A stretch of DNA of 64,000 nt from Alphaproteobacteria bacterium (GTDB lineage Bacteria; Pseudomonadota; Alphaproteobacteria; DSM-16000; Inquilinaceae): positions 1 through 64,000 of the forward strand of contig JANQSN010000017.1 of assembly GCA_028284045.1 (NCBI GenBank), read 5' to 3'. Position 1 is the first letter of the stretch, and the number at the start of each line of letters is the position of its first letter. Below the pieces are notes generated by a model. That model worked only from the letters and a program-made list of their open reading frames with translations, ran no database searches and was not told the DNA's origin. A program made the translations under genes and the position numbers. This document shows positions 1 through 64,000 of this stretch, in pieces.

Positions 1-1
1 C

Positions 2-97
2 GACATCCTCGCCACCATCAAGCGCTTCTGCCTGCAAACCCTCCAAGCCGCTCAAAACCAAACCCAAATCATCAAAACTTCTGAATCGGGACACTAG
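2..97 (+). CDS. C-terminal tail of a possible transposase (cut by window start)
   Basis: An open frame enters from the left edge and stops at a TAG at 95-97, giving 31 residues that begin DILATIKRFC and end TSESGH. The basic 'IKRFCLQTL' tail recalls the C-termini of IS630-type transposases, but this is from memory and the catalytic DDE region lies outside the window. Its stop overlaps the stop of the convergent secreted-protein gene, so no terminal inverted repeat can be separated from coding sequence. It may be the 3' end of an insertion element or an unrelated gene. Confidence 0.35.
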   Translation, partial: DILATIKRFCLQTLQAAQNQTQIIKTSESGH

Positions 98-420
98 TCG
101 GCGAAGGTGTATTCCCCGAGATCACACAGGTTGATCCCGTAGTCCTCCAACTCCAAACCGTCGGCGAACACGCCGAGGATGTCGTAGGAGCAGGTCGTCA
201 GCCCGTCGGTGATGACCACATCACCCCCTTCGCCGGGATATACGACATCCGCCCCCAGCAGATCCGCACCCCAACTATTGGAGTCGCTGGGTGAAACATA
301 GAACTCCGTCAACGTCTCGCTCGAATCGTTCCATAGCTCAAAGACAAGATCTTGTGCTTGGGCGATGGGCGCAAACGCAAATGTCGCCGCGCACGCCGCG
401 GCCACAGCTTTCCCGATCAT
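94..420 (-). CDS. Small secreted protein with one cysteine pair
   Basis: Encodes 108 residues. Residues 1-22 form a clear signal peptide (basic MIGK start, Ala/Phe-rich core, cleavage after AQA), so the product should be periplasmic or secreted. The mature part begins with a strand-like 'FELWNDSS' followed by 'YVSPSDSNSWGADLLG'. This resembles a family of small bacterial exported proteins of unknown function that carry a YVSPS...WG.DLLG signature. C77 and C99 are the only mature cysteines and could form a disulfide. The mature chain is strongly acidic. The gene is monocistronic and convergent with the frame at the window edge. No function can be assigned. Confidence 0.75.
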   Translation of the reverse strand: MIGKAVAAACAATFAFAPIAQAQDLVFELWNDSSETLTEFYVSPSDSNSWGADLLGADVVYPGEGGDVVITDGLTTCSYDILGVFADGLELEDYGINLCDLGEYTFAD

Positions 421-566
421 TCTTGATTTTCTCCGAGAGTGATGCCGCCGTCCGGCGAAGCGCGGCGAGTATGTCGCGGCTTCATACTGGGTGCAACGGT
501 GATTTTTTCTTCAGATTTACCTGAAGTAACATCACCGTCGCCGGTTCGACGTGCCGGCCCCGCCCC

Positions 567-1430
567 CTACCCGCCGACAAACCGGGCGACGATACGCTCG
601 ACCGCGGCGCCGTAGCTGCCCTGAAACAGGCGGACATGCACCAGCAGCGGGTAGAGGTTGTAGAGGTCCCGCCGCACCTCGAAGAAGCCCGGACGGATCG
701 CGTGGTGCTCCCGGTAGCGGTCGAAGAAGGGCTGGCCGAAGGTTTGGAACAGCGTGGAGAAGGCCAGCTCGATCTCCGCATCGGCATAGTAGACGGCAGG
801 ATCGATGAAGCCGCACAGGTGGCCGCGCCGGCCCAGCACATTGCCGCCCCACAGATCGCCATGGATCAGCACCGGCGGCCCCGGCTCCCCGATCAGCGCG
901 TCCAGCCGCGCCGCCAGCGTTTCGATGCGCGCCAGCAGCCGGTGCGCCAACACGCCTTCGTCATGGGCGGCCCGCGCCATCGCCATCAGCCGGTGGTCGC
1001 GGAAGAAGGCACACCAGTCGCCGCCTTGCGGGTTCGGTTGGGCCAGCGGCCCGATCCGCGTGTCATAGGCGAAGCCGTAGCACTCCGCGGTGTGGCCATG
1101 CAGCGCCGCGACCTGATCGGCCGCCTCGATCTCGCCGACGGCGCTCAAGCTGCTGTCGTGGTCGAGATACTCCATGATCAGCATGCCGGGCTCGGCCACA
1201 TAGATCGCCGGCGTGCGCAGGCCACCGATCTCGCCCAGATGGCGCAGTGTTCGCCCTTCGATCGCCAGAGCCTCCGGATCGCCGGCGTCGTCGGTCTTGA
1301 CGACGACGACCCGACCGTCCGACAGGACGGCGCGCGTCAGCTCCGCATTGTGGCCGCGCCCCATGCGCTGTTGGTCGACGATGCCGGCGCCCAGCACCGA
1401 CCCGACGGTCTCAGGCAGAAAGGTATCCAT
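567..1430 (-). CDS. Fructosamine/ketosamine-3-kinase family protein
   Basis: Encodes 287 residues, the usual length for this APH-like kinase family, which phosphorylates sugar-amine adducts such as fructoselysine and so permits deglycation of proteins or uptake of glycated amino acids. Visible features: an N-lobe with 'VVVKTD' (probable ATP-binding Lys), 'LIMEYL' in the hinge, the catalytic 'HGDLWGGN' loop with D192, and 'FIDPAVYYAD' supplying the metal-binding Asp. The frame stays open upstream to 1583, but the ATG at 1430 (MDTFLPE) matches the family N-terminus and keeps the gene clear of the divergent kinase. It sits back-to-back with a PfkB sugar kinase across a 209-bp gap. The exact substrate is unknown. 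Confidence 0.85.
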   Translation of the reverse strand: MDTFLPETVGSVLGAGIVDQQRMGRGHNAELTRAVLSDGRVVVVKTDDAGDPEALAIEGRTLRHLGEIGGLRTPAIYVAEPGMLIMEYLDHDSSLSAVGEIEAADQVAALHGHTAECYGFAYDTRIGPLAQPNPQGGDWCAFFRDHRLMAMARAAHDEGVLAHRLLARIETLAARLDALIGEPGPPVLIHGDLWGGNVLGRRGHLCGFIDPAVYYADAEIELAFSTLFQTFGQPFFDRYREHHAIRPGFFEVRRDLYNLYPLLVHVRLFQGSYGAAVERIVARFVGG

Positions 1431-1639
1431 GATCGGGCCGCGCCCTCTCGACGGAATTAGTCCCGATACTGAACGAGACCGCGAAAATCCGGCGGCGATG
1501 TGGCAGAGATCGGGTTCGCTGCAGTCGCCGCGTCCGTCATCGCGTGGACAAGACGGTTGATCGCGGGGCCGAGACCGGCCCAATCATGGCAGCCCGTGCC
1601 GGTCGCGGCCGCCATCCTCCTCACCAAACCGCCCCGCCC

Positions 1640-2584
1640 ATGCGTCCGATCCTTGCCGTCACGCCCAACCCGTCGGTCGACCGCACATTGCTGGCGCCGG
1701 GCTTTGCCGCGCACCGGGTGTGGCGGGCGCACCGGGTCCTCGTGGCGACCGGCGGCAAGGGCGTCAACGTCGCCCGGGCGCTGATCGGCTGCGGCCGGCC
1801 GGCGGTCGTGCACGGGATACTGGGGGGCGCGACCGGCCGTCACGCGGCGGCACTGGCGATTCGCGATGGGCTGCCGGCGCGCTGGACCTGGGTCGCCGGC
1901 GAAACCCGCACCTGCACCATCGTCGCCGGGGACGACGGTGCGGAGACGACCGTGGTCAACGAGGAAGGCCCGGCGGTGACGCCCGCGGAATGGGAGCCCT
2001 TCGCCCGGGCGGCCATCGACGGCGTCGCTTCGGGCGACCTGGTTGCGCTGAGCGGCAGCATCCCGCGGGAGGTGCCGTCCGCGGAGGTGGCGGCGCTGGC
2101 GGCCGGGCTTGTGGCCGCGGGCGCCCGTCTGTTCGTCGACATGACGGGGGCGGCGCTGACCGCCGCCGCCACGGCCCGACCCGCCGCCATCAAGATCAAC
2201 GCGGAGGAGGCGTCCGGCTTCCTCGGCCGCCCCGTCAACGCAGCCGATGCGCCGGCGGCCGCCCGCGCGCTCGGCGAGCGCAGCGGCGCAACCCTGGCCG
2301 CCATCACGCTGGGCGCTGCGGGCGCGGTTCTGGCCGTGCCGGACGGGGTCTGGCGCGCCGCCATCGCACCGGTGCGCGCCGTCTCCACGGTGGGATCGGG
2401 GGATGCCTTCCTCGCCGGGCTGCTGATGGGCGTGGCCGACGGACTCGATCCCGCCGCCGCGCTGGCCCGCGCGGTCGCTGCCGGCACCGCCAACGCGCTC
2501 GCCTTCGGCGGTGGCGAGGTAACCCCTGAGACGCTCGCCCGGCTGGCAGGCCAGGTCGAGGTCGCCGCAGAGCCGGCGGCCTGA
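1640..2584 (+). CDS. PfkB-family sugar kinase (1-phosphofructokinase / tagatose-6-phosphate kinase type)
   Basis: Encodes 314 residues of the ribokinase fold. The N-terminus 'ILAVTPNPSVDRT' is typical of the FruK/LacC branch, which phosphorylates fructose-1-phosphate or tagatose-6-phosphate. The PfkB signatures are present: 'GGKGVNVARAL' from residue 38, and the C-terminal anion hole 'GSGDAF' with catalytic base D255. The frame is open back to 1544, but the ATG at 1640 fits the family start. No fructose PTS genes are adjacent, so the source of the phosphorylated sugar is unclear. It is divergent from the fructosamine-kinase gene and convergent with yacG (19 bp between stops). Confidence 0.85.
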   Translation: MRPILAVTPNPSVDRTLLAPGFAAHRVWRAHRVLVATGGKGVNVARALIGCGRPAVVHGILGGATGRHAAALAIRDGLPARWTWVAGETRTCTIVAGDDGAETTVVNEEGPAVTPAEWEPFARAAIDGVASGDLVALSGSIPREVPSAEVAALAAGLVAAGARLFVDMTGAALTAAATARPAAIKINAEEASGFLGRPVNAADAPAAARALGERSGATLAAITLGAAGAVLAVPDGVWRAAIAPVRAVSTVGSGDAFLAGLLMGVADGLDPAAALARAVAAGTANALAFGGGEVTPETLARLAGQVEVAAEPAA

Positions 2585-2603
2585 CGCGCGGCTTGCGACG
2601 CCG

Positions 2604-2819
2604 TCAGGACGCGCCGCCGGGCCCCTCGTCGCGATCGTGGCCGGCGGCCGGATCGCCGTCGCCGTCATAGGCCACCTGGCCGGCGATGCGGTAGTTGCCG
2701 CCGATCCAGCGGGCGAGATCGAGATCGGCGCAGCGGCGCGAACAAAACGGCCGAAACGCCTGCTGGCGTGGCTTGCCGCAGAGCGGGCAGCGTCCCCTCA
2801 CCGGCCGGTCGTCGCTCAT
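2604..2819 (-). CDS. yacG: DNA gyrase inhibitor / zinc-binding protein YacG
   Basis: Encodes 71 residues with the YacG zinc knuckle: C11 and C14 (CPLC) paired with C26 and C30 (CSRRC), followed by the family hallmark 'ADLDLARWI'. YacG binds zinc and, in Escherichia coli, blocks DNA binding by gyrase. The C-terminal third is acidic and probably disordered. Its start overlaps the stop of the upstream RNase E/G-like gene, so the block reads glgA-like, maf, RNase, yacG in one direction. The maf, rng, yacG neighbourhood is widely conserved in Alphaproteobacteria. Confidence 0.93.
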   Translation of the reverse strand: MSDDRPVRGRCPLCGKPRQQAFRPFCSRRCADLDLARWIGGNYRIAGQVAYDGDGDPAAGHDRDEGPGGAS

Positions 2820-3949
2820 CCCCCGTCCTCCACCCTCCGCACGGCCGCCCCGTCGACCACCTCGTCGAGGCGGGGGCCCCGCCGGCGACGCGTCAAGTCG
2901 AGCAGGCCCAGAGGCGAGATCGCGCCGACGCGCACCGTCTCCGGGTCGTCGGCCAGCGCCTCCGCCAACCGGGCCAGCACCCGGCGCCGGTCGGCGGCCC
3001 GGGTCAACTTCAACAGGTCCACCGCCACCAGCCCGCCGATATTGCGCAGCCGCAGCGCGCGGGCAAGGGCGGAAACGGCGGCGAGGTTGACCCGAAGCGG
3101 ATCGGCCAGGGCAGCTGCATCCACGTCCACCGCCATGAAGCCGCGGGTGGCCTCGAACGACAGACGCCCGTCCTCGCCGAATTCCTGCTCAGCCGCCAGC
3201 AGATCAAGTAGCTCAGCGGCGAGATCGGTGCGGCCGACGCTGAGCGCCGGCACCGCATCGTCCATCGACGCCCGCAACCACGCCGCCGAAACGGTGTCCT
3301 CCGCCCGAACGGCGCCGATCGTCGGATGATCCGCCAGCAGGCGCGCCACCGGCGACGGCGCGGGCACGCCAACCGTTCCTGGCGGTGGGTCCGCCAGCGT
3401 CTCCGCATCGCGCCAGCGCGCCGCCAGCGCCGCCGCTTCGGCCAGGATCGCATCCGGATCGGCATCGGCCGCCGCCCGGCGCAGCACCCAGCCGCCATCC
3501 CCGAGGCGGTCTGCCAGCACCGCCGACAACGGCTCCGCCACGGCCGGGTCGAGCCGGGCGGACGCCGTCAGCCCGCGACCACGCGGCCGGTGGACCAGCC
3601 AGCGCCCGGCCAGCGCGGGGTCCGCCGTGGCCTCCGCTGCCTTGCCGTCGCGCGGATCGGCGGTGATCTCCACCCAGACGGCCGCCCCCGGCACCAAGTC
3701 CGCCGACGCCGCGACCGGCGCCGGGCGGCCGTCGCCGAGATCGGCGAGCACCAGGGCACCACCGCCGGTCCGGCGGCTGCGGCGCAGCACCCGCGCCGCG
3801 ACGATCGCCCCGACCCGCGACGGCCGGTCGATCCGGTCGGCCAAGCACCGCTCCAGCCGCCCCGCGACACGCAGCCCCGCGATCACCGCGCTGCCCTGCA
3901 CCAGCACCTCCAGCGAGGCGCGCGCGCCAGCGCGGCTGGTCGCGGTCAC
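2816..3949 (-). CDS. Ribonuclease E/G-like protein, short form
   Basis: Encodes 377 residues from a GTG start that overlaps the maf stop. The C-terminal half holds the RNase E/G catalytic-domain landmarks in divergent form: 'FMAVDVD' in place of the usual TAIDVN, 'RNIGGLVAVDL' in place of RDLGGIIVIDF, and 'ISPLGLLDLTRRR' in place of ISxFGLVEMTRQR. The Asp residues expected to hold the catalytic metal are kept. The protein is shorter than RNase G (about 490 residues), and the zinc-link CPxC motif is not visible. RNase E/G enzymes cleave 5'-monophosphorylated single-stranded RNA in rRNA maturation and mRNA decay. Whether this compact version is active is uncertain, but the maf/yacG setting supports orthology with the alphaproteobacterial rng-like gene. 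Confidence 0.82.
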   Translation of the reverse strand: MTATSRAGARASLEVLVQGSAVIAGLRVAGRLERCLADRIDRPSRVGAIVAARVLRRSRRTGGGALVLADLGDGRPAPVAASADLVPGAAVWVEITADPRDGKAAEATADPALAGRWLVHRPRGRGLTASARLDPAVAEPLSAVLADRLGDGGWVLRRAAADADPDAILAEAAALAARWRDAETLADPPPGTVGVPAPSPVARLLADHPTIGAVRAEDTVSAAWLRASMDDAVPALSVGRTDLAAELLDLLAAEQEFGEDGRLSFEATRGFMAVDVDAAALADPLRVNLAAVSALARALRLRNIGGLVAVDLLKLTRAADRRRVLARLAEALADDPETVRVGAISPLGLLDLTRRRRGPRLDEVVDGAAVRRVEDGG

Positions 3950-4533
3950 CGGCCGCCCGGGCGGAAGCCGAGCCCGGTCAGCGCCGCCACCGTCTCCGCC
4001 AGCGGCAGGCCGACGACATTGGCGTAGGAGCCGTTTATGGCCGGCACGAAGCCGGCCGCGCGCCCCTGGATGGCGTAGCCGCCGGCTTTGCCCTGCCAGT
4101 CGCCGGCGGCGATATAGGCGTCGATCTCCGCCACGGTCAGGCGCTTCATCTGCACCATGGTCTGCACCAGCCGGCAGGCGCGCCGCCCGTCCGGCGCGAT
4201 CACGGCCAGCCCGCCATAGACCCGGTGGCGAGCGCCGGACAACAGCGCCAGGCAGGCCCGCGCGGTCTCGGCATCCTCCGCCTTGGGCAGGATCCGGCGG
4301 CCGCGCGCCACCACGGTATCGGCGGCCAGCACGAAGGCGCCCGAATGGCGCCCGCTGACCGCGTCGGCCTTGGCCCGCGCGAGACGGCGCGCATGCGGTC
4401 CCGGCAGCTCGCCGGCCAACGGCGTCTCGTCGACATCCGGGGCATCGACGGCGTCCGGCTCGATGCCGATCTGGCGCAGGAGCGCCAGGCGGCGCGGCGA
4501 GGCCGAGGCCAGGACCAGCGGCGCGCCGCTCAC
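3946..4533 (-). CDS. maf: Maf-like nucleoside triphosphate pyrophosphatase
   Basis: Encodes 195 residues and hydrolyses non-canonical or excess (d)TTP/UTP to the monophosphate. Motifs: 'ASASPRR' near residue 10, 'AADTVV' with the catalytic Asp near residue 70, 'LPKAEDAE', and a C-terminal 'YAIQGRAAGFVPAINGSY' then 'NVVGLPL', typical of the YhdE-like dTTP/UTP branch. The start is a GTG at 4533 that shares four bases with the stop of the upstream glycosyltransferase gene; the longer open frame beyond it is only a shadow of that gene. The stop overlaps the start of the RNase E/G-like gene, which implies translational coupling. Confidence 0.93.
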   Translation of the reverse strand: MSGAPLVLASASPRRLALLRQIGIEPDAVDAPDVDETPLAGELPGPHARRLARAKADAVSGRHSGAFVLAADTVVARGRRILPKAEDAETARACLALLSGARHRVYGGLAVIAPDGRRACRLVQTMVQMKRLTVAEIDAYIAAGDWQGKAGGYAIQGRAAGFVPAINGSYANVVGLPLAETVAALTGLGFRPGGR

Positions 4534-5753
4534 GCCGCCGCCGGCCGGCCCGCCGCGAGGCGCCCGTAGAGATCGACCGTCGCCTGGGCGATGCTGCGCC
4601 AACTGTAGACCTGCTCCACCCGCTGCCGGCCGGCCGCGCCCATCCGCCGGGCGAGGTCCGGATCGGCGATCAGCCGGTTGATCGCCTCGGCCAGCCGGCC
4701 GGCGAAGGCATCGCCGTCGACGGGATCGAAGGGCGGCTGGTCGCTGAGACCGGCATCCACCAGGAAGCCGGTCTCGCCGTCCACCACCACCTCCGCGATG
4801 CCGCCGACGCGGCTGCCGACGACCGGGGTGGCGCAGGCCATCGCCTCCAGATTGATGATGCCGAAGGGCTCGTAGATCGAGGGGCAGCAGAACACGCTGG
4901 CATGGGCGTAGAGCGCGATGGTGTCGGCGCGCGCCTGCATGCCGGGCAGCCAGACCAGGCCCTCCCGGCGGGCCGCCAAGTCGCGCACCATCGCCTCCAT
5001 CTCCGCCTGCAGCTCCGCCGTGTCGCTCTCCCCAGCGCACAGCACGATCTGGCAGGCGGGGTCGATATGCTCCACCGCCTTCAGGAAGTAGCGCAGGCCC
5101 TTCTGCCGGGTCATCCGGCCGACGAACAGCGCATAGGGCCGGCCCGGGTCGATGCCGCGGGCGCGCAGCACGTCGGGCGCGTCGATCGGCCGGTATTCGT
5201 CGATATCGATGCCGTTGGGAATGATCGGCACGCGCTCGGCCGGCACGTCGAACAGGCGCAGCACGTCGTCGCGCGTGCTGGCGGACACGGCGATGACGGC
5301 GTCGGCCATCTCCAGCGCCGTGCGCTCCACCCAGCTCGACAGATCGTAGCCGCGGCCGAGCTGCTCGCGCTTCCACGGCCTCAGCGGCTCCAGCGAATGC
5401 ACCGTCAGCGCGAAGGGAATGCCGTAGAGCAGCTTGGCGAGGATGCCGCCGAACTGGGCGTACCAGGTGTGGCAGTGCACGACATCGGCGGCGATGCCCT
5501 GGCCCTGGAAGCCGATGCAGGTGGCCAGCGCCTTCAAGGGCGAGGCGTATTCCGCCGGCGCCCCGGCGAAGGGGCCGGCATCGAGCTTGAGGCCGCGCAC
5601 AGTCAGATTGCCGTCCTGCAGCGCCTGATCGTGGAAGCTGCGCACCTCCACCTCGATCAGCCGGGCGAGCTCGCGGCTCAGATACTCGACATGCACGCCG
5701 GCGCCGCCGTAGATGTGGGGTGGGTACTCGTTGGTCAGGAACAGGACGCGCAT
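4530..5753 (-). CDS. Glycogen synthase of the actinobacterial GlgA/GlgM type (GT4)
   Basis: Encodes 407 residues, a GT-B glycosyltransferase. The start 'MRVLFLTNEYPPHIYGGAGV' and overall length match the Corynebacterium/Mycobacterium-type enzyme, not the roughly 480-residue GT5 GlgA. Other landmarks: 'VVHCHTWYAQFGG', 'GYDLSSWVE', 'IIPNGIDIDEY', 'FVGRMTRQKG' and the C-terminal donor-site 'YEPFGIINLEAMACATPVV'. Mycobacterial relatives make maltose-1-phosphate or elongate alpha-1,4-glucan from ADP-glucose, so either glycogen or GlgE-pathway maltosyl donor synthesis is possible. It heads the leftward block with maf, RNase and yacG and overlaps maf by 4 bp. No other glycogen gene is in the window. 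Confidence 0.85.
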   Translation of the reverse strand: MRVLFLTNEYPPHIYGGAGVHVEYLSRELARLIEVEVRSFHDQALQDGNLTVRGLKLDAGPFAGAPAEYASPLKALATCIGFQGQGIAADVVHCHTWYAQFGGILAKLLYGIPFALTVHSLEPLRPWKREQLGRGYDLSSWVERTALEMADAVIAVSASTRDDVLRLFDVPAERVPIIPNGIDIDEYRPIDAPDVLRARGIDPGRPYALFVGRMTRQKGLRYFLKAVEHIDPACQIVLCAGESDTAELQAEMEAMVRDLAARREGLVWLPGMQARADTIALYAHASVFCCPSIYEPFGIINLEAMACATPVVGSRVGGIAEVVVDGETGFLVDAGLSDQPPFDPVDGDAFAGRLAEAINRLIADPDLARRMGAAGRQRVEQVYSWRSIAQATVDLYGRLAAGRPAAA

Positions 5754-5867
5754 GGTCTCGACATCTCCGCGCCGGCGGATCGGATGGCGGGTGGTCCGGC
5801 GCCGCCTTTCTCTCACGCCGCTTGCCGCCGGCGCAATCGCCGCCGGCCGTCCGGCCCGGTAATCGCC

Positions 5868-6041
5868 ATGGGCGGGGACTTGAGCGAGACCGATCGGCAG
5901 GCCCGCGCCGCGGCGGCGTTGCGCGCCAACCTGGCCCGGCGCAAGGCCCAAGCCCGCGCCCGCGCCGACGACGCAAGCCCCGACGCGCCCAGCCGTCCCC
6001 CACCACTCCCGCCGGCATCCGAGGACGACGGCGGCGCCTGA
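5868..6041 (+). CDS. Small basic conserved protein with LRANLARRKAQARAR core
   Basis: Encodes 57 residues. The middle is a strongly basic helix, 'LRANLARRKAQARAR' at residues 18-32, followed by a Pro-rich acidic tail ending SEDDGGA. Small proteins with this same core are common in Alphaproteobacteria and are often found close to murA, as here. The basic helix suggests RNA or nucleoid binding, but no function is established to my knowledge. The ATG at 5868 is chosen because the family begins just ahead of the basic core. It is divergent from the glycogen-synthase-like gene across a 114-bp gap. Confidence 0.7.
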   Translation: MGGDLSETDRQARAAAALRANLARRKAQARARADDASPDAPSRPPPLPPASEDDGGA

Positions 6042-6148
6042 TCGGCGCCCGTCCTGCGACATCCCGACCGGGGCGCGCAGCCTTGCGAGCCCATATCGGC
6101 GATCCATCTTGTGCGGTGCACACCTTCCGGATCGTCCCTGGAGCTCCG

Positions 6149-6883
6149 ATGCGGTTCGTCCCCTATGCGGTCGGCCTGTTCATGCTGACGCCGATCATCG
6201 TCTGGTTCGCGCTGTGGCTGTTCGCGTTTCCCGGTATCAAGAGCGGCTTCGACGTGCCCCTGGCCCTGTCGCTGTTTGCCGTCTCAGTCCCCCTGGTCGT
6301 CACATTTCTGATCACCAACATCGCCTTCATCGCCAACAGCATGGCCGGCTCCAACGAGTTCGGCCCGCCGGCCTGGACGCCGGCACGCCGCCTGCTCGCC
6401 GCCCAGCCGGCCGCGGCCGTGGTGATCGGCGCGGCGACGGTGCCGTACCTGACCTCGGTCGGTGAACCTTGGTACTTGGCGGCCGTGCCGCTGGTGACCG
6501 GCATCGGGTTCGCCCTGGCGATCCGCCTGTCGATCGCCCGCCAGGCCGGCGGTGCCGAGCGGCGCGCCATGCCGGAAGCCGCACAGCGACCCCGGCGGCC
6601 GGCGGCTGCATCGCCGGCGCCGCAGGCCACCGCACACGCGGCCCCGCAGACGGTGGCCCGCGCCGCGCCGCGTCGGCCGATCCTGAACAGGATCCCGGTC
6701 CTCGGACGATTCGTCCGCGAGCTGGTCGAGGACTACGCCCAGGAACGCACCTTCTTTGCCTTGAACCTGGGCCTGTTGTGGCTCGGCGCGGCGGTGCTGT
6801 TCGGCCTGCCGGTGATCTTCTACACCGCGCTGGTGCTGGTGCCGGTGGCGTTCGCGCTGATCATCGCCGTCACCCGCGGCTGA
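6149..6883 (+). CDS. Multi-pass membrane protein of unknown function
   Basis: Encodes 244 residues. Four hydrophobic segments fill the N-terminal half (about residues 5-25, 33-57, 85-105 and 110-130). A Pro/Ala-rich linker of about 50 residues follows, then a short amphipathic stretch 'RIPVLGRFVRELVEDYAQER', and two closely spaced membrane segments near the C-terminus (about 200-240). No catalytic motif is recognisable. It starts at the ATG 6149 and lies between the small basic-protein gene and dcd in a rightward run. Codon use is like its neighbours. No function can be offered. Confidence 0.7.
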   Translation: MRFVPYAVGLFMLTPIIVWFALWLFAFPGIKSGFDVPLALSLFAVSVPLVVTFLITNIAFIANSMAGSNEFGPPAWTPARRLLAAQPAAAVVIGAATVPYLTSVGEPWYLAAVPLVTGIGFALAIRLSIARQAGGAERRAMPEAAQRPRRPAAASPAPQATAHAAPQTVARAAPRRPILNRIPVLGRFVRELVEDYAQERTFFALNLGLLWLGAAVLFGLPVIFYTALVLVPVAFALIIAVTRG

Positions 6884-7006
6884 GCCCCGCCGCCACGCAG
6901 ACGCCCGGTCGCTTGAGGCGCGCCGGGCGCATCGGCTAGAACCCAGCCCAAGGATGCCCGGCCGGCCCGGCCGGCACACCTGCAGGCTTGGGAGGCCGCC
7001 TGGCCG

Positions 7007-7561
7007 ATGACCATCATGTCCGATAGCTGGATCCGGGAGCAGGCGGCTGCCACCGGCATGATCGCGCCCTTCGAAGAGAAGCAGCGCGCCGCCGGCACCA
7101 TCTCCTACGGCCTGTCCTCCTACGGCTACGACGCGCGGGTCGGCGACGAGTTCCTGATCTTCACCAATGTCGACAATGACGTGGTCGATCCGAAGAACTT
7201 CTCCGCCACCAGCTTCGTGAAGCGCAAATCGGACGTTTGCGTGATCCCGCCCAACAGCTTCTGCCTGGCCAGCACGGTGGAGTATTTCCGTATCCCGCGC
7301 GACGTGCTGGTGATCTGCGTCGGCAAGTCGACTTATGCGCGCTGCGGCATCATCGTCAACGTGACGCCGCTGGAGCCGGGCTGGGAGGGCCATGTGACGT
7401 TGGAGTTCTCCAACACCACGCCGCTGCCCGCCCGCATCTATGCGAACGAGGGGGCCTGCCAATTCCTGTTCTTGAAGGGCGACCGCCCCTGCGAGACCTC
7501 CTATGCCGACCGGGCCGGCAAATACATGGGCCAACAGGGCGTCACCCTGCCCCGGCTTTGA
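7007..7561 (+). CDS. dcd: dCTP deaminase
   Basis: Encodes 184 residues that deaminate dCTP to dUTP, the main bacterial route to thymidylate precursors. The N-terminal 'MIAPF' and '[14 protein letters not shown]' are signature sequences. 'GKSTYAR' (106-112) is the triphosphate-binding loop, equivalent to GRSSLAR in E. coli, and E133 in '[10 protein letters not shown]' corresponds to the catalytic glutamate. Length and motifs indicate the monofunctional enzyme. The start could be the ATG at 7007 or the one at 7016; the first fits the common alphaproteobacterial N-terminus. murA follows 120 bp downstream, an association frequent in this class. Confidence 0.96.
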
Positions 7562-7681
7562 CATATAGGTTCGGTAGCCGGAGACGGAAAGCAACGCAAC
7601 TTTCCGGAGCTCTGGCCGTTGACCACCGGCATCGCCGTCCAAGAAGGGTTCCTTGAAGGAGAGGACCCCGAAAGAGGTCTC

Positions 7682-8968
7682 ATGGACAAGATCGTGATCG
7701 AGGGGGGCCGCCCCCTGAGTGGCGTCGTGCGGTTGAGCGGTGCCAAGAACGCCGCCCTGCCGCTGATGGCCGCCAGCCTGCTGACGGACCAGCCGCTGGT
7801 CCTGGACGGGGTGCCGCGTCTCGCCGACATCGCCACCATGTCGGCCCTGCTCGCCCAGCATGGCGTCGCCGTCGACCACCAGCCGGGCGACCCCGTGACC
7901 AATGGCGGCGCCCGGTTGTCGCTGACGGCGGCGCGCATCGCCGACACCACCGCGCCCTACGACCTGGTGCGTAAGATGCGCGCCAGCGTCCTGGTGCTGG
8001 GTCCGCTGGTCGCCCGCTGCGGCGAGGCGCGGGTCTCCCTGCCCGGCGGCTGCGCCATCGGCGCGCGCCCGGTCGACCTGCATCTGAGCGGGCTGGAGCA
8101 GCTCGGCGCCACGATCGACCTGGACGGCGGCTACATCCACGCCCGCGCGCCGCACGGCCTGAAGGGGGCGACCATCGTGTTCCCGAAAGTCTCGGTGGGC
8201 GCGACGGAGAACCTGTTGATGGCGGCCGCGCTGGCCGAGGGCGAGACGGTGCTGGTCAACGCCGCGCGCGAGCCGGAGATCGGCGACCTCGCCGCCTGCC
8301 TGACCGCCATGGGCGCGCGCATCGAGGGGATCGGCAGCGACCGGCTGACGGTCCAGGGCCGGCCCGCGCTGGGCGGCGCTACCCACCGGGTCGTCGTCGA
8401 CCGTATCGAGACCGGCACCTTCGCCATGGCGGCGGCGATTACCGGCGGCAAACTGGAGCTGATCGGCGCCCGGCCGGCCCATGTCGAGGCGATGATCACG
8501 GTGCTGGGCGAGGCCGGCATCGCCTTCCAGGAGACCGAGGACGGGCTGACGGTGGACGCCGGCGGCGCCCGGCCGCTCGGCGTCGACGTCATGACCGAGC
8601 CGTTTCCCGGCTTCCCCACCGACCTGCAAGCACAGTTCATGGCGCTGATGTGCGTCGCCGAGGGCGCGTCGATGATCACCGAGACGATCTTCGAGAACCG
8701 CTTCATGCATGTGCCGGAGCTGGCCCGGATGGGCGCCAACATCAATATCCACGGTCATACCGCGCTGGTCCGCGGGGTGCCGCAGCTCACCGGCGCGCCG
8801 GTGATGGCCACCGACCTGCGGGCCAGCATCTCGCTGGTGATGGCCGGGCTGGCGGCGCGCGGCGAGACGGTGTTGAATCGCGTCTACCATCTCGACCGCG
8901 GCTATGAACGGGTGGAGGAGAAGCTGGCCGCCTGCGGTGCCGCCATCCGGCGGGTCCGCGAGGGCTGA
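7682..8968 (+). CDS. murA: UDP-N-acetylglucosamine 1-carboxyvinyltransferase
   Basis: Encodes 428 residues and catalyses the first committed step of peptidoglycan synthesis, transferring enolpyruvate from PEP to UDP-GlcNAc in the cytoplasm. 'SGAKNAALP' near residue 19 contains the conserved Lys-Asn pair, and the active-site loop '[10 protein letters not shown]' carries C124, so the fosfomycin target cysteine is kept. The 'RIETGTFA' and 'DLRAS' motifs are also present. The ATG at 7682 is preceded by an AG-rich 'gaaagagg' and gives the family N-terminus; the frame is open to 7619 but those residues are not conserved. DUF2948 follows after 24 bp, as is usual in Alphaproteobacteria. Confidence 0.97.
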
Positions 8969-8992
8969 GCGTACGGCACGAACGGCGATGGC

Positions 8993-9511
8993 ATGGGACA
9001 GGACGACCAGGGCGCCACGGCCCTGAAGCTGCGGGCGACCGATGGCGAGGATCTGGCAGTGCTGTCCGCGGCGCTGCAGGACAGCATCGTGCCGGTCATG
9101 GACATGACCTATCTCGCCGAAGACCGGCGTTTCGTCATGGTGGTCAACCGCTTCAAATGGGAGGCCGCCGACGACGCCGGTGACCCAGGCGGCGCGGGCG
9201 ACCCGCCAGCGGGCGACGGCGCGGCGCAGGCCTATCAGCGCACCCATTGCGGCGTGTCCTTCTTCGGGGTCGAGCATGTGCGGCTGCGCCATGTCGACCT
9301 CTCCCGCCGCCAGGACATGCTGTCGCTCCTGTCGGTGGAGATGGCCGAGGGCGGCGTCCGGCTGGTGTTCGCCGGGGGCGGGGAAATCCGGCTCGACCTC
9401 GCCGGCGGCAGCGAGGCGCATCTCGATTGCCGGCTGGTCGACCTCGGCGAACCCTGGCCGACAAGCAATCTGCCGCGACACGGGTTTGAAGACGGCGGCG
9501 ATAGCCCGTAA
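8993..9511 (+). CDS. DUF2948 family protein
   Basis: Encodes 172 residues. It matches the alphaproteobacterial DUF2948 family by its opening '[20 protein letters not shown]', the '[21 protein letters not shown]' block (of which Y, R and FKWE are hallmarks), the central '[11 protein letters not shown]' and the C-terminal '[13 protein letters not shown]'. An acidic, Gly-rich insertion sits at about residues 60-78. The family has no established function but is almost always encoded between murA and his genes, as seen here. It is probably soluble and cytoplasmic, since there is no signal peptide or membrane segment. Confidence 0.88.
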
Positions 9512-9603
9512 GCTCCGCCGCGCGCGGGCGGCGGGCCGGCAGGGCCGCACCTCGCGCACCGTCGCAAGGCCGGTGGGGTGGGCGGCCGCCCCGCCCTATC
9601 GCT

Positions 9604-10383
9604 GTGGACCAGCAGACCCCGGTGGCGAGCCCGACCGTCCGATCCAACCCCGCCCCCCCGGCCCCGCCATCGCCCGAGGCGCCAGCGGAACCGCTGGTGG
9701 TCGCCGTGCCGAAGGGGCGGATCCTGGACGAACTGCGCCCGTTGATGCGCCGCGCCGGGCTGGAGCCGGAAGCCGCCTTCGACGACCGCGCCTATCGCGG
9801 CCTGCGCTTCGCCACCAACCGGCCGGGCGTGGAGATCATCCGCGTACGCTCCTTCGACGTCGCGACCTTCGTGGCGTTCGGCGCCGCCCATCTCGGCGTC
9901 GCCGGCAACGACGTGCTGATGGAGATCGACTCGCCGGAGGTGTACGCCCCGCTCGACCTCGCCATCGGCCGCTGCCGCATGGTGGTGGCCGAGCCAATGG
10001 CGCTGGCCGCCCCGGACGAGCCGCAGCGCTGGAGCCATATCCGCGTCGCCACCAAGTATCCGCAGATCACCCGCCGGCACTTCGCCGCGCGCGGCGTACA
10101 GGCCGAATGCATCAAGCTGAACGGCGCGATGGAGCTGGCGCCGAGCCTGGACCTGTGTCGGCGCATCGTCGACCTGGTCTCCTCCGGCAGCACGCTGAAG
10201 GCCAACGGGCTGCACGAGGTCGAGCATATCGCCGATGTCAGCGCCCGGCTGATCGTCAACCGCGCCGCCTGGAAGACCCGCGCGGCGGAAATCGAGGACT
10301 GGCTGGACCGCTTCCGCCAGGCCGTGGCCGGCGAAACGGCGACGCGGCCGGCATCGCCGCAGACGGCAGCCGCCGGCCCATGA
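9604..10383 (+). CDS. hisG: ATP phosphoribosyltransferase catalytic subunit, short form
   Basis: Encodes 259 residues from a GTG start and performs the first step of histidine synthesis, joining ATP and PRPP. Recognisable blocks are '[16 protein letters not shown]', '[10 protein letters not shown]', '[17 protein letters not shown]' (the PRPP-binding signature) and '[10 protein letters not shown]'. The C-terminal regulatory ACT-like domain of long HisG is absent, so the enzyme should need HisZ as partner; hisZ is not in the window. The first 30 or so residues are Pro-rich and unlike the family, so the true start may lie nearer the VVAVPKGR motif, although no ATG is available there. The stop overlaps the next start (ATGA). 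Confidence 0.93.
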
Positions 10384-10865
10384 CCCAGGCGGTCGAAAGC
10401 TCCCGCCGGATCGGCAAGATCACGCTGGACGAGCGCACCGTCGTGCGCCGCAGCGCGGAGGTGGAGCACGAGCGCGCCGTCGCCATCTACGACCTGATCG
10501 AGGATAACGTCTTCGACCCCATCGACGCGCCGGACGGTCCCTATACCGTCAACCTGTCGATGGAGGAAAACCGTCTCGTCTTCGACATCCGCGATCCGGC
10601 CGGTGACGCGATCCGCCGGCTGCCGCTGGCCGTGACGCCTTTCCGGCGCATCGTCAAAGACTACTTCCACATCTGCGAGAGCTACTTCGAGGCGATCAAA
10701 TGGGCACCGCCGTCGCGCATCGAGGCGATCGATATGGGCCGGCGCGGCGTTCACAACGAAGGGGCGCAGATGCTCAAGGACCGGCTGGCCGGCAATATCG
10801 AGATCAACGAAGATACCGCGCGGCGGCTGTTCACGCTGCTGTGCGTCCTGCATATCCGCGGCTGA
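10380..10865 (+). CDS. UPF0262 family protein
   Basis: Encodes 161 residues. It is recognised as UPF0262 by 'RIGKITLDE', '[20 protein letters not shown]', '[16 protein letters not shown]', '[19 protein letters not shown]' and 'RRGVHNEGA'. The family is restricted largely to Alphaproteobacteria and lacks a known activity. It usually follows hisD; here its ATG overlaps the hisG stop by 4 bp, with no hisD between. The phosphatase gene follows after 36 bp, completing the conserved order. It is soluble, without membrane segments. Confidence 0.92.
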
Positions 10866-10901
10866 CCCGCGTCGGCTGGCACCAGACGGGCCGCGGCGTC
10901 C

Positions 10902-11345
10902 ATGGATGGCCTGCCCTCCAGCGTGTTGTTCTGCTGCACGCTGAACATCATCCGCTCGCCGATGGCGGAGGCCATCCTGAAGCACCTGATGGGCCGCCGC
11001 ATCTTCGTCGACAGCGCCGGCGTGCGCCGCGGCGCGCCGGACGGGTTCGCCGTGCAGGTGATCGATGAGATCGGCATGGACCTGTCGGCTCACCGGCCGA
11101 AGCGGATCGACGACCTGCTGGACGACAGCTTCGACCTGGTAATCACCCTGTCGCCGGAGGCCCACCACCGCGCCTTGGAGATGACCCGCACCTCGGCGTG
11201 CGAGGTGGAGTTCTGGAACACCTTCGACCCCTCCATCGAGGAAGGCAGCCGCGAGGCCCGGCTGTCCGCCTACCGCGCCGTGCGTGACCAGCTCTACGAG
11301 CGCATCAAGAAGCGGTTCGCGCCCGAGGGTGGCCCCACGGTGTGA
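10902..11345 (+). CDS. Low-molecular-weight protein-tyrosine-phosphatase / arsenate-reductase family protein
   Basis: Encodes 147 residues. The P-loop starts at C12 and reads 'CTLNIIRSP' (Cys-X5-Arg-Ser), preceded by 'VLFC'. The general-acid loop 'FDP' (D109, P110) is in place, so the enzyme should be a competent phosphatase. The substrate is unknown; relatives act on phosphotyrosine proteins or are annotated as ArsC-like. In many Alphaproteobacteria infA and maf come next, but here a tRNA gene follows and maf lies about 6.4 kb away on the other strand. Confidence 0.88.
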   Translation: MDGLPSSVLFCCTLNIIRSPMAEAILKHLMGRRIFVDSAGVRRGAPDGFAVQVIDEIGMDLSAHRPKRIDDLLDDSFDLVITLSPEAHHRALEMTRTSACEVEFWNTFDPSIEEGSREARLSAYRAVRDQLYERIKKRFAPEGGPTV

Positions 11346-11444
11346 GCGGGGCGCCGGCCGCGGTCGCGTTGGCCGGGAAAGAGGTTGCCCGCCGCCGTCC
11401 CCCCATGGCAGTGTCGCCGCCGCCGATCCTCCGGCCCCCACATC

Positions 11445-11519
<75 letters not shown>

Positions 11520-11533
11520 GATTTTTTGGCGTT

Positions 11534-13081
11534 TCAGAGGGCGATCGACTGGGCGGACGCGGTGGCGCCGATCCAAGCGGCGAAGCCCTCGAACAGGTGC
11601 AGGTAGGCGCCGCCGATCTCAGGGTGGAACTCCAGAAGAACGCTGCCGCCCCAGAAGATCAGCAAGAGCGGCAGGATCGTCGACCAGCCCGCGATCAGCG
11701 TCAGACCGAACGCCGCCAGCCATTTGTGCCGCGTCAGGTCGCCGGCCATCACGCCCAGCACCCACCGCTTCGCTGATGACGGCACCAGTTCGACGAAGCT
11801 GAACGTCGCCAGCACCAGATGCAGCAGCGTCGGCAGCAGGGTCGAGAAGATCATGGCATAGAGCCAGACATAGTCGCCCCGCTGCGTGGGATCGCGAAGG
11901 TCGTCAAACAGGCTCTGCAGATCCAGCAGGGGCGTGCTGCCGAGCGCGTTCATCACCTGGATGACCGCGATCAGCGCGCAGCCCAGCGCCGTGAACAGCA
12001 CCCCGGCCGCCCCGAGGTCCGCCAGGCCGAGCGGCAACGCCAGCCGGCCATGAGTGGCCCCGGCGCGGACCAGCCAGCGGGTCAGCCCGATCGACAGGAA
12101 GTCGAACACGCCGTTCATCACTGGCAGAACGCCCAAGAAGATCAGGAGCGTGGCCGTGAATTCGGACGCCCGGTCCGCAAACGCTGACACACCGACCAGC
12201 AGCGCAAGAGCCGCCGCGACGAACACCCCGTAGGCGGCGGCGCCAACCCCGCGGCGCACGGCCGACGCCAGGGCAGCAACGCTCGCGACTGCGAATGCGA
12301 CTGCGAATGCGACTGCGAATGCGAATGCGACTGCGACTGCGAATGCGCCTGCGACTGCGAATGCGAATGCGACTGCGAATGCGCCTGCGCTTGCGACTGC
12401 GAATGCGAATGCGAATGCGCCTGCGCCTGCGCCTGCGAATGCGAATGCGCCTGCGCTTACGACTGCGACTGCGTTTGCGACTGCGACTGCCAGTCCGAAG
12501 GCAAGCACCAAGGCGGCAAGCCGCAACGCTGATCGTGCACCGCCGGGCAGAGCCTTGGACAGGCTCGCCACGAAGAGCACAGTTGCGCAGATCGCCGCGG
12601 GACGCACCCACCACGGCACGGTTTCCGGCAGCACGACGACATCGCCGATCCGGCCTTCCGCTCCCGCCAGCCACGCGAGCAAGAGTAACAAGATGGGGTA
12701 CAGGACCGCGAGGCGCAGGGTCAGGTCGAACAGCGGCCATCCCCAGGCGTTGCGCCCTGCCCACTCCGCCGCCGACTTGGTCGGCGCCCGCAGGTCGGTC
12801 AACCAGTCCAGTCGCCGCCACCAACGGCCGCCGGGATCCGGGTGCTCCTCCACAGACTCCGGCGTCAGACGTCTGTCGACCGACTCCAGCCACCGTTTGA
12901 CGATGCGCGTATAGAGCGCCCCGCCCTTCGCGTGGCGAAGCCAGCCCTCGATCTCCGCGCGGTCCCCGTCATTGCCCAACGCGTCGAGGAAGTAGTAACC
13001 CCAGACGACAAGGATCACGCCGGACGGGGCAAGGAACCACCAGTCCGAGACCAGATCCAGCAACGTGAAGATCACCGGCAT
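11534..13081 (-). CDS. Large membrane protein with Ala-(Val/Phe/Gly) dipeptide repeat segment
   Basis: Encodes 515 residues from the ATG at 13081 (MPVIFTLLDL). It has an N-terminal membrane segment, a soluble region (about 45-120) with Trp-rich 'GGRWWRRLDWL', and then about eight hydrophobic helices. Residues 198-266 are almost pure alternating Ala-Val, Ala-Phe and Ala-Gly pairs, produced by a hexanucleotide repeat on the DNA. The C-terminal third carries 'FDFLSIGLTRWLVR' and 'LIAGWSTILPLLLIFWGG'. I recognise no enzyme or transporter family. The open frame extends upstream to 13333, but those residues are Arg/Pro-rich and not membrane-like. The gene is convergent with tRNA-Thr and divergent from a Cys-rich peptide gene. 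Confidence 0.72.
   Translation of the reverse strand: MPVIFTLLDLVSDWWFLAPSGVILVVWGYYFLDALGNDGDRAEIEGWLRHAKGGALYTRIVKRWLESVDRRLTPESVEEHPDPGGRWWRRLDWLTDLRAPTKSAAEWAGRNAWGWPLFDLTLRLAVLYPILLLLLAWLAGAEGRIGDVVVLPETVPWWVRPAAICATVLFVASLSKALPGGARSALRLAALVLAFGLAVAVANAVAVVSAGAFAFAGAGAGAFAFAFAVASAGAFAVAFAFAVAGAFAVAVAFAFAVAFAVAFAVASVAALASAVRRGVGAAAYGVFVAAALALLVGVSAFADRASEFTATLLIFLGVLPVMNGVFDFLSIGLTRWLVRAGATHGRLALPLGLADLGAAGVLFTALGCALIAVIQVMNALGSTPLLDLQSLFDDLRDPTQRGDYVWLYAMIFSTLLPTLLHLVLATFSFVELVPSSAKRWVLGVMAGDLTRHKWLAAFGLTLIAGWSTILPLLLIFWGGSVLLEFHPEIGGAYLHLFEGFAAWIGATASAQSIAL
12285..12490. repeat. Imperfect hexanucleotide tandem repeat, about 34 units
   Basis: Tandem 6-bp units of the form GCGAAT, GCGACT, GCGCCT and, rarely, GCGCTT run without interruption for about 206 bp. 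On the minus strand each unit encodes one Ala plus Phe, Val or Gly, building the hydrophobic dipeptide stretch of the surrounding membrane protein. Because the unit is a multiple of three, slippage changes protein length but never the frame. It is not a CRISPR array, because there are no spacers. Confidence 0.95.
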
Positions 13082-13335
13082 CCACAACACCTCCCAAGCC
13101 GCCGACGACGCGTATGGCAAGCATGGCGAGAACGCAACTGTCCGATCGGCAACGCAGCCAACCGGTAGGGCTCGGCGCGGCCGGTGGCAACGGTCGACGC
13201 GGAGACCGCGGCGAACCATCGTCCGTCGCGGTTGGGCTCTTGCGCCGCCCGGCAGTTGCCAATGAATAGAAGGTCTGTGCGATTCTTCTGGCTCAATTAT
13301 TTTGATATTTTCAGCCAGATACCTTACTATCACGC

Positions 13336-13632
13336 ATGAGACTCTTGCTGACTACGCTTGTACTCAGCCTGATCATCGGCGGGCTGGGGCCATCGGCGGT
13401 CGCTGAGGAAGACGGCGGCGCCCTGACGCTGCCCGAGCTGGCGCAGTCTCTCGTCGACGGCATCATCGTCCCGATCGACATCCCGATGACGATCGTGCCG
13501 GCGGACGACGAAGCGGACCTCGCCCAAGCCTGCTGCCGGTACTGCTGCAGGGGCAAGCCCTGCGGCAATAGCTGCATCAACCGACAGCTCACCTGCCACC
13601 AACCGCCCGGCTGCGCCTGCGCGGGCTGTTAG
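13336..13632 (+). CDS. Small secreted Cys-rich protein
   Basis: Encodes 98 residues. A signal peptide (1-23, cleavage after AVA) is followed by an acidic linker and a dense C-terminal cysteine module: ten Cys (66, 67, 70, 71, 76, 80, 87, 93, 95, 98) in 33 residues. The core 'RGKPCGNSCI' followed by 'CHQPPGCAC' matches a recurring C-terminal signature in diverse bacterial exported proteins whose role I do not know. Metal binding or several disulfides are both plausible. The upstream 60 bp are notably AT-rich, unlike the surrounding DNA, and probably hold the promoter. It is divergent from the repeat-containing membrane protein. Confidence 0.78.
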   Translation: MRLLLTTLVLSLIIGGLGPSAVAEEDGGALTLPELAQSLVDGIIVPIDIPMTIVPADDEADLAQACCRYCCRGKPCGNSCINRQLTCHQPPGCACAGC

Positions 13633-13727
13633 GGGTAGCGGGATGCCGCACACAGCCGACGGGTCTTACCGCGTCGGGCCAGGGCCGGCACGATCACCGG
13701 CGTGACGCGCGCCTCCGGCGCCGGGCC

Positions 13728-13791
13728 CTACGGCAGGCACCTGAAGGACGTGCAGCGCTTTCTCGCGGCCCACCAACAGCACCTCGAAACG
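13728..13791 (+). pseudogene. Decayed fragment of hemG
   Basis: Sixty-four bases here match the intact hemG-like gene at about 19209-19272 at 54 positions by hand alignment (about 84%), in the same orientation. The fragment reads 'YGRHLKDVQRFLAAHQQHLE' against 'YGKHLKDAQRFLAAYQQHAE' in the intact copy. Before and after it the similarity stops; neither the flavodoxin-like N-terminus nor the C-terminus is present. It lies beyond the far side of the LysR-dabB-dabA unit, so the two copies bracket that unit. Confidence 0.72.
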
Positions 13792-13864
13792 TCGCTCTAC
13801 CAGCGATCGCCAACAAGAAGAACAACGCGTCCGGCAGCGACGCGGCTGGTGGCGATACCGTCCG

Positions 13865-14737
13865 CTACCGTTGACGCAGCAGGTCGGCGAGCAGCGGGTT
13901 GGCGAACCGCCGTTCCACCGTCACGCCGAAGAAGCTCTCCGACAGATTGGGCAGTTCCGCGATCTCGACGAGGGACCCGCTGGCGAGCTCGTCGCGCACG
14001 ACGATGGGCGGCATGACGGCCAAGCCGACCCCCTCGCGTGCCAACAGGCGCATCATCGCCATGTCGTCGACCTCCGCAGCGATCTGCGGCGTCACGTCCA
14101 GCCGGTCGAACAGCGCGTCGACGCCCATACGCAGGCCGCTCGCCCGGGTCGGCAGCACAAGCGGCGCCCCCACAAGGCGCGCGGTCAGCGACAGGCCCGG
14201 CGGACACAGGGCCGGAACGCCGATCAGGCCGACCGGCTGCTCGTCGAGGCGGTGCACGATGAACGGCGTCAGCGCATCGGACGGTGGCGGCTGGTTCGTC
14301 AGAACCAGATCGATGTGCAGCGCCCCAAGCGCGCTGAACAGCTCCGCCGCGCTGCCCGAGCGCAGGATGACCTCAACGTCCGGACGGCGAAGAATGGTCC
14401 GCAGGAAGACGAGCTGGAAATTGCGCGACAAGGTGGCGAGCGCGCCGACGCGCAGCGCGTGACGCTGTCGCCCGCTCTGCCGCAGGGTCGCCACCAGCTC
14501 GCGTCCCGTCGCGAAGATCGCATCGGCATGGTCGCGCGCGATGCGCCCGGCCTCCGTCAGGTACATCGCCCGCCCGCGCCGCTCGAACAGCGGCTGGCCG
14601 AGCGCGTGCTCCAGGTGGCGGATCTGCGTCGACACGGCCGACTGCGAGACGTTCAGCCGAACCGCCGCGCGGGTCAGGTTGCCCTCGTGCGCGACCACCT
14701 GAAAGTAGCGCAGATGATGGTAGTTCAGCTCAGCCAT
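13865..14737 (-). CDS. LysR-family transcriptional regulator, probable regulator of dabBA
   Basis: Encodes 290 residues. The N-terminal winged helix-turn-helix reads 'LNYHHLRYFQVVAHEGNLTR' followed by 'RLNVSQSAVSTQIRHLE', and the C-terminal two-lobed effector domain fills the rest. LysR regulators of carbon-fixation and carbon-concentrating genes sense metabolites and act on divergent promoters, and this gene is divergent from dabB with only 105 bp between starts. A perfect 17-bp palindrome lies just 3 bp upstream of its start. The ATG at 14737 (MAELNY) is chosen because the helix-turn-helix begins about 15 residues later; the frame runs on to 14773. Regulation of dabBA and self-repression are inferences from position. 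Confidence 0.88.
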   Translation of the reverse strand: MAELNYHHLRYFQVVAHEGNLTRAAVRLNVSQSAVSTQIRHLEHALGQPLFERRGRAMYLTEAGRIARDHADAIFATGRELVATLRQSGRQRHALRVGALATLSRNFQLVFLRTILRRPDVEVILRSGSAAELFSALGALHIDLVLTNQPPPSDALTPFIVHRLDEQPVGLIGVPALCPPGLSLTARLVGAPLVLPTRASGLRMGVDALFDRLDVTPQIAAEVDDMAMMRLLAREGVGLAVMPPIVVRDELASGSLVEIAELPNLSESFFGVTVERRFANPLLADLLRQR

Positions 14738-14740
14738 ATC

Positions 14741-14757
14741 GTTCTGTTGAACAGAAC
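14741..14757. promoter_or_regulatory. Palindromic LysR operator candidate
   Basis: The sequence gttctgtt-g-aacagaac is a perfect inverted repeat with one central base and contains the T-N11-A core typical of LysR binding sites. It sits between the LysR start (14737) and dabB (14843), where such a regulator would control both directions. Confidence 0.75.
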
Positions 14758-14842
14758 GTAATCGCGAATACAATGTATTTTTCTTCCGTTCGTGCGGCCG
14801 CTACGGATTGTGCGACTGCGAACCGAACGGAGACTCCGCCTC

Positions 14843-16408
14843 ATGTCGGTCTATCTGATGCCGCTGATCCCGCCGGCCGTGCTGTTGTTGACGGCGTTGC
14901 TGGCGCTGACCGGCCCGGGCCGCCGGCCGGCCGGGCTGGCCAGACTGACCGAAGGCGCGGCGCTGGTCGCGCTGGGCGCCGCGGTCGCCGCGGCGGTCGT
15001 TCTGGCGTCGCAGGGTGCGGGCTCCGCCCGGATGTTCGGCGCGGACGGCTTCGGTCCGGCGACCCGGCTCGATGCGGTCAGCGCCACCATGCTGGTCCTC
15101 GTCGCCTTCGTCGGCTGGGTCGTCGTCCGCTATTCGGCGTCCTACCTCGACGGTGAGGCGCGCGAAGGCGCCTTCCTCGGGTGGCTGGCGGCAACGCTGG
15201 GATCCGTCCTGCTGCTCGTCCAATCGGGCGACCTGGTGCAGCTCGTCGTCGCCTGGATCGCCACCAGCTTGTGCCTGCATCGGCTGCTGCTGTTCTACCG
15301 CGACCGCGTGCCGGCGATCCGCGCGGCCCGCAAGAAGCTTGTGGTCGCGCGGATCGGCGATGCGGCGCTGATCGGCGCGGCGGTGTTGCTGGCCGTCGGC
15401 TACGGCACGACCGACATCGCCAGCATCCTGGCAGCCGCGCGCGCCGGCACCGCACCCGCGGAGGCGGCCTGGGCGGCGGGTCTGATCGCGCTGGCGGCCC
15501 TGCTGAAATCGGCGCAGTTCCCGACCCATGGTTGGCTGACGGAGGTGATGGAGACGCCGACCCCGGTCTCCGCCCTCTTGCATGCGGGCGTGATCAATGC
15601 GGGCGGCTTCCTGTTGATCCGCTTTGCCGACGTCATGCTGCTGTCGCCGGGCGTGCTCGCGGTGCTGGTGATGGTCGGCGGCACCACGGCGCTGATCGGC
15701 GGCCTGGCGATGCTGTCCCAGTCCGGCGTCAAGAACTCGCTCGCCTGGTCGACCATCGCGCAGATGGGATTCATGATCATGCAATGCGGGCTGGCGCTGT
15801 TCCCGCTGGCCTTGCTGCACATCGTCGCGCACTCGCTCTACAAGGCCCACGCCTTCCTCAACTACGGCACCGCGGTGGACTATGTGGCGGCGATCCGCCG
15901 ACCGGGACCGATCGCGATCCCCAGCGGCGGGGCGGTCGTACGCGCCTTCGCGCTGGCGCTGTTGATCTATGCGGCGATCGCCTACGCCTTCGCCCTCGGC
16001 TTCGAGGCCAAGTCGCCGCAGGCGATCTCGCTGGGCGCCATCCTGATCTTCGGCGTCGCCTGTCTGCTGGCGCAGGGCCTGGCCGATGCCGCGCCGCGCG
16101 TGCTGACCCGGCGGACGCTGACCTATGCGGTGGCGACGTCGGTCAGCTACTTCGCCCTCCAGACGGGTGCGGAGTGGCTGGCCGGCGGCACGCTGCCGGC
16201 GACGCCAGCGCCGGGGCCGCTGGAATGGGCGTTGCTGGCGCTGGCCGTCTTCTGCTTCGGCCTGGTCGCCGTCGCGCAGGCGCTGTTCCCGCTGTGGTCC
16301 AACCACCCGGCGGCGGCCGGCCTGCGCGTCCACCTGTCCAATGGGCTCTATGCCAACGCGGTGTTCGATCGGCTGCTGGGCGGCTGGTCGGTTCGCCGCC
16401 CGTCCTGA
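14843..16408 (+). CDS. dabB: DabB, proton-channel-like membrane subunit of the inorganic-carbon pump
   Basis: Encodes 521 residues with about 13 membrane segments, homologous to NuoL/MrpA antiporter-type subunits ('proton-conducting membrane transporter'). Conserved features include 'LLKSAQFPTHGWLTEVMETP' then 'TPVSALLHAG', with the channel Lys and the Pro-kinked discontinuous helix, and the 'HIVAHSLYKAHAFL' helix. DabB with cytoplasmic DabA forms a DAB complex that accumulates inorganic carbon, thought to be driven by cation flow. Here it is followed 27 bp later by dabA and has no other Nuo or Mrp subunits nearby, which excludes complex I or Mrp. The ATG at 14843 has an upstream 'ggaga' and fits the family N-terminus; the frame is open to 14792. 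Confidence 0.92.
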   Translation: MSVYLMPLIPPAVLLLTALLALTGPGRRPAGLARLTEGAALVALGAAVAAAVVLASQGAGSARMFGADGFGPATRLDAVSATMLVLVAFVGWVVVRYSASYLDGEAREGAFLGWLAATLGSVLLLVQSGDLVQLVVAWIATSLCLHRLLLFYRDRVPAIRAARKKLVVARIGDAALIGAAVLLAVGYGTTDIASILAAARAGTAPAEAAWAAGLIALAALLKSAQFPTHGWLTEVMETPTPVSALLHAGVINAGGFLLIRFADVMLLSPGVLAVLVMVGGTTALIGGLAMLSQSGVKNSLAWSTIAQMGFMIMQCGLALFPLALLHIVAHSLYKAHAFLNYGTAVDYVAAIRRPGPIAIPSGGAVVRAFALALLIYAAIAYAFALGFEAKSPQAISLGAILIFGVACLLAQGLADAAPRVLTRRTLTYAVATSVSYFALQTGAEWLAGGTLPATPAPGPLEWALLALAVFCFGLVAVAQALFPLWSNHPAAAGLRVHLSNGLYANAVFDRLLGGWSVRRPS

Positions 16409-16435
16409 CCCGCGTCGCGAGAGGAGATCGATATC

Positions 16436-18892
16436 ATGTCGACGAAACCGGAGATCGAGCCCCTCGGCGTGTCCACCCGCGGCGGGTCCCCCCTCGACGT
16501 GACCACGATCGACCGCGCGGCGGATGCCGCGGCCCGGCAGATCCCGCCGGTCTGGCCCATCGCCTCCTACGTCGCGGTCAATCCCTTCCTCGGCCAGACG
16601 ACACAGTCGCTGGCCGAAGTGGGCGCGCGCCTGGGCCGCGTCGGCGCCATTCCGGTGTGCATGCCGCGCGCCTGGTATCGGGAGCGGATCGGCAACGGGA
16701 CGATCACGCAAGCGGACTTGGCCGCCGCACTCGAAGCGTCACCCCACGCCGGCAAGCCCGGCGACGTCGCCGCGCTGACCGCGGCGGCAGCGGAGGCGGC
16801 ACCGGCGCAGCCCACCTTGCCGACGGTGGCGGACCTCGCGGCCGCGGCGAGCGGAACGGATTGGCCGGGCCTGATCGCCGACCGCTTCGGCGCCTGGGCG
16901 GGCGGCTACTTCGATCGCGGCCAAGCACTCTGGGCGGCCCCGCGTGGCCGCAACACCTGGTCGGCCTTTCGCGCCTATGCGACACACGACCTGACGCCGG
17001 AGATCATGGGGCTCGACGGGTTCGCCGCCTTCGTGGCGGAGGCGCCGGAGAGCGCGGCGGCGGCGATCACGCGCGCTGCGAACCGGCTGGGCCTCGGCGA
17101 AGCGGCACTGGACACGTACTTCCATCAACTGCTGCTGTCGCTTGGCGGTTGGGCGCAGTTCGCGCGCTACGAGCTTTGGCGTGCCGAGCTTCTCGGCGAG
17201 GCCGACGCGACGATCACCGATCTGCTGGCGATCCGGCTGCTTTGGGAAGAGGCCCTGTTCTGCCGGCACGAAGCGGCGATCCTGGACCGCTGGCAGTCGG
17301 TACGGGCCGACCACGCGACGCCGGTCGCGCCGCAGGCGGCCGGCATCGTCGACGAGGTCTTGCAGGAGGCCGCCGAGCGCGCCGCCCAGCGCGCCTTGGG
17401 CGAGGCGCTCGCGGCCCCACCCCCCGCTTGCGAGGAGGCGCGCCCTGCGCTGCAGGCCGCCTTCTGCATCGATGTGCGCTCGGAGATCTTCCGGCGGTCG
17501 CTCGAAGCGGTCGATCCGGCGATCCGCACGCTGGGCTTCGCCGGCTTCTTCGGCGTGTTCGCCAAGCATCGCCGCTTCGCCTCCGACGTCGAGGAGCTGC
17601 GCTTGCCGGTTCTCCTCAACCCCACGGTCTCCTCCTGCTCCGGCCACGCGGACGAAGCGCCGGACGACCTGGCCACGCGGTATGCCGCCCGTGCCCGGCG
17701 GGCCTGGGGTCGCTTCAAACTGGCGGCCGTGTCGTCCTTCGCGTTCGTCGAGGCGATGGGGCCGGTCTATGTCGCAAAGCTTGTCCGCGAGGCCTTGGGT
17801 CTGAGCGCGATGGCGGCACCGAACGACCCGACGCCCCGCTTCGATCCCGACCTTGATCTCGCGACGCGGATCACGGCGGCGGAGACGGTGCTGCGCGCCA
17901 TGTCGCTGACCCGCGGCTTTGCGAGGGTCGTGGTGCTCGCCGGCCATGGCGCCAACGTGGTCAACAATCCGCATGCCAGCGGGCTGCACTGCGGCGCCTG
18001 TGGCGGCTATTCGGGCGAGGTGAACGCCAGGCTTCTGGCGCTGCTGCTGAATGACCGGCCGACGCGCGCGGGATTGGCGGCGCGCGGCATCGAGGTGCCG
18101 GCGGACACGCTCTTCGTCGGCGCGCTGCATGACACCACCACCGACACGATCACCCTCTACGACCGGGATGCGGCGGCCGCGGACCATGCGAGCGACCTCG
18201 CACAGGCGCGCCGGTGGTTCGCCGCCGCCGGCAAGGCGGCGCGCGGCGAGCGGGTGGCGCGTCTGCCCCGCGCCTCGGCGGAGGACGACATTCCCTCCCG
18301 CGCCCGCGACTGGGCGGAGGTCCGTCCGGAATGGGCGCTGGCCGGCTGCAAGGCCTTCATCGCCGCGCCGCGCGCGCGCACGCTCGGACGCAGCCTGAAG
18401 GGGCGGGCCTTCCTGCACGACTACGACTGGCACCAGGACAGCGCGCATGGGTTCGGCGTGCTCGAACTGATCATGACCGCGCCGGTCGTGGTCGCGAGCT
18501 GGATCAGTCTGCAGTACTACGGCTCGACCGTCGCGCCGCAGACCTTCGGGTCGGGCAACAAGCTGCTGCACAACGTGGTGGGCGGCATCGGCGTCTTCGA
18601 GGGCAATGGCGGCCTGATGCGGGCCGGCCTGCCTTGGCAATCGGTGCATGACGGCGAAGCCTATGCCCATGAACCGCTCAGACTGTCGGTCTGCATCGAA
18701 GCGCCGCGCGAGGCGATGAACGACATCCTGGCGCGTCACGACGGCGTGCGTGCACTGTTCGACCACCGCTGGCTGCATCTCTTCGCGATGGACGACGACG
18801 GACGGCTCGCCCACCGCTATACAGGCGATCTGAACTGGGAAGCGGTAGCCATGCCGGCCGCCGCGCCGCACGCGCTGGACGCCGTCGCCTGA
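16436..18892 (+). CDS. dabA: DabA, zinc carbonic-anhydrase-like subunit of the inorganic-carbon pump (DUF2309)
   Basis: Encodes 818 residues of the DUF2309/UPF0753 family. The predicted zinc site is intact: C344 and D346 in 'FCIDVRSE', H504 in '[11 protein letters not shown]' and C519 in '[11 protein letters not shown]', with the 15-residue H-to-C spacing known from the characterised Halothiobacillus DabA (ligands C351, D353, H524, C539). Conserved 'YVAVNPF' near the N-terminus and '[10 protein letters not shown]' near the C-terminus also fit. DabA is thought to hydrate CO2 vectorially while bound to the membrane through DabB. The start ATG at 16436 is preceded by 'gagagga'. The dabB-dabA order and LysR neighbour are standard for DAB operons. 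Confidence 0.94.
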
Positions 18893-18970
18893 CCGGGCAG
18901 GACCAGGATGGTCCCGTCCGGTGCTGACGGCGCCGCGCTCTGGGCCGCAACACCGCCGACACCTGCCACG

Positions 18971-19579
18971 ATGACCGACCATGCCGATGTCGACCGGCCG
19001 CCCACCCCAACGGCCTCTGGGCTGCCCGCGCCGCTGGTCCGCATCTGCTTCGCCAGCCGGGACGGCCAGGCCCGCAAGATCGCCGGCCGCCTGGTCGAGC
19101 GCCTGGGCGACGACGGTGTCGCCGTCGACATGCTGGATCTCGTGCCGGCGCCGCCGGTGGCCGAGGCCGTTGACGGCGCCTCTCTGGTGGTGGTGGTCGC
19201 GGCGGTGCTCTACGGCAAGCACCTGAAGGATGCGCAGCGCTTCCTGGCGGCCTACCAACAACACGCCGAGACGCCGCCGCTGGCGCTCGCCTCGGTCAAC
19301 CTGACCGCCCGCAAGCCGGGGAAGCGGACGGCCGAAACCAATCCGTATCTGAGGAAGCTGATCGCCCGGCTCGGCCTGCAGCCGGTGGCCACGGCGGTCT
19401 TCGCGGGCCGGCTGAACTATCCGGCCTACCGGTGGTCAGACCGCCAGATCATCCGGTTCATCATGCTGGTCACCGGCGGTCCGACCGACGGCAAGAGCGT
19501 CTTCGAGTACACCGACTGGCCAAGCGTCGATGCCTTCGCCGCGGAGATCCGGGCCGCCCTGCCGTCGATCCGGGCCTAG
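18971..19579 (+). CDS. hemG: Flavodoxin-domain protoporphyrinogen oxidase-like protein
   Basis: Encodes 202 residues with a flavodoxin-type fold: 'ICFASRDGQARKIAGRL' is the FMN phosphate loop, and 'VVVAAVLYGKHLKDAQRF', 'NPYLRKL' and 'FAGRLNYPAYRWSDRQIIRFIM' match HemG, which oxidises protoporphyrinogen IX to protoporphyrin IX using a quinone, membrane-associated in the cytoplasm. This feeds heme and, in phototrophs, bacteriochlorophyll. It follows dabA by 78 bp and may be co-transcribed with it. The ATG at 18971 is taken as start, although 18908 is also open. A 64-bp relic of the same gene lies at 13728 on the other side of the dab unit. The long repeat at 19577 begins at its stop codon. Confidence 0.82.
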   Translation: MTDHADVDRPPTPTASGLPAPLVRICFASRDGQARKIAGRLVERLGDDGVAVDMLDLVPAPPVAEAVDGASLVVVVAAVLYGKHLKDAQRFLAAYQQHAETPPLALASVNLTARKPGKRTAETNPYLRKLIARLGLQPVATAVFAGRLNYPAYRWSDRQIIRFIMLVTGGPTDGKSVFEYTDWPSVDAFAAEIRAALPSIRA

Positions 19580-19614
19580 AGCATCCTGCGTCCGAATGGA
19601 CGCAAGATGCTCTA
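19577..19614. terminator. Strong hairpin after hemG (left half of a bipartite palindrome)
   Basis: The sequence tagagcatcctgcgtcc, loop gaat, then ggacgcaagatgctcta forms a 17-bp near-perfect stem (one C/A mismatch) beginning at the hemG stop. There is no T-run, so it is a poor intrinsic terminator by the usual rule. It pairs with a second palindrome 11 bp away. Confidence 0.7.
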
Positions 19615-19625
19615 ACACTTTGAAT

Positions 19626-19677
19626 TAGATCAACTTATCTGCGTTCAGATGATTCCATCTGAACGCAGGTTGATCTA
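19626..19677. repeat. Second palindrome of a bipartite intergenic repeat
   Basis: The outer arms tagatcaac/gttgatcta enclose the inner arms ctgcgttcagatg/catctgaacgcag with loop attc; a four-base bulge (ttat) sits on the left. The right arm contains the stop codon of the convergent ABC-transporter gene. With the hairpin at 19577-19614 it makes a two-palindrome unit joined by 'aacactttgaa', an architecture known from dispersed intergenic repeats in Alphaproteobacteria. It may serve as a bidirectional transcript end. Confidence 0.7.
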
Positions 19678-20796
19678 GATCCGCCGCTCCGTCGACGGAT
19701 CGAACAGGCTCGCGTGGCTCATATCGGCCATCAGGCGCATGGTGTCGCCGGGGCGCGTGGTGCGGCGCGGGTTGACGCGGGCGATCGCCGTCGACCCGCC
19801 CAGCTCGACATAGGTCAAGGTGTCGGCGCCGGTCGGCTCCAGCACGTCGACGCGGCAGTCGAAGGCGTGAGCGTGCTCGCGGATGCTGGCTTCGGCCTCG
19901 TTGTAGTCGGTCAGCGCCTCCGGCCGCAGGCCGAACACCACCTCGCGGTCCTTCCACTGAGCGGCGGCCGCCGGGTCGGCCAGCGGCAGCACGACGTCGC
20001 CGTCGCCGCCATTGGCCGCGCAGCGGAAACGCACGCCCAGGCCGTTGCCCTGATCCACCACCGTCGCCGGCACGAAGTTCATCGGCGGGGAGCCGACGAA
20101 GCCGCCGACATACATGTTGGCCGGCGTCTCGTAGACGTCCTGGGGCGGGGCGAGCTGCTCGATCACCCCGCCGCGCATCACCGCGATCTGGGTGGCCAGC
20201 GTCATCGCCTCGATCTGGTCGTGGGTGACGTAGACGATCGTCGTCCCCAGCCGGCCATGCAGCTTCTTGATCTCGGTGCGCATGTCGACGCGCAGCTTGG
20301 CGTCGAGATTGCTGAGCGGCTCGTCGAACAGGAAGATCTTCGGGTCGCGCACCAGCGCCCGGCCCATCGCCACCCGCTGGCGCTGCCCGCCGGAGAGCTG
20401 GGCCGGCTTGCGGTCCAACAGATGGTCGATCTGCAACAGTGCCGACGTCTTGGCGATCAGCCGCGCGCGCTCGTCCGCCGGCACGCCGCGCATCTCCAGC
20501 CCGAAGGCGATGTTCTTCTTCACCGTCATGTTCGGGTAGAGGGCGTAGGACTGGAACACCATGGCGATGTCGCGGTTCTTGGGATGCACCGCGTTGACCA
20601 CCCGCCCGTCGATGACGATCTCGCCGTCGGTGATGCTGTCCAGCCCGGCAATCATGTTCAGCAGCGTGGACTTGCCGCAGCCCGACGGCCCCAGCAGCAC
20701 CAGGAACTCGCCGCCGGCGAGGTCGAGCGAGATGCCCTTCAGCACATGGGTGTCGCCGAAGCTCTTGCGAACGTTGCGGACTTCCAGATGGGCCAT
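19675..20796 (-). CDS. Sugar ABC transporter ATP-binding protein (UgpC/MsmK type)
   Basis: Encodes 373 residues. The N-terminal nucleotide-binding domain has Walker A 'GPSGCGKST' (about 36-44), the Q-loop in 'VFQSYALYPNMTV', signature 'LSGGQRQRV', Walker B 'FLFDEPLSNLDAKLR' and the switch 'THDQIEAM'. The C-terminal 130 residues form the TOBE/OB-fold regulatory region with 'FGLRPEAL', typical of ATPases that power carbohydrate importers of the CUT1 family. It is the last gene of a four-gene leftward unit (binding protein, two permeases, ATPase), 13 bp after the second permease. Its stop lies inside a long palindrome. Confidence 0.93.
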   Translation of the reverse strand: MAHLEVRNVRKSFGDTHVLKGISLDLAGGEFLVLLGPSGCGKSTLLNMIAGLDSITDGEIVIDGRVVNAVHPKNRDIAMVFQSYALYPNMTVKKNIAFGLEMRGVPADERARLIAKTSALLQIDHLLDRKPAQLSGGQRQRVAMGRALVRDPKIFLFDEPLSNLDAKLRVDMRTEIKKLHGRLGTTIVYVTHDQIEAMTLATQIAVMRGGVIEQLAPPQDVYETPANMYVGGFVGSPPMNFVPATVVDQGNGLGVRFRCAANGGDGDVVLPLADPAAAAQWKDREVVFGLRPEALTDYNEAEASIREHAHAFDCRVDVLEPTGADTLTYVELGGSTAIARVNPRRTTRPGDTMRLMADMSHASLFDPSTERRI

Positions 20797-20809
20797 GGCG
20801 CCTGCCCCG

Positions 20810-21697
20810 CTATCCTTTCACCGAGCCGGCGGTCAGGCCGCGCACGAAGTACCGGCCGGCGACGATGTAGACCAACAGCGTCGGCAGCGCCGCGATGATC
20901 GCCGCGGCCATGTCGACATTGTAGAGCTTCACCCCGGTCGTCGTGTTCACCAGGTTGTTCAGCGCCACCGTCACCGGCTGCGCGCCGCCGGAGGTGAACG
21001 ACGCGCCGAACAGGAAATCGTTCCAGATCTGCGTGAACTGCCAGATCACCGTCACCACGATGATCGACGGCGACAGCGGCAGGATGATCCGCCAGAAGAT
21101 GGTGAAGAACCCCGCCCCGTCGATGGTCGCCGCCTTCACCAGGTCGTCCGGCAGCGTGACGTAGTAGTTGCGGAAGAACAGCGTGGTGAAGGCGATGCCG
21201 TAGACGGTGTGCACCAGCACCAGCCCGGGCACGCTGCTCGCCAGGCCCAGAAAACCCAGCGTCTGCGACATCGGCAGCAGCACCACCTGGAACGGGATGA
21301 AGGAGCCGAACAGCAGCATCCCGAACACGACATTCGCCCCGCGGAAGCGCCACTTGGTCAGCGCATAGCCGTTCAGCGCGCCGAACAGGCTGGACAGCAG
21401 CACCGCCGGCACCGCCATCAGCACCGAGTTGCGGAAATAGGGCGCAAGACCCGTGCACTCCACGCCGATGCACGCCTCGCTCCAGGCATAGCGCCAAGCG
21501 TCCAGGCTGACCGATTGCGGCCAGGCGAGCAGCGAACCGGAGCGGATCTCCTCGACGTCCTTCAGCGAGGTGGCGATCATCACCAGCATCGGCATCAGGT
21601 AGAACAGCGCGAACAGACCCAGCGCCGCATAGAGCGCGACCCGGCCGAGCCGGGCGCCCAGCGTGTCGGCCGCGGCCTGGGCGGGCAGGTTAGCCAC
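20810..21697 (-). CDS. Sugar ABC transporter permease, GtsC-like
   Basis: Encodes 295 residues from a GTG start that overlaps the upstream permease gene by 8 bp. Six membrane segments surround the CUT1 EAA-type loop 'LVKAATIDGAGFFTIFWRII', the contact point for the ATPase. Stretches such as 'NGYALTKWRFRGA', 'IPFQVVLLPMSQTLG' and 'ALNNLVNTTTGVKLYNVDMA' are strikingly like the glucose/mannose transporter permease GtsC of Pseudomonas, so a glucose-type hexose or glucoside is the likely substrate. A short periplasmic insertion contains a Cys pair (EACIGVECTG), also seen in that subfamily. Confidence 0.92.
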   Translation of the reverse strand: MANLPAQAAADTLGARLGRVALYAALGLFALFYLMPMLVMIATSLKDVEEIRSGSLLAWPQSVSLDAWRYAWSEACIGVECTGLAPYFRNSVLMAVPAVLLSSLFGALNGYALTKWRFRGANVVFGMLLFGSFIPFQVVLLPMSQTLGFLGLASSVPGLVLVHTVYGIAFTTLFFRNYYVTLPDDLVKAATIDGAGFFTIFWRIILPLSPSIIVVTVIWQFTQIWNDFLFGASFTSGGAQPVTVALNNLVNTTTGVKLYNVDMAAAIIAALPTLLVYIVAGRYFVRGLTAGSVKG

Positions 21698-22634
21698 GCT
21701 TGCCGCTCCGGATTTCCGAGTAGAGATAGGGCACGATGATCGCCGCCACCGTCGCCAGCATCATCACCGCGCTGGTGGCGGCGAAGTCCAGCCGGTCGCG
21801 CTGGAAGGCCATGTCGTACATGAAGGTCGCCGGCACCGACGTCGCCGTGCCCGGCCCCGCCGCGGTCAGCGCCATCACCAAATCGAAGGTCTTGATCGCC
21901 AGATGCATCAGGATGACGAAGGCGCTCAAGAACACCGGGCGGATCGTCGGGATGATGATGCGCCGATAGATGTTCGCCAGGCTCGCCCCATCCAGCCAGG
22001 CGGCCTTGATGATCTCGTCGTCGACCCCGCGCAGCGCCGCCAGCACCATGGCCATAACGAAGCCCGACGCCTGCCACACCGCGGCCAGCACGATGGTGTA
22101 GATCGCCATGTCCGGATCGTTGATCCAGTTGAAGGCGAACCCGGTCCAGCCGAGATCGTGCATCGCCTTCTCAAGCCCGATGCCGGGATCCAGCAGCCAT
22201 TTCCACGCGGTACCCGTGACGATGTAGGAGATCGCCATCGGATAGAGATAGATGGTGCGCAGCGCCCCTTCCGCGCGGATCCGCTGGTCCAGCAGCACGG
22301 CCAACAGGCAGCCCAGCGCCATCGACAGTCCCATGAACAGGACGCCGAACAGGAACAGGTTCTCAACCGCGGTTTCCCAGCGGCTGAGGCGCCAGATGTT
22401 CACGTAGTTCTCGAAGCCGACGATCTCGTAGCTCGGCAGCATGCGCGAGCCGGTGAGCGAGATGATCACCGTCCACAGGATGAAGCCGTAGAAGAAGATC
22501 AGCGCCGCGGCGAAGGACGGCGCGACCACCAGCTTCGACAAGTGGCGCTGCAGCCAGCCGCGCGCGCCCGCATCCCCGGCGCCCGCGTCGCCGGTGTCGG
22601 CGGCGCGGGCGGACGCGACGGCGTCTGCGGGCAT
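21690..22634 (-). CDS. Sugar ABC transporter permease, GtsB-like
   Basis: Encodes 314 residues. After a roughly 25-residue Ala/Gly-rich leader come six membrane segments of the MalF/GtsB type with the loop 'IIKAAWLDGASLANIYRRII'. Further similarity to glucose/mannose GtsB is seen at 'ENLFLFGVLFMGLSMALGC' and 'YLYPMAISYIVTGTAWKWLL'. It pairs with the following permease to make the membrane channel. Its start is 28 bp downstream of the binding-protein stop, and its own stop overlaps the next start, consistent with a single transcript. Confidence 0.92.
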   Translation of the reverse strand: MPADAVASARAADTGDAGAGDAGARGWLQRHLSKLVVAPSFAAALIFFYGFILWTVIISLTGSRMLPSYEIVGFENYVNIWRLSRWETAVENLFLFGVLFMGLSMALGCLLAVLLDQRIRAEGALRTIYLYPMAISYIVTGTAWKWLLDPGIGLEKAMHDLGWTGFAFNWINDPDMAIYTIVLAAVWQASGFVMAMVLAALRGVDDEIIKAAWLDGASLANIYRRIIIPTIRPVFLSAFVILMHLAIKTFDLVMALTAAGPGTATSVPATFMYDMAFQRDRLDFAATSAVMMLATVAAIIVPYLYSEIRSGKRG

Positions 22635-22662
22635 GCTTCAAGAACCCGGCGCGCGGGCGGCC

Positions 22663-23922
22663 CTACATCGCCAACTCGACTTCCTCCAGCAGCAGTTCCA
22701 CCGCCTCTTGGGAACTCATGTCGGAGTTGAAGTGCTGCGTCACCACGTCCAGGAACGCGCCGCGCGGCGCCCGGCCGATGGCGATCTCATGCGCCATGCT
22801 GGGCACCAGGCTGCCTTCCGCCACCGCGCTGTCGAGATCCTCCATGGAGCGCACCGCGCAGGCATCGAATGCGCTGCGGTCGAGGTCGGTGCGGGCGGGG
22901 ATCGAGCCCTTGAAGAGGTTGAAGGTCTCCTGGAAGCTTTCGCCCAGGATCAGGCCGGCCAGCAGGTCTTGGCCCGCGACCCGGTCATCGCCCTCCACCT
23001 CGAAGAAGGCGAAGCTGTCGGAGTTCAGGACGAAGCCGCTGGTCCCCGGCGTCGGCACGCACAGATAGTCCTCGTCCGGCGTCAGCTCCGACGCGGCGAA
23101 CTCGCCCTTGGCCCAGTCGCCCATGATCTGCATGGCGGCCTCGCCATTCATCACCATGCCCGTCGCCAGGTTCCAGTCGCGCCCCGGGAAGTTCGGATCG
23201 ACATAGCCGGTGATGCGGCGCATCTGGTCGAACACGGCGATCATGGTGTCGCTGGTCAGCGCATCGGCGTCCAACTCCACCAGCGCCTGACGGTAGAAGT
23301 CCGGCCCGCCGAGGCCCAGCACGACGGTCTCGAACACCGTGGCGTCCTGCCAGGGCTGGCCGCCATGGGCGAGCGGGGTGATCCCGGCCTCCAGCAGCGC
23401 ATCGGCCGTGGCATTGAATTCATCCCAGGTAGTGGGCACCTCTGCGCCGACCTCGGCCAGCACCTCCGGATTGATCCACAGCCAGTTGACCCGGTGGATG
23501 TTCACCGGCACGGCGACGTACTGGTCGTCATAGGTGACGATGTCGCGCAACAGCGGCGGCAGGATGTCGTCCCAGCCGGCCTCGGCCGCGACCGCGTCGA
23601 GGTTGGCCAGCACCCCTTCCGCCGCCCAGTCGTGGATGTTGGGGCCCTTGATCTGCACCGCGGTCGGCGGGTCGCCGGCCAGCACGCGCGAGCGCAGCAC
23701 CGTCGCCTGGGCGTCGCCGCCGCCGCCGGCCACCGGTGCATCGACCCAGGTGCCGCCGGCCGCCTCGAACTCCTCCTGCAGCGCGGCGACCGCCCGAGCC
23801 TCGCCGCCCGACGTCCAGTAGTGCAGCACTTCCGCCGTCTGGGCCTGGGCTCCGGTGCCCGCAAGAGCGGTGGCGAGACCGACGGCAAGGCCGAGGGTCC
23901 GGCCGGTCGTGGCGCGGTGCAT
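22663..23922 (-). CDS. Sugar ABC transporter substrate-binding protein, GtsA-like
   Basis: Encodes 419 residues. A signal peptide (1-27, cleavage near GAQA-Q) directs it to the periplasm. The family-1 solute-binding fold begins 'AEVLHYWTSGGEARAVAALQ', the opening typical of glucose/mannose-type binding proteins, and includes 'VNIHRVNWLWIN' and 'AMQIMGDWAKGEF'. As first gene of the unit it is expected to be the most highly expressed. The 138-bp upstream gap, shared with no divergent gene, should hold the promoter. The substrate is inferred as glucose, mannose or a small glucoside. Confidence 0.92.
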   Translation of the reverse strand: MHRATTGRTLGLAVGLATALAGTGAQAQTAEVLHYWTSGGEARAVAALQEEFEAAGGTWVDAPVAGGGGDAQATVLRSRVLAGDPPTAVQIKGPNIHDWAAEGVLANLDAVAAEAGWDDILPPLLRDIVTYDDQYVAVPVNIHRVNWLWINPEVLAEVGAEVPTTWDEFNATADALLEAGITPLAHGGQPWQDATVFETVVLGLGGPDFYRQALVELDADALTSDTMIAVFDQMRRITGYVDPNFPGRDWNLATGMVMNGEAAMQIMGDWAKGEFAASELTPDEDYLCVPTPGTSGFVLNSDSFAFFEVEGDDRVAGQDLLAGLILGESFQETFNLFKGSIPARTDLDRSAFDACAVRSMEDLDSAVAEGSLVPSMAHEIAIGRAPRGAFLDVVTQHFNSDMSSQEAVELLLEEVELAM

Positions 23923-24060
23923 GATATCTTCATCCTCCCTTGGGCGCCTTGCAGGACGGGCTTAACCGTCGCCAGGCTTCTTGATTACTTATCGCCATGC
24001 TGACGGAGCCGATGCGCCGTGACAAGAGCATGTCTGGCGCCAGGCCCCCACCGCCGTCAA

Positions 24061-24840
24061 CTACAGCGTGCCGTTGAAGGCGCCGCCGTCCAGCAGCAGG
24101 TTCTGGCCGGTGACGAACCCGCCGTATCGGCTGCACAGGAAGGCGCAGGCCGCGCCGAACTCGTCGGCATCGCCGAAGCGGCCGGCCGGGTTCTCCGTGC
24201 GGCGCCGTGCCTTCGCCTCGTCCAGCGAGATGCCCGCGCTCTTGGCGAAGCCCTGCAGGGTCTGGCCGAGCCGGTCGGTGTCGAACGGCCCCGGCAGCAG
24301 ATTGTTGATGGTGACGTTGTGCGCCACCGTCTGGCGGGCGAGGCCGGCGAGAAAGCCGGTCAGGCCGGCGCGCGCGCCGTTCGACAGGCCCAAGCTCGGG
24401 ATCGGCGCCTTCACCGCGGCCGACGTGATGGTGACGATGCGGCCGAATCGCCGCTCGATCATGCCGTCGACCGTGGCGCGCACGAAGGCGATCGGCGTCA
24501 GCATGTTGGCGTCCAGCGCCTTGATCCAGTCCTCGCGGTCCCAGTCCCGGAAATCGCCGGGCGGCGGGCCGCCCGCGTTGTTCACCAGGATGTCGGGGTC
24601 GGGACAGGCCGCCAGCACGGCGGCGCGCCCATCCTCGGTGGTTACATCCGCGGCGATGGCCACCGGCGCCGGCCCGCCCTCGCCGGCCACCAGCGCCGCG
24701 GCCTCCGCCAGCACGTCCGGCCGCCGCGCCGCCATCACCACGGCCACCCCCTCGCGCGCCAGATGCCGCGCGCAGGCCAGCCCCAGCCCGCGGCTTGCCG
24801 CACAGACGATGGCCTTGCGGCCGGCAATACCGAGATCCAT
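24061..24840 (-). CDS. SDR-family oxidoreductase lacking the usual Tyr-Lys pair
   Basis: Encodes 259 residues. The dinucleotide site is degenerate: 'IVCAASRGLGLACARHLA' replaces TGxxxGIG but keeps the glycine pattern. 'NNAGGPPPGDF' and the structural 'NMLTPI' are present, and the C-terminal 'GQNLLLDGGAFNG' is typical. At the catalytic site, where YxxxK is expected, the sequence reads 'LSNGARAGLT': Ser replaces Tyr and Arg replaces Lys. This matches a known SDR subgroup annotated as 3-oxoacyl-ACP reductase-like whose activity is unclear. It lies downstream of the sugar-transporter operon start and reads leftward toward it, with 138 bp between. Confidence 0.85.
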   Translation of the reverse strand: MDLGIAGRKAIVCAASRGLGLACARHLAREGVAVVMAARRPDVLAEAAALVAGEGGPAPVAIAADVTTEDGRAAVLAACPDPDILVNNAGGPPPGDFRDWDREDWIKALDANMLTPIAFVRATVDGMIERRFGRIVTITSAAVKAPIPSLGLSNGARAGLTGFLAGLARQTVAHNVTINNLLPGPFDTDRLGQTLQGFAKSAGISLDEAKARRRTENPAGRFGDADEFGAACAFLCSRYGGFVTGQNLLLDGGAFNGTL

Positions 24841-25057
24841 GGGGGTGTTCCTTGACGCCGTTGCGTATCCTCACCGGGCACACGACCCAGGCAGCGGACA
24901 CAAAGCGGAGAATCGATGCCCGCGCAACAGCACTGTGCGGGAACACCCGCTACGGTAACCCCCACGGGCACGCTGGCATCCAAGGCGCGGTCGCTGGCAT
25001 GATCGCCGCCGCCGCCGTGCCCTTGCCATAGCCTCTGCACTCAAGGACCGACGCCCG

Positions 25058-27709
<2,652 letters not shown>

Positions 27710-27739
27710 GTGTCCGCCTCTACCGACCCTGGAGCCCCC

Positions 27740-28618
27740 ATGCCGAGCTTTCCGATCGCCGACGACTACGCCCGCGCCCGCGGCCTGCCCTCCGACCTGC
27801 CGCCGGAGCGGCCGCCCGCGCCGATCCTGAAGGGCCAAGCCGCCCTGGTCACCGGTGCCAGCTCCGGCATCGGCCGCGCCATCGCCATCGGCCTGGCCCG
27901 TGCCGGGGCGCGCGTCGCCGTCAACTACCGCAAATCGGCGGCCGAGGCCGACGGCGTGCTGGCCGAGATCGCCGCGGACGGCGGCGAGGCAATCGGCGTG
28001 CAGGGCGATGTCAGTGTCGAGGACCAAGTCGAGGCGATGTTCGCCCGCACCGTGGCGGCGTTCGGCGCGCTCGACATCCTGGTCAGCAATGCCGGCCTGC
28101 AGCAGGACGCGGCCTTCGACGAGATGACGCTGGACCAGTGGCGCCGGGTCATCGACGTCAACCTGACGGGGCAGTTCCTGTGCGCCCGCGCCGCCGTGCG
28201 CCAGTTCAAGGCGCAAGGGCTACGCCCAGAGGTCTCCACCGCTCGCGGCAAGATCATCTGCATCAGCTCCGTCCACGACGTCATTCCGTGGGCCGGCCAT
28301 GTCAACTACGCGGCCTCCAAGGGCGGCGTGATGCTGATGATGAAATCGCTGGCCCAGGAGGTCGCGCCCTTGCGCATCCGGGTCAACAGCATCTGCCCCG
28401 GCGCGATCCGCACGCCGATCAACACCCAGGCCTGGTCGACGCCGGAGGCCTATGGCGCGCTGATGGACTTGGTGCCCTACAAGCGCATCGGCGAGCCGCA
28501 GGACATCGCCCAGGCCGCCGTCTGGCTGGCGTCCGACTACGCCGACTACATCAGCGGCATCAACCTCTATGTCGACGGCGGCATGACGCTCTATCCGGGC
28601 TTCGAAGAAGGCGGCTGA
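27740..28618 (+). CDS. SDR-family oxidoreductase, glucose 1-dehydrogenase type
   Basis: Encodes 292 residues. The complete classical SDR set is present: 'ALVTGASSGIGRAIA' near residue 38, 'NAGLQ', 'ISSVHDVIPW' with the catalytic Ser, 'YAASKGGVM' with Tyr and Lys, and 'YVDGGMTLYPGF' at the end, the last being typical of glucose dehydrogenase-like enzymes. An N-terminal extension (about 35 residues) before the Rossmann fold is usual for this subgroup. The ATG at 27740 with 'ggag' upstream is chosen; a GTG at 27710, directly after the GH63 stop, would add ten residues. Position suggests oxidation of the sugar released by the GH63 enzyme. Confidence 0.88.
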   Translation: MPSFPIADDYARARGLPSDLPPERPPAPILKGQAALVTGASSGIGRAIAIGLARAGARVAVNYRKSAAEADGVLAEIAADGGEAIGVQGDVSVEDQVEAMFARTVAAFGALDILVSNAGLQQDAAFDEMTLDQWRRVIDVNLTGQFLCARAAVRQFKAQGLRPEVSTARGKIICISSVHDVIPWAGHVNYAASKGGVMLMMKSLAQEVAPLRIRVNSICPGAIRTPINTQAWSTPEAYGALMDLVPYKRIGEPQDIAQAAVWLASDYADYISGINLYVDGGMTLYPGFEEGG

Positions 28619-28628
28619 GTCGCCTGTC

Positions 28629-29831
28629 TCACCGCCGCGCATCGCGAGGTGTGGGGCGGCGAATGCGGCGGCCGCGGTGGTCCTGGCCGACATGCATGCC
28701 GGGCGGCAGCCGGCCGGTCGGCGGGAAGGGGCGGCTGCCGAGACAGTCATAGTAGCTGTCGTGGGTCAGGCAGGAGGTGCGGGCGACCGGCCACACCATC
28801 ATTCGCAGGAAATCCTGGTCAACGTTCAGCGTCTCCAGCCGGTCCGGCTTGAACCGGGCGCGCAGATCCGCCAAGTCCGGTAGCATGCCGCCAACGCCGC
28901 CCCACATGCCGGCCAGCATCGGGTCGGTATGGGTCCACCAGTCGCGCATGACGTGGAAATAGCGGCCGCTCGCCAGCCAGTCGTCGACCGCGGCGCGCTC
29001 CTGGGTGTTGACGACGCTGTCGGCGTCGCGGATCAGGAAGCGGGCAACGGTAGGGTCGCACGCCACCTCGAACCGCCAGAACAAGCCGTCGCCCAGCCCG
29101 GACGGCCCGTCACGCCTTACCACCTCCGCCCCGAGCGCCGTCAACTCGTCGACCACGGCCGCGGGCACGCCTTGCCCGACGAAGACGCGGGCGACCCAGC
29201 CGGGATAGATCTCCGGGATCAGCAGAGCATTGCGGAGGACGCCGACGGTGTAGCGCGGATCGCCGCCCCACAGGCTGAAGGCGATGACATTGGCGGTGCG
29301 GTTTCGCGCCTCGAAGGGCGGCGGCGGCCCGTCGGGCAGGCCGAAGGCCGGGTTGGCGGCGGCCGCCTCCTCATCCTTCAGGGTCAGCGAGCGGATGCCG
29401 TGTTCGCGCGCCTTGGGGAGCCGGCCGGTATAGGCATAGGCATAGGCCAGCCCGTCATGCACGCTCCAGTGACGCTTGCCCAGCGCCAACGTCGCGTTCA
29501 GCGCCTCGATGGCGCCGGCGAAGTCCTGCAGCTTGGCCAGGCACATGCCGAGATTCTGCTGCAGCACCGGCGATCTCGGGAACGAGCGCAGGCCGGAGCG
29601 GCAGGTCTCCGCCGCCTGCTCATGCCGGCCCGCCACGTAGTGGACGACGACCAGCCGCTCGAAGACCGCCAGATTGTGCAGGCCCCGGCGTGCCAGATCG
29701 GCGGCGAGCGCCGTATAGCCGTCGGTCGCCTCGTCGATCCGGCCGGCCCGGTAGACGGCCGCCAGCCGGTCGAGCGCCGCCACCGCGTCCGGGGGAAGCT
29801 GGCCGACGGAAACGGCTTGCCGGCGCCCCAT
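28629..29831 (-). CDS. TPR-repeat protein with a putative glycosyltransferase-like domain
   Basis: Encodes 400 residues. Residues 1-160 contain about four tetratricopeptide-like helical pairs ('ALDRLAAVYRAGRIDEATDG', 'QQNLGMCLAKLQDFAGAIEA'). From about residue 175 a second domain starts 'NVIAFSLWGGDPRYTVGVLR' and later has 'RFLIRDADSVVNTQERAAV' and 'RYFHVMRDWWTHTDPMLAGM'. The RDAD motif after a helix could be a DxD-type metal site of a GT-A sugar transferase, but I do not recognise the family with certainty. The C-terminus is basic. The ATG at 29831 leaves 35 bp to the upstream ABC exporter gene; the frame is open to 29942 but overlaps that gene. Confidence 0.75.
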   Translation of the reverse strand: MGRRQAVSVGQLPPDAVAALDRLAAVYRAGRIDEATDGYTALAADLARRGLHNLAVFERLVVVHYVAGRHEQAAETCRSGLRSFPRSPVLQQNLGMCLAKLQDFAGAIEALNATLALGKRHWSVHDGLAYAYAYTGRLPKAREHGIRSLTLKDEEAAAANPAFGLPDGPPPPFEARNRTANVIAFSLWGGDPRYTVGVLRNALLIPEIYPGWVARVFVGQGVPAAVVDELTALGAEVVRRDGPSGLGDGLFWRFEVACDPTVARFLIRDADSVVNTQERAAVDDWLASGRYFHVMRDWWTHTDPMLAGMWGGVGGMLPDLADLRARFKPDRLETLNVDQDFLRMMVWPVARTSCLTHDSYYDCLGSRPFPPTGRLPPGMHVGQDHRGRRIRRPTPRDARR

Positions 29832-29866
29832 CGTCAGCCGGCCGCCGATGGTCGGCCCCGCTTGCG

Positions 29867-31729
29867 TCACGGCTTGGCGATGGCGACCGCCGGAGACGCC
29901 GCGGCGTCCTCCTCTGCCGCCTGTTCCTGCTGGCTCTGCCACAGCGCGGCATAGAGCCCATCGGCGGCCAGCAGGTCGCCGTGGCGGCCGCGCTCGGCGA
30001 CGCGGCCCTCCTGCAAAACGATGATCTCGTCGGCGTCGATCACCGTGGACAGGCGGTGGGCGATCACCAGTGTCGTGCGCCCGGCGCTGACCGCGCGCAG
30101 GCTCGCCTGGATCTCCCGCTCGGTGTGGGTGTCCAGCGCGGAGGTCGCCTCGTCAAACAGCAGGATCGGCGGGTCCTTCAAGATGGTGCGGGCGATGGCG
30201 ACACGCTGCTTCTCCCCGCCGGACAGCTTCAGCCCGCGCTCGCCGACTCGGGTCTCGTAGCCGTCGGGCAGCGCGGCGACGAAGTCGTGGATGTGTGCCA
30301 GCCGCGCCGTTCGCTCGATGGCGGCCGCGGCCGCGCCCGGCCGGCCATAGGCGATGTTGTAGGCGACGGTGTCGTTGAACAGCACCGTGTCCTGCGGAAC
30401 GATGCCGATCGCGCGCCGGAGCGAGGTCTGGGTGATGTCGCGGATGTCCTGCCCGTCGATCCGGATGGCGCCGCCGACCACGTCGTAGAAGCGGAACAGC
30501 AGCCGGCCGATGGTCGATTTGCCGGCCCCGGTGGCCCCGACGATCGCCACGGTCCGGCCGGGCGCCACGGTGAAACTGACGCCCTTCAGGATCGGCCGGC
30601 GGGCGTCGTAGCCGAAGGCGACGTCCTCGAAGCGGACCTCCCCGCCGGTCACCGCCAGGTCGGGAGCGCCGGGCCGGTCGTCGACCTCCGTCTGCTCGCC
30701 CAGCAGGCCGAACATGCGCTCCATATCCACCAACGCTTGTTTAATCTCGCGATAGACAAAGCCAAAGAAATTCAGCGGCTGGTAGAGCTGCATCAGATAG
30801 GTGTTGACCACGACGAAGTCGCCGACGGTGAACCGGCCGGCGACGATGCCGCGGGCGGCCAGATACATCACGAGCGCAAGGCCGGTGGCGATGATCAGCG
30901 CCTGGCCGGTGTTCAGCAGCGACAGCGACACCCGGCTGTCGACGGCGGCGTTCTCATAGCGGGCTTGGCTCGCGTCGAAGCGGGCGGCCTCATGCGCCTC
31001 GTTGTTGAAATACTTGACCGTCTCGAAGTTCAACAGGCTGTCGATCGCCTTGGTGTTCGCCTCTTCGTCCGCCTGGTTCATGCGCCGGCGCAGGCGCAGG
31101 CGCCATTCGGTGACGGTCACCGTGAAGACGATATAGGCGACGACGGTGGTGACGGTGACGGCGGCGATGGCGAAGTCGAACAGGGTCCACAAGATCACTG
31201 CGACCAGCAGGATCTCCACCAGCGTCGGCGCTATGTTGAACAGCGTGAAGTTCAGCAGGGTCTGAATGGCCGAAGTGCCGCGCTCGATCACCCGGCTCAG
31301 GCCACCGGTCTGGCGTTCCAGATGGAAGCGCAGCGACAGGCCGTGCAGGTGCCGGAAGACGGCCAGCGCGGATGTGCGGATCGCCCGGTAGGCGACGCGC
31401 GCGAAGACCGCGTCGCGCAGCTCCGCAAAGCCCAGCGAACCGACCCGGGCGAGGCCATAGGCGACGATCAGCGCCACCGGCACGGCCAGCAGGCTGGCCT
31501 CCACCGACAGCGCATCGACCGCCTGCCCGTAGAGCAGCGGCACATAGACATTGGCGGCCTTGGCGGCGACCAGGAACACCATTGCGGCGACCACCCGGGC
31601 GCGCAGGCCCCATTGGCCGACCGGCCACAGATAGGGCCACAGCATGCGCAAGACCGACGCCGCGCCGGTCGGCGCCCGCAGAGTGACGGCGGGGGATGGG
31701 GGCGCGGCGGGCGCGGAGGACAGCGTCAT
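29867..31729 (-). CDS. Atm1/HMT1-type ABC exporter (half-transporter)
   Basis: Encodes 620 residues: an N-terminal six-helix transmembrane domain (about 40-330) fused to a nucleotide-binding domain (about 370-600). The latter has Walker A 'GATGAGKST', signature 'LSGGEKQRV', Walker B 'ILLFDEATSALD' and the H-loop 'IAHRLST'. The 'YFNNEAHE' segment and 'LLNTGQALIIATGLA' in the membrane domain are typical of the Atm1 family, which exports glutathione-derived or metal-conjugated compounds in Alphaproteobacteria and sulfur compounds in mitochondria. It is expected to act as a homodimer in the inner membrane. The TPR-protein gene follows on the same strand. Confidence 0.93.
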   Translation of the reverse strand: MTLSSAPAAPPSPAVTLRAPTGAASVLRMLWPYLWPVGQWGLRARVVAAMVFLVAAKAANVYVPLLYGQAVDALSVEASLLAVPVALIVAYGLARVGSLGFAELRDAVFARVAYRAIRTSALAVFRHLHGLSLRFHLERQTGGLSRVIERGTSAIQTLLNFTLFNIAPTLVEILLVAVILWTLFDFAIAAVTVTTVVAYIVFTVTVTEWRLRLRRRMNQADEEANTKAIDSLLNFETVKYFNNEAHEAARFDASQARYENAAVDSRVSLSLLNTGQALIIATGLALVMYLAARGIVAGRFTVGDFVVVNTYLMQLYQPLNFFGFVYREIKQALVDMERMFGLLGEQTEVDDRPGAPDLAVTGGEVRFEDVAFGYDARRPILKGVSFTVAPGRTVAIVGATGAGKSTIGRLLFRFYDVVGGAIRIDGQDIRDITQTSLRRAIGIVPQDTVLFNDTVAYNIAYGRPGAAAAAIERTARLAHIHDFVAALPDGYETRVGERGLKLSGGEKQRVAIARTILKDPPILLFDEATSALDTHTEREIQASLRAVSAGRTTLVIAHRLSTVIDADEIIVLQEGRVAERGRHGDLLAADGLYAALWQSQQEQAAEEDAAASPAVAIAKP

Positions 31730-31780
31730 GATGCCCGGAAAGTTAGTGCACCGAACGAGGGTGGCAAACCCCCGCCGCCG

Positions 31781-31996
31781 TCACCGGTCGGGACCCGAGC
31801 CCGCCGCATCGATGACCGCAGCGATGGAGAGCTGAAACAGCGTGATCGCCGTCAGCACCGCCCCGACGCCATGCCAAAAATAGGCCGCCTCCCCCGGCTG
31901 CAACGCCGCATAGACCCAGCCCCCGGCCGCCATCAGTCCCGTGCCGGCGGCGAAGATCTTTAGGAGTATGGCGAGCTTGCGCAGGAAGGAGAGCAT
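31781..31996 (-). CDS. Small membrane protein
   Basis: Encodes 71 residues. Two hydrophobic segments (about 9-30 and 38-62) are preceded by a basic N-terminus 'MLSFLRKL', giving a probable helical hairpin with both ends in the cytoplasm. The ATG at 31996 is favoured because the upstream extension of the frame is Trp/Cys-rich and unlike a membrane protein, and 'gagag' lies upstream. No family is recognised. It lies upstream of the Atm1-type exporter on the same strand, 51 bp away, and could be co-transcribed. Confidence 0.6.
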   Translation of the reverse strand: MLSFLRKLAILLKIFAAGTGLMAAGGWVYAALQPGEAAYFWHGVGAVLTAITLFQLSIAAVIDAAGSGPDR

Positions 31997-32259
31997 GGTG
32001 GCGCCTTGCGCTTTGTCGGGCCTTATCGGAACCGTCATCATGGATTGACAGGCCCATCCAACGAACCAAAATGGATAGGGTAATTGCCGAATTTGGATGA
32101 TTGCGTGGGAGTGGCAACATGCCTGGCGGTCCGATCCTTCCCATCGTCTAAGGGTGCGAGCCATCGGCCGTTCCCGACGGTTGGAACGGATATCCAGAGA
32201 ATCCGCAGTCGCTTACTCAAGCGGTTTCCAGCTTCTCTCTTGATGCGCAACCAGATCTT

Positions 32260-32772
32260 TCAGATCTTGAATCGCTGATGCGCAAGCGTCGGACGCTCTA
32301 AGTGCTCGGTCCTGAAGACCGAGCAACACAACCTCTTTGCGATCGATGTTAGCCTGCCAAATCTCTCGCCGGTCATATCCTCAAGAATATTCGACACCAT
32401 ATTGGATAGACGCAGATACTCCTTGATCTTCGCCTGGAACTGGCTGGGAAGACTGGATACGCGTTCAATCATCTCCATGGCAGAACCGTCAGGCAGCCGC
32501 TCGTAAGTCACATAGGGCGTGAAGGCCGGATCGGCGCGGAGCTTCCCGACCAACGTCTCGAACATCTGCTGACTGGTCGAGGCCGCACCGATCCGCCTGT
32601 CTGTCTCCAGATCGGCGATCAGGCTCCGCGCCGATTTGAGGATGAGGGCACGGCGCTCCCGCACCCGCAGCCAGAGCCCAAGAACCTGTGTCAGGGTCCA
32701 GAGGGCGAAGGCGACACCCGCCGTGATGGCCGCAGCCCCGACGCGCGGATCGAAGACCGTCCCCTCCGTCAT
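32260..32772 (-). CDS. Membrane-anchored protein of unknown function
   Basis: Encodes 170 residues. One membrane segment (about 12-35) is followed by a basic stretch 'RVRERRALILK' and a soluble helical domain with 'YLRLSNMVSNILEDMTGERF'. The N-terminal two-thirds has the usual G/C-rich codon choice, but the 3' third is noticeably less GC-rich, as is the 260 bp beyond the stop. This may mark foreign or decaying DNA, or a frameshift near the C-terminus. It is transcribed away from the propionyl-CoA synthase gene's 3' end, on the same strand, with 49 bp between. No family is recognised. Confidence 0.6.
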   Translation of the reverse strand: MTEGTVFDPRVGAAAITAGVAFALWTLTQVLGLWLRVRERRALILKSARSLIADLETDRRIGAASTSQQMFETLVGKLRADPAFTPYVTYERLPDGSAMEMIERVSSLPSQFQAKIKEYLRLSNMVSNILEDMTGERFGRLTSIAKRLCCSVFRTEHLERPTLAHQRFKI

Positions 32773-32821
32773 CGTCCGGCAGTTCCGGTCGGGAAGCCGT
32801 CCGGCCGCACTACCATCCGAC

Positions 32822-35800
32822 TCACGCCTCCGCCGCCTGCGCCCAGGCGAGCAGCAGTTCGTCGCGGGTCTTCAGGCCGGGCTCCGGCAGGGCGTGGTTG
32901 ACGACCGCCTTGCCGAAGCCGCCGGTGGCGGCGTCCAAGTGGTTTTCGTACATCGCCTGGTGCAGGGCCGGCAGGTCGTGCCAGGCGCCGAGATGGACCG
33001 GCGGCACGGTCACCGCGCCGCCCGCGATCATCCGGTTGAGGGCGGCGATCTCCGCGGCGCTGTTGAGATGCGACGAGACGATCGCCGCCGTCGGCATCAG
33101 GATGCGGCGCTGGCGCATCCACACCTGCGGCGCATAGAAGCTGTAGCGCCGGCCGCCCATATCGCCGCAATAGACCACCCGGCCGGTATGCGGGCGCACC
33201 AGCATGGTGGTGTAGGCCAGGCTGTCGGTCCGGGCGCGCTCCACCACGATGTCGGGCTGGCCGCGCGGGTTGTCGGCGCTGCGCAAGAGGCGCCCGATGG
33301 CGGCGCCCAAGGGCTTGAACGTATCCTCCGTCATCCGCCGGACGGTTTCCTTGAAGCCCGCGGTATCGCGCGCTAGGTCGGGCAGGTCCGGCATGGTCTC
33401 CGGCCAGCGGAATTGCGGCACGCGCCGGGCGATCTCCGCCAGGGACACGACCCCGACCACCGCATCGCCGTAGCCGAGCGAGGCGACGAAGTCCCGCTGG
33501 TCGTCCCCGTCGGTCACCACGACGATCCGCCCGCCGGCCCGGCGCGCGGCCTCAATCGCCGCCAACGCCGTCTCGTCGCGCACCCGGCCGGCCACGCCGT
33601 AGAAGACCACGACCGCCTCGCCGGGCCGCAGGCCGGCACGGGCCAGCATCGCCGCCGGCTCCGCGCCGCCGGGCTTGCCGAGGAAGGTCATATGGTGGCC
33701 GGTGCTGGCCCCGAAGAAGGTGATGACCCCGCCCTCGCCCAAGGCCTGGAAGCTGCGGGGAAACGCGGTTTCGCCGGCATGGCTGAGCGCGAAGTCGACC
33801 AGCCGGCCGCCATGGGCCTCGGCCACGGCGTCGAGCCAGGGCCGCCCCGCCGCCGCCCAGGCGTCCCACGCCGCGGGATCGGCCGGCACGCGGGTAAACA
33901 GCCCGGCCAGCGCGTCCGCCCGGCGATCGACCGCGGCCGCACCCGTGGCCTCCACCGCAGCGCGCCGGGCGGGGCCGGAGACCAGGCCGACCACCCGCGC
34001 GCCGGCCGCCCGACCGATGGCCACCGCCCATTGCCCGGTGCCCGACGCGGCCCCCTCCACCAGCAGGCCGCTGCCCGCCGTAACCCCGAGCGCGCGGAAC
34101 AGCGCACGATAGGCGGTGCCGCCGGCCAGCATGTAGGACCCCGCCGCTTCCAGGCTGAGATCGCCGGGCGGGGCGAACAGTTGCGGGCCCTGCGCCGTCA
34201 TGAACTGCCGGTGCGAGCCGTCCGGCGTCTGATAGCCCTGGATGTGGAAGCGGGTCGCCATCGGGTCGGCGCCGGCCTCCGGGTCCATCAGGTCGGACAC
34301 ACCGGCATAGATCGCCACCACGTCGCCAACCGCCAGCCGGCCTTCCGCCTGCAGCGCCTCGCCGAGGCGCACGATCAGCCCGACGCCGCCGGAGCCGCTG
34401 ACATGCACGTCTTCGTCATGGTCGTCGAGCACGCTGATCGGCAGGCCGGTAACCGCCCAAACGTCGTTGTAATTGACCTCCGACGCCAGGACATAGACCA
34501 GCGCCTCCGTCGGCCCCGGGTCCGGCACCGGGACCAGCGCCTCGACCTCCGCCTCCGCCGGGTCGCCGTGCCGGGCCGCCCCGGTCGCCGGATCCCGCAC
34601 GACCGCATAGGCGCATTGCCAGTCCGGCAGCGGCGTCACCCCGGGCACGAAGGGGCTGCCGATGGGCAGCAGGCGGCCGGCCTCGACCAACCGCGCGCAC
34701 GTCGCCGGGTCGGCGGCGGGGCGCGGCCGCGCCGGCAGGGGCGGCGACTGCTTGTCGAGGAAGAGGCGGATGCCGCGCCGTCCCCCGGCCTCGCCATCGA
34801 CGACGAAGCGGGCGAACACCCGCGACTCCGCCGCCAGCCCGGCCAAGTACCCATCGCGGAACCCCTGGCGCACCAAGTCGACGATGGCGCGGGCGACCGG
34901 GCCACGACCGACGCTGTCGGACTGCGCGAGGCAGAGCCGGACATAGGCATCGCCAAGCGCCCGATCGACCAGCGCATCGGCCCCGTCCGCCACCGCCTGC
35001 CATCGCGTGATCGCGGCGTGGCGCGCCTGCATTGCCTCAACCGCCGGGCCGGTGCCGTGGGCGACGGCCTCGCGCGCCAGCGCGCGCGCCTGCGACAAGG
35101 CATCGGCGGGGGCCGTCACCATCCGGTCGACCAGGCCCAGCCAGACCGCGTCGCCGACCTCGACCGCGCGGCCCGACAGCAGCAGCGCCAGCGCTGAGAC
35201 CAGGGCGGCGGCCGGGTCGCCGCCCGCCGCCGCCGCCCGCTCCATCAACAGCCGCGGCCAGCGCTGGGTGCCGCCGAAGCCCGGCGGCAGGAACAGGTTG
35301 ATCTCTGGCTGGCCGATCCGCGTGCGCTCGGTGGCCAGGCGCAGATGGCAGGCCGCCGCCAGCTCCGCCCCGCCGCCCAGCGCCACGCCGTCCAGCACCG
35401 CGATCACCGGTTTGGCCGCCGCCTCCAGTCGGCGGAACAGGCCATGCGCCTTGGCGGCGACGGCCTGGGCCTCGGCCTCGTCATGCACCTCCTCCACAAG
35501 CTGGCGGATATCCGCCCCGGCGACGAAGGTGCCGGCTCCGGCGCCGGCCAGGACGATCGCCCCGATATCGGCGCGCCGCAGCAGGTGGTCGGCCAGCGTC
35601 GACAGCTCGTCGAGCACGCGTTCCGACAGCGCGTTGACCGGGGGGTTGGCGATGGTGACGGTGGCGATCAGGCGGTCGCCCACCGCGCCCGCCGGGTCGT
35701 ATTCCACGCGCAGGCTGCGCGTCGTCTCCAGCCGGTCGCGTACCGCCAGGCGCGCCTGGCGCCGGCGCCAGTCGCCGACGCGCCCCTCGATCTCGCCCAG

Positions 35801-38272
35801 CACCTCCGGATTGCGCAGCGTGGTGGTGTCGCCCAGCGCCGCACCCGCCATCATCTGCGCCAGCAGCCGGCGCATGTATTTGCCCGACCGCGTCTCCGGG
35901 AAATCCGGCACGGCGATGAAGTCCGAGGGTACGGCGACCGCGCCCTTGTCCTGGCGCACCAACTCCGCCAGCCGGCGCTGGTCGTCGGCGGACAGCGCGC
36001 GCCCGGCGGCGGTGCGGATGAAGGCGACCGGCGTCAGCCCCTTCTCGCCATGCGGCGCGCCGACGACGACGCAGTTGCCGACGGGGCTGTCCGGGTTGAT
36101 CTGCCGGTCGCGCAGGATGGCGCCTTCGATCTCCTCGGTGCCCATGCGGTGGCCGGAGACATTGATCACGTCGTCGGAGCGGCCGTGCAGCGTGAAGCTG
36201 CCGTCGCCGTGCCGCACGGCGAAGTCGCCCTGCAGATAGGCCGGCACCGGCTGGCCGTCGGCGTCGCGGAAGCGGCCGTAATAGGTCGCCCGGAAGCGCG
36301 CGCGGTCGCCGACCCAGCCGGGCGCCATCGCCCGGTCGCCGTCGCCCCACAGGGTAAAGGCGAGATAGGGATAGGGCCGGGTGATGACGATCTCGCCGCG
36401 CTCCCCATCCTCTGCCCGGCGATAGGCGACGCGACCGTCGGCGTCGGTGTCGCCCGCCGGCACCCAGACGTCGCCGGCAACCCAGGGCAGCGCCCAGGTA
36501 TGGGCGTCGGCGCGCAGCGGCTGGTCGGGATTGCCGTAAGGGTGCGTCCAGACGATGCCGCCATGCTCGGTCGCCCAGTAGCTGTTGATGTATTGCCGGG
36601 TCATGAGCTGCATGGCGAAGCGCTGCACGGCCGGGCTGGTCGGCTCCGCACAGAAGGTGGCGACGCGCAAGGACGAGCGGTCGTAGGCCTCGACGTCGGC
36701 CCGGTTCTCCGGGTCGCTCATCACCGTCTTCAGGAAGGTCACGCCGGCCTTGAAGATGGTCACGCCGTAGCGCTCGATGATCGAGGCGAAGCGGCCGGCA
36801 TTGGGGAAGACCGGCGAGCCCTCGGTGAGGATGCCGGTGATGCGGCGGGTGAGGCTGGCGGTGATCAGGTAGCTCTGCCCGGTGATCCAGCCGGGATCGG
36901 CGACGACGTAGATCACGTCCTCGCCGTCCACCGCGTCGAAGCTGACGGTCATGGTGTGGGCGATGCCGGCGACATAGCCGCCATGGACATGCACCACACC
37001 CTTCGGCTTACCGGTGGAGCCGGAGGTGTAGATGATGAACAGCGGCGTATTGGCGTCGAGCGGCCGGCACGGCATGGCCCGGCCGAGGCGGAGCGCCAGG
37101 TCGCGGTCCGCCAGCGCGTCGAGCCCGGCGCGGCCGGCGACGCCGGCTTCGGCCGCCACCCGGTCGACCGCCCGGGCCAGCAGGTCGTGTGCCCACAGAT
37201 CGCGCTCGGGCACCCAAGCCAGATCGGCGATCCGGGCGTGGTTGACGACGATGACGTGGCGCACCCGGCGCGGCGCGCGGGCCAGCGCCTCCGCCAGGTC
37301 GGCGCGCAGGTCGGCCAACGTCGATGCCGGCAGGTCGGCGATCTCGCCCAGCGCCCGACCCAGCGCCTGCATGATGTCGGCCGGCGTCGCCGTGATCTCG
37401 CCGGCCAGCGCCCGGTCCAGCGCCGCCAGGCACACCGCAGCGTGGTTCGCCACGCGCGCGGCCAGCACGACGGCGGCGACGTCCCGGGCGGCCGCGACCG
37501 CGACGAAACGGTCGAGCGCGGGGTCCGTATAGACCTCCTTGAACGGCACGGTCTCCGCGTTGCGCGAGGCGCCGTCGGCGGTGATCACCACGCAGGCACC
37601 GGCATTCTCGATGCGGTCGGCCAGCGTCTTGTCGGAGAAGCCGCCGAACACGGGCGTGTAGATGATGCCGAGGCGCTTGGCCGCCTCCGTCCAGATGATC
37701 TGTTCGGGGATGTTGGGCAGGTTCAGCGCGATGCGGTCGCCGGGGCCGAGCCCGAGATCCGCCAGTGCGCGCGCCGCCGCGACGCTGTCGATCAGCAGGT
37801 CGCGCCGGCTGATCCGGCGGGTATGCACCGGGCCGCCGCGGCCCTGGTTGGCCGACGGGTCCCAGCGGTCGCCTTCGTAGTGATAGGCGGCCTCCGCGCC
37901 GTGGCCGGCCAGCACATGGCGGTCGACCTCGTTGAACGCGGCGTTTGTCAGGCCGCCGGCGAACCAGCGATAGACCGGTGCGGCCCGGTCGTCGAAGGCG
38001 GTGTGCCAGGGCGCCCAGTCGTCCAGCGCGACGTCGCGGCCGTCGGCGAGCGCAACACCGGTCCAGCGCCCGTCGGCCCCTTGGCTCAGCCAGGCGCCGA
38101 GGTCGGGGTGATACCAGTGCAGCAGACGCGCCGCGATGGCGCCGTGGAAGGCGCCGGGATCGGCCGCCGCGGCCTCCGCCATCGCCTGCCAGTCGGCGGC
38201 GCTGCGGATCGGGTTGGCGCGGATAACGGAAGGCAGCGGGGCGATATCGATCGCCGGGTCGAGGTCGTCCAT
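32822..38272 (-). CDS. pcs: Propionyl-CoA synthase (trifunctional acyl-CoA ligase / hydratase / reductase)
   Basis: Encodes 1,816 residues, matching the roughly 1,820-residue propionyl-CoA synthase of Chloroflexus and Erythrobacter. Domain order: an AMP-forming CoA ligase (about 1-860) with 'YTSGSTGKPKGVV' near residue 417 and catalytic K798 in 'SGKYMRR'; an enoyl-CoA hydratase (about 860-1130) with 'GVALGGGAELAAACHLR' near 960 and 'QPEINLFLPPGFGG'; and an MDR-type acrylyl-CoA reductase (about 1230-1816) with 'NYNDVWAVTGLP', 'VSGSGGVGLIVRLG' and a Rossmann motif 'GAASGTGQWAVAIGRAAG' near 1400. It converts 3-hydroxypropionate to propionyl-CoA via 3-hydroxypropionyl-CoA and acrylyl-CoA, sequestering acrylyl-CoA inside one protein. 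The ligase N-terminal region carries a large insertion, as in known family members. It is monocistronic as far as can be seen. Confidence 0.95.
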   Translation of the reverse strand: MDDLDPAIDIAPLPSVIRANPIRSAADWQAMAEAAAADPGAFHGAIAARLLHWYHPDLGAWLSQGADGRWTGVALADGRDVALDDWAPWHTAFDDRAAPVYRWFAGGLTNAAFNEVDRHVLAGHGAEAAYHYEGDRWDPSANQGRGGPVHTRRISRRDLLIDSVAAARALADLGLGPGDRIALNLPNIPEQIIWTEAAKRLGIIYTPVFGGFSDKTLADRIENAGACVVITADGASRNAETVPFKEVYTDPALDRFVAVAAARDVAAVVLAARVANHAAVCLAALDRALAGEITATPADIMQALGRALGEIADLPASTLADLRADLAEALARAPRRVRHVIVVNHARIADLAWVPERDLWAHDLLARAVDRVAAEAGVAGRAGLDALADRDLALRLGRAMPCRPLDANTPLFIIYTSGSTGKPKGVVHVHGGYVAGIAHTMTVSFDAVDGEDVIYVVADPGWITGQSYLITASLTRRITGILTEGSPVFPNAGRFASIIERYGVTIFKAGVTFLKTVMSDPENRADVEAYDRSSLRVATFCAEPTSPAVQRFAMQLMTRQYINSYWATEHGGIVWTHPYGNPDQPLRADAHTWALPWVAGDVWVPAGDTDADGRVAYRRAEDGERGEIVITRPYPYLAFTLWGDGDRAMAPGWVGDRARFRATYYGRFRDADGQPVPAYLQGDFAVRHGDGSFTLHGRSDDVINVSGHRMGTEEIEGAILRDRQINPDSPVGNCVVVGAPHGEKGLTPVAFIRTAAGRALSADDQRRLAELVRQDKGAVAVPSDFIAVPDFPETRSGKYMRRLLAQMMAGAALGDTTTLRNPEVLGEIEGRVGDWRRRQARLAVRDRLETTRSLRVEYDPAGAVGDRLIATVTIANPPVNALSERVLDELSTLADHLLRRADIGAIVLAGAGAGTFVAGADIRQLVEEVHDEAEAQAVAAKAHGLFRRLEAAAKPVIAVLDGVALGGGAELAAACHLRLATERTRIGQPEINLFLPPGFGGTQRWPRLLMERAAAAGGDPAAALVSALALLLSGRAVEVGDAVWLGLVDRMVTAPADALSQARALAREAVAHGTGPAVEAMQARHAAITRWQAVADGADALVDRALGDAYVRLCLAQSDSVGRGPVARAIVDLVRQGFRDGYLAGLAAESRVFARFVVDGEAGGRRGIRLFLDKQSPPLPARPRPAADPATCARLVEAGRLLPIGSPFVPGVTPLPDWQCAYAVVRDPATGAARHGDPAEAEVEALVPVPDPGPTEALVYVLASEVNYNDVWAVTGLPISVLDDHDEDVHVSGSGGVGLIVRLGEALQAEGRLAVGDVVAIYAGVSDLMDPEAGADPMATRFHIQGYQTPDGSHRQFMTAQGPQLFAPPGDLSLEAAGSYMLAGGTAYRALFRALGVTAGSGLLVEGAASGTGQWAVAIGRAAGARVVGLVSGPARRAAVEATGAAAVDRRADALAGLFTRVPADPAAWDAWAAAGRPWLDAVAEAHGGRLVDFALSHAGETAFPRSFQALGEGGVITFFGASTGHHMTFLGKPGGAEPAAMLARAGLRPGEAVVVFYGVAGRVRDETALAAIEAARRAGGRIVVVTDGDDQRDFVASLGYGDAVVGVVSLAEIARRVPQFRWPETMPDLPDLARDTAGFKETVRRMTEDTFKPLGAAIGRLLRSADNPRGQPDIVVERARTDSLAYTTMLVRPHTGRVVYCGDMGGRRYSFYAPQVWMRQRRILMPTAAIVSSHLNSAAEIAALNRMIAGGAVTVPPVHLGAWHDLPALHQAMYENHLDAATGGFGKAVVNHALPEPGLKTRDELLLAWAQAAEA

Positions 38273-38359
38273 GCGTCGCTGGGATCGGGGAAGGTGGGGG
38301 GCGCCGGTCCCAGAGTGCGCCCAGGGCGCGCGCCGGACAACCGTCAGCCGACCCCCGTC

Positions 38360-38809
38360 CTATTCCGCCGACAGCCCAAGGTCTTCCGGCGCCGGCGGGT
38401 CGACCGGGCGGATCGGCGCCGCCGCCTCGCCGCACGGGTAGCGCGCCGCCAGCGTGGCGATCAGCGCCCGATGGGCCGGACCCGAGCGGTCGACGTCACG
38501 AGCGTCGACATCGGCCATGAACTGGCGGCGGACCTGCTGCGGGGTGGCATCGCCGGTCAGGCAAAAGGCTGGGTCCTCGCCCCCCGCCGCCTCGGCGGCC
38601 GCGACCGTGGCGCCGATATAGCCGAGGCACACGCCTTGCAGGAACCGCGAGGTGACCGTGTCGCATTGCTGGTAGAGGTCGTAGGCCGATTTGTCGAAGC
38701 CGTCGGCGGCGGCCTGACCCGGGAGCACCGCCCACAGAACGGCCAGACCGACGACACAGGCGACGGACCGATCGGCCCGGCGCGCCGGGGTCACAGGTCG
38801 AAGCCGCAT
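38360..38809 (-). CDS. Secreted Rap1a/Tai-like protein
   Basis: Encodes 149 residues. An Arg-rich start and hydrophobic core (about 18-35) form a signal peptide ending near GQAAA. The mature domain 'YDLYQQCDTVTSRFLQGVC' then 'LGYIGATVAA' with 'CLTGDATPQQVRRQF' fits the Rap1a/Tai family, whose named members are type VI secretion immunity proteins, although most homologues are stand-alone periplasmic proteins of unknown role. No secretion genes are near, so immunity is not implied. The ATG at 38809 is well supported by a 'ggagg' site 7 bp upstream. It precedes the propionyl-CoA synthase gene on the same strand, 87 bp away. Confidence 0.75.
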   Translation of the reverse strand: MRLRPVTPARRADRSVACVVGLAVLWAVLPGQAAADGFDKSAYDLYQQCDTVTSRFLQGVCLGYIGATVAAAEAAGGEDPAFCLTGDATPQQVRRQFMADVDARDVDRSGPAHRALIATLAARYPCGEAAAPIRPVDPPAPEDLGLSAE

Positions 38810-39060
38810 AGAAGACCTCCGGCAACCGGGAAAGAGGGCCAGAAACGGCCACCCGGAGTATGGGCGACGGACCAGCACCGCCCAAACGCTCTTTACATCA
38901 GAAAATATGAATTAAAACATAATGACTATTCGTTTGTCTTATGTGTCGCACACCCGGTATCCTCACAGGACCGTGATCGGCGCACAACGCCGGCCGGCCT
39001 GCCCGTCTTCGGATCGCTGCTACAAGAAGCAAGACGGTCCGCGCCCGAGGAGCCGCCCCG

Positions 39061-40278
39061 ATGACCGAGTCCGTCGCCATCCGCGAAGACCTGCGCCGCC
39101 GCGCCGCCGATGTGGCAGCCGCGCATCTCGCCCCCCGCGCGGCGGAGACCGACCGCAGCGAGGCCTATCCCTGGTACGCGGTAAAGGCGCTGTGCGATGC
39201 TGGACTGTTCGGCCTGACCATCCCGGCAGAATATGGCGGCCCCGGCCATTCCTTCGGCGAAGCGGTCGTGGTGATCGAGGAGGTCGCCAAGGTCTGCGGC
39301 GTATCCGCCCGCATCGTGGTCGAGGCCAATATGGGCGCGCTGTCGACCATTCTCGCCTATGGCGACGAGGCGCAGAAGCAGGCCGCCGCCGCCTCGGTGC
39401 TGGGCGGCGACAAGCCGGCGATCTGCATCACCGAGCCGGGCGCCGGCTCCGCCGCCTCGCGCATGACCACGCGGGCCGACCGGCGGGGCGACCATTTCGT
39501 GCTGAACGGGGCGAAGCACTGGATCACCGGCGGCGGCGTGTCGAAGCTGCACCTGATCTTCGCCCGCGCCTTCGACGAGGCGGGGCGCGAGCTGGGCATC
39601 GGCGGCTTCATCGCCTGGGCCGGCGACGAGGGGCTGGTGATCGGCGCGCGCGAGCCGACCATGGGCCTGCGCGGGATCCCGGAGACCGAAATCCGGTTCG
39701 AGAACCTGGTCGTGCCGGCGAGCCGCGTGCTGGCGGCGCCGGGCGGCTTCGCCCACGGTTTCGGCGATCTGATGAACGCCTACAACAGCCAGCGGGTGGG
39801 CGCGGCGACGGTGGCGCTGGGCCTGGCGCAAGGCGCGCTCGACCGGGCCGTCGCCTATGCCAATGAACGCCACCAGTTCGACCGCCCGATCGCGGAATTC
39901 CAGGGCCTGCAATGGATGCTGGCCGATGTGGCGATCCAGACCGAGGCCGCCCGCGCCCTGATCCACCGCGCCGCCGACAGCCGCGGGCCGAAGAACAGCC
40001 CCTTCCCAGACCCGGTGCTGGCCGCCAAGGCCAAGGTGTTCGCCGCGGAGATGGCGATCAAGGCGACCAACGACGCGCTGCAGGTGTTCGGGGCGAAGGG
40101 CTATTCGCGAAACTGCGATATGGAGCGGATCGCCCGCGATGCCCGCATGTTCACCATCGGTGGCGGCACCGCCCAGGTGCTGCGCACACTGGTCGCCGGT
40201 AAGCTGCTGGGTCGCCGCCTGCCGCAGACCCGCGACGGCTACCTGCCCGCCGAGCGGCCGCGCCACGCCGCGGAGTAG
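39061..40278 (+). CDS. Acyl-CoA dehydrogenase superfamily, 3-sulfinopropanoyl-CoA desulfinase-like
   Basis: Encodes 405 residues of the FAD-containing acyl-CoA dehydrogenase fold, with 'CITEPGAGSAASRM', 'GAKHWITGGGVS' and 'QVFGAKGYSRNCDMERI'. Both positions that normally carry the catalytic glutamate are changed: the C-terminal 'IYEGT' site reads 'TIGGGT', and the isovaleryl-type site reads 'YNSQRVG' with Q244. R84 is also present. Absence of the base, with a Gln at this position and an Arg at 84, is what I recall for the desulfinase Acd of Advenella mimigardefordensis, which releases sulfite from 3-sulfinopropanoyl-CoA to give propionyl-CoA. The divergent neighbourhood of propionyl-CoA synthase strengthens a propionyl-CoA link. 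An ordinary dehydrogenase cannot be excluded. Confidence 0.75.
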   Translation: MTESVAIREDLRRRAADVAAAHLAPRAAETDRSEAYPWYAVKALCDAGLFGLTIPAEYGGPGHSFGEAVVVIEEVAKVCGVSARIVVEANMGALSTILAYGDEAQKQAAAASVLGGDKPAICITEPGAGSAASRMTTRADRRGDHFVLNGAKHWITGGGVSKLHLIFARAFDEAGRELGIGGFIAWAGDEGLVIGAREPTMGLRGIPETEIRFENLVVPASRVLAAPGGFAHGFGDLMNAYNSQRVGAATVALGLAQGALDRAVAYANERHQFDRPIAEFQGLQWMLADVAIQTEAARALIHRAADSRGPKNSPFPDPVLAAKAKVFAAEMAIKATNDALQVFGAKGYSRNCDMERIARDARMFTIGGGTAQVLRTLVAGKLLGRRLPQTRDGYLPAERPRHAAE

Positions 40279-40347
40279 CCCTGCGACGAGAGGACCGGCC
40301 GGCCGACGATTGCGCGCCGGCCGCCGCGGCGCGATGGTCCACCGGCC

Positions 40348-41457
40348 ATGGTCCGACGGTCCCTCCTCGCTCTCCTATTGGCGGTGCCGCTTTGGGCACT
40401 GCCCTCAGGCGCCCCGGCGCCGGGCAGCCAAGCCTGGGCGCTGAACTGTCCGGCGGGTTGGCAGGTCCGCGGGTTGAACTGCTGCCGGGTTCGCGGCGGG
40501 CAGGTGCAGTGCCAGCGCAATGTGGGACTGCCGGACGCGCTGGCACCGTTGGTCCACCATCCCTCCGCGCTCGCCCGGCCGCAGCCGGTGGACGACAGCG
40601 ATCTCGACGATCCGGCATTTCCGGCACGGCCGATCGCCGCCGATCCGGCCCTGCTTGACCCCGCCGACGACACCTGCGGCTCCGTCGCCTGCAATTTCGA
40701 CCTGATCCGCTCCATCGCCGCGCTGCAACGCGAGGCCGGCGCCGACACCGCCCAATGTCTCGGGGCGCTGAGGCGGCACTACTGCCGGCACTCGCCCTGG
40801 ACGCCATTGGACCTGGAGGCACGCTTCGCCCGCATCCTGGTGCTGGGCCAGCCGTTCGCCGAGGCCGCCGGCATCGACGCGCGCGCCCTGCCCTGCATCG
40901 CCGCCATCGAGACCCGGACGCTGGAGCCCCTGGCGGTCAGCGAATACAACTGCGTGTTGGGTTGGACCAGCGACCAGGGCCTGCCGCAGATCATCCGCCC
41001 CACCTTCGATGCCTTGCGCCGGCGCGCCGGCTTCGCCAGCACCGTCGTCGACTATGGTGACGAGGGCAGCGACGATGGCGACGACGCCGACAGGCTGTTC
41101 GCCGAGATCGCCCAGAGTGTGCGCCATCAGTTGGAACTGATGGTCGCCGTGCTGGTGGAAAGCGGCGCCCCCGGCCCGGAGGGCGGCAGCGGGCTGAACG
41201 CCTTCATCCGCTACAATGGCAGCTTCCGATCGATCGCCTTCGGCCAGGCGGTGGACACGTGCCTCGCCTGCCTGCGCGAGCGCGTCGACCTGGACAGCCT
41301 GGAGGTTCGGGGCGATCCGATCCGCTGCCTCGGCGCGGCCTATGCCGGCCCGGCGATCCGCGACCGCTTCGCCGAGACCCAAGCGCAGTGCCAAGCCATC
41401 GACACACCGGCGACCCCAACCATGCCGGGCGACCTGCCGCTGTCCGTGCAGGAATAG
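40348..41457 (+). CDS. Exported Cys-rich protein with a lysozyme-like core
   Basis: Encodes 369 residues. The signal peptide spans about 1-31 (ending SQAWA). The mature protein opens with a small Cys module, 'NCPAGWQVRGLNCCRVRGGQ'. The central part has 'PCIAAIETRTLEP', 'SEYNCVLGW' and 'GLPQIIRPTF', an arrangement similar to the active-site helix (E) and GLxQI motif of transglycosylase-like lysozyme folds, so peptidoglycan cleavage in the periplasm is possible. About a dozen cysteines suggest disulfides. A Cys-X2-Cys (CLAC) follows near the C-terminus. No close family is recognised. A hairpin with a 9-bp G/C stem follows 35 bp after the stop. Confidence 0.68.
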   Translation: MVRRSLLALLLAVPLWALPSGAPAPGSQAWALNCPAGWQVRGLNCCRVRGGQVQCQRNVGLPDALAPLVHHPSALARPQPVDDSDLDDPAFPARPIAADPALLDPADDTCGSVACNFDLIRSIAALQREAGADTAQCLGALRRHYCRHSPWTPLDLEARFARILVLGQPFAEAAGIDARALPCIAAIETRTLEPLAVSEYNCVLGWTSDQGLPQIIRPTFDALRRRAGFASTVVDYGDEGSDDGDDADRLFAEIAQSVRHQLELMVAVLVESGAPGPEGGSGLNAFIRYNGSFRSIAFGQAVDTCLACLRERVDLDSLEVRGDPIRCLGAAYAGPAIRDRFAETQAQCQAIDTPATPTMPGDLPLSVQE

Positions 41458-41491
41458 GGTCCATCGACTGGCATCGCGCAGCCTGTTCAAG

Positions 41492-41514
41492 CCCTCCCCC
41501 TCGATGGGGGAGGG
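41492..41514. terminator. G/C hairpin between convergent genes
   Basis: The sequence ccctccccc, loop tcgat, then gggggaggg forms a perfect 9-bp stem in the gap between the exported lysozyme-like gene and the convergent membrane-protein gene. No T-run follows. The same type of 'CCCTCCCCC' palindrome is widespread as a short intergenic repeat in Proteobacteria, so it may be a repeat that also ends transcription. Confidence 0.6.
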
Positions 41515-41559
41515 ACCTCTATAGAGTCGATTTGGCCAGTCACTCGGCCGATCACTTGG

Positions 41560-41892
41560 CTACTCCGCCGGGACGAACTCGCCGAAGCGCTCGATCAGAC
41601 CGTCGCCGGTGCCGGCCATCAACAGCAACAGCGCGGTGACCACCACGCCCCAGACCGTCACCGCGCGCAGCGCCGCCTGTCGGTTGGATCCGTTCAGCAG
41701 ATGCACCATCGCCGCAAAGGGGCCGGCGATCAGGCCGATCATCACCGCCTCGACCGCCCCTTGCGCGGCCACCATCGGCGCGAAGTCCCGCCCGGCGCGC
41801 AGCATCGCCAGCCCGGCGCCGACGGCCAACACCAAGAGCGCCGTGACCACGAACAGCCGGCGTGGCGAGATGGCAACGCCTGCGCGGGTCAC
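41560..41892 (-). CDS. Small four-helix membrane protein
   Basis: Encodes 110 residues from a GTG start. Hydrophobic segments lie at about 13-30, 40-62 and 73-92, with a possible fourth weak one between; the loops contain Arg/Asn. The C-terminus is acidic (GEFVPAE). No motif links it to a known transporter or enzyme. The upstream neighbour on the minus strand is an EamA-type exporter, but a 177-bp gap separates them, so an operon is doubtful. Confidence 0.6.
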   Translation of the reverse strand: MTRAGVAISPRRLFVVTALLVLAVGAGLAMLRAGRDFAPMVAAQGAVEAVMIGLIAGPFAAMVHLLNGSNRQAALRAVTVWGVVVTALLLLMAGTGDGLIERFGEFVPAE

Positions 41893-42069
41893 CGGCTGAG
41901 TGTCCGCACGGCCGGACGGCGGCGGGCGACGCCGGGATGGGTCGGCGTCGCCCTTGCCGGGAACCGGGTCCGGCCGGCGACGATCGATACCGCCGCCGCC
42001 CCTCTCCGCCTGGGAGCCGGCCCAAGGTCACCATATGACCTTACAATCAATATGGCCATTTCGCAGCCA

Positions 42070-42945
42070 TTAGGGAACAGGCCCAGTGGCGGAAACCGCG
42101 CGCGGTCGCCGGATCACGATGACGGCGACGCCGCACAGGGTCAGCGCGCCGCCGACGACGAGGCCAGCGGTCACCGGCTCGCCCAGGAACGCCACCCCCG
42201 ACAGGACACCGAACACCGGCACCAGCAGCGTCCACGGCATCACTTGGTTGACCGGGTAGCGCGCCATCAGCCGGTACCAGATGCCGTAGCCCAGGATGAC
42301 GATGACCACCGCCTGATAGGCGACGGCCGCGAAGGCCCGCCAGTCGGCCGCCAGCACCGCGGCGACCTGATCGCGCTCCAGCACCAGGGACAACAGGACG
42401 AGCTGCGGCGTCGCCAGCAGCGCCACCCAGGCATTGAGCTGCAGGCTGCCGAGATCGGACAGCCGCTTCATCTGGATGTTCGATCCGGCCCACACCAGCG
42501 CCGCCACGACCACCATGGCGACCGCCCAGATCGGCGAGCCCTGGCGCGGCTCGCCGGCCAGGATGGCGACCCCCGCGATCGCCACCGCCATGCCGACCGC
42601 GCGGCGCCAGCCGATCCGGTCGTTGAGGAAGAGCGCGGCGAGCAGGGCCGCGAACGGCACCTGGATCTGGATGGCGATGGCCGCCACCGCCGCATCGACA
42701 TGCGGCAGGGCGCCGAAGATCAGGGCGAAATGCACCACGCCGAGGGTGAGGGAGTAGAGGTATAGCTCCCCCAGCCGGCCCCGCGGCACCGGTACGAACG
42801 CCACCAGCAGCACCGCCACGACGAAGAAGCGCAGCGCCATGAAGGTCAGCGGCGGCAACTGCTCCAGCCCGATCTTCACCACCACGAAGTTCAGGCCGAA
42901 GACGATCATCACCAGCAAGGCCAGTGCCATGTCCCGCGCGGACAT
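42070..42945 (-). CDS. EamA/DMT-family metabolite exporter
   Basis: Encodes 291 residues with ten predicted membrane helices arranged as two EamA repeats (about 5-135 and 145-280). 'VIFGLNFVVVKIGLEQLPP' then 'FMALRFF' in the first half is typical of YedA/RhaT-like drug/metabolite transporters, and 'PVFGVLSGVAFLGEP' marks the second repeat. Such proteins export amino acids or other small metabolites; the substrate cannot be told. Its ATG overlaps the stop of the ABC-F gene (TGATG), so the two are translationally coupled. Confidence 0.88.
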   Translation of the reverse strand: MSARDMALALLVMIVFGLNFVVVKIGLEQLPPLTFMALRFFVVAVLLVAFVPVPRGRLGELYLYSLTLGVVHFALIFGALPHVDAAVAAIAIQIQVPFAALLAALFLNDRIGWRRAVGMAVAIAGVAILAGEPRQGSPIWAVAMVVVAALVWAGSNIQMKRLSDLGSLQLNAWVALLATPQLVLLSLVLERDQVAAVLAADWRAFAAVAYQAVVIVILGYGIWYRLMARYPVNQVMPWTLLVPVFGVLSGVAFLGEPVTAGLVVGGALTLCGVAVIVIRRPRAVSATGPVP

Positions 42946-44771
42946 CAGCCGCCGATCTCCTCTTGGCGCTGGGCAAGGTCAAGCCACCGGTCCTCCGCCG
43001 CCGCCAGCGCCGCCTGCAGCCGGTCCAGCTCGGCCGTGATGTCGGCGAAGCGTGCCGGATCGCGCCGGTAGAGGTCGGGATCGGCCAGCACCGCCTGGGC
43101 TTCCGCGACCGCCGCGGTTAGCCGGTCGATCTCCGTCGGCAGCAGGGCCAGCGCCCGCTGGTCCTTGTAGCTGAGTTTGGCGGGCTTCGCAGCGGCGGCG
43201 GGGCGCGCCGGCGGCGGTTGATCGCCGCTTGGGGCGCCGCCCGATGCGCCGCGCGACCGGACGGGGGCCGGCAGCGGCGCCGGGCAGGCCGCGAGATAGT
43301 CCGAATAGCCACCGACCGTTTCCGCCACCCGGCCGTCCCCCTCCACGGCGATGACGGACCCGACCAGCCGATCCAAGAAATCGCGGTCGTGGCTGACCAG
43401 CAGTACCGTGCCGGCATAGGTGGCCAGCACGTCCTCCAGGAGGTCGAGGGTCTCCAGGTCGAGATCGTTGGTCGGCTCGTCCAGCACCAGCAGGTTGCTC
43501 GGCCGGGCGAACAGGCGGGCGAGCAGCAGCCGGTTGCGCTCCCCACCCGACAGGCTGTCGGCCGGCGCGTCGATGCGGCCCGGATCGAACAAGAAATCCT
43601 TCAGATAGCCGGCGATGTGGCGTGCCCGGCCGCCCACGGCGATCTGGTCGCCGCCGTCCGGCGCCAGCACCCGGCGCACCGTCGCGCCTGCTGCCAGCGT
43701 CTCACGGCGCTGGTCGAAATAGGCGATGTCGAGCCCGGTGCCCAGCCGGACCGTGCCGGCGTCCGGCGGGTGGCGGCCGATCAGCAGCCCGACCAGCGTC
43801 GTCTTGCCGGCCCCGTTCGGGCCGATCACGCCGACCCGGTCGCCGCGCCGGATGCGGGTGGAGAAGCGGTCGATCAGGCGGCGTTCGCCGTACGCTTTGG
43901 CGATCCCCGCCGCCTCGATCACCAGGGTGCCGCTGCGCTGCTGCTCGGCAACCGCCAGCCGCGCCGTGCCGGGGGCGGCCAGGGCGTCGCGCCGCTCCGC
44001 CCGCATCGCCGTCAGCGCGCGGACCCGGCCCTGATTGCGGCGGCGCCGCGCGGTCAGCCCCTCGCGCAGCCACTGCGTCTCCGCGGCGATGCGCCGGTCC
44101 AGCTTGTGGCGGGCCGCCGCCTCGGCCGCCAGCGTCTCCGCCACCCAGTCCTCGAAGCCGGCGAAGCCGCAGGGTGCCGCGCGCAGCCGGCCGCGGTCGA
44201 GCCACCAGGTGCGCCGCGTCACCGTCGCCAGGAAGCGGCGGTCATGGCTGATCACCAGCAACGCGCCGCGGTAGGCGGCAAGCCGGCCTTCCAGCCACTC
44301 GATGCCCGGCAGGTCGAGATGGTTGGTCGGCTCGTCCAACAAGAGCACGTCGGGATCGCCGACCAGCGCGCGCGCCAGCGCCGCCCGGCGAGCCTCGCCG
44401 CCCGACAGGCGGTCCGGCACGGCCGCCGCATCAAGGCCGATCTCGGCGAGGACGGCGGCGACCCGGTAGTCGTCCGGACCGCCCATCGGCGCCAGTCCTT
44501 GCGCGACATAGGCCGCGACATCGGCAGCGTCGCCGAACCCGGGTTCCTGCGCCACTCGCGCCAGACGCACGCCCGGCTGGCGGAAGCGGGTGCCGCTATC
44601 GGGCTCGACATCGCCGGCCAGCAGCGCCAGCAGCGTCGACTTGCCGGTGCCGTTGCGGCCGACCAGGCAGGTGGCGTCGCCCGCCGACAGCGCGAGATCG
44701 AGCCCGTCGAACAGCGGCCGTGCGGCGTAGCGGACCGAAACGCCGCTCAGGCTGACAAGCGGCGGCGCCAT
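42945..44771 (-). CDS. uup: ABC-F family ATPase, Uup-like
   Basis: Encodes 608 residues: two ATP-binding domains in tandem and no membrane segment. The first has 'GRNGTGKST', 'LSGGEARRAALARAL' and 'LLLDEPTNHLDL'; the second has 'GPNGAGKTT', 'LSGGERNRLLLARLF' and 'LVLDEPTNDLDL'. An Arg-rich linker between them holds 'GLTARRRRNQGRVRAL', and a C-terminal coiled-coil extension (about 540-608) follows a Pro-rich spacer, as in Uup. Uup relatives bind the ribosome or branched DNA and reduce precise transposon excision in E. coli. The gene is the first of a coupled pair with the EamA exporter. Confidence 0.9.
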   Translation of the reverse strand: MAPPLVSLSGVSVRYAARPLFDGLDLALSAGDATCLVGRNGTGKSTLLALLAGDVEPDSGTRFRQPGVRLARVAQEPGFGDAADVAAYVAQGLAPMGGPDDYRVAAVLAEIGLDAAAVPDRLSGGEARRAALARALVGDPDVLLLDEPTNHLDLPGIEWLEGRLAAYRGALLVISHDRRFLATVTRRTWWLDRGRLRAAPCGFAGFEDWVAETLAAEAAARHKLDRRIAAETQWLREGLTARRRRNQGRVRALTAMRAERRDALAAPGTARLAVAEQQRSGTLVIEAAGIAKAYGERRLIDRFSTRIRRGDRVGVIGPNGAGKTTLVGLLIGRHPPDAGTVRLGTGLDIAYFDQRRETLAAGATVRRVLAPDGGDQIAVGGRARHIAGYLKDFLFDPGRIDAPADSLSGGERNRLLLARLFARPSNLLVLDEPTNDLDLETLDLLEDVLATYAGTVLLVSHDRDFLDRLVGSVIAVEGDGRVAETVGGYSDYLAACPAPLPAPVRSRGASGGAPSGDQPPPARPAAAAKPAKLSYKDQRALALLPTEIDRLTAAVAEAQAVLADPDLYRRDPARFADITAELDRLQAALAAAEDRWLDLAQRQEEIGG

Positions 44772-44814
44772 GGCGACCGGGCCGGCGGCCGGCGGTTCAA
44801 GGGGGCACCCGCGT

Positions 44815-45384
44815 TCAGCATCCGCGCTGTCGGGACAGCAGGCGGCCCGCCAACTCCTCCATATAGTCGCGCACCGACCCAGGCTCGGCGGCGATCAGCG
44901 AGCCGAAACGGGAGCGGTGGATGTTGCAGTAGCGCGTGGTGCCGTGGTCGGACAGCGCCTGCGTCTGCTCGTTGGCAAGCCGCGTGCTGTAGCTGTCGAA
45001 GGCCGCCTGGCTGCCGAGATAGCGCTCCAGCGTGCCCTGGGTCTCGATCAGCAGGCCCTGATGGCGTTCGGAGAACAGGACATAGGCCTCGTAGCCGTCC
45101 TCCAGCCCATAGGACCGCTCGCAGGCCAGGGCGGAGACCAGCAACTCCGCATAGACCCGCTGGGTCTCGATCGCCAGCGCCTCCTGGCGGGTGAAGCAGG
45201 TCTGCGGTCCCTGGCCGCGCGTCGCCCGCTCCAGCGCATCCAGCCGCGTGGTCGCCTCGAAGGACGGCACATCAGCAGTATCCGCGGCGGCGGTATCGGC
45301 CGCCGCCGGGTGGGCCAGCGCCGACACGACCAGCAACACCGCGGCCAGGAGGATCGACACCGGCTCGGGGCTTGCGCGCATCAT
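44815..45384 (-). CDS. Exported protein of unknown function
   Basis: Encodes 189 residues. The signal peptide (about 1-29) ends at HPAAA. The mature chain is mainly helical and has four cysteines (in 'TCFTRQEALAIETQRVYAEL', 'LACERSYG', 'YCNIHRS' and the C-terminal Cys), so two disulfides are possible. 'YEAYVLFSERHQGLLIETQ' and 'YLGSQAAFDSYSTRLANEQ' suggest a four-helix arrangement. I recognise no domain. The start is the first of two adjacent ATG codons. It lies upstream of the ABC-F gene on the same strand, 43 bp away, and is divergent from the FAD-oxidase gene. Confidence 0.68.
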   Translation of the reverse strand: MMRASPEPVSILLAAVLLVVSALAHPAAADTAAADTADVPSFEATTRLDALERATRGQGPQTCFTRQEALAIETQRVYAELLVSALACERSYGLEDGYEAYVLFSERHQGLLIETQGTLERYLGSQAAFDSYSTRLANEQTQALSDHGTTRYCNIHRSRFGSLIAAEPGSVRDYMEELAGRLLSRQRGC

Positions 45385-45502
45385 CGGCTCCGACTCACAC
45401 TTGGGACCTTGGCTGGAAGGGCTCGGGCGAGGGTCGCCGACGGCCGGACTGGCCGGACCGCGGCGTCAGCCGAATAGCAGCAAGAGGGCGAGGATCGCAA
45501 CA

Positions 45503-46921
45503 ATGGCTCCAGACGCGGCGGTCAACGCCGCCCCCGAAACGGCCGGCACGCGCCGTCCCGCCCCGCCGGCCCTGCTGGCGGCGCTCGGCCAGCGGCTCGG
45601 CGACCGGTTCTCCACCAACGCCGCGATCCGCCAGCGCCACGGCCAGGACGAAAGCTATCATCCGGCCGAGCCGCCCGATGGCGTCGCCTTCCCGGAATCG
45701 GCAGCGGAGGTGTCGGAGATCGTGCGACTGGTGGCCGCGCATGGCTCCGTCATCATCCCGTTCGGCGTCGGCACCTCCCTGGAAGGCGGCATCGCCGCGC
45801 GCCAGGGCGGCATCGCGCTGGACATGAGCGCCATGAACCGCATCACGCGCGTCTCGCCCGACGATCTCGACGCCACGGTCGAGGCTGGGGTGACCCGCAA
45901 GCAGCTCAACACCCATCTGCGCGACCAGGGCCTGTTCTTCCCGATCGATCCCGGCGCGGACGCCACGCTGGGCGGCATGGCGGCGACCCGCGCCTCGGGC
46001 ACCAACGCGGTGCGCTACGGCACCATGCGCGACAATGTGCTGGGCCTGACGGTGGTGCTGGCCGACGGGGAGATCGTCACCACCGGCGGGCGGGCGCGCA
46101 AGTCCGCGGCGGGCTACGACCTGACGCGGCTGATCATCGGCTCGGAAGGCACGCTGGGGGTGATCTGCGACCTGACGGTGCGCCTGCACGGCATCCCGGA
46201 GGCGATGTCGGCGGCGGTCGCCCCCTTCCCCGATATCGGCGCGGCGATCGCCACGGTGATCGAGGCGACCCAGCTCGGCGTGCCGATGGCGCGGGTGGAG
46301 TTCCTCGACGAGGTGCAGATCGACGCCGTAAACCGGTACTCGCACCTCGACTATCCCGTCGCGCCGACCCTTTTCTTCGAGTTCCACGGCAGCACCGCCG
46401 GCGTGGCGGAGCAGGCGGAGGCCGTGGGCACCGTCGCCGAGGCGCAGGGCTGCCGGGGCTTCCGATGGGCGACCCGGCCGGAGGACCGCAACCGGCTGTG
46501 GGAGGCGCGGCACAACGCCTACTACGCCGGCCTGGCGCTGCGGCCCGGGGCGCGCGGCATCGCCACGGATGTCTGCGTGCCGATCAGCCGGCTGGCCGAC
46601 TGCCTGATCGCCACCAAGGTGGATATCGGGGAGACCGGCCTGCTGGCGCCGATCGTCGGCCATGTCGGCGACGGCAACTTTCATCTCGTCATGGTGATCG
46701 ATCCGGACGACCACGAGGAAGTTGCCCGGGCCGAGGCGCTGCATGCCCGCATGGTCCGCCGCGCCCTGGCCATGGGCGGCACCTGCACCGGCGAGCACGG
46801 CATCGGCTACGGCAAACGCGCCTTCCTGCGCGAGGAGCACGGGCCCGGCGTCGACGTGATGCAGCGGATCAAGACCGCCCTGGACCCGACCGGCGTGCTC
46901 AATCCGGGCAAGGTGGTGTAG
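45503..46921 (+). CDS. FAD-linked oxidase of the GlcD / D-lactate dehydrogenase family
   Basis: Encodes 472 residues with the VAO/PCMH-type FAD domain ('VIIPFGVGTSLEGG', 'DPGADATLGGMAATRASGTN', 'KSAAGYDLTRLIIGSEGTLG') and a C-terminal substrate cap with the metal-binding 'IVGHVGDGNFH' and 'GGTCTGEHGIG'. It resembles cytosolic/peripheral D-lactate dehydrogenases and glycolate oxidase subunit D, which oxidise 2-hydroxyacids and pass electrons to the quinone pool or cytochrome c. No glcE or glcF follows, which favours a stand-alone D-2-hydroxyacid dehydrogenase. The ATG at 45503 with 'gagg' upstream is chosen over upstream alternatives lacking homology. Confidence 0.9.
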   Translation: MAPDAAVNAAPETAGTRRPAPPALLAALGQRLGDRFSTNAAIRQRHGQDESYHPAEPPDGVAFPESAAEVSEIVRLVAAHGSVIIPFGVGTSLEGGIAARQGGIALDMSAMNRITRVSPDDLDATVEAGVTRKQLNTHLRDQGLFFPIDPGADATLGGMAATRASGTNAVRYGTMRDNVLGLTVVLADGEIVTTGGRARKSAAGYDLTRLIIGSEGTLGVICDLTVRLHGIPEAMSAAVAPFPDIGAAIATVIEATQLGVPMARVEFLDEVQIDAVNRYSHLDYPVAPTLFFEFHGSTAGVAEQAEAVGTVAEAQGCRGFRWATRPEDRNRLWEARHNAYYAGLALRPGARGIATDVCVPISRLADCLIATKVDIGETGLLAPIVGHVGDGNFHLVMVIDPDDHEEVARAEALHARMVRRALAMGGTCTGEHGIGYGKRAFLREEHGPGVDVMQRIKTALDPTGVLNPGKVV

Positions 46922-46939
46922 GCGGCAGGACCGCCCCCT

Positions 46940-47695
46940 TCACCACGGCACCGGCCGGCCGCACTGGTCGAAGAAACCGCCGGTATCGGCCGGACCCAGC
47001 CGGTCCAGCACGGACAACAGCCGGGCCGCGGCCAAGGCCGGCGGCTGCACCTCCAGCCCGTCCTTGGCGAAGGGTGCGGACAGAGCCGTGTCCACCGTCC
47101 CCGGATGCAGGGTCACGCACACCGCCTCGCGCCGGCGGCGCCGCAGCTCGATCGCGGCCGTGCGGACGAGCTGGTTCAATGCCGCCTTCGACGCGCGATA
47201 GCCGTACCAGCCGCCAAGCCGGTTGTCGGCGATGCTGCCGACGCGGGCCGACAAGGTCGCGAAGACCGCCTTGCCGTCGCGCGGCAGCCGTTCCAGGACG
47301 TGCTTCATGATCAGGGCGGGACCGACGGCGTTCAGCGCGAAGCAGCGCGTCAGCGCCGCACCGTCCAACTCGCGCCACGACCGCTCCGGCCCCTGGCGGT
47401 CGTCGTGCAGGAAACCGGTGGCGTCGATGACCAGCCTCAGCGGCCCCAGCGCCGACGCCGCCTCGACGGCGCGCCCGATGGTTGCCTCGTCCAACAGGTC
47501 GACGGGCGGCGTCCCCTGCCGGCCGAAACCCCGAACGGCGGCGAAACGGTCGTGGTCGCCGAGCTGTGCCAGCAGCGCCCCCCCGATGCCGCCGCCGGCC
47601 CCGAACACGACACCGACGCCGCCCCGCGGAAAGGAGATGAGCCCGACGCCCTCCCCAGCCTCCCGCCCGCCCGCCGCGTCGGGCTGCAGCGTCAT
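46940..47695 (-). CDS. SDR-family oxidoreductase (C-factor-like)
   Basis: Encodes 251 residues. The NAD-binding motif is 'VVFGAGGGIGGALLAQLG', the Ser is in 'ATLSARVGS', and the catalytic pair is in 'WYGYRASKAALNQLVRT'. The C-terminus 'TLHPGTVDTALSAPF' is typical of short SDRs resembling CsgA/C-factor and carbonyl reductases. Substrate unknown. The start is ATG 47695, overlapping the stop of the upstream DUF393 gene by 4 bp. A short ggcgg-cagga-ccgcc hairpin (46922-46936) separates its stop from that of the convergent FAD-oxidase gene. Confidence 0.85.
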   Translation of the reverse strand: MTLQPDAAGGREAGEGVGLISFPRGGVGVVFGAGGGIGGALLAQLGDHDRFAAVRGFGRQGTPPVDLLDEATIGRAVEAASALGPLRLVIDATGFLHDDRQGPERSWRELDGAALTRCFALNAVGPALIMKHVLERLPRDGKAVFATLSARVGSIADNRLGGWYGYRASKAALNQLVRTAAIELRRRRREAVCVTLHPGTVDTALSAPFAKDGLEVQPPALAAARLLSVLDRLGPADTGGFFDQCGRPVPW

Positions 47696-48120
47696 GGCCG
47701 CGCGGCCCGTCGCCGCGCCTGCAGCCGGCCGACCAGGCGCGACACGGCGGGCCGCACCGGCAGGAACAGGCGATACCCCCCTTCCATCGCGCGCGTGACC
47801 CCGGGCAGCGCGGCGATACGCGCCGCCCAGCGCCAGCGCGGCAGGACGGCCCAGATGGCGACGAAGGCGGCCGCCCCCGACACCAGCGATCCGTCGGCCC
47901 GGCGCACATGAAACCGCGCCAGGGCCCGGTCGCGGGTCAGGCCCTCCCCCGGATCGGCATCGGCCGCCGCCACATCGCGGAAGCCGATCGCCGCCGCGCC
48001 GTCCTGGGCGCGATAATGGTCGATCTCGGCACGGCATAGGGGGCACGCGCCATCGTAGTAGACCGTCAGCCGGTCGTCGCACGAAGACAAGAGGTCGCTC
48101 CACCAAGTCCCGGACGGCAA
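47692..48120 (-). CDS. DUF393 (DCC) family thiol-disulfide oxidoreductase-like protein
   Basis: Encodes 142 residues. The DCC signature is clear near the N-terminus: 'YYDGACPLCRAEIDHYRAQD', with the D-G-x-C-x-x-C motif that resembles a thioredoxin-like redox centre. 'ALARFHVRRADGSLVSGAAA' and 'RAMEGGYRLFLPVRP' complete the family pattern. The role is unknown; such proteins are thought to act on thiols. It is coupled to the downstream SDR gene through an overlapping stop/start and is divergent from the TerB-like gene. Confidence 0.88.
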   Translation of the reverse strand: MPSGTWWSDLLSSCDDRLTVYYDGACPLCRAEIDHYRAQDGAAAIGFRDVAAADADPGEGLTRDRALARFHVRRADGSLVSGAAAFVAIWAVLPRWRWAARIAALPGVTRAMEGGYRLFLPVRPAVSRLVGRLQARRRAARP

Positions 48121-48225
48121 GGCGCCGTCACCACCGCATGCGACCTAGGCCGCGCGGCGCCGGTTGCCAGCCGCGCCGGCCGGGTGGGATGGTCGGTGGC
48201 GGCCATGCCAGGCGGAAGAGGCACG

Positions 48226-48672
48226 ATGACCCTGATCGAGAAGCTCAAATCGGAGATCGAGCAGCGCAACAACAAGCCGTTCCTGAAGGCCGCCATGGCG
48301 GTCTGCGCCTTGGTGGCGAACGCCGACGGCACGGTGACGTTCGCCGAACGCTACCGCGTCGACCAGGTGCTGGAGACGGTGCGCGAGCTTCGCATCTACG
48401 ACCCGCACAAGGCGGTCGACCTGCTGAACGATTTCCTGGACGCGCTCCGGCGCGACGGCGAGGCGGCCGCCCGCATCCTGCGCGGCAAGGTCGCGCGCTT
48501 CGCCGGTGACCGTAAATCCGCGCGAACCCTGCTGCGCATCGCCTATTTCATCGTCACGGCCGATGAGGAGATCAGCACAGCGGAACGCGCCGCCTTCGAC
48601 GAGATCTGCCGATCCCTCAACGTCGACCCGCGCGACGTCTTCGACAAGATGGCGGCGGCGCGCGCCGGCTGA
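48226..48672 (+). CDS. TerB-like helical protein
   Basis: Encodes 148 residues. The sequence is all-helical with acidic metal-binding-type loops 'VANADGTVTFAERY' and 'VTADEEISTAERAAFDEI', matching the TerB/TerB-C fold found in tellurite-resistance operons and many orphan settings. No other ter gene is nearby, so tellurite resistance should not be assumed. The ATG at 48226 (MTLIEKLKS) has 'ggaagagg' upstream; an earlier frame start at 48184 lacks family similarity. It is followed after 34 bp by the PaiB-like gene. Confidence 0.82.
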   Translation: MTLIEKLKSEIEQRNNKPFLKAAMAVCALVANADGTVTFAERYRVDQVLETVRELRIYDPHKAVDLLNDFLDALRRDGEAAARILRGKVARFAGDRKSARTLLRIAYFIVTADEEISTAERAAFDEICRSLNVDPRDVFDKMAAARAG

Positions 48673-48706
48673 AGGCTCCAGGCAGAACACCCCAGAAAGG
48701 ACACGC

Positions 48707-49345
48707 ATGTACGAGCCACCGCATTTCCGCGAGGATCGCCTCGACATCCTGCACGACGCGATGCGCGCCCATCCCCTGGCGACGCTGGTATCGCACCGCG
48801 CCGGCCGGTTGACCGCAGATCACATTCCCCTGGTCATCCACGCCGAAGCGTCGGCGGTGGGCACGCTGCGCGGCCATATCGCCAAGGCAAACCCGCTGTG
48901 GCGGCAGCGCCAACCGGCGACCGACGTGCTGGCGATCTTTCAGGGGCCGCAGGCCTATGTGACGCCGTCCTGGTATCCGTCGAAGAAAGAGCACGGGAAG
49001 GTCGTGCCGACCTGGAACTATGTCGTCGTCCATGCCCACGGAACCCTGCGGTTCATCGAGGATGCGGGCTGGCTGCTGGCGCATCTCGACACGCTGACCA
49101 CCGGCCAGGAACGCGATCGGCCGGCCCCCTGGCACGTCACCGACGCGCCGGACGACTTCCTGGCCGGCCAGCTCAAGGGCATCGTCGGCATCGAGATCGA
49201 GATCGCCGATCTGCAGGGCAAGTGGAAGGCCAGCCAGAACCGCAACGCCGCCGACCGGGCCGGGGTGCGCGAGGGCCTGCGCCGCGAGGACCGGCCGGAC
49301 GCCGCGGCGCTCGCCGACCTGATCGACATCGACGCTCCGTCGTGA
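48707..49345 (+). CDS. PaiB-like FMN-binding negative regulator
   Basis: Encodes 212 residues, close to the family length. Signature segments are 'MYEPPHFREDRLDILHDAMR', 'HPLATLVSHRAG', 'DHIPLVI', 'VTPSWYPSKKEHGKVVPTWN' (the FMN/substrate loop) and 'LKGIVGIEIEIADLQGKWK'. PaiB proteins have a split-barrel flavin fold; in Bacillus PaiB affects sporulation and protease genes, but direct DNA binding is not shown for most homologues. A good 'agaaagg' ribosome site precedes the ATG. Its stop overlaps the GTG start of bciA, so both are probably translated together. Confidence 0.9.
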   Translation: MYEPPHFREDRLDILHDAMRAHPLATLVSHRAGRLTADHIPLVIHAEASAVGTLRGHIAKANPLWRQRQPATDVLAIFQGPQAYVTPSWYPSKKEHGKVVPTWNYVVVHAHGTLRFIEDAGWLLAHLDTLTTGQERDRPAPWHVTDAPDDFLAGQLKGIVGIEIEIADLQGKWKASQNRNAADRAGVREGLRREDRPDAAALADLIDIDAPS

Positions 49346-50343
49346 CCGACGGCACCGCGCGCCGCGTGATGCTGCTGGGCGCCACCGGCACGATCGGCCG
49401 GGCGACGGCGCGCGCGCTGGTCCGGCGCGGCCATCACGTCGTCTGCTTCGTGCGGCCGCGCGCCGGGGCGGGTGGCGCGCTGACGCCGGACCGCAGCACC
49501 GCGCTGCTGGACGGAGCGACCGTGCGGTTCGGCGACGTGACCGACCCGGCGTCGCTTGCCCGCGACGGGTTCTGCGGCGAGCCCTTCGATGCGCTCGTCT
49601 CCTGCCTGGCATCGCGGACCGGTGCGCCCGAGGACGCTTGGGCGATCGACCACCAGGCGCATCTCAATGCGCTGTCTGCGGCCCGGGACGCCGGCGTTCG
49701 CCAGATGGTCCTGCTGTCGGCGATCTGCGTCCAGAAACCCCTGCTTGCCTTCCAGCACGCCAAGCGAGCGTTCGAGACGGCGCTGATGGGTTCAGGCCTC
49801 ACCTACTCGATCGTTCGGCCGACCGCGTTCTTCAAATCGCTGTCGGGTCAGCTCGACCGGCTGGCCCGCGGCAAGCCCTTCCTGGTGTTCGGCGACGGCA
49901 CGTTGACGGCCTGCAAGCCGATCGGCGACGATGATCTGGCCGACTACCTCGCCGGCTGCCTGGACGATCCCGACCGCCACAACCGCATCCTGCCGATCGG
50001 CGGCCCGGGCGCGGCGATCACGCCGCGCCAGCAGGGCGAGCGCCTGTTCGCCCTGCTCGGCCGCTCACCCCGGTTTCGCACGGTGCCGGTGGCCTTCCTG
50101 GATGCGATCATCGCGACGCTGGCCACGCTCGGCCACATCGCGCCCAAGCTAAAGGAGAAGGCGGAGCTGGCGCGCATCGGGCGCTACTACGCCACGGAGT
50201 CCATGCTGGTCCTCGACCCGGCCACCGGCCGCTACGATGCCGAGGCCACGCCGTCCACCGGGTCGGAGACGCTGTTCGACTTCTACGAACGCCTGGTCCG
50301 GGGCGAGGCCACCATCGACCGCGGCGACCACGCGGTGTTCTGA
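49342..50343 (+). CDS. bciA: Divinyl chlorophyllide a 8-vinyl-reductase (BciA type)
   Basis: Encodes 333 residues of the extended/atypical SDR fold. 'VMLLGATGTIGRATARAL' is the NADPH site. The region 'IVRPTAFFKSLSGQLDRL' followed by 'GKPFLVFGDGTLTACKPI' and 'DLADYLAGCLDD' is characteristic of BciA, which reduces the C8 vinyl group of (bacterio)chlorophyll precursors. Chlorophyll biosynthesis is essentially its only known role, so the host is probably phototrophic. The gene is not in a photosynthesis cluster here; the neighbours are PaiB-like and an aminotransferase, as is common for bciA outside the cluster. The start is a GTG overlapping the paiB-like stop (GTGA). Confidence 0.87.
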   Translation: MTDGTARRVMLLGATGTIGRATARALVRRGHHVVCFVRPRAGAGGALTPDRSTALLDGATVRFGDVTDPASLARDGFCGEPFDALVSCLASRTGAPEDAWAIDHQAHLNALSAARDAGVRQMVLLSAICVQKPLLAFQHAKRAFETALMGSGLTYSIVRPTAFFKSLSGQLDRLARGKPFLVFGDGTLTACKPIGDDDLADYLAGCLDDPDRHNRILPIGGPGAAITPRQQGERLFALLGRSPRFRTVPVAFLDAIIATLATLGHIAPKLKEKAELARIGRYYATESMLVLDPATGRYDAEATPSTGSETLFDFYERLVRGEATIDRGDHAVF

Positions 50344-50360
50344 CGGCGGGGCCGTCCCCC

Positions 50361-51593
<1,233 letters not shown>

Positions 51594-51710
51594 TCACCGA
51601 AGAATACGTGCGGTGACCAGACAAAGTTGGCGTAACGGTCAATCGATCGATTCCAGGGACCGTATCGCCCGCTTTCGGGCAGCGCAAGCTGAAGCGGCGG
51701 TGTATGTCAC

Positions 51711-51959
51711 TTAGTGATCGTCTTCGCCTTGCGACATCACGCCGATCGCCATGCCGATGCCGCCGAAGGTCAAGATCAACGCAAAGAACAACATGAAGAA
51801 CCAAAGCCAGGAGAGATCGGCTTCAACCATCAGCGTGTAGAGACCGCCCCAATCCTGCACCATCAACAAGAGGCCGAAGCTCACGCCGACGGCGGCGCCG
51901 ATCAGCAGATGGCGCCGCATGAACAAGAGGGCCGATCGCTCGAAGGCGTGCAGCGGCAT
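51711..51959 (-). CDS. Small two-helix membrane protein
   Basis: Encodes 82 residues. Two long hydrophobic helices lie at about 16-35 and 51-75 with the acidic linker 'QDWGGLYTLMVEADLSW' between them, and the tail is acidic ('SQGEDDH'). The N-terminus 'MPLHAFERSALLFMRRHL' is basic, suggesting that both ends face the cytoplasm. No family is recognised, but the composition and codon bias support a real gene. It is transcribed leftward and upstream of the aminotransferase with 147 bp between. Confidence 0.65.
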   Translation of the reverse strand: MPLHAFERSALLFMRRHLLIGAAVGVSFGLLLMVQDWGGLYTLMVEADLSWLWFFMLFFALILTFGGIGMAIGVMSQGEDDH

Positions 51960-52159
51960 GGGGCCTCTTCCTGATCTCTTGGCGTCGGGCGGGCGCCCAC
52001 CACCCGGCAAGATGTTCCGGGCAAGCGGTGCCGACAAGCCCTGCCAGGCGCGCTGCCCGATCGCCCGCCCCCGCGGTCCGGCACGCGCGCACGCCGTCTG
52101 GCATCGATATTGCGTTGCCTTGGGCGAGGAACGGCCGACGTCCGCACGGGTATCGGCCT

Positions 52160-52225
52160 CTAGTGTGATGGTTCCGAGAGTCGGTGCACGATGTGCACCG
52201 ACTCTCGGAAGCTGAATCACACTAG
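52160..52225. repeat. Long bipartite palindrome (18-bp perfect inner stem) in a 330-bp gap
   Basis: Inner arms 52172-52189 and 52193-52210 are exact reverse complements (18 bp, loop gat). Outer arms ctagtgtgat/atcacactag (52160-52169, 52216-52225) are also exact. The unit lies between a membrane-protein gene and a transglycosylase gene, starts and ends with CTAG, and looks like a small palindromic mobile repeat or strong transcript end. The rest of the 51960-52289 gap shows nothing else I can name. Confidence 0.8.
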
Positions 52226-52289
52226 AATCAACAGATTGGTGTCCCAACCGCCAACCACTGGCCGCCCGCGGCCGGGGAGCCTTGAGAGC

Positions 52290-53207
52290 ATGAGCAACGC
52301 CAGCCCCGCCTACGCCATCGGCGACTACGACGTCAGCAGCCGGGTCCTCTCCGCCGTTCAGGAAGCCAGCCGCCGCACCGGCGTCGACTTCCGCTACATG
52401 ATGGCCAAGGCAGCCCAGGAAAGCGCCTTCCGCGCCGATGCCCGCGCCGGCACCACCAGCGCCAGCGGGCTCTACCAGTTCATCGACTCCACCTGGCTCA
52501 ACATGATCAAGGAGCATGGGCGCGAACACGGGCTCGGCCGCTACGCCGACCAGATCGTCGAGCGGGTCGACGGGTCCATGTCCGTCCCCAACCGGGCCGC
52601 GCGCGAGGAGATCTTGGGCCTGCGCTTCGACCCGCGCATCAACGCCCTGATGGCCGGGGAGTTCGCCCAGGACAACCGCGCGCATCTGGAAGCCCGCGTC
52701 GGCGGCGACATCGGCCCGACCGAGCTGTATCTCGCCCATTTTCTGGGCGCCGCCGGGGCCACCACCTTCCTGAAGGCGCAGCAGGAAAACCCGCTGCAGT
52801 CGGCAGCCGGTCTGTTTCCCGCCGCCGCGCGGGCCAACCGGGCGGTCTTCTACAACCGCGCCACCGGCCAGCCGAGGACGCTGGACGAGGTCTATGGCTG
52901 GGCCGACCGGCGCATGGCCCAGGGCATGGCGTTGGTCGACGGCGGGGTGAGCAGCGGCGGCCGGCCGATGGTGCTGGCCTCGCATTTCGGCCAGGCCCGC
53001 ATGATCAGCGCGGTGCCGCGGCCCACCGCCGTCGGCGCCTATGCGCCGTCCGCCGCCTGGCAGAACCAGGTGGCCGCGCTGGCGCACAACACGCCGGGCA
53101 CGCCGACGCCGGCGGGTGCGGGCTCCAGCGGCCTGTCGATGTGGACGATGCTGACCGCCTCGGCCCTGCCGATTCCCGGCGAAACGCCGCCGGGCGCGGC
53201 ATCCTGA
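52290..53207 (+). CDS. Transglycosylase SLT-domain protein
   Basis: Encodes 305 residues. The lysozyme-like domain occupies about residues 15-200: catalytic E44 in 'AAQESAF', '[14 protein letters not shown]', and '[15 protein letters not shown]' are typical of SLT-fold lytic transglycosylases, which cleave peptidoglycan between MurNAc and GlcNAc. No signal peptide is visible at the N-terminus, so export may be non-classical or it may act within a secretion apparatus. The C-terminal 100 residues are Ala/Pro/Gly-rich and probably disordered. The start is an ATG with 'ggggag...gag' upstream. Confidence 0.85.
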
Positions 53208-53331
53208 CCCCGCGCGGCGGCGCCCCTTCGCTCAGCACAGAGGCGGTTTGCACGCGGCTGGGTTAACCGGGCGGGGCGCCCGGGCTATATCTGTGGGACC
53301 CGTCCACAGTCACCGCTGCCGATCCAGGCCC

Positions 53332-55539
<2,208 letters not shown>

Positions 55540-56349
55540 ATGTCCGACCCGCAAGACACGCCGCCGCCGCCGGCGCCCGGCGCCGCGCTGGTGACCGGCG
55601 CCGCCTATCGGATCGGCCGGGCGATCGCGACGGCGCTGGCGGAAGACGGCTGGGCCGTCGCCCTGCACTACCACCGGTCGCGGGCGGCGGCGGAGGCGCT
55701 GTGCGGCGAGCTGACGGCTGCCGGCGCGACCGCGGCCACCGTCGCCGCCGACCTCGCCGATCCCGACGCCGCGCGGTCCCTGGTCGGGCGGAGTGCGGCG
55801 GCGCTCGGGCACGCGCCGACGCTGCTGGTCAACAACGCCTCGCTGTTCGCGTACGACCAGGCGGCCACGGTCACCGCGGACGGCTTCGGCGCGCATATGG
55901 CGACCAACGCCCTGGCGCCGCTGTTGATATCGCAGGCCCTGGCCGACGGGCTGCCCGACGAGGCCGCGGGGTTGATCGTCAATCTGCTCGACAACAAGGT
56001 GTTCAACCTCAACCCCGACTTCTTCTCCTACACGATCAGCAAGGTGGCCCTGCACGGCATCACGGAGCTGCTGACGCTGGCGCTGGCGCCACGCGTCCGG
56101 GTCGCCGGCATCGCGCCCGGCGTCACCCTGATCAGCGGGCGCCAGACGCCGGAAAGCTTCGCGCGCTCCCACCGCTTCAACCCGCTGGGCCGGGGCGCGA
56201 CGGTGGCGGAGATCGTCGCGGCGCTGCGCTTCATCATCGCCGCGCCCAGCCTGACCGGGCAGACCATCGTGCTGGACGGCGGGCAATCGAAGATCCGCCA
56301 GGAACGCGATGTCGCCTTCCTCACCGGTACCCGAACCGATGACGCCTGA
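55540..56349 (+). CDS. SDR-family pteridine reductase-like protein (FolM-like)
   Basis: Encodes 269 residues. 'ALVTGAAYRIGRAIATALA' is the NADPH site with the Arg seen in pteridine reductases, 'NNASLFAYD' is a family feature, and the catalytic 'YTISKVALHGITELL' supplies Tyr and Lys. The C-terminus is 'TIVLDGGQS'. FolM-like enzymes reduce dihydromonapterin or dihydrofolate, and the overlapping downstream folB gene supports a role in pterin metabolism. It starts directly after the uvrB stop (ATG at 55540). Confidence 0.88.
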   Translation: MSDPQDTPPPPAPGAALVTGAAYRIGRAIATALAEDGWAVALHYHRSRAAAEALCGELTAAGATAATVAADLADPDAARSLVGRSAAALGHAPTLLVNNASLFAYDQAATVTADGFGAHMATNALAPLLISQALADGLPDEAAGLIVNLLDNKVFNLNPDFFSYTISKVALHGITELLTLALAPRVRVAGIAPGVTLISGRQTPESFARSHRFNPLGRGATVAEIVAALRFIIAAPSLTGQTIVLDGGQSKIRQERDVAFLTGTRTDDA

Positions 56350-56764
56350 GGCGCCATCGGCCGCGCCGCCGGCGGCAACCACCGCGCGGACCATGCGGAT
56401 CTTTTTCCGCGGCCTTACCGTGCCCTGCCGAATCGGGGTGCACGACTTCGAGCGCAGCGGACCGCAGCGGGTCGCCATCGACATCGACCTGTGGGTCGAC
56501 CGCGCGCTGGCCGACCGTGCGGGCGGCAGCGACGACCTGGCCGACACGCTGGACTACGACCAGATCCGCGCGGCGGCGCAGACCATCGCGTCAACCCGCG
56601 TCTTCAACACGCAAGAAGCGCTGTGCCTGGCGATCCTGCACGCCTGTCTTGACCAGCCACCGGTGCGGGCGGCGCGGGTGGCCACCGCCAAGCCGGACGT
56701 CTACCCGGATACCGCCGCGGTGGGGGTCGAGCTGTACGAGGAAAAGCCGCTCGGGGGACCGTAA
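56339..56764 (+). CDS. folB: Dihydroneopterin aldolase
   Basis: Encodes 141 residues. FolB converts 7,8-dihydroneopterin to 6-hydroxymethyl-dihydropterin and glycolaldehyde in folate synthesis. 'CRIGVHDFERSGPQRVAIDI' holds the family GVxxxE-type substrate region, and 'TQEALCLAIL' and 'VATAKPDVYPDT' match further conserved blocks. The ATG at 56339 overlaps the preceding SDR gene; an internal ATG at 56393 (MRIFFRG) would give the more usual length of about 120 and may be the true start. A perfect hairpin follows immediately after the stop. Confidence 0.9.
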   Translation: MTPEAPSAAPPAATTARTMRIFFRGLTVPCRIGVHDFERSGPQRVAIDIDLWVDRALADRAGGSDDLADTLDYDQIRAAAQTIASTRVFNTQEALCLAILHACLDQPPVRAARVATAKPDVYPDTAAVGVELYEEKPLGGP

Positions 56765-56791
56765 CCATGGCGCGCAGTTACCGCGCCATGG
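56765..56791. terminator. Perfect hairpin directly after folB
   Basis: The sequence ccatggcgcg, loop cagttac, then cgcgccatgg gives a 10-bp stem beginning one base after the folB stop. No T-run follows. It probably marks the end of the uvrB-folM-folB transcript. Confidence 0.6.
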
Positions 56792-56886
56792 CGCAACTCG
56801 TGCGCAAACCCTTCGAAGCAAAGGATTAACCATTAGGCGCACAAGGAGCGTATCTCGACGCACCCGCGTCCCTCGAAGCCGGAAAG

Positions 56887-57095
56887 TTGTTCACAGCCCC
56901 GCCAACCGCGGAAGAACGCTCGATGTCAAGCATGATATTACGACGATTGTCATATTATATTCACCTTGACTGTGGAAACGCTCTTTTGAATCAAATTGTT
57001 AGTTTGATGCTCGTTTTTTGGGCAAACAGCCAAAGACCCCGGGAACCCGGGGCGCGCGCGGGCTGTCCGGCAGCTTATCGACAGAGTTATCCACA
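56887..57095. other. DnaA-box-like cluster around an AT-rich core
   Basis: The 459-bp gap between folB and uvrC (56765-57223) contains no convincing gene. It holds a strongly AT-rich core at about 56930-57020 and several 9-mers like TTATNCACA: ttatccaca at 57087-57095 (perfect), ttatcgaca at 57075-57083 (one mismatch), ttgttcaca at 56887-56895 (one mismatch), and a weaker inverted site at 56971-56979. A 6-bp AT stem (56990-57008) and a ccccggg/cccgggg palindrome (57037-57052) also lie here. It may be a replication-related site or simply the uvrC promoter region. Confidence 0.4.
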
Positions 57096-57223
57096 GGAAT
57101 GGTGGATATCCTTTGACGCCGCAGAACCGCCAAAGGTTAACGGCTGGCCAGCCGCCTGGAATCCGCAGGCGCGCCGGGGCGATGGCGGCCCGGCCAACCC
57201 GCATCGACGCGCGGGGATCGCCC

Positions 57224-59182
57224 ATGGCTGACCCGAAGCAGACCGCGGGGGCCGACCCGGACCCGGCCACCGACGCGGCACCCCCCGACGCGATGGCCCC
57301 CGATACGGCAGCGGCAAGCCGGCGCGGCGACCGGCCGCGGCTGACGGTGGAAGACGGGCTGGCGGTCATCCGCAGCCATGTCCGCACCCTGCCGAATCAG
57401 CCCGGCGTCTACCGGATGCTCGCCGCCGACGGCGCCGCGCTCTACGTGGGCAAGGCGCATAGCCTGCGCAAGCGGGTCGCCGCCTACACCCAGGCCGGAC
57501 GCCACCCGACGCGGCTGTTGCGGATGATCGCCGAGACCCGGTCCATGGAGTTCGTCGTCACCCGATCGGAAGTCGAAGCGCTGCTGCTGGAAGCCAACCT
57601 GATCAAGAAGCTGAAGCCTCGCTTCAACATCCTGCTGCGCGACGACAAGACCTTCCCGCATATCGTGCTGACCGGCGATCACGCCTATGCCCAGATCGCC
57701 AAGCACCGCGGCACGCAAGACTCGCGCAACCGCTATTTCGGACCGTTCGCCTCCGCCGGCGCGGTCAACCGGACGATCACCGCGCTGCAGCGCGCCTTTC
57801 TGTTGCGCAACTGCTCCGATGCGGTGTTCGCCCAGCGCACCCGCCCCTGCCTGCAGTACCAGATCAAGCGCTGCACGGCGCCCTGCGTCGGCTATGTCGG
57901 CGAGGACAGCTATGGCGAGCAGGTCGACCAGGCGGTCGCCTTCCTGACCGGCCGCAGCCAGGCGGTGCACGACCGCTTCCGGGCGGAGATGCAGGCCTCC
58001 AGCGACCGGCTGGATTTCGAGCAGGCGGCCCGCTGGCGCGACCGGGTGCGCGCGCTGGCCGCCGTCCAGGCGCATCAGGACATCAACATCGAAGGCCTCG
58101 CCGACGCCGATGCCATGGCCGCCCACCAGGAAGGCGGCCAGACCTGCGTGCAGGTCTATTTCTTCCGCGGCGGGCGCAACTACGGCACCCGCGCCTATTT
58201 CCCCAGCCACGACAAGAGCCAGGAGGCGGCCGCCGTGCTCGCCGCCTTCGTCGCCCAATTCTACGACAACAAGCCGCCGCCGCCGCTGCTGCTGGTCAGC
58301 CATCCGCTGGCGGAGACCGCGCTGTTGGAAGAGGCGCTCGGCCTCGCCGCCGGGCGGCGGGTGCGGGTCGTCCAGCCGCAGCGCGGCGACCGTCGCCGGC
58401 TGATCGACCATGCCTTGTCCAATGCCCGCGAGGCGCTCGGCCGGCGGCTGGCGGACAGCAGGAGCCAGGCGACCCTGCTGGACGGCGTCGCCCGCGCCTT
58501 CGCGCTCGACGAGCCGCCGCAGCGCATCGAGATCTACGACAACAGCCACATTCAGGGCACCAACGCCATCGGCGCCATGGTGGTCGCCGGGCCGGACGGC
58601 TTCGACAAATCCGCCTATCGCAAGTTCAACATCAAGGCGGCCGCGGCGGCCGGCGACGACTATGCGATGATGCGCGAGGTGATCGCCCGGCGCTTTGCCC
58701 GGGCGCTGAAGGAGGACGAGGACCGCCACGCCTGGCCGGACCTGGTGATCATCGACGGCGGGCGCGGCCAGCTCTCCGCCGCGCGAACCGCGCTGGCCGA
58801 CCTCGGCGTCGACGATGTCCCGCTGGTCGCCATGGCCAAGGGACCCGACCGCGACGCCGGGCGTGAGACCTTCTTCCGGCCGGACGCGCCGCCACTGACC
58901 CTCGACCCGCGCGACCCGGTGCTCTACTACCTCCAGCGGCTGCGCGACGAGGCGCACCGCTTCGCCATCGGCACCCACCGCGCCCGCCGCCAGGGCGACA
59001 TCGCGCGGTCGCCGCTGGACGGGGTGCCCGGGATCGGGCCGCGGCGCAAGAAGGCGCTGCTTCTGCATTTCGGCTCGGCCCGGGCGATCGGCCGCGCCAG
59101 CCTGGAAGACCTTGCCGCGGTAGAGGGGATCAGTCGTACTGTGGCCGAGCGGATCTACGACCACTTCCACAGCCATGACTGA
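57224..59182 (+). CDS. uvrC: Excinuclease ABC subunit C
   Basis: Encodes 652 residues, the dual-incision nuclease of nucleotide excision repair. The N-terminal GIY-YIG nuclease ('PGVYRMLAADGAALYVGKA', about 60-80) makes the 3' cut. A UVR motif for UvrB ('DFEQAARWRDRV') lies in the middle. The RNase H-like half has 'IEIYDNSHIQGT' and 'LVIIDGGRGQL' for the 5' cut, and the C-terminal helix-hairpin-helix pair reads 'LDGVPGIGPRRKKALLLHFG' and 'VEGISRTVAERIYDHF'. The ATG at 57224 is chosen with 'gggga' upstream; a low-complexity Asp/Ala/Pro leader of about 45 residues precedes the conserved part. It overlaps pgsA by 8 bp. Confidence 0.96.
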   Translation: MADPKQTAGADPDPATDAAPPDAMAPDTAAASRRGDRPRLTVEDGLAVIRSHVRTLPNQPGVYRMLAADGAALYVGKAHSLRKRVAAYTQAGRHPTRLLRMIAETRSMEFVVTRSEVEALLLEANLIKKLKPRFNILLRDDKTFPHIVLTGDHAYAQIAKHRGTQDSRNRYFGPFASAGAVNRTITALQRAFLLRNCSDAVFAQRTRPCLQYQIKRCTAPCVGYVGEDSYGEQVDQAVAFLTGRSQAVHDRFRAEMQASSDRLDFEQAARWRDRVRALAAVQAHQDINIEGLADADAMAAHQEGGQTCVQVYFFRGGRNYGTRAYFPSHDKSQEAAAVLAAFVAQFYDNKPPPPLLLVSHPLAETALLEEALGLAAGRRVRVVQPQRGDRRRLIDHALSNAREALGRRLADSRSQATLLDGVARAFALDEPPQRIEIYDNSHIQGTNAIGAMVVAGPDGFDKSAYRKFNIKAAAAAGDDYAMMREVIARRFARALKEDEDRHAWPDLVIIDGGRGQLSAARTALADLGVDDVPLVAMAKGPDRDAGRETFFRPDAPPLTLDPRDPVLYYLQRLRDEAHRFAIGTHRARRQGDIARSPLDGVPGIGPRRKKALLLHFGSARAIGRASLEDLAAVEGISRTVAERIYDHFHSHD

Positions 59183-59822
59183 CACCCGGCCTCCGCGGAC
59201 CGACCCGGCCCCGGCGGGCACGCCCGATAGTGCGGCGGCACGCACCCGCGCGCGCCTGCCCAACGCCCTGACGCTGGCGCGCATCGTCGCGGTGGTGCCG
59301 GCGGTCGTTCTGGTGCTGCTGCCCGGACCGGCGGCGGCGGCGGCGGCGGTCGGGGTCTTCATCGCCGCCTCGCTGACCGACTGGCTGGACGGCTGGCTGG
59401 CCCGGCGCCTCGGCGTGGTTTCCGCCTTCGGCCGGCTGCTCGACCCGATCGCCGACAAGCTGCTGGTCACCGCCGTGCTGTTCGCCCTGGTGGCCGACGG
59501 CCGCCTGGCCGGCATCCATCTCGCCGCGGCGATCGCCATCGTCGGGCGGGAGCTGCTGGTCTCGGGCCTGCGCGAATACCTCGCCGCCACCGGAGCCGGC
59601 GGCTTGGCGGTGACCGGGCCGGCGAAGTGGAAGACCGCCGCCCAGATGGTCGGGCTCACCGCATTGCTGGCGGTGCCGCTAGTGCCGGGCACCGACGCGG
59701 TGCATCTCGCCGGCTTGGCCGGGCTGTGGGTGGCGGCGGGGCTGACGGTGTGGACCGGCTGGCTCTACGCCGTCGCGGCGGCGCGGGCGATGGCGCCGGC
59801 CGGCCGCGGCCCCGGCGGATAA
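59175..59822 (+). CDS. pgsA: CDP-diacylglycerol--glycerol-3-phosphate 3-phosphatidyltransferase
   Basis: Encodes 215 residues. This inner-membrane enzyme makes phosphatidylglycerol phosphate. The CDP-alcohol phosphatidyltransferase motif D-x2-DG-x2-AR-x8-G-x3-D-x3-D is intact in 'DWLDGWLARRLGVVSAFGRL' and the adjoining 'LDPIAD'. About five membrane segments follow the Pro-rich N-terminus, and 'GRELLVSGLREYLA' and 'GPAKWKTAAQM' are PgsA-specific. The ATG lies inside the end of uvrC. The uvrC, pgsA, moaD, moaE order is a well-known alphaproteobacterial arrangement. Confidence 0.95.
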   Translation: MTDTRPPRTDPAPAGTPDSAAARTRARLPNALTLARIVAVVPAVVLVLLPGPAAAAAAVGVFIAASLTDWLDGWLARRLGVVSAFGRLLDPIADKLLVTAVLFALVADGRLAGIHLAAAIAIVGRELLVSGLREYLAATGAGGLAVTGPAKWKTAAQMVGLTALLAVPLVPGTDAVHLAGLAGLWVAAGLTVWTGWLYAVAAARAMAPAGRGPGG

Positions 59823-59831
59823 GCGGCGACG

Positions 59832-60377
59832 ATGTCGAAGCTGCGCCGGTTCTATCTGATGCGCGTGGTGCGGCCGATGCACCGTATGGAGCTGTCGCCC
59901 GGCGTCGCCGCCAATACCTGCGCGCTGGGCGTCGGCTGCGGGCTGATCGCGCCGCCCCTCCTGCAGCTCGTGGCGCTGGCGATCGCGTGGCTTCCGGCCC
60001 GCTTCCTCGGCCTCCGCTTCAACGTGGCGATCGCGGCGGTGCTGACGCTGGTCAGCAACCCGTTCACCTATCTGCCGATCTACAGCACCTATGCGGTGGT
60101 CGGCTGCCGCCTGACCGGCTGCAGCTCCAGCGAATTCGGCGTCGAGGCGATGCTGACGCTGTTGAACCAGGAAGGCGCGCTCGCCATGTTGCAGCGGTCG
60201 GGCGAGCTGTTGCGGCTGCTGCTGATCGGCGGCGTGCCCTTCTCGCTGGCCGGCGCCGCTGCCGCCTATCTGATCGGCCACCAGATCGCCCGCAAGCTGG
60301 GCGAGCGGCGGATCAAGGCGCGCGCGAAGCGCCGCCGCCGGGCGGCCGCGCAGGCGGCGGCCCGGCCCGAGCGGTAG
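59832..60377 (+). CDS. DUF2062 membrane protein
   Basis: Encodes 181 residues with three to four membrane segments. 'ANTCALGVGCGLIAPPLLQL' and 'RFNVAIAAVLTLVSNPFTYL' match the DUF2062 family (GxxxGxxPPxxxQ then N-x-NPxT). The C-terminal 35 residues are extremely Arg/Ala-rich and basic. The family function is unknown, and it is found in cell-envelope contexts. It sits between pgsA and moaD, 9 bp after pgsA and 20 bp before moaD, so it is likely in the same transcript. Confidence 0.87.
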   Translation: MSKLRRFYLMRVVRPMHRMELSPGVAANTCALGVGCGLIAPPLLQLVALAIAWLPARFLGLRFNVAIAAVLTLVSNPFTYLPIYSTYAVVGCRLTGCSSSEFGVEAMLTLLNQEGALAMLQRSGELLRLLLIGGVPFSLAGAAAAYLIGHQIARKLGERRIKARAKRRRRAAAQAAARPER

Positions 60378-60397
60378 CCGAAGACGGGAGCCGACAG

Positions 60398-60649
60398 TTG
60401 CGCCTGCTCTACTTCGCCCAGATGCGCCAGCGGATCGGCTGCGCGGAAGAGACCGTCGACCCGCCGGCCGAGGTGGCCACGGTGGCGGCGCTGATCGACT
60501 GGCTGCGCGGCCGCGGCCCCGTCTATGCCGCCGCGCTGGCCGACGACCGCGCGGTCAAGGTGGCGGTCAACCAGGTCTTCGCACGCGCCGACGCCGCGGT
60601 TGGCCCGGGCGACGAGGTGGCCCTGTTCCCGCCCGTCACCGGCGGCTGA
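60398..60649 (+). CDS. moaD: Molybdopterin synthase sulfur-carrier subunit
   Basis: Encodes 83 residues of the ubiquitin-like fold ending in the essential Gly-Gly that is thiocarboxylated to donate sulfur to molybdopterin. 'LLYFAQMRQRIG' at the start and 'VNQVFARADAAVGPGDEVAL' then 'FPPVTGG' at the end are typical. The start appears to be a TTG at 60398, preceded by 'gggag' with good spacing (60386-60390); no ATG is available in frame before the conserved first strand. moaE follows after 18 bp. Confidence 0.92.
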   Translation: MRLLYFAQMRQRIGCAEETVDPPAEVATVAALIDWLRGRGPVYAAALADDRAVKVAVNQVFARADAAVGPGDEVALFPPVTGG

Positions 60650-60667
60650 CCGGGGGCCCCGCGTCGC

Positions 60668-61138
60668 ATGGCCGTCCGGGTGCAACGCGAGGATTTCGAC
60701 CCCGGCGCGGAGATCGCCGCGCTGAGCGCGGGCCGCACGGACGCCGGGGCGCTGGCCAGCTTCATCGGCGTGGTCCGCCAGACGCCGGGCGCCGAGCCGC
60801 TGGTGGCGATGACGCTTGAGCACTATCCCGGCATGACGGAGCGGATGCTGGCCGAGATCGAGGCGGCCGCCCGCGACCGCTGGCCGATCCTCGACTGCCG
60901 CATCATCCACCGCTACGGCCGGCTGGTCCCCGGCGAGCGCATCGTGCTGGTGGCCGTCGCCTCGCCGCACCGCGCTGCCGCCTTCGAGGCCTGCCAGTTC
61001 CTGATGGACTGGCTGAAGACCAAAGCGCCGTTCTGGAAGCTCGAAGAAACCGCGACCGGCAGCCGCTGGGTCGACGCCCAAGCCAGCGACGATGCAGCGG
61101 CGGCGCGGTGGGACGTGGCCGCACCAGCGCGCAGTTAA
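60668..61138 (+). CDS. moaE: Molybdopterin synthase catalytic subunit
   Basis: Encodes 156 residues. MoaE binds precursor Z and, with thiocarboxylated MoaD, forms the dithiolene of molybdopterin. 'GALASFIGVVRQ', 'LEHYPGMTERML', 'IIHRYGRLVPGERIVLVAVA' then 'SPHRAAAFEACQFLMDWLK' and the catalytic-Lys segment 'TKAPFWKLEE' are all present. It is the last gene of the uvrC run and is convergent with a low-GC hypothetical gene, with 70 bp between stops. Confidence 0.95.
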   Translation: MAVRVQREDFDPGAEIAALSAGRTDAGALASFIGVVRQTPGAEPLVAMTLEHYPGMTERMLAEIEAAARDRWPILDCRIIHRYGRLVPGERIVLVAVASPHRAAAFEACQFLMDWLKTKAPFWKLEETATGSRWVDAQASDDAAAARWDVAAPARS

Positions 61139-61208
61139 GCGCCAGCGGGGACGGAATGAGGATGCCTAAGCGGTTGAAACGCCAACCTATCGACGCTGTC
61201 GAAAGGAT

Positions 61209-61541
61209 CTACTCACCCGCGCTCATCGGCCGCGATTTCCTCGGCCCCATGGAATTGGATGTCGTCTCCTGACGAACGCCGCCTAGCGGATTGGACGAAC
61301 CGTTCTCAAGATCCGCCTTCGTGAGGGTTGCGTCACCCTCCCTACTATCCTCGAATTCTTGTTCGAGGCGCCGTTTCTCCCATAGATCTGCCAGATGTGC
61401 CAGCGACGATTCCAAGGCAGGGAACGGTCGGACAGGCTCAACGCGTCGCGCCTGTACCAAAGGAACGAACGCAATCGCGCCCAATCCCAGGAGGAGTAGA
61501 GACCCGACGATCAGAACGTCAGAAAAAACCGGCGTATCCAT
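61209..61541 (-). CDS. Small single-pass membrane protein in a low-GC patch
   Basis: Encodes 110 residues from the ATG at 61541 (MDTPVFSD). One membrane segment (about 7-28, 'VLIVGSLLLLGLGAIAFVPL') is followed by an acidic helical region rich in Glu/Arg and a Ser/Asn-rich tail. GC content over this stretch is well below that of the surrounding genes, and third positions are not G/C-biased, so recent acquisition is likely. It lies 67 bp downstream of another membrane-protein gene on the same strand, with which it may form a unit. No homologue is recognised. Confidence 0.55.
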   Translation of the reverse strand: MDTPVFSDVLIVGSLLLLGLGAIAFVPLVQARRVEPVRPFPALESSLAHLADLWEKRRLEQEFEDSREGDATLTKADLENGSSNPLGGVRQETTSNSMGPRKSRPMSAGE

Positions 61542-61608
61542 GCGACATACCGTTCCAGAACATGTAGCGCCCCACAATCCTATCACTCGACAGGACCCAT
61601 ATCCAAGT

Positions 61609-62184
61609 TCAACCGAATTCAGTTAACAAGGGATAAAGGGCCTCCTGAAGATACCGGCAGGCTCGACGACGCGCATCGAGATCGGCACCCTTGTTGAAGA
61701 TCCGCAATCGCACCCTCAACATTAAGCTCGACATGATGAAGAACATCAGCCCCATGAACGCGGCCTCAGGCTGGGCTTCAAGTGTTGCAATGATAGTCCC
61801 TGAACCGTTGCTGATCATGAAAGCGAAAAAACCAAGCGCAACTCCAAGTGACGCCGCCTGATGGATGCCGATGTTACTTCGTATCTCCGCCAACCTGTCG
61901 CTCCCGCGCCGGAGCACCGAGATCTGGTCCGACAGATTGGCGATCAGCAATTCGATAATCTCGCGTGTTTCAAGCCTTGGATTTACCCTTTGCTCGGGCC
62001 TCGTTGTTAGGTACCCATCACGAATTATACCAAGCAGCTCCAGACGTCCCTCCGCCGTCTCGGCGACACGCGGCAGAAGGCTCTTGATTTCCTCGACCCT
62101 CGACAGACTACCGGCGGGTCGCTCAGGAAGTCCGGCCGCCCGTTGCCAAAGGAGGTCCCACAGTCTCTGAGCGCCCGTAGACAT
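61609..62184 (-). CDS. Membrane protein of unknown function in a low-GC patch
   Basis: Encodes 191 residues. An N-terminal helical soluble part (about 1-110, with 'ETREIIELLIANLSDQISVL') precedes two membrane segments (about 112-130 and 140-158). A basic tail, 'VRLRIFNKGADLDARRRACR', follows. Codon use is less GC-biased than in the neighbours moaE and tldD. It is probably part of an acquired two-gene unit with the downstream single-pass protein. No domain is recognised. Confidence 0.62.
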   Translation of the reverse strand: MSTGAQRLWDLLWQRAAGLPERPAGSLSRVEEIKSLLPRVAETAEGRLELLGIIRDGYLTTRPEQRVNPRLETREIIELLIANLSDQISVLRRGSDRLAEIRSNIGIHQAASLGVALGFFAFMISNGSGTIIATLEAQPEAAFMGLMFFIMSSLMLRVRLRIFNKGADLDARRRACRYLQEALYPLLTEFG

Positions 62185-62250
62185 CGCAGCTCACTCATCG
62201 GTCGTCCGATGAATGCAGCTTCACAACCGTTACTGCAAGCCTTCATTGCC

Positions 62251-63684
62251 TCACGATGCCGTCCCCCCGACCGTCAGGCCGTCGATCTTCAGGGTCGGTT
62301 GGCCGACGCCGACGGGGACGCCCTGGCCTTCCTTGCCGCAGGTGCCGATGCCGGGATCGAGGCTCATGTCGTTGCCGACCATGCTGACCCGGGTCAGGCA
62401 GTCCGGGCCGTTGCCGATCAAGGTCGCACCCTTGACCGGGCGGGTCGGCTTGCCGTCCTCGATCAGATAGGCCTCCGACGCGGAGAAGACGAATTTGCCG
62501 TTGGTGATGTCGACCTGGCCGCCGCCGAAATTGACGGCGTAGAGGCCCGACTTGACCGACGACAGGACCTCCGCCGGATCGTAGGCGCCGTTGGCCATCA
62601 CCGTATTGGTCATCCGCGGCATCGGATGATGGGCGTAGCTCTGCCGGCGGCCATTGCCGGTCGGTGCCGCGCCCATCAGCCGCGCGTTCAGGCGGTCCTG
62701 GATGTAGCCGACCAGGATGCCGTCCTCGATCAGCGTCGTCGTGCCGGTCGGCGTACCTTCGTCGTCGATGCTCAGCGAGCCGCGACGGTCGGCGATCAAG
62801 CCGTCGTCGATCACGGTCACGCCGGGCGCGGCGACGCGCTCGCCCATCAGCCCGGCGAAGGCGGAGGTCTTCTTGCGGTTGAAGTCGCCTTCCAGGCCGT
62901 GGCCGATCGCCTCATGCAACAGGATGCCGGGCCAGCCGGGGCCCAGCACCACGGTCATCTCGCCGGCCGGGGCATCGACCGCCTCCAGCTTCACCAGGGC
63001 CTGGCGCAGCGCCTCGTCGGCCGCCGCCTGCCAGCACTCCGGCGACAGATAGACGTCGTAGCCGGTGCGCCCGCCGGTGCCGTAGCTGCCGCTCTCCTGC
63101 CGGTCGCCGTCGCCGCACATCACGCTGACGCCCAGGCGCACCAGCGGGCGGATATCGGCGGCCTGGCTGCCGTCGGCGCGCAGGATGCGCACCGCCTGCC
63201 ATTCGCCGCTGATAGAGGCCATCACCTGGCGCACCCGCGGCTCGCGCGCGCGGACATAAGCGTCGATCGCCGCCAGCACCGCGACCTTGTCGGCGAAGGG
63301 CACGGCCGACAGCGGATTCAGGTCGGTGTAGAGGTGCCGGTTGGTGCCCGGCGGGCCCGCCGCCAGCGTGCCGGAATGGCCGTCCAGCACCGCGCGCACC
63401 GACTGGCCGGCGCGCGCCAGCGCGGCATCGCTGATCTCCCCGGCATGGGCATAGCCCCAGGCATCCCCGGCCACCGCGCGCAGGCCGAAGCCCTGGCTGG
63501 TGTCGAAGGCGCCGCTCTTCAGCCGGCCGTCGTCCCAGGACAGGCTCTCGCTCTGGCGGTACTCCAGGAACAGCTCGCCGTCGTCGGCGCCGGCCAGCGC
63601 CTCGGCCACCCGCGCCTCCGCCCGGGCGCGGTCCAGCTCGGCCCGCTCGAAGAACAACTGATCGGTCACGCTGAGCGCGGTCAT
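62251..63684 (-). CDS. tldD: TldD-family metalloprotease
   Basis: Encodes 477 residues. TldD pairs with TldE (PmbA) to form a heterodimeric protease that trims unstructured peptides, microcin precursors and antitoxins. The zinc motif HExxxH is in 'LLHEAIGHGLEGDF' (about residue 262). 'FLEYRQSESLSWDDGRLKSG' at the N-terminus and 'MSLDPGIGTCGKEGQGVPVG' at the C-terminus are hallmarks. No tldE/pmbA gene is in the window. The ATG at 63684 gives the family start. It is divergent from the truncated membrane-protein gene at the right edge, with 155 bp between. Confidence 0.96.
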   Translation of the reverse strand: MTALSVTDQLFFERAELDRARAEARVAEALAGADDGELFLEYRQSESLSWDDGRLKSGAFDTSQGFGLRAVAGDAWGYAHAGEISDAALARAGQSVRAVLDGHSGTLAAGPPGTNRHLYTDLNPLSAVPFADKVAVLAAIDAYVRAREPRVRQVMASISGEWQAVRILRADGSQAADIRPLVRLGVSVMCGDGDRQESGSYGTGGRTGYDVYLSPECWQAAADEALRQALVKLEAVDAPAGEMTVVLGPGWPGILLHEAIGHGLEGDFNRKKTSAFAGLMGERVAAPGVTVIDDGLIADRRGSLSIDDEGTPTGTTTLIEDGILVGYIQDRLNARLMGAAPTGNGRRQSYAHHPMPRMTNTVMANGAYDPAEVLSSVKSGLYAVNFGGGQVDITNGKFVFSASEAYLIEDGKPTRPVKGATLIGNGPDCLTRVSMVGNDMSLDPGIGTCGKEGQGVPVGVGQPTLKIDGLTVGGTAS

Positions 63685-63839
63685 GGGTGCTCGTCATCCT
63701 TCCGCTTGGGTCCGACGATCCGGCCCAGAAGGCAAGCTGGCGTCGCGACGCCCCGCTGACAAGCCCCCCGACCCTCGTCACCGCGGATCGGATCGCATAG
63801 GGTGCCCTGCCCGTGCCCACGATCGGAAGAGCCTGTGCC

Positions 63840-64000
63840 ATGAGCGCGGTCGAACGGTCCCGCAAGATCATCGCCCCGGTGATCGGCCTCGCCGTCGGCG
63901 CCGCCATCGTCTGGACCGTCGGCTGGTGGTGGCTGGCGGTGCCGGCCGCCTTGCTGGTCGCCGCGGCGCTCTGGGTGATGCTGGCGCCGGAGGGAACCTT
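63840..64000 (+). CDS. Start of a membrane-protein gene (cut by window end)
   Basis: Fifty-three residues are visible from the ATG at 63840: a basic start 'MSAVERSRKIIAP' followed by two closely spaced hydrophobic segments ('VIGLAVGAAIVWTVGWWWLA' and 'VPAALLVAAALWVML'). The frame is open to the window end. Identity cannot be established. Confidence 0.6.
   Translation, partial: MSAVERSRKIIAPVIGLAVGAAIVWTVGWWWLAVPAALLVAAALWVMLAPEGT

Follow-up and report, generated by a model that had tools for sequence, protein, structure and literature searches.

A coding hexanucleotide array in an alphaproteobacterial membrane protein of no named family, read as a candidate sequence-permissive stack of membrane helices

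An in-frame hexanucleotide array inside a gene for a predicted membrane protein probably codes a sequence-permissive stack of membrane helices that lies between two conserved halves of the protein and is remodelled slowly, and does not act as an on/off or cell-to-cell switch; we give this reading a probability of about 0.55. The gene lies in a 64,000-nucleotide stretch of alphaproteobacterial DNA, the whole of which was analysed (the window). The array would turn over chiefly as blocks of several units are duplicated or deleted (through unequal exchange or long slippage), and such block events would be far more frequent than point mutation, with the result that codon third positions stay frozen. 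Selection on the protein would keep the residues between the alanines uncharged and mixed among Val, Phe and Gly and would disfavour pure runs, and the slot may tolerate large changes in length because it need only span the membrane. The features concerned are as follows:

11445-11519, plus strand: tRNA-Thr(ggt), convergent with the gene and 14 bases from its stop codon.
11534-13081, minus strand: gene for a 515-residue protein of no named family, predicted to be a multi-pass membrane protein (stop codon within the coordinates).
11537-12229, minus strand: conserved C-terminal helical domain (P320, N323, D327, S330, T334, D355, P417 and H421).
12285-12490, minus strand: hexanucleotide array of 34.3 units, residues 198-266, with the unit GCA-TTC/GTC/GGC(/AGC), that is, Ala-Phe/Val/Gly(/Ser).
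12491-13081, minus strand: N-terminal half, residues 1-197, with predicted helices and conserved Y57, Y128-P129 and W137.

Tandem Repeats Finder reports the array at 12285-12490 with a period of 6 and 34.3 copies (83% matches, score 230), a count that is taken from a 63-contig draft assembly and could be off in its exact number. Together with the translation, this bears out the original prediction of about 34 six-base units that code roughly 69 residues of Ala alternating with Val, Phe or Gly; the array also codes a few Ser (AGC) and one Asn near its N-terminal end, both of which were missing from the predicted list of residues. At a period of 36 the same array scores 284, above its score at period 6, and no other tandem array in the whole window scores above 57. 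Nucleotide identity at a lag of six bases is 0.83 in the array, as compared with 0.30-0.34 in the remainder of the gene and in two neighbouring open reading frames (ORFs). Identical units occur in runs of three at most, that is, long pure hexamer tracts are absent from the window array, and the longest exact direct repeat within it is 29 bp. The array is in frame and hydrophobic, as had been proposed: it lies in a minus-strand ORF at 11534-13333 (the upstream limit is a GTG at 13333; the Met at 13081 was taken as the start of the 515-residue reading by comparison with relatives), and residues 204-275 (72 residues) form the longest stretch free of Asp, Glu, Lys, Arg, His, Asn and Gln. The reading frame is backed by relatives that align with the protein both before and after the array, and we ruled out an artefact of assembly or of reading frame on the grounds that a mixed array recurs in this slot across many genomes that are unrelated; that of the G499 member (L067) lies on a 4.37-Mb contig. 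The plus strand of the array holds a 201-residue ORF of Arg-Leu and Arg-Met repeats (12295-12900), with no sign of being a gene.

The protein matches no family in Pfam, NCBIfam, PADLOC or PHROGs, which agrees with the earlier judgement that it belongs to no recognised family. Its AlphaFold2 model is almost wholly helical (mean pLDDT 80.1, pTM 0.78); residues 199-245, much of the array, have a pLDDT below 50, and the model therefore does not fix how many times the array crosses the membrane. Foldseek found no match in the PDB at an E value up to 0.001, either for the whole model or for the C-terminal domain, and the best Z scores from VIA, 5.3 (rmsd 7.6, 159 aligned) and 8.6 (rmsd 3.0, 76 aligned), are within the stated noise for helical models. 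A sequence search of the PDB with alignment A3 gave a single GPCR match (E 0.0026), which we treated as a hydrophobic chance match. The protein is an array-bearing membrane protein of no named family, predicted to be multi-pass.

Relatives were sought with the conserved C-terminal domain as the query. A scan of genome contigs yielded three (L014-L016, titled Rhodobacteraceae, Paracoccaceae and Rhodobacter), and a search of 61 genomes returned the gene itself, a pair of adjacent copies in G003 and a weak match inside an enzyme-like ORF of G050, which was excluded. Profiles of the C-terminal half had matches in 11 of the 385 genomes searched for the class (five with E below 1e-20), in 2 of 17 for the order and in 36 of 394 for the family to which G399, the source of L016, belongs. 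Occurrence is patchy down to the level of the genus (one of six genomes in the genus of G781); G003, G303, G398 and G416 have two copies each, and G544 has two partial matches. The main set consists of 38 alphaproteobacterial relatives and the window protein, 39 members in all (40 sequences were opened, among which L084 has no ORF), and alignment A4, which omits L049, L079 and L080, has 36 rows. Among the weak matches of the class search, L049-L052 were opened and L053, L054 and L057 left out; two short partial matches from the G399 family search (G463 and G678) lie outside the set, and six further stretches were read and kept out of the counts. The relatives are distant, with 20-40% identity to the window protein in the C-terminal half (alignment A5), about 20-43% in the flanks and at most 43% over the tree columns (L064); among the genomes searched we found neither a second strain of this species nor a relative that exceeds 43% identity in the conserved half. 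On the tree of the 39 members, 16 of 36 branches are open and many deep branches are weak.

Wherever an array is present, it is flanked by the two conserved halves (alignments A2 and A4). Most of the 38 relatives carry an alternating-Ala array in this slot, of another length and sometimes of other residues, and some carry none. The slot, measured in alignment columns from W137 to N323, ranges from 124 to 251 residues over 36 members, and its longest charge-free run from 15 to 129 residues over all 39. Repeat length thus differs greatly among relatives, contrary to the identical repeat number across divergent strains that had been named as the sign of a static array. The longest alternating-Ala arrays have 61 (L010), 54 (L075), 48 (L078), 40 (L064), 39 (L074) and, for the window array as delimited in this comparison, 36 units. 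Other alphabets are found in L077 (Ala-Leu/Pro/Ala) and in L065 and L082 (Ala-rich with Thr), and the arrays of L014, L016 and L019 are visibly decayed. In L013, L056 and L083 the slot holds ordinary mixed sequence with no period-6 signal (lag-6 identity of 0.31, 0.28 and 0.26, respectively, versus 0.31, 0.27 and 0.27 at other multiples of three). Two of these array-free proteins have array-bearing paralogs as their sisters on the tree: L013 is the adjacent paralog of L010 (support 100/100), and L056 is a paralog of L019 in the same genome (support 100/99). With array labels set by hand (the short or decayed arrays of L069, L072, L080 and L049 being labelled 'none'), the array-absent label requires 10 changes over the 39-member tree, as compared with a shuffled mean of 9.8, and the presence or absence of the array is therefore not clustered by descent.

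Two sets of loci deserve mention in their own right. At L097 (G003:C97), array-bearing and array-free genes stand in tandem with nearly identical last residues, which looks like exchange between copies. L063, L065 and L083 (loci L095, L096 and L108) have an array, another alphabet and no array, respectively, at what seems to be the same chromosomal place; they share a radical SAM gene, a class-III aminotransferase and a carbamoyltransferase in their surroundings, as if one locus carried very unlike alleles.

A possible but doubtful extension of the main reading makes the slot a recurring source of transmembrane helices, in which arrays are born repeatedly, are shaped by block turnover and selection, and decay into ordinary helices with loops. 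If this were true, a single protein family would show every stage from fresh repeat to normal helix bundle; the array, decayed-array and array-free paralogs of one protein make the origin of new membrane helices directly testable.

The main reading, that of a slowly remodelled and sequence-permissive helix stack, draws first on the pattern of variation within units. In the set of 39 members, 19 arrays have 16 units or more and together comprise 603 units; in these the share of the modal base at unit positions 1 to 6 is 0.97, 0.93, 0.97, 0.68, 0.70 and 0.95: positions 3 and 6, which are codon third positions, are 97% and 95% modal, and positions 4 and 5, which set Val, Phe or Gly, vary. Six arrays have no third-position deviants at all (L064, 0/80; L067, 0/56; L070, 0/34; L075, 0/108; L079, 0/38; L085, 0/64); the window array is less clean than these six, with 9 of 72 third positions deviating as the array was delimited there, several of them at its decayed edges. 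GCA makes up 30 of the 34 codons in the Ala phase of the window array and only 15 of the 356 Ala codons in five neighbouring ORFs, indicating that codon preference is not the cause of this uniformity. The same Val/Phe/Gly alphabet appears with three synonymous forms (labelled by hand), GCA-KKC in 18 members, GCT-KKC in 4 and GCC-KKT in 6; the GCC-KKT type is one supported clade (99/97), and the GCT type is not a single clade. Synonymous sites within an array are more alike than codon use predicts, and different lineages have been homogenized to different synonymous forms, both of which are marks of intragenic concerted evolution.

Variation at the remaining positions bears on the encoded protein. 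Across 17 arrays (the above 19 minus L065, L077 and L082, which have other alphabets, plus L014; chosen by hand) we counted 120 codons departing from the unit in 539 units, and these include one Asn and no Asp, Glu, Lys or Arg; uniform single changes would be expected to give about 13 Asp, Glu or Arg among 120, a comparison to which no p value is attached because the units are not independent. This lack of charged departures fits a membrane segment. As a control, we searched for exact in-phase runs of seven GCNKKC units, a pattern that misses GCC-KKT arrays, and found them in 4 of the 385 genomes searched for the class and in 10 of the 394 searched for the G399 family. Inside the protein family all nine control arrays mix Val, Phe and Gly, whereas all six outside it (mostly short, with 8-22 units, and some out of frame of the longest ORF) are of one type; mixing is therefore not a general feature of such hexamer arrays. 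A pure GCTGTC array of 21 units, out of phase with the longest ORF, was also read outside the family (L118; G620:C68:15538).

We compared these features with simulated arrays, using hand-picked settings and 10 replicates each. In the first simulation turnover was too mild to reach the observed synonymous uniformity. In the second, with stronger turnover, composition was kept (each unit type at 10% or more), runs longer than three were barred and about 10,000 block events occurred per mutation; it gave 0.017 synonymous deviants, an entropy of 1.48 bits and a lag-1 excess of -0.12, all near the values of the cleaner arrays, and this agreement is a fit after the fact, by choice of settings, and no proof. 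Neutral turnover, in contrast, loses the Val/Phe/Gly mixture, with an entropy of 0.03 bits at low synonymous deviance and a similar loss in the first, milder simulation. This result counts against neutral tolerance, in which a hydrophobic slot would accept slippage-born expansions that later decay, and the mixture of residues would be of no value. Arrays do come and go, as the 10 changes on the tree, the array-free paralogs L013 and L056 and the decayed arrays of L014, L016 and L019 attest, but the uniform purity of the arrays outside the family and the recurrence of one alphabet under three synonymous forms are at odds with a mixture of no value, and we consider this account unlikely.

The order of units within arrays bears on how they turn over. 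Over 16 arrays (the 19 minus L065, L082 and L089), neighbouring units are less alike than in shuffled arrays (Stouffer Z of -4.17), an effect driven most by L067, L075 and L077 and reduced to a Z of about -2 without these three; for the window array alone, lag-1 likeness is no different from shuffled (z 0.3). Single-unit slippage predicts like neighbours, and the overall result is thus the opposite of what it predicts. In the unit-order test, which used 10 arrays (chosen by hand, as were the 16), repeated multi-unit blocks were found in L077 (66 bp), L078 (54 bp) and L067 (48 bp), with a weak case in L010, and the order was indistinguishable from random in the window array (p values of 0.63 and 0.73) and in L015, L064, L074, L075 and L085. 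Neither block duplication nor run avoidance is directly seen in the window array itself.

These observations weigh on the proposal, made in the original prediction, that slippage by six bases alters the hydrophobic span between cells, and hence topology or activity, as at a contingency locus. We regard it as distinctly improbable: neighbouring units over the 16 arrays are less alike than shuffled, the window array has none of the long pure tracts that slip most easily, and a change of two residues in a hydrophobic run of 69 should hardly alter its spanning. The 34 in-frame units, the 29-bp direct repeat and the strong differences in array length between relatives would all suit such a locus, and the hexamer repeat of MutL is a published precedent (PMC2955026); yet the same paper uses loss of unit identity as its means of locking such a repeat. 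It is very improbable that third positions are held by a constraint on the DNA or RNA itself. In the modal units one codon has A or T as its last base and its partner has C, so that two G or C endings never coincide and strong self-pairing is avoided; however, the effect of any one third-position change on the whole would be very small, the arrays show three distinct synonymous solutions, and turnover is a simpler account of the uniformity, as argued in a paper on a spider silk gene (PMC3933166). A targeted process that diversifies only the first two bases of the second codon, which variation at unit positions 4 and 5 beside frozen positions 3 and 6 and the random-looking unit order of several arrays could be taken to suggest, is scarcely credible, because the observed changes are limited to membrane-suited amino acids and simulated hypermutation at these positions without selection failed to hold the mixture.

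Two of the members that were read combine the module with sensing or signalling domains. In L066 (L093 neighbourhood, 1483-3315) the membrane module is fused to a TIR domain at the N-terminal end (TIR_2, E 2.2e-18; PADLOC TIR models), and L141:841-2655 has an N-terminal helix-turn-helix (HTH_3, E 2e-6) ahead of the membrane part and no evident array. The window protein itself has no TIR domain, which was found in 1 of the 36 members scanned. The two copies in some genomes and the patchy occurrence would be compatible with an accessory or defence role; a defence island was considered for L066 and rejected, its neighbours being metabolic and signalling genes. No gene neighbour is conserved across 24 loci, among which only two groups of three share ordinary housekeeping genes. 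A mobile or viral origin of the gene was also rejected, there being no match in viral contigs (A1), plasmids or phages, as was site-specific integration at the tRNA-Thr, the 3' end of which has a single occurrence in the window. At 3 of the 24 loci scanned a tRNA gene is the immediate neighbour of the member (tRNA-Thr in the window, tRNA-Trp at L015, 4687-4762, and tRNA-Met at L103, 6640-6715), which hints at insertion hot spots. Elsewhere in the window, a divergent 98-residue ORF (13336-13632) has a signal-like start and a cysteine-rich end and matches nothing in Pfam or NCBIfam, and the stretch 13865-18892 holds a LysR regulator divergent to two ORFs that may resemble a NuoL-like protein and its partner, a bicarbonate-uptake pair.

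What gives this family its interest is that a simple repeat has been gained, lost and rewritten many times over in one membrane slot, a natural experiment in which the turnover of repeats can be told apart from selection on the protein. Intragenic tandem repeats are common; a literature search in which subscription journals were mostly outside coverage found no title on such an array in this protein family. With the TIR-domain immune proteins (Pfam TIR_2, PADLOC TIR effectors) the family shares the fusion of L066, whereas a TIR domain is absent from the window protein and from the 34 further members scanned. Tetranucleotide contingency repeats break the reading frame. Contingency loci such as those of Haemophilus, where tetranucleotides are reported to switch surface structures (PMC2651432), are simple repeats inside genes, as is the window array, which keeps the frame and is without long pure tracts. 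In MutL of Salmonella, a 6-bp repeat (GCTGGC, coding Leu-Ala) in three copies switches the enzyme on and off (PMC2955026); both are in-frame hexamers in a bacterial protein in which gain or loss of a unit keeps the frame, and they differ in that the window array has 34 copies, its units are mixed, and its segment is long and hydrophobic. A likeness in pattern is offered by the AcSp1 spidroin of Argiope, in which synonymous sites are homogenized within the array beyond codon bias, a pattern explained there by intragenic concerted evolution (PMC3933166). The arrays of the window family share this synonymous homogenization, in 6-bp units of a bacterial membrane protein with variable replacement sites, as opposed to the roughly 600-bp units of a secreted eukaryotic silk.

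Follow-up and report, generated by a model that had tools for sequence, protein, structure and literature searches.

A probable propionyl-CoA synthase gene of the Azospirillum type in an alphaproteobacterium without bifunctional malonyl-CoA reductase

Propionyl-CoA synthase (Pcs) is one of the enzymes listed as markers of the 3-hydroxypropionate bi-cycle, and a survey of carbon fixation names it as one of the bi-cycle enzymes that occur in Alpha- and Gammaproteobacteria (PMC9802188). A pcs-like gene in a 64,000-nucleotide stretch of alphaproteobacterial DNA (contig JANQSN010000017.1; hereafter the window) raises the question of whether such a gene marks CO2 fixation or another use of 3-hydroxypropionate. 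An earlier note, made from the sequence alone, had read the locus as a single-chain Pcs that likely assimilates environmental 3-hydroxypropionate instead of serving the full cycle.

The coordinates and the length of 1,816 residues given there are exact, and the strand, which was left unstated, is the minus strand: the frame is open throughout its 1,816 codons, while translation of the plus strand of the same interval is interrupted by stops. Because the DNA has a G+C content of 70%, at which spurious long frames are common, the length of the ORF is no evidence in itself; a meaningless plus-strand ORF of 1,239 amino acids overlaps pcs. Full-length homology to PDB entry 6eqo (PDB molecule name: acetyl-CoA synthetase), which we take to be the Pcs of Erythrobacter sp. 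NAP1, nevertheless shows that the frame is no accident of base composition. In a phmmer search, residues 27-1813 matched this entry with 1884 bits and 52.5% identity over the whole protein, the second-best PDB match reaching 252 bits in the ligase domain only. The gene and its domains are the following:

32822..38272, minus strand: pcs gene, predicted propionyl-CoA synthase (P0001), 1,816 amino acids; full-length match to 6eqo (1884 bits), Azospirillum-type clade (100/100)
35783..38020, minus strand: acyl-CoA synthetase (ligase) domain, residues about 85-830; PF00501/PF13193, catalytic Lys798 in PETRSGKYMRR
34943..35680, minus strand: enoyl-CoA hydratase domain, residues about 865-1110; PF00378, crotonase glutamates Glu970 and Glu990
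32837..34705, minus strand: enoyl-CoA (acrylyl-CoA) reductase domain of the crotonyl-CoA reductase type, residues about 1190-1812; PF00107

The ligase-hydratase-reductase order of Pcs within one frame is borne out by the full-length 6eqo alignment and by the succession of Pfam matches, i.e. AMP-binding (190 bits, residues 151-633) and then AMP-binding_C, ECH_1 (96 bits, 869-1089) and ADH_zinc_N (46 bits, 1411-1525). Sequence motifs were compared in an alignment of 20 Pcs, comprising the window protein, 6eqo (rebuilt from alignment output as 1,815 residues, span 28-1842), 12 relatives, three sampled alphaproteobacteria (G127, G138 and G139) and three haloarchaea. The ligase domain has motifs identical to those of 6eqo, with 59% identity there; Glu970 and Glu990 of the hydratase domain are invariant in 20/20 sequences; and the reductase domain carries the NADPH motif EGAASGTG and matches 6eqo with 668 bits and the CCR structure 4gi2 with 168 bits. 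Conservation across the 20 proteins extends to the adenylation P-loop, WATEHGG, QGD, Lys798, the AGAD oxyanion loop and the NADPH loop, meaning that the key motifs claimed for each domain stand, with the catalytic residues of all three kept. The best 25 NCBIfam matches include no model for Pcs; they are to ACS, CCR and hydratases, all below cut-off. Without such a model, annotation pipelines may label Pcs "AMP-binding protein", as is the case in haloarchaea: full-length Pcs are encoded on megaplasmids of Natribaculum, Natrinema and Natronococcus (L048, L049, L050), where the annotation reads only AMP-binding protein.

Twelve full-length relatives, from 11 Azospirillum and 'Roseomonas genomospecies 6' (L009-L020), share 66-68% identity with the window protein, followed by G139 (64%), G127 (61%), G138 (53%) and the haloarchaea (52-53%). 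A maximum-likelihood tree of the 20 full-length Pcs joins Erythrobacter with G138, sets the haloarchaea apart and unites Azospirillum with the window, G127 and G139 (100/100); long branches were flagged for the last three, and the order inside this Azospirillum-type group is unsure. In ligase- and reductase-domain trees rooted on the ACS and CCR paralogues of the host genome, Pcs group together and the Azospirillum-type clade stays intact (99 and 100); none of the Pcs trees contains a Chloroflexus sequence. An origin from unrelated acetate-CoA ligase fusions was rejected, both domain trees placing the window protein among Pcs and apart from the ACS and CCR paralogues. With full-length homology, motifs and tree in agreement, the identification as Pcs holds, its activity being predicted: judged by sequence, the window protein is a member of the known Pcs family. 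Erythrobacter, cited earlier as the proteobacterial example, is imprecise in that the window Pcs falls into a different clade, and the literature searched has nothing on Azospirillum Pcs. The family was rightly called sporadic in Proteobacteria. It is present in 4/289 sampled alphaproteobacterial genomes, in 1/17 genomes of the host's own order and in 1/249 genomes of a phylum sample, the one being the window's own; this scatter fits gene transfer or frequent loss.

What such an enzyme would serve depends on the rest of the genome (G000; 4.32 Mb, 63 contigs, 100% complete). Here, no match to the bifunctional, Chloroflexus-type malonyl-CoA reductase (Mcr) was obtained at E<=1e-60. The query, a Chloroflexus Mcr sequence, was confirmed by its match to PDB 8hjw (2697 bits), and the same search found an mcr in G138 with 1139 bits, about 100 bases after pcs, which serves as a positive control. 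For Mcr, the earlier remark that the window has no further bi-cycle gene is true of the entire genome. Bifunctional Mcr is likewise absent from G139, from the 12 Azospirillum-type genomes and from G127, the last only 81% complete. Some 7-15 kb from the adjacent pcs and mcr of G138 (L038/L039, L040, L041) lie bchX-like and carotenoid-like genes, identified by eye via similarity to the host's BchX; G138 is thus probably phototrophic, with its bi-cycle genes linked.

The genome search also returned no RuBisCO large subunit in the host. In this genome without RuBisCO, the window holds an inorganic carbon uptake pair at 14792-18892, a DabB-like gene and DabA (PF10070, 852 bits), with a divergent LysR regulator. 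Propionyl-CoA carboxylase (PCC) is present, its beta subunit on contig C44 adjoining an alpha subunit with a PCC_BT domain, and so is methylmalonyl-CoA mutase (MCM) on C15 (NF006944, 1317 bits, cut-off 876). The bi-cycle requires both, yet their presence is not diagnostic, as they are common to propionate assimilation. Contig C50 bears the ethylmalonyl-CoA pathway set: a mutase, a MeaB-like gene (by eye), CCR, mesaconyl-CoA hydratase and an acyl-CoA dehydrogenase. The proteins of two tandem CCR genes on this contig (L031, 7903-9708 and 9668-11659) each end in a pair of CBS domains (PF00571, 86 and 90 bits); the literature searched contains no paper pairing CCR with CBS domains. Finally, contig C10 carries bchX, bchY, bchH, acsF, bchG and bchP, from which bacteriochlorophyll synthesis in the host is very probable; the cyclase encoded by acsF is the oxygen-dependent one.

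We consider it very likely that the gene is a pcs whose role is the use or disposal of 3-hydroxypropionate and not autotrophy, with catalysis, substrate and flux direction as we infer them here. In the ligase domain, 3-hydroxypropionate would be activated with CoA and ATP to 3-hydroxypropionyl-CoA; dehydration in the hydratase domain would yield acrylyl-CoA, which the reductase domain would then reduce to propionyl-CoA with NADPH, all within one polypeptide. Carboxylation by PCC and rearrangement by MCM would then lead to succinyl-CoA. In a probable bacteriochlorophyll-making phototroph without RuBisCO and Chloroflexus-type Mcr, Pcs would consume 3-hydroxypropionate and support no autotrophy. 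Assimilation, preferred over the full CO2-fixing cycle from the outset, fits a genome that has PCC and MCM but neither bifunctional Mcr nor RuBisCO. The host most probably lives as a photoheterotroph and takes 3-hydroxypropionate to succinyl-CoA by way of propionyl-CoA, whether for assimilation or for disposal.

Gene neighbourhoods were inspected for a substrate. Compared with Pcs loci elsewhere, the host locus has no conserved operon partner and shares nothing with Azospirillum beyond pcs itself; since the neighbours differ in this way, the context names no substrate. The divergent neighbour is the following:

39061..40278, plus strand: acyl-CoA dehydrogenase family gene, 3-sulfinopropionyl-CoA desulfinase-like; NF042439 617.9 bits (cut-off 600), 5af7 452 bits

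As predicted from its family, its product would also be propionyl-CoA, and a joint function with pcs is a possibility, albeit one whose linkage is not conserved at other Pcs loci. Two small minus-strand frames flank pcs and are possibly co-transcribed with it, one just upstream with a Rap1a domain (38360-38878; PF18602) and one just downstream matching no family (32260-32772). At most Azospirillum loci, pcs is followed by an SsuABC/TauABC-type (sulfonate/taurine-type) ABC transporter, a candidate importer. In the haloarchaeon Natribaculum luteum, pcs directly follows genes for an acyl-CoA carboxylase beta subunit and methylmalonyl-CoA mutase, and in Natrinema zhouii, genes for MeaB, a mutase and its B12-binding partner subunit lie within about 10 kb of pcs. 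Neither the transporter nor these carboxylase and mutase neighbours accompany pcs in the window. The Natribaculum order lends independent support to a route from Pcs through PCC to MCM.

The same enzyme might mainly dispose of 3-hydroxypropionate, malonate semialdehyde products or acrylate formed inside the cell, as in the degradation of beta-alanine or pyrimidines, instead of supporting growth on environmental 3-hydroxypropionate. We regard this as a serious possibility, though on balance an improbable one: no pcs-linked uptake transporter lies in the window, unlike the SsuABC/TauABC-type system of Azospirillum, but neither are beta-alanine or pyrimidine genes linked to pcs. A search of the host genome for DMSP lyases of the cupin type found none either; as far as this type goes, the result agrees with an internal origin and leaves DMSP, which had been proposed as the external source, without support.

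Two further explanations were weighed. A substrate shift, i.e. a Pcs-like fusion acting on another 3-substituted propionate, would sit well with the desulfinase-like neighbour, which exceeds the NF042439 cut-off and matches 5af7, both products then being propionyl-CoA. Yet full length and catalytic motifs are those of Pcs, and the neighbour is not kept beside pcs elsewhere, making such a shift very unlikely. Least likely of all is an autotrophic bi-cycle in which the missing step falls to a malonyl-CoA reductase of divergent or archaeal type. It could draw on the probable phototrophy of a host without RuBisCO and on the DabA/DabB-type pair in the window; however, a 100%-complete genome gave no bifunctional Mcr in a search that recovered the G138 control, the window Pcs lies outside the Mcr-linked clade, and acetate assimilation is already accounted for by the ethylmalonyl-CoA cluster.

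In the reductase domain, two positions are of note:

34229..34231, minus strand: Gln1348, aligned with the CCR glutamate of GYE (alignment of 20 Pcs and alignment to 4gi2)
34463..34465, minus strand: Asp1270, at the position of the CCR CO2-pocket Asn of NYNN (alignments)

The Asn of NYNN and the Glu of GYE are presumably CO2-pocket residues of CCR, and work on the Kitasatospora CCR reportedly assigned the GYE glutamate to this pocket. The CCR of the host genome has both NYNN and GYE, and 4gi2 retains GYE; the window Pcs, with Asp1270 and Gln1348, has neither of the two CCR-type residues. Asp occupies the Asn position in all aligned Pcs (NYND or NFND versus NYNN). The glutamate, by comparison, is Gln in 15/15 Azospirillum-type Pcs of the alignment and Glu in Erythrobacter-type and haloarchaeal ones. 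We tentatively suggest, at a little under even confidence, that Azospirillum and its relatives hold a distinct, assimilation-only Pcs branch uncoupled from Mcr, in which the Glu-to-Gln change removes the residual pocket glutamate. Latent carboxylation would then be predicted to be lower than in the Erythrobacter enzyme. The latter carboxylates weakly, an activity that engineering has strengthened, and the Azospirillum-type clade offers natural CO2-pocket variants to the field engineering Pcs into a carboxylase (PMC10176493).

Among known systems, the window Pcs resembles that of Erythrobacter sp. NAP1 in length, domain order, aligned catalytic motifs and 52.5% identity, but differs in clade and in having Gln1348 instead of Glu; the nearest relative found for the Erythrobacter enzyme, in G138, has a linked mcr, whereas the window genome has none. 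With the Pcs-like proteins of Azospirillum (L009-L020), it shares 66-68% identity, the clade, the GYQ motif and the lack of Mcr in the 12 genomes, though not the ABC transporter that mostly follows their pcs. Rhodobacter sphaeroides, a photoheterotroph with reductive 3-hydroxypropionate assimilation, reaches propionyl-CoA with separate enzymes, including the acrylyl-CoA reductase AcuI, and no fusion; the chemistry and the phototrophic setting are alike, while the window genome has a single fusion. Such reductive assimilation has been proposed for a photoheterotroph (PMC6572756). The same paper, citing Alber and Fuchs 2002, describes the same three-step reaction for Pcs of the Chloroflexus aurantiacus bi-cycle; the likeness drawn here is to the reaction as described, and the window genome differs in lacking Mcr. 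The assimilation idea is not new, as the carbon-fixation survey proposed organic-acid assimilation for incomplete actinobacterial bi-cycle sets (PMC9802188). Since Pcs occurs without bifunctional Mcr in 15 Azospirillum-type genomes, and on haloarchaeal plasmids, a pcs gene alone is no sign of CO2 fixation. Beyond known Pcs, the clade structure, the absence of Mcr and the haloarchaeal relatives add a modest degree of interest.
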